A stretch of DNA of 8,168 nucleotides. It comes from Candidatus Aerophobota bacterium. GTDB taxonomy: Bacteria > Aerophobota > Aerophobia > Aerophobales > B3-G15. The DNA lies in contig JACUUP010000065.1 in NCBI GenBank assembly GCA_014859225.1, forward strand, positions 1-8,168, read 5' to 3'. How positions within the stretch are numbered: position 1 is the stretch's first letter; every line of letters begins with the position of its first letter. Positions 1-8,168 of this stretch are shown here, one piece after another. The notes under the pieces are model-generated. The model was not told where the DNA came from. It made no database searches and saw nothing but the letters and a program-made list of their open reading frames with translations. A program made the translations under genes and the position numbers.

Positions 1-30
1 CTTGCATCCCGCCTGTCCTTGCGAATCCAG

Positions 31-52
31 GGTAGCCGCAGGCTTTAGCCTG
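31..52. repeat. Short palindromic repeat remnant overlapping the transketolase stop codon
   Basis: The core CAGGCTTTAGCCTG (39-52) is a perfect inverted repeat: a 5-bp stem with loop TTTA, or 6+6 with a 2-base centre. The left flank reads GTAGCCG, but the right flank (AACC) does not mirror it, so the right arm looks cut off. It resembles the short G+C-rich palindromes scattered between genes in many environmental bacterial genomes; that is recollection, not a search. On the minus strand the TAA stop of transketolase lies inside this core, so the last two or three codons (Ser-Gly-stop) come from the repeat. No T-run follows on the minus strand, so it does not look like an intrinsic terminator. 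Positions 1-30 show nothing else recognisable. Confidence 0.5.
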
Positions 53-2078
53 AACCTTTTTTATCATACAAACTTTTCGCCCTCTTCGCAATATGCTCTG
101 CACATAAGCCAAACACCTTCATGAGCTCCCAGGGTGCTCCAGATTCCCCAAATTTATCCTCAACTCCAACCATATCCATAACAAGAGGTATCTGGTATCT
201 TTTGCCACAGGTTGCAACTCCTGCCACAATGTTTCCAAAACCACCAACCTGGTGCTCCTCTGCTGTTAGGATAATGCCTGTCTCCCCTGCCGCCTTTACA
301 ATAGCACCCTTATCAATTGGCTTGACTGTATGCATATTTATAACCCTTGTTTCAATCCCGAACTCTTCTTTTAAAATGTAGGCTGCTCTCATTGCTTCTG
401 CAACTACAGGTCCGCAGGCAACTATACTTAAATCTTCTTCTTCATTCTCATATTCACGGGAAAGCTTTACTTCAAAAGCCTGAAGGAAATCATCCACCTC
501 ACCTCTGTATCTTATTATATTTGCTATCCCAAACTCATAAGGCGTATCCGGCGTTGTAACCAGGGGAGTTGCCTCCCTTGCATACCTTACCACACAGGGT
601 GCTTGAATATAGGCAATTTTTTTTGTCGCCTTTTCTACCTCCAGCGAATCACAGGGAACAGCAATATGCATGTTAGGTAGATAGTAAGTGTTGCTTATCT
701 CCTCCAGCGCTTGATGGGTTGCCCCATCAGGACCTACTGATATACCACCGTGGGCATCGGCAATTTTTACATTAAAATTATTGTAACAAACAGTTGTCCT
801 GAGCTGGTCCCAGTTTCTTCCGGTAACAAAAACTCCATAGGAGCCGATGAAGGCAATCTTTTTCTCCTTAGCAAGACCTGAGGCAACTAAAGCCATGTTT
901 GCCTCGGCTATCCCTACAGAAAAAAACCTTTGTTTCCTCTCAGGATGATTTTCATAAAATTTGTTCATCCTTATAGAATCTGTAATATCAGCTCCCAGGG
1001 CAACAACTCTTTCATCTTCACCTAATTTTTCCATTGCTCTGCCAAAACCGTTCCTTGTTGCATCCATTGTAACTTTCATTTTCCCGGCTAAGTTCCACCA
1101 GTAGTTTTTGCTAAACTCAGGCATCAAAGAGTTTATTTTCTTCTCCACTTCCTTTTGATAATCCTCAGCAATTTTTAAAAGATAATCCACCTTCTCCTTT
1201 ATAGATTGAGAACCTCCTATATCCTCCAGAGCTTTTTCTAAAGACTCTTTCCCTTTTCTTCCATCCCTGGGAGAGATTCCATGGTAGCCTACTACATTCT
1301 CAGCATAAGATACCCCTTTCCCCTTTACTGTTTTTGCAATTATCACCGTTGGTTTCCCCTTTACTTTCTCGGCATCATCTAAAGCGGCAAGAATCTCTCT
1401 CATATTATGCCCATCAATCTCAACAACATTCCACCCAAACGCCTCCCACTTTTGAGCAAGGGGCTCAAGTGCCATAACTTCCTCTGTTGCACCATCAATC
1501 TGAAGACCATTTCTATCTACGATAGCTACAAGATTGTCCAGTTTGTAGTGGGAAGCGCACATTGCAGCCTCCCAAATGGAGCCCTCGTTTAGCTCTCCAT
1601 CCCCATTTATACAGTATACCCGGTAGTTTTTTCCCTCAATTTTTGCATTAAGTGCAGAGCCCACCGCAACCCCCAGGCCCTGCCCCAGGGAACCGGAGGA
1701 AAGCTCAACGCCTGCAAGTTTCAACCTATTGGGATGACCTTCAAACCCTGACCAGAGTTTCCTTAGCTTTACTACTTCCTCAATGGGGAAATAACCCACC
1801 TCCCCTAAGGCAACATAGAGGGCAGGAGCTTTATGGCCGGTAGACCAGAAGACTCTGTCCCTGTCCTCCCATTCAGGATTTCGCGGGTCATGCCTTATTT
1901 TTTTAAGATAAAGAGCTGCCGCGATATCCATGATAGATAAGGTTCCGCCTGTGTGCCCGGAGTCTGCTGCAGTAAGGGCTACCATATTGTAAGAGCGCAT
2001 TTCTCTTGCCTTTTCCATTAGCTCTTCAATTGTGTAATCTTTGCTTATCTTACCCGTTTTTGAATCCATGATTGGCAT
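45..2078 (-). CDS. tkt: Transketolase, full-length fused form (677 aa)
   Basis: This is a thiamine-diphosphate enzyme that moves two-carbon ketol units between sugar phosphates in the non-oxidative pentose phosphate pathway, in the cytoplasm. Numbering from the ATG at 2078, the N-terminal ThDP-binding domain spans about 1-320. It shows the SGHTGG motif (H42), STGHKAPALY (H82), SSGSLGQGLG and the GDG...N cofactor motif (G159-G161, N190). The pyrimidine-binding and C-terminal domains span about 335-677, with catalytic Glu392 in GIAEAN, the His443 segment HGGISVGPDGATHQ, and the C-terminal EEHQVGGFGN motif. Many bacteria encode these halves as two genes; here they form one chain. About 30 residues (521-550, rich in Glu/Asp) extend the loop between the second and third domains. 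An upstream ATG at 2159 would add 27 hydrophobic residues unlike the family; the strong GGGGAGGT supports 2078. Divergent from the GntR gene. Confident as transketolase; the physiological sugar pair is not shown. Confidence 0.93.
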   Translation of the reverse strand: MPIMDSKTGKISKDYTIEELMEKAREMRSYNMVALTAADSGHTGGTLSIMDIAAALYLKKIRHDPRNPEWEDRDRVFWSTGHKAPALYVALGEVGYFPIEEVVKLRKLWSGFEGHPNRLKLAGVELSSGSLGQGLGVAVGSALNAKIEGKNYRVYCINGDGELNEGSIWEAAMCASHYKLDNLVAIVDRNGLQIDGATEEVMALEPLAQKWEAFGWNVVEIDGHNMREILAALDDAEKVKGKPTVIIAKTVKGKGVSYAENVVGYHGISPRDGRKGKESLEKALEDIGGSQSIKEKVDYLLKIAEDYQKEVEKKINSLMPEFSKNYWWNLAGKMKVTMDATRNGFGRAMEKLGEDERVVALGADITDSIRMNKFYENHPERKQRFFSVGIAEANMALVASGLAKEKKIAFIGSYGVFVTGRNWDQLRTTVCYNNFNVKIADAHGGISVGPDGATHQALEEISNTYYLPNMHIAVPCDSLEVEKATKKIAYIQAPCVVRYAREATPLVTTPDTPYEFGIANIIRYRGEVDDFLQAFEVKLSREYENEEEDLSIVACGPVVAEAMRAAYILKEEFGIETRVINMHTVKPIDKGAIVKAAGETGIILTAEEHQVGGFGNIVAGVATCGKRYQIPLVMDMVGVEDKFGESGAPWELMKVFGLCAEHIAKRAKSLYDKKGSG

Positions 2079-2084
2079 TAAAAG

Positions 2085-2092
2085 ACCTCCCC
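2085..2092 (-). promoter_or_regulatory. Ribosome-binding site deciding the transketolase start
   Basis: On the minus strand GGGGAGGT lies 6 bases before the ATG at 2078. The in-frame ATG at 2159 has no such site, so the shorter protein starting Met-Pro-Ile-Met-Asp is preferred. Confidence 0.85.
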
Positions 2093-2127
2093 ATTTTTTA
2101 TTTATCCTTAATAAACAAAATAGTCCT

Positions 2128-2156
2128 TTGACAAATGTCAGGTTAAATAGTATTAT
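2128..2156 (+). promoter_or_regulatory. Predicted sigma-70-type promoter of the GntR gene
   Basis: A perfect -35 TTGACA (2128-2133), a 17-base spacer and -10 TATTAT (2151-2156, five of six consensus bases) read toward the regulator. Transcription would start near 2163, giving a leader of about 150 bases before the TTG at 2316. The -35 overlaps an inverted repeat (2129-2140). The promoter lies inside the leader of the divergent transketolase transcript. Confidence 0.6.
2129..2140. promoter_or_regulatory. Inverted repeat over the -35 box (possible operator)
   Basis: TGACA-AA-TGTCA is a 12-base inverted repeat with 5-base arms. It covers five of the six -35 bases of the promoter reading toward the GntR gene. 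A regulator bound here would block that promoter, so autoregulation is a natural guess. It differs from the repeat at 2973-2986, so the same protein need not bind both. Chance occurrence in A+T-rich DNA is possible. Confidence 0.3.
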
Positions 2157-2201
2157 CAATTGTTATGAAGAGACTATAAAAGATATATAAGATATATGAA
2201 T

Positions 2202-2230
2202 ATTATACCAGATGCATACTAAAATAGCAA
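2202..2230 (-). promoter_or_regulatory. Predicted transketolase promoter with extended -10
   Basis: Read on the minus strand: -35 TTGCTA (2230-2225, four of six consensus bases), a 17-base spacer, and -10 TATAAT (2207-2202, perfect), preceded by TGG to give the extended -10 TGGTATAAT. Transcription would start near 2195, leaving a leader of about 117 bases before the ATG at 2078. TGGTAT at 2210-2205 matches the half-site of the inverted repeat at 2973-2986. The promoter faces the GntR promoter, and the two transcripts overlap. Confidence 0.6.
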
Positions 2231-2247
2231 GCAGCCGCGTGGTTGCT
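2230..2247 (+). other. Small G+C-rich hairpin in the GntR leader
   Basis: AGCAGCC-GCGT-GGTTGCT can fold into a 7-bp stem with one G-U pair and a four-base loop. It stands out against the A+T-rich surroundings. In DNA it touches the -35 box of the transketolase promoter; in RNA it would lie in the leader of the regulator mRNA. No T-run follows, so it is not a terminator. Function unknown; it may be incidental. Confidence 0.3.
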
Positions 2248-2301
2248 GGTTACTACATTTATCCTTGCAAAGCCAAGAATGAGATTTTACCAATAAACCA
2301 T

Positions 2302-2308
2302 GAGGAGG
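2302..2308 (+). promoter_or_regulatory. Ribosome-binding site supporting a TTG start
   Basis: GAGGAGG lies 7 bases before the TTG at 2316. A TGA at 2301-2303 closes the frame just upstream, and the next in-frame ATG (codon 31, at 2406) would remove the first half of the helix-turn-helix. TTG is therefore effectively forced. Confidence 0.85.
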
Positions 2309-2315
2309 AAACAAC

Positions 2316-2927
2316 TTGGATAAAACTGACATCTACTCCATTTTAAGAGAGAAAATAGTGCTGGGTGATTACAAACCTGGCCAGATATTGAAAGAAAAAG
2401 AACTGATGCAGGAGTTTAACATAGGAAGGACCCCTCTAAGGGAGCTTTTGATTCGTCTTAATGCAGAAGGACTGGTGGAAATAGTCCCCTACGGTGGAGT
2501 TTATGTCAGCTCTGTCGGATTCCAGGAGCTTGCCAACGTAATAGAGGTGCGAAAACCTCTTTTAAGAATGGTCGGTAGATTAGTAGCTGAGAGAGCAACT
2601 GAAGATGAAATAGAGAAAATGAAAAGCTTTCTCACTGAATTCAAGAATAACTTAAGCGAAAAAGAGTTAATGAAGTTAGATTCTCAATTTCACGACCTTG
2701 TAAATATGGCTACCCATAATCAGATACTTTGTCAAATTTTGCAGAGTTTAAGAGATAGAGTTCTGAGACTCTGGATTTTGCCCAAGAATAAATCGTTTGC
2801 CTACAGTTTTAAAGAAGATTTTCAGAGACTAATTTTTGCTATTGAGAAAAGAGATAAAAAGTTAGCCTCTAATATATTAGCCTCCCATGCAGAATCTTTC
2901 ATAGAGAAAATAAAGGCTCAACTTTAG
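2316..2927 (+). CDS. GntR-family transcriptional regulator, FadR/FCD subfamily (203 aa)
   Basis: Cytoplasmic DNA-binding regulator that responds to a small metabolite. Residues 6-66 form the winged helix-turn-helix: PGQ at 21-23, the KEKELMQEFNIGRTPLREL helices, and the wing at EIVPYGGVYVSS. Residues 72-203 form an all-helical FCD ligand domain. FCD proteins usually bind a metal through one Asp and three His. D122 and H126 (DSQFH) and H191 (ASH) are visible, but the position before the AIEKRD segment that is normally His (as in EHxxI) is Phe169. The metal site is thus probably altered or lost. The gene sits between divergent transketolase and the glycine/serine operon, so a ligand from that metabolism is a reasonable guess, unproven. 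The likely targets are the repeats at 2129-2140 and 2973-2986. No terminator is visible after it, so some readthrough into the aminotransferase operon is possible. Family assignment is firm; ligand unknown. Confidence 0.88.
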   Translation: MDKTDIYSILREKIVLGDYKPGQILKEKELMQEFNIGRTPLRELLIRLNAEGLVEIVPYGGVYVSSVGFQELANVIEVRKPLLRMVGRLVAERATEDEIEKMKSFLTEFKNNLSEKELMKLDSQFHDLVNMATHNQILCQILQSLRDRVLRLWILPKNKSFAYSFKEDFQRLIFAIEKRDKKLASNILASHAESFIEKIKAQL

Positions 2928-2953
2928 CTTTAATAAGAAAGTTCTACGTGGAC

Positions 2954-2981
2954 TTGACATCTTTTTTAAATATGGTATAGA
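2954..2981 (+). promoter_or_regulatory. Predicted promoter of the aminotransferase-glycine cleavage operon
   Basis: -35 TTGACA (2954-2959, perfect), a 16-base spacer, and -10 TATAGA (2976-2981), preceded by TGG to give an extended -10. Transcription would begin near 2988, so the TTG at 2988 could only be a leaderless start. This argues for initiation further downstream, at 3027. Confidence 0.65.
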
Positions 2982-2986
2982 TACCA
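2973..2986. promoter_or_regulatory. 14-bp perfect inverted repeat over the -10: probable GntR operator
   Basis: TGGTAT-AG-ATACCA is a perfect inverted repeat with 6-base arms that covers the whole -10 element. FadR/FCD-type GntR regulators typically recognise sites with TGGT and ACCA half-sites, and the related NanR recognises GGTATA repeats (family knowledge). The regulator gene ends only 45 bases upstream. Binding here would block RNA polymerase, so repression is the simplest reading. The same half-site occurs in the transketolase -10. Caveat: the left arm doubles as an extended -10, so only the right arm is independent evidence. Confidence 0.55.
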
Positions 2987-3017
2987 CTTGAATATCTTTA
3001 ATATATTTTTAAAAAGA

Positions 3018-3021
3018 GAGG
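3018..3021 (+). promoter_or_regulatory. Ribosome-binding site favouring the TTG at 3027
   Basis: GAGG, within GAGAGGGA, lies 5 bases before the in-frame TTG at 3027. The ATG at 3045 has only AAGG directly against it, and the TTG at 2988 sits at the predicted transcription start. 3027 is the best-supported start; 3045 remains possible. Confidence 0.5.
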
Positions 3022-3026
3022 GAAAA

Positions 3027-4214
3027 TTGCAAAAAGCAAAAAGGATGAAAAGGTTAGGCACCGAGACCGCTTTTGAAGTTTTAGTCAGGGTAGATGAGTT
3101 AAGACGAAAAGGCAGGGATATTGTAAGTTTTTGTATCGGAGAGCCTGATTTTGACACCCCGCAGAATATTAAGAAAGCTGCAGTAGATGCACTGGAAGAA
3201 GGGCATACTCACTATTCTCCCTCAGCTGGTATTCTTCCCTTGAGGGAAGCTATTTCCCGCTACATCTCTAAAACAAGAGCTATAGAAGTTGACCCGGAAG
3301 AGGTAGTAGTTACTCCCGGAGCAAAACCAATCATTGCCTACAGCATTCTTGCCTGTGTTAACAAAGAAGATGAGGTCATATACCCAAGTCCAGGTTTTCC
3401 AATTTATGAGTCATTTATAAATTTTGTGGGAGCAAAACCCATCCCACTGCCTCTGCTTGAAGAAAAGGAGTTTAGCTTTGATGCTGATGAGCTGGAGAAA
3501 AAAATAACAGATAAAACAAGGATGATGATTATCAATTCACCGCACAATCCCACAGGAGGCACTCTCACTCAAAATGACCTTGAAAAAATTGCTGAAATAG
3601 TAAAAGATAAGGATATCTGGATTGTATCAGATGAGGTCTACTCTCAGATTATATATGAGGAGAAGTTCAAGAGTATAGCCTCTCTTCCAGGAATGAAGGA
3701 TAGGACAATTCTCATAGATGGTTTTTCCAAAACCTATGCCATGACAGGCTGGAGACTGGGATATGGGGTGATGAGAAAAGAGTTGGCGCAAGACATCACC
3801 AGAATTCAAACCAATGTGAACTCCTGCACAAACACCTTTATCCAGCATGCAGGAGCTGTTGGCCTTGAAGGACCACAGGATGCTTCAGTAGCTATGATAA
3901 AGGAATTTAAAGAAAGGCGAGATATCATCTGGGAAGGATTAAACGAGATTAAAGGAATAAAATGTCTCAAACCCAGGGGAGCTTTTTACATATATCCAAA
4001 TGTAACCGAGGTTTGTCAGAAACTTAATCTTGAGGATTCTAAAGAACTTCAGGAATACCTGCTTTACCAGGCAGGCGTGGCAGTCCTTGGTAGAGAGTGT
4101 TTTGGAAAAAAATGCCAGGGAGAAAAAGAGGAATATATAAGATTATCCTACGCCACTTCCAGGGAAAATATATCAGAGGGGCTTAAAAGGATTAAAAAGG
4201 CAGTTGAAAAATAA
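3027..4214 (+). CDS. PLP-dependent class I/II aminotransferase (395 aa)
   Basis: Fold-type I aminotransferase that moves an amino group between an amino acid and a 2-oxo acid, in the cytoplasm. Numbered from the TTG at 3027, it shows the N-terminal RLGTETAFE and IGEPDFDTP segments, Asn174 in NSPHNPTGG, Asp202 and Tyr205 in SDEVYSQ, the PLP lysine K235 in FSKTYAMTGWRLGYG, and Arg372 in YIRLSYATS, which binds the substrate carboxylate. The length is normal for the AspC-like group. It is the first gene of an operon with SHMT-GcvT, gcvH and gcvPA. A role with glycine, serine or alanine (for example glyoxylate to glycine) fits that context, but aspartate or aromatic substrates are equally allowed by sequence. 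The predicted -10 operator suggests control by the GntR neighbour. It ends with TAA in the same frame as the next gene, with 9 bases between stop and ATG. Family certain, substrate not. Confidence 0.9.
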   Translation: MQKAKRMKRLGTETAFEVLVRVDELRRKGRDIVSFCIGEPDFDTPQNIKKAAVDALEEGHTHYSPSAGILPLREAISRYISKTRAIEVDPEEVVVTPGAKPIIAYSILACVNKEDEVIYPSPGFPIYESFINFVGAKPIPLPLLEEKEFSFDADELEKKITDKTRMMIINSPHNPTGGTLTQNDLEKIAEIVKDKDIWIVSDEVYSQIIYEEKFKSIASLPGMKDRTILIDGFSKTYAMTGWRLGYGVMRKELAQDITRIQTNVNSCTNTFIQHAGAVGLEGPQDASVAMIKEFKERRDIIWEGLNEIKGIKCLKPRGAFYIYPNVTEVCQKLNLEDSKELQEYLLYQAGVAVLGRECFGKKCQGEKEEYIRLSYATSRENISEGLKRIKKAVEK

Positions 4215-4223
4215 TTAAATCAA

Positions 4224-5693
4224 ATGAAGGAAAAAAAAGAGCTTCTACATAAAAAAATATCAAGAAAGAGTAGACACTATTCATATTACCTGAAAGCACC
4301 GCTTTCTCAGGTAGACCAGGATACGCACCATATTATCCAACTTGAAAAGGCGCGACAGATAGAAAAAATTATCCTTATACCATCAGAGAGTATCTGTCCT
4401 GGACCTGTCCAGGAGGCTCTATCATCTCCCTTTGGTAACCTCTACGCCGAAGGGTATCCCTCTCGAAGAATGAGCGAGGAAAACAATGAGGAGCTTCTGC
4501 TTGATTTTGACCACCAGCTTTCTCACTACAGGCGCTACTCTGATAGACGATTTTACAAGGGAGTTGAATTTGCTGATTTTATTGAATCTCTTGCCCAAAG
4601 AAGAGTGGCTAACTTATTTGCCACAGATAAGATAAGTGCAGATAAGATTTTCGCCAATGTTCAACCCTTATCAGGAGCTGCAGCAAACAACTGTGTTTAT
4701 GCAGCTTTTCTTAAACCCGGCGATACCATTATGGGTATGTCCTTATCCCACGGGGGACATCTTACTCACGGTAGTGAATTTAACCGCTCGGGAAAATACT
4801 ACCAGGTTATCCCCTATGAGGCAGAGCCTGCAGGGGGAAAGCTCAACTACGACGCTATAAAAGAGCTGGCTCTTCGCCACAGGCCAAAAATTATAATTGC
4901 AGGTTACAGTGCGTACCCCTGGAGCGTTGACTGGAAAAAATTTAGAGAAATTACCGATGCCACAGGAGCTCTCCTTTTTGCTGATATTGCCCATGTTGCA
5001 GGATTGATTGTGGCTGGAGTATATCCAAATCCGGTAGGCTTCGCTGATGTTATAACTTTCACCACCCACAAAACTCTTTGCGGTCCCCGCGGGGCAGTTA
5101 TTTTAACCACGGATGAAGAAAAGGCTAACTTAATAGATAATGCTGTTTTTCCGGGAGAACAGGGAGGACCTCACATAAATAAAATGGCAGCCATGGCGGT
5201 TGCATTTAAGATTGCAAAAACAGAGGAGTTTAGAAAACTTCAGGAAAAAATTGTGGAAAATGCCAAAGTTCTATCTTCATCGCTGGCAAAAAGAGGCCTT
5301 AAAATAGCCTATGGAGGAACTGATACCCACCTTTTACTGGTTGACTTAAATGCTATTGAAACAAAGACAGGCTTTCCTCTAAAAGGAGAGATAGCCGCTC
5401 GTATCCTTGATATTTGCGATATAGTAGTTAATAAAAACACTATCCCCAAAGATGAAAGTGCTGCTGAGGCAAGCGGTATAAGGCTCGGAACCCCCTGGGT
5501 TACCCAGCGAGGATTCGAGAAAAAGGACATGGAAAAAATAGCAGAGCTTATTCATAAGGTCCTGGTTAATATTTACCCCTTTACCTACAGGGGAATGACT
5601 CGAGACCTTCCCCGGGGAAAAATAAAGCTTGATGTAGTTGAAAAGGTAAAAGATGAGCTGAAAGAGTTAATCCAGAAAAAAGAACGTGGCGTC
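4224..5693 (+). other. SHMT domain of the fusion, long form with an insertion
   Basis: Residues 1-490. Compared with classical SHMT, where the YAEGYPGKR motif runs straight into YYGG, this protein has about 25 extra residues (83-108: acidic EENNEE, then a Tyr/Arg-rich stretch) before FYKGVEFADF. This region normally sits at the active-site mouth and dimer interface. All main PLP residues remain (S176, H177, D254, H257, K283), so activity is expected. I recall similar long forms in some deep-branching bacteria, but cannot check here. Confidence 0.8.
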
Positions 5694-7577
5694 CAGAAGG
5701 GGAAAAAAGTATTTGACCTTGCTTTTTCTGGCAAAGCCTCTGGCACAGTTGAGAAATTACATGAGGGCAATATGGGGCTTTTAAAGATAACTGGAGAAAG
5801 AGCAAAAGCTTTCCTGCAGGAGGTATTAACTGCCAATATTGCCGACCTTAAAGTGGGTGATACCATCTCCTCCTTTCTCCTGGATGCCGAAGGAAGACTT
5901 ATTGATGATGTATCAATCCTTCATCTACCCTCTGATGATAAGGGAAGGGCTTGTTACCTACTTTCAACCACCCTTTCTCAAACTCAAAAAGTGAAGTTCT
6001 GGCTGGAAGCTTTATCAGATGGATATATCATTTTTGACCCTCAGGATATATTTGCCAAAATCCAGGGACCTGTAGTAGTGGAAAATTTGACAGAGAGAAA
6101 AAAGGAAATTTTGCAGAGATTAAAAAAATCTTTAAAAGTCAATCTAAAAGATTTTAAGTATAAAGAATGCTCTCGTTTAAATGAAAACCTTCCTTCTGCT
6201 GAAGAGGAAAAACAGCAAATTGAGGGCTTATATCTGTATAAAAAATTCCCCTCCTGCTTTGACTTATCCAAGCCTTACTTTGTTGGACAGAAGCTATTTA
6301 TTCAAAATGGTGTTTCTTCCGGGGCAAAGAAAGAGGAGTTTTTCTACCGGGAGGAGGAAAAGGTTAAAAAATCTTTTTTACATAATGAGCATTTAAAATT
6401 GGGAGCAAAATTTACCCGGTTTTCCGGGTGGGAAATGCCCCTTTATTATACAAGTATTGGCGAAGAACACCGAGCAGTAAGACAGACAGCAGGGCTTTTT
6501 GATGTGAGTCATATGGGGCTCCTGGAAGTCAGAGGGGAAGATGCTGCTGATTTCCTGGATACAGTTTGCACCAATTATATTAGATGGATAAGAGCGGGTC
6601 AGTGTCAGTATAGCTTCCTTCTTGACCCTGACGGAAATGTGATAGACGATATTATGGTTTATTGCCAGGAAAAAGACAGGTACCTGATTGTATGCAACGC
6701 TGCCAATCAGGGAAAAGTTTTCGCCTGGTTTGAAGCAGTCAACTCTAAAGGCTATCTTATAGACAAAGATTATCCAGTAAGAGAGGTTAAAGATGGGGTA
6801 GAGATTAAAAGTTTAAAGGATACATCAGCAGGTAAGATGCAAAAAATAGACATAGCTTTCCAGGGACCTTTATCCATTTTAATTCTGAGAAAATTTGTAG
6901 ATGATGAAAAAATAAAAGATAAAATCCAAAGATTGCAGAAAAACGAATTTATAGAGGGAAAAATAGCTGGAAAGGATATGATAATCTCCCGCACAGGTTA
7001 TACTGGAGAGGATACAGGCTATGAGCTTTACCTTCATCCGGAGGATGCCCCATTTATCTGGGACCTGATTCTAAAAAAGGGTAAGGAGTTTAAAGTGAAA
7101 CCCTGTGGTCTGGGAGCAAGAGATTCAACGAGAATTGAAGCAGGACTTCCCCTATATGGACATGAGCTTGCGGGAAAATACAAAATTAATCCCATTGAAG
7201 CAGGTTATGGAGCCTTTGTTAAATTCCACAAAGCCTTTTTCGTTGGACGAGAAGCTCTGCTGAAAAAAGAGAAAAAAAGAGAAAAGAAAATTATAAGGTT
7301 TAAGTTAAAATCAAGCTACGGCAGAATGGTAAGAGAGGATGATGTGGTAGTTGATAAAAGGGGAAGGTATGTGGGAAAAGTTACAAGTTGCGCTTTAACA
7401 GGCGATTCCCAGGTTGGACTTGCTTATGTTGACGAGAAAATCCAGGAAGGGGAGGAGATTGCCATATTTCCCCTTTCCCGGGGAAGATTTGAGGAAAAAC
7501 CTGTGGGAGATTTGGAGGAAGGAGATAGAACATCCCTTCCCCAGAAAGCTATTATCCTGCCCCGTTTCCCACAATGA
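4224..7577 (+). CDS. glyA-gcvT: Fusion: serine hydroxymethyltransferase + GcvT-like module + aminomethyltransferase (1117 aa)
   Basis: One chain carries two folate enzymes. SHMT (about 1-485) interconverts serine + THF and glycine + 5,10-methylene-THF. It shows E55 (PSES), YAEGYP (74-79), SHGGHLTHGS (176-185), D254/H257 (DIAH), PLP lysine K283 (THKTLCGPRG) and R420 (SGIRLGTPW). GcvT (about 717-1110) releases NH3 and methylene-THF from the aminomethyl group on GcvH. It shows LGAKFTRFSGWEMPLYY, FDVSHMG (759-765), IDD (807-809, containing the expected catalytic Asp), SRTGYTGED (922-930), GLGARDSTR and FVGREAL. Between them, 496-695 is a shortened second GcvT-like module. Typical SHMT is about 420 aa and GcvT about 365 aa, so the chain is two whole enzymes plus extra. 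The ATG at 4224 has no Shine-Dalgarno sequence, no alternative start exists before the SHMT core, and the preceding stop is in the same frame, so translational coupling is likely. No signal peptide or membrane segment. The reading frame is unbroken. Confidence 0.92.
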   Translation: MKEKKELLHKKISRKSRHYSYYLKAPLSQVDQDTHHIIQLEKARQIEKIILIPSESICPGPVQEALSSPFGNLYAEGYPSRRMSEENNEELLLDFDHQLSHYRRYSDRRFYKGVEFADFIESLAQRRVANLFATDKISADKIFANVQPLSGAAANNCVYAAFLKPGDTIMGMSLSHGGHLTHGSEFNRSGKYYQVIPYEAEPAGGKLNYDAIKELALRHRPKIIIAGYSAYPWSVDWKKFREITDATGALLFADIAHVAGLIVAGVYPNPVGFADVITFTTHKTLCGPRGAVILTTDEEKANLIDNAVFPGEQGGPHINKMAAMAVAFKIAKTEEFRKLQEKIVENAKVLSSSLAKRGLKIAYGGTDTHLLLVDLNAIETKTGFPLKGEIAARILDICDIVVNKNTIPKDESAAEASGIRLGTPWVTQRGFEKKDMEKIAELIHKVLVNIYPFTYRGMTRDLPRGKIKLDVVEKVKDELKELIQKKERGVQKGKKVFDLAFSGKASGTVEKLHEGNMGLLKITGERAKAFLQEVLTANIADLKVGDTISSFLLDAEGRLIDDVSILHLPSDDKGRACYLLSTTLSQTQKVKFWLEALSDGYIIFDPQDIFAKIQGPVVVENLTERKKEILQRLKKSLKVNLKDFKYKECSRLNENLPSAEEEKQQIEGLYLYKKFPSCFDLSKPYFVGQKLFIQNGVSSGAKKEEFFYREEEKVKKSFLHNEHLKLGAKFTRFSGWEMPLYYTSIGEEHRAVRQTAGLFDVSHMGLLEVRGEDAADFLDTVCTNYIRWIRAGQCQYSFLLDPDGNVIDDIMVYCQEKDRYLIVCNAANQGKVFAWFEAVNSKGYLIDKDYPVREVKDGVEIKSLKDTSAGKMQKIDIAFQGPLSILILRKFVDDEKIKDKIQRLQKNEFIEGKIAGKDMIISRTGYTGEDTGYELYLHPEDAPFIWDLILKKGKEFKVKPCGLGARDSTRIEAGLPLYGHELAGKYKINPIEAGYGAFVKFHKAFFVGREALLKKEKKREKKIIRFKLKSSYGRMVREDDVVVDKRGRYVGKVTSCALTGDSQVGLAYVDEKIQEGEEIAIFPLSRGRFEEKPVGDLEEGDRTSLPQKAIILPRFPQ
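5709..6308 (+). other. Shortened, probably non-catalytic GcvT-like module
   Basis: Residues about 496-695. It aligns by eye with the full GcvT further on: MGLLKITG (517) with MGLLEVRG (764), SFLLDAEGRLIDD (ending 562) with SFLLDPDGNVIDD (ending 809), QGP (614) with QGP (880), and PYFVGQKLF (684) with AFFVGREAL (1004). It lacks the N-terminal GWEMPLYY and HRAVR segment, the SRTGYTGED and GLGARDSTR motifs, and the C-terminal barrel. QGP to FVG is about 54 residues shorter. The IDD pair survives. It may be a scaffold, linker or docking surface, or a decayed duplicate. Confidence 0.7.
6372..7553 (+). other. Full-length GcvT domain of the fusion
   Basis: Residues about 717-1110, matching the usual GcvT length. 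The start-of-family motif (HLKLGAKF...GWEMPLYY) follows a short charged linker (702-716, rich in Glu/Lys), as expected for a free-standing enzyme attached to what precedes it. All the main folate-site and catalytic motifs are present, so this is the active T-protein of the operon. Confidence 0.85.
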
Positions 7578-7616
7578 CCTCTTTCTCCTCCCCCTTGAGG
7601 GGGGAGGATTGAAGGT
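7577..7616. repeat. Palindromic intergenic element between the glyA-gcvT fusion and gcvH
   Basis: TCCTCCCCC (7586-7594) pairs perfectly with GGGGGAGGA (7600-7608) across loop TTGAG. ACCT (7577-7580) and AGGT (7613-7616) can extend the stem beyond an internal loop. No T-run follows, so it is not a standard terminator, and gcvH starts 24 bases later. Similar CTCCCC-TTGA-GGGGAG elements are, as I recall, dispersed repeats in many environmental bacterial genomes. In mRNA the hairpin could protect the 3' end of the long upstream message and set different levels of T-protein and H-protein. Confidence 0.6.
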
Positions 7617-7639
7617 GGGGGTGAATATGGAGATGAAAT

Positions 7640-8020
7640 ATGTACCCTGATAACTTAAAATACACCAGGACGCATGAGTGGATAAGAATTGAGGGAGATG
7701 TTGGAACTGTGGGAATTACAGATTTTGCGGTAGAAAAACTTACTGACCTTGTATATATAGAGCTTCCTTCAAAAGGAGAAAAACTAACTCAGGGTTCCTC
7801 TTTTGGCATTGTAGAGTCAGTTAAAGCTGTTTCAGATTTAAACTCCCCTGTATCCGGTGAGGTGATAGCGGTTCACGAGGAGCTATCCCAGAAAATTGAT
7901 TTAATAAACAAGGACCCTTATGGTGAAGGTTGGATGATTAAAGTTAAAATAGAAAACCCAGAAGAGTTAAATGGCTTAGGAGATTATAAAGAGTATGGAC
8001 AATGGGTCAGGGAAAAATAG
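7640..8020 (+). CDS. gcvH: Glycine cleavage system H protein (126 aa)
   Basis: Small lipoyl carrier that shuttles the aminomethyl group from P-protein to T-protein and returns reducing equivalents to dihydrolipoyl dehydrogenase. The family opening is clear (YTRTHEWIRIEG, 8-19), followed by VGITDFAVEKL, and the lipoylation site is K62 in ESVKAVSDLNSPVSGEV. The C-terminal segment NKDPYGEGWMIKV is also typical. Length is normal. The start is supported by GGAG at 7629-7632, 7 bases before the ATG. It lies between its two partner enzymes, T (in the fusion) and P (gcvPA), consistent with one operon. No lipoate ligase or dihydrolipoyl dehydrogenase gene is visible in the window. Confidence 0.96.
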   Translation: MYPDNLKYTRTHEWIRIEGDVGTVGITDFAVEKLTDLVYIELPSKGEKLTQGSSFGIVESVKAVSDLNSPVSGEVIAVHEELSQKIDLINKDPYGEGWMIKVKIENPEELNGLGDYKEYGQWVREK

Positions 8021-8040
8021 AGCATTCAATTGGAAGATAA

Positions 8041-8168
8041 ATGAATCTACCATACATACCACATACAAAAGAGGACCGCAGAAAGATGCTAACAGAGATA
8101 GGTGTAGAATCAGTTAATGAACTAATCACCGTCCCTGAGGAAATTCGTTTATCCTCACCCGTAAATAT
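8041..8168 (+). CDS. gcvPA: Glycine dehydrogenase (decarboxylating) subunit 1, 5' end only
   Basis: Only the first 42 codons lie in the window; the reading frame runs off the right edge. The opening MNLPYIPHTKEDRRKMLTEI, then GVESVNELI and VPEEIRL, matches the conserved N-terminus of the split P-protein alpha subunit, whose PLP-bearing partner is GcvPB. P-protein decarboxylates glycine and loads the aminomethyl group on the lipoyl arm of GcvH. GGAAG at 8032-8036 precedes the ATG, 20 bases after the gcvH stop, so it is very likely co-transcribed. A gcvPB gene is expected just beyond the window. Confidence 0.88.
   Translation, partial: MNLPYIPHTKEDRRKMLTEIGVESVNELITVPEEIRLSSPVN

Follow-up and report, generated by a model that had tools for sequence, protein, structure and literature searches.

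The window, namely the whole stretch of 8,168 nucleotides that was analyzed, is an entire contig and carries the following genes and features.

45..2159, minus strand: transketolase, divergently oriented (PF00456 and others; same neighbourhood in relatives)
2316..2927, plus strand: GntR/FCD regulator (PF00392, PF07729; same neighbour in G016)
2988..4214, plus strand: class I/II aminotransferase directly upstream of the fusion (PF00155; conserved neighbour in Aerophobetes)
4224..7577, plus strand: SHMT-(GcvT remnant)-GcvT fusion gene, 1117 aa (single open frame; full-length orthologues with the same architecture)
4224..5708, plus strand: SHMT module, residues 1-495 (PF00464, NF000586; residue map against E. 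coli GlyA)
5745..6149, plus strand: remnant of a first GcvT copy, residues 508-642 (profile match E 1.3e-19; tree; dN/dS 0.14)
6150..6338, plus strand: linker, residues 643-705 (fastest-changing part of the fusion)
6339..7574, plus strand: complete GcvT (T-protein) module, residues 706-1117 (PF01571, NF001567 and TIGR00528 above cut-off; alignment)
7587..7607, plus strand: near-perfect inverted repeat CCTCCCCCTTGAGGGGGGAGG between the fusion and gcvH (sequence, shuffles)
7640..8020, plus strand: gcvH, lipoyl carrier H-protein (PF01597, TIGR00527 over cut-off)
8041..8168, plus strand: start of gcvPA, truncated at 8168 where the contig ends (MNLPYIPHTKEDRRKML..., matching L042 GcvPA)

The fusion gene thus lies beside gcvH and gcvPA, in agreement with a preliminary description of this DNA. 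The downstream order gcvH-gcvPA-gcvPB is found in G016, G003, G014, G004, and G009, and the Aerophobetes neighbourhood consists of transketolase, aminotransferase, fusion, gcvH, gcvPA, and gcvPB, with a lipoate-ligase-like gene frequently present as well. The fusion is not adjacent to gcvH and gcvP in the majority of the Chloroflexota examined. An aminotransferase of a different subfamily adjoins it in several Chloroflexota (L092, L093, L104-L108, L110). The aminotransferase beside the fusion, in Aerophobetes as in these Chloroflexota, possibly provides a link to glyoxylate/glycine or to serine. Note that, from comparison with relatives, the aminotransferase in the window may start at 3027. 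The inverted repeat at 7587-7607 exceeds chance expectation as judged by shuffles, is absent from the other fusion loci examined, and is possibly an attenuator or a small repeat. A search of Rfam gave no match, hence no known glycine riboswitch was found, and the counts of promoters and terminators were close to chance.

The first 495 residues of the fusion protein score 454.8 bits against NF000586 (cut-off 335). The Schiff-base lysine, Lys283, is retained in the motif TTHKT, and Glu76, Tyr111, His179, Asp254, His257, and Arg420 correspond to E57, Y65, H126, D200, H203, and R363, respectively, of E. coli GlyA. Indeed, the PLP and substrate residues checked are near-invariant, being kept in 43-44 of the 44 aligned fused proteins. 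With its catalytic and PLP residues present, this module is assigned as an SHMT and is predicted to convert serine to glycine with THF. The notable change among the residues checked is at S99 of GlyA, which is alanine in most fused SHMTs. In addition, an insertion of ~27 residues follows the sequence YAEGYP, and together these two differences could alter the kinetics.

The C-terminal module scores 291.6 bits against TIGR00528 (cut-off 235.85) and retains the VIDD (with its Asp pair), GYTGE, and GLGARD motifs. Relative to E. coli GcvT it contains an internal insertion of ~20 residues and a longer C-terminus. Both by motifs and by model scores this module is a GcvT, and transfer of the aminomethyl group from the lipoyl H-protein is predicted. 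The key motifs of SHMT and GcvT do therefore reside in one protein, as had been claimed from the first inspection, and the exceptions among the GlyA positions examined are S99 to Ala and Y64 to Phe.

The frame itself opens with an ATG at 4224, closes with a stop codon at 7575-7577, and encodes 1117 residues with no internal stops, exactly as first described; the probability of an open run of this length arising by chance is ~2e-32 at 41% GC. The window is a short contig from a fragmented assembly, which might raise the suspicion that two separate genes were joined by an assembly or frameshift artefact. Against this, the same architecture occurs in many independent genomes, some of whose chromosomes are represented by one multi-megabase contig, and the coding sequence displays purifying selection at the codon level. 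Another Aerophobetes genome, moreover, carries an orthologue of identical length (1117 residues). The orthologues refute an artefact, the probability of which is considered negligible. The SHMT part of L005, a record labeled Candidatus Aerophobetes, is 77% identical to that of the window fusion, and the host is accordingly taken to be a member of the Aerophobetes.

The preliminary description had envisaged a protein of two domains. That it is a true fusion stands, but a third, GcvT-derived module sits between the two enzymes. In Pfam the fusion protein matches SHMT with 424 bits and GCV_T with 300 bits, and the GCV_T match is split over two stretches. With a profile built from fused GcvTs, residues 508-642 were recognized as covering profile positions 57-171 of 414. 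Neither the GYTGE nor the GARD segment is present in the middle copy of the window, and a complete folate domain is likewise missing; accordingly, the copy is classed by sequence as a remnant rather than as a GcvT, and catalysis by it is very improbable. In a structure prediction from a three-row alignment, which is of low confidence (mean pLDDT 44.8), its strands and helices locally follow an order similar to that in the corresponding stretch of the GcvT module. The linker that follows is 57% identical to that of G016, versus 68-79% for the modules.

The extent of erosion varies. Most of the other Aerophobetes and a single Chloroflexota genome, G037, have a middle copy of ~310 residues (E ~1e-68 to 1e-80) that is nearly complete apart from the C-terminal barrel. 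The copy is of intermediate length in two Chloroflexota and is reduced to ~100-150 residues in the window, in its nearest relative G016, and in most Chloroflexota. Where dS is unsaturated, the dN/dS values are 0.09-0.29 for the middle copy, 0.05-0.24 for the SHMT module, and 0.06-0.18 for the GcvT module.

The search for homologues covered 17 genomes of Aerophobetes, 400 of Chloroflexota, and 398 of Pseudomonadota. GcvT matches were found in 12 of the 17 Aerophobetes genomes, and each one long enough to judge sits in an SHMT fusion frame (in G002 and G011 contig ends truncate them); the 17 genomes yielded no canonical GcvT as a separate gene. The Chloroflexota carriers number 77 of 400, with a single frame of at least ~1040 residues in 65 of them. 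No match at E<=1e-120 was obtained among the 398 Pseudomonadota, in a search that had no internal positive control, and no relatives of the fusion were found among viral contigs. On the sequence evidence, the SHMT-GcvT fusion is genuine and widespread across two bacterial phyla. Two Chloroflexota genomes each contain two differing copies (L083/L084 in G210 and L089/L090 in G029). A further Chloroflexota frame, L097 5992-10254, begins with ~330 extra residues that lack a Pfam match and may reflect a wrong start.

The distribution of free GcvTs among the carriers bears on whether both halves of the protein function. Of the 77 Chloroflexota carriers, 72 encode SHMT solely at the fused or split locus, and a canonical free GcvT (394-431 bits) occurs in only five, namely G134, G227, G123, G171, and G259. 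These five represent at least two lineages in the SHMT tree, G134 standing apart from the other four. The fusion frame of G259 runs off its contig. In the other four the motifs of the fused GcvT are partly lost (L085, L094, L091, and L095 for G134, G227, G123, and G171, respectively), with GARD reading LATE, EAYR, RAYR, and QAFR in the same order. The fused GcvT thus looks intact where it is the sole copy and decayed where it coexists with a free one. This comparison, from four readable cases in two lineages, argues that the fused GcvT ordinarily does the work of the T-protein. Such losses might also be expected if just one half of the fusion were active and the other were a passive leftover. 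The four Chloroflexota concerned, however, have a canonical free GcvT, whereas the window genome has no GcvT besides the fused one, and that one is intact; an inactive half is regarded as highly improbable. The window genome does hold a second, stand-alone SHMT, such that the fused SHMT is not proven to be essential there.

Taken together, these data argue that the SHMT and C-terminal GcvT modules are almost certainly both working enzymes, and that the protein is very probably a bifunctional SHMT/T-protein with a non-catalytic remnant in its middle. The N-terminal half would interconvert serine plus THF and glycine plus methylene-THF, and the C-terminal half would serve as the T-protein of the glycine cleavage system, acting with the adjacently encoded H and P proteins. 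Since THF and 5,10-methylene-THF are common to both halves, the fusion would tie glycine cleavage or synthesis to the formation or use of serine. The net direction is probably reversible and set by supply, and the local concentration of folate would be higher.

Phylogenetic trees provide an outline of how the protein arose. The fused SHMTs constitute one clade, separate from the stand-alone SHMTs of Aerophobetes and Chloroflexota (support 100/98). Four rows within that clade of the first tree had been labeled as stand-alone (L140-L143), but each starts or stops at, or close to, the edge of a contig, and they are therefore read as broken fusion halves. In the GcvT tree both fused copies group together (99/97) to the exclusion of the sampled stand-alone GcvTs, the sole exception being L121, which comes from a genome with a split fusion. 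All seven of the long first copies group together (100/100). Because the fused SHMTs fall in one clade and the two GcvT copies fall together, the ancestor was probably SHMT-GcvT-GcvT, the first GcvT then having been eroded repeatedly. Given the few stand-alone GcvTs in the tree and the long branches of the first copies, this history is a supported inference rather than proof.

Six Chloroflexota genomes (G055, G170, G280, G322, G343, and G367; rows L101, L148, L149, L150, L151, and L152) contain separate SHMT and GcvT genes. Their SHMTs comprise one clade (100/99) nested within the fused group and sister to a fused protein, and thus the gene was split a single time. Five of these genomes visibly keep the remnant on the SHMT gene, which ends just past it; none was detected on that of G367. 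This retention suggests that the SHMT half is what the remnant serves and that the tether to GcvT is expendable. The middle module would represent a non-catalytic relic of a duplicated GcvT, retained within the SHMT half in a structural or docking capacity.

A more elaborate role can be envisioned, in which the fusion channels methylene-THF directly from the SHMT to the GcvT active site or back, with the middle module guiding the transfer. The folate intermediate is common to both enzymes, the remnant is conserved, under selection, and stays with the SHMT after fission, and the apparent lack of fhs and folD in the window genome would leave fewer other routes to methylene-THF. Yet one clade has split the gene, with the two parts on different contigs in two genomes, and tethering is thus dispensable there; the linker is variable, and the low-confidence structure model (mean pLDDT 44.8) lends no support to proximity of the active sites. 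Direct channelling is consequently judged unlikely. It is unlikely, too, that the eroded copy acts as a folate-handling or docking adaptor, non-catalytic in itself, and guides either methylene-THF or the H-protein between the active sites of SHMT and GcvT. If it did, a decayed duplicate would have been turned into a relay within a bifunctional one-carbon enzyme.

The preliminary description had further proposed that the locus, run in reverse, forms the core of the reductive glycine route, and in its strongest form this would make the fusion a specialized device for producing serine from formate and CO2. All of the reactions are reversible in principle, and formate-THF ligase (Fhs) is present in 8 of the 12 fusion-bearing Aerophobetes. 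Its frequency is, however, similar in relatives that lack the fusion (4 of 5); neither Fhs nor FolD was found in the window genome, which is 91% complete, and SerA (phosphoglycerate dehydrogenase) is present in it. The two absent genes are neighbours in relatives, for example on contig C114 of G011, and hence a single assembly gap could explain both absences. Fhs and FolD also went undetected in G016, G006, and G009, possibly through a gap and possibly through true loss. That the fusion is a specialized part of this route is considered very unlikely. The data do not support a dedicated reductive glycine route, and a reversible coupling of glycine and serine metabolism is the modest reading.

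A full-text literature search, mainly of open-access papers, revealed no description of a natural SHMT-GcvT fusion, and the protein is apparently an undescribed, albeit widespread, variant of known enzymes; an architecture so common must be visible in public databases. It offers a ready test for the sharing of folate within one chain by glycine cleavage and serine synthesis, a question that bears on photorespiration and on the engineered assimilation of formate and CO2. Evolution has provided natural controls as well, in the form of middle copies that are full-length or eroded, a single clade with the gene split, and lineages in which a free GcvT accompanies a decayed fused GcvT.

With respect to known systems, the fused SHMT has the same PLP, catalytic, and folate residues, as far as they were checked, as GlyA (PF00464). 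It differs in the 27-residue insertion and S99 substitution, in a C-terminal extension, in its attachment to GcvT modules, and in belonging to a separate clade. Likewise, the C-terminal module shares VIDD, GYTGE, and GLGARD with GcvT (PF01571) and is set apart by its internal insertion, its longer C-terminus, the fusion, and its grouping with the eroded first copy. In plant mitochondria, GDC and SHMT couple glycine cleavage to serine formation through methylene-THF; the coupling is the same, but the enzymes are separate polypeptides there and one chain here. The fusion protein also matches TIGR01372. In sarcosine and dimethylglycine dehydrogenases, a GcvT-like domain is fused to an FAD oxidase that hands over the one-carbon unit. 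The pairing of a GcvT-like domain with a one-carbon donor enzyme is thus alike in both cases, the partner being an FAD oxidase in the dehydrogenases and an SHMT in the fusion.
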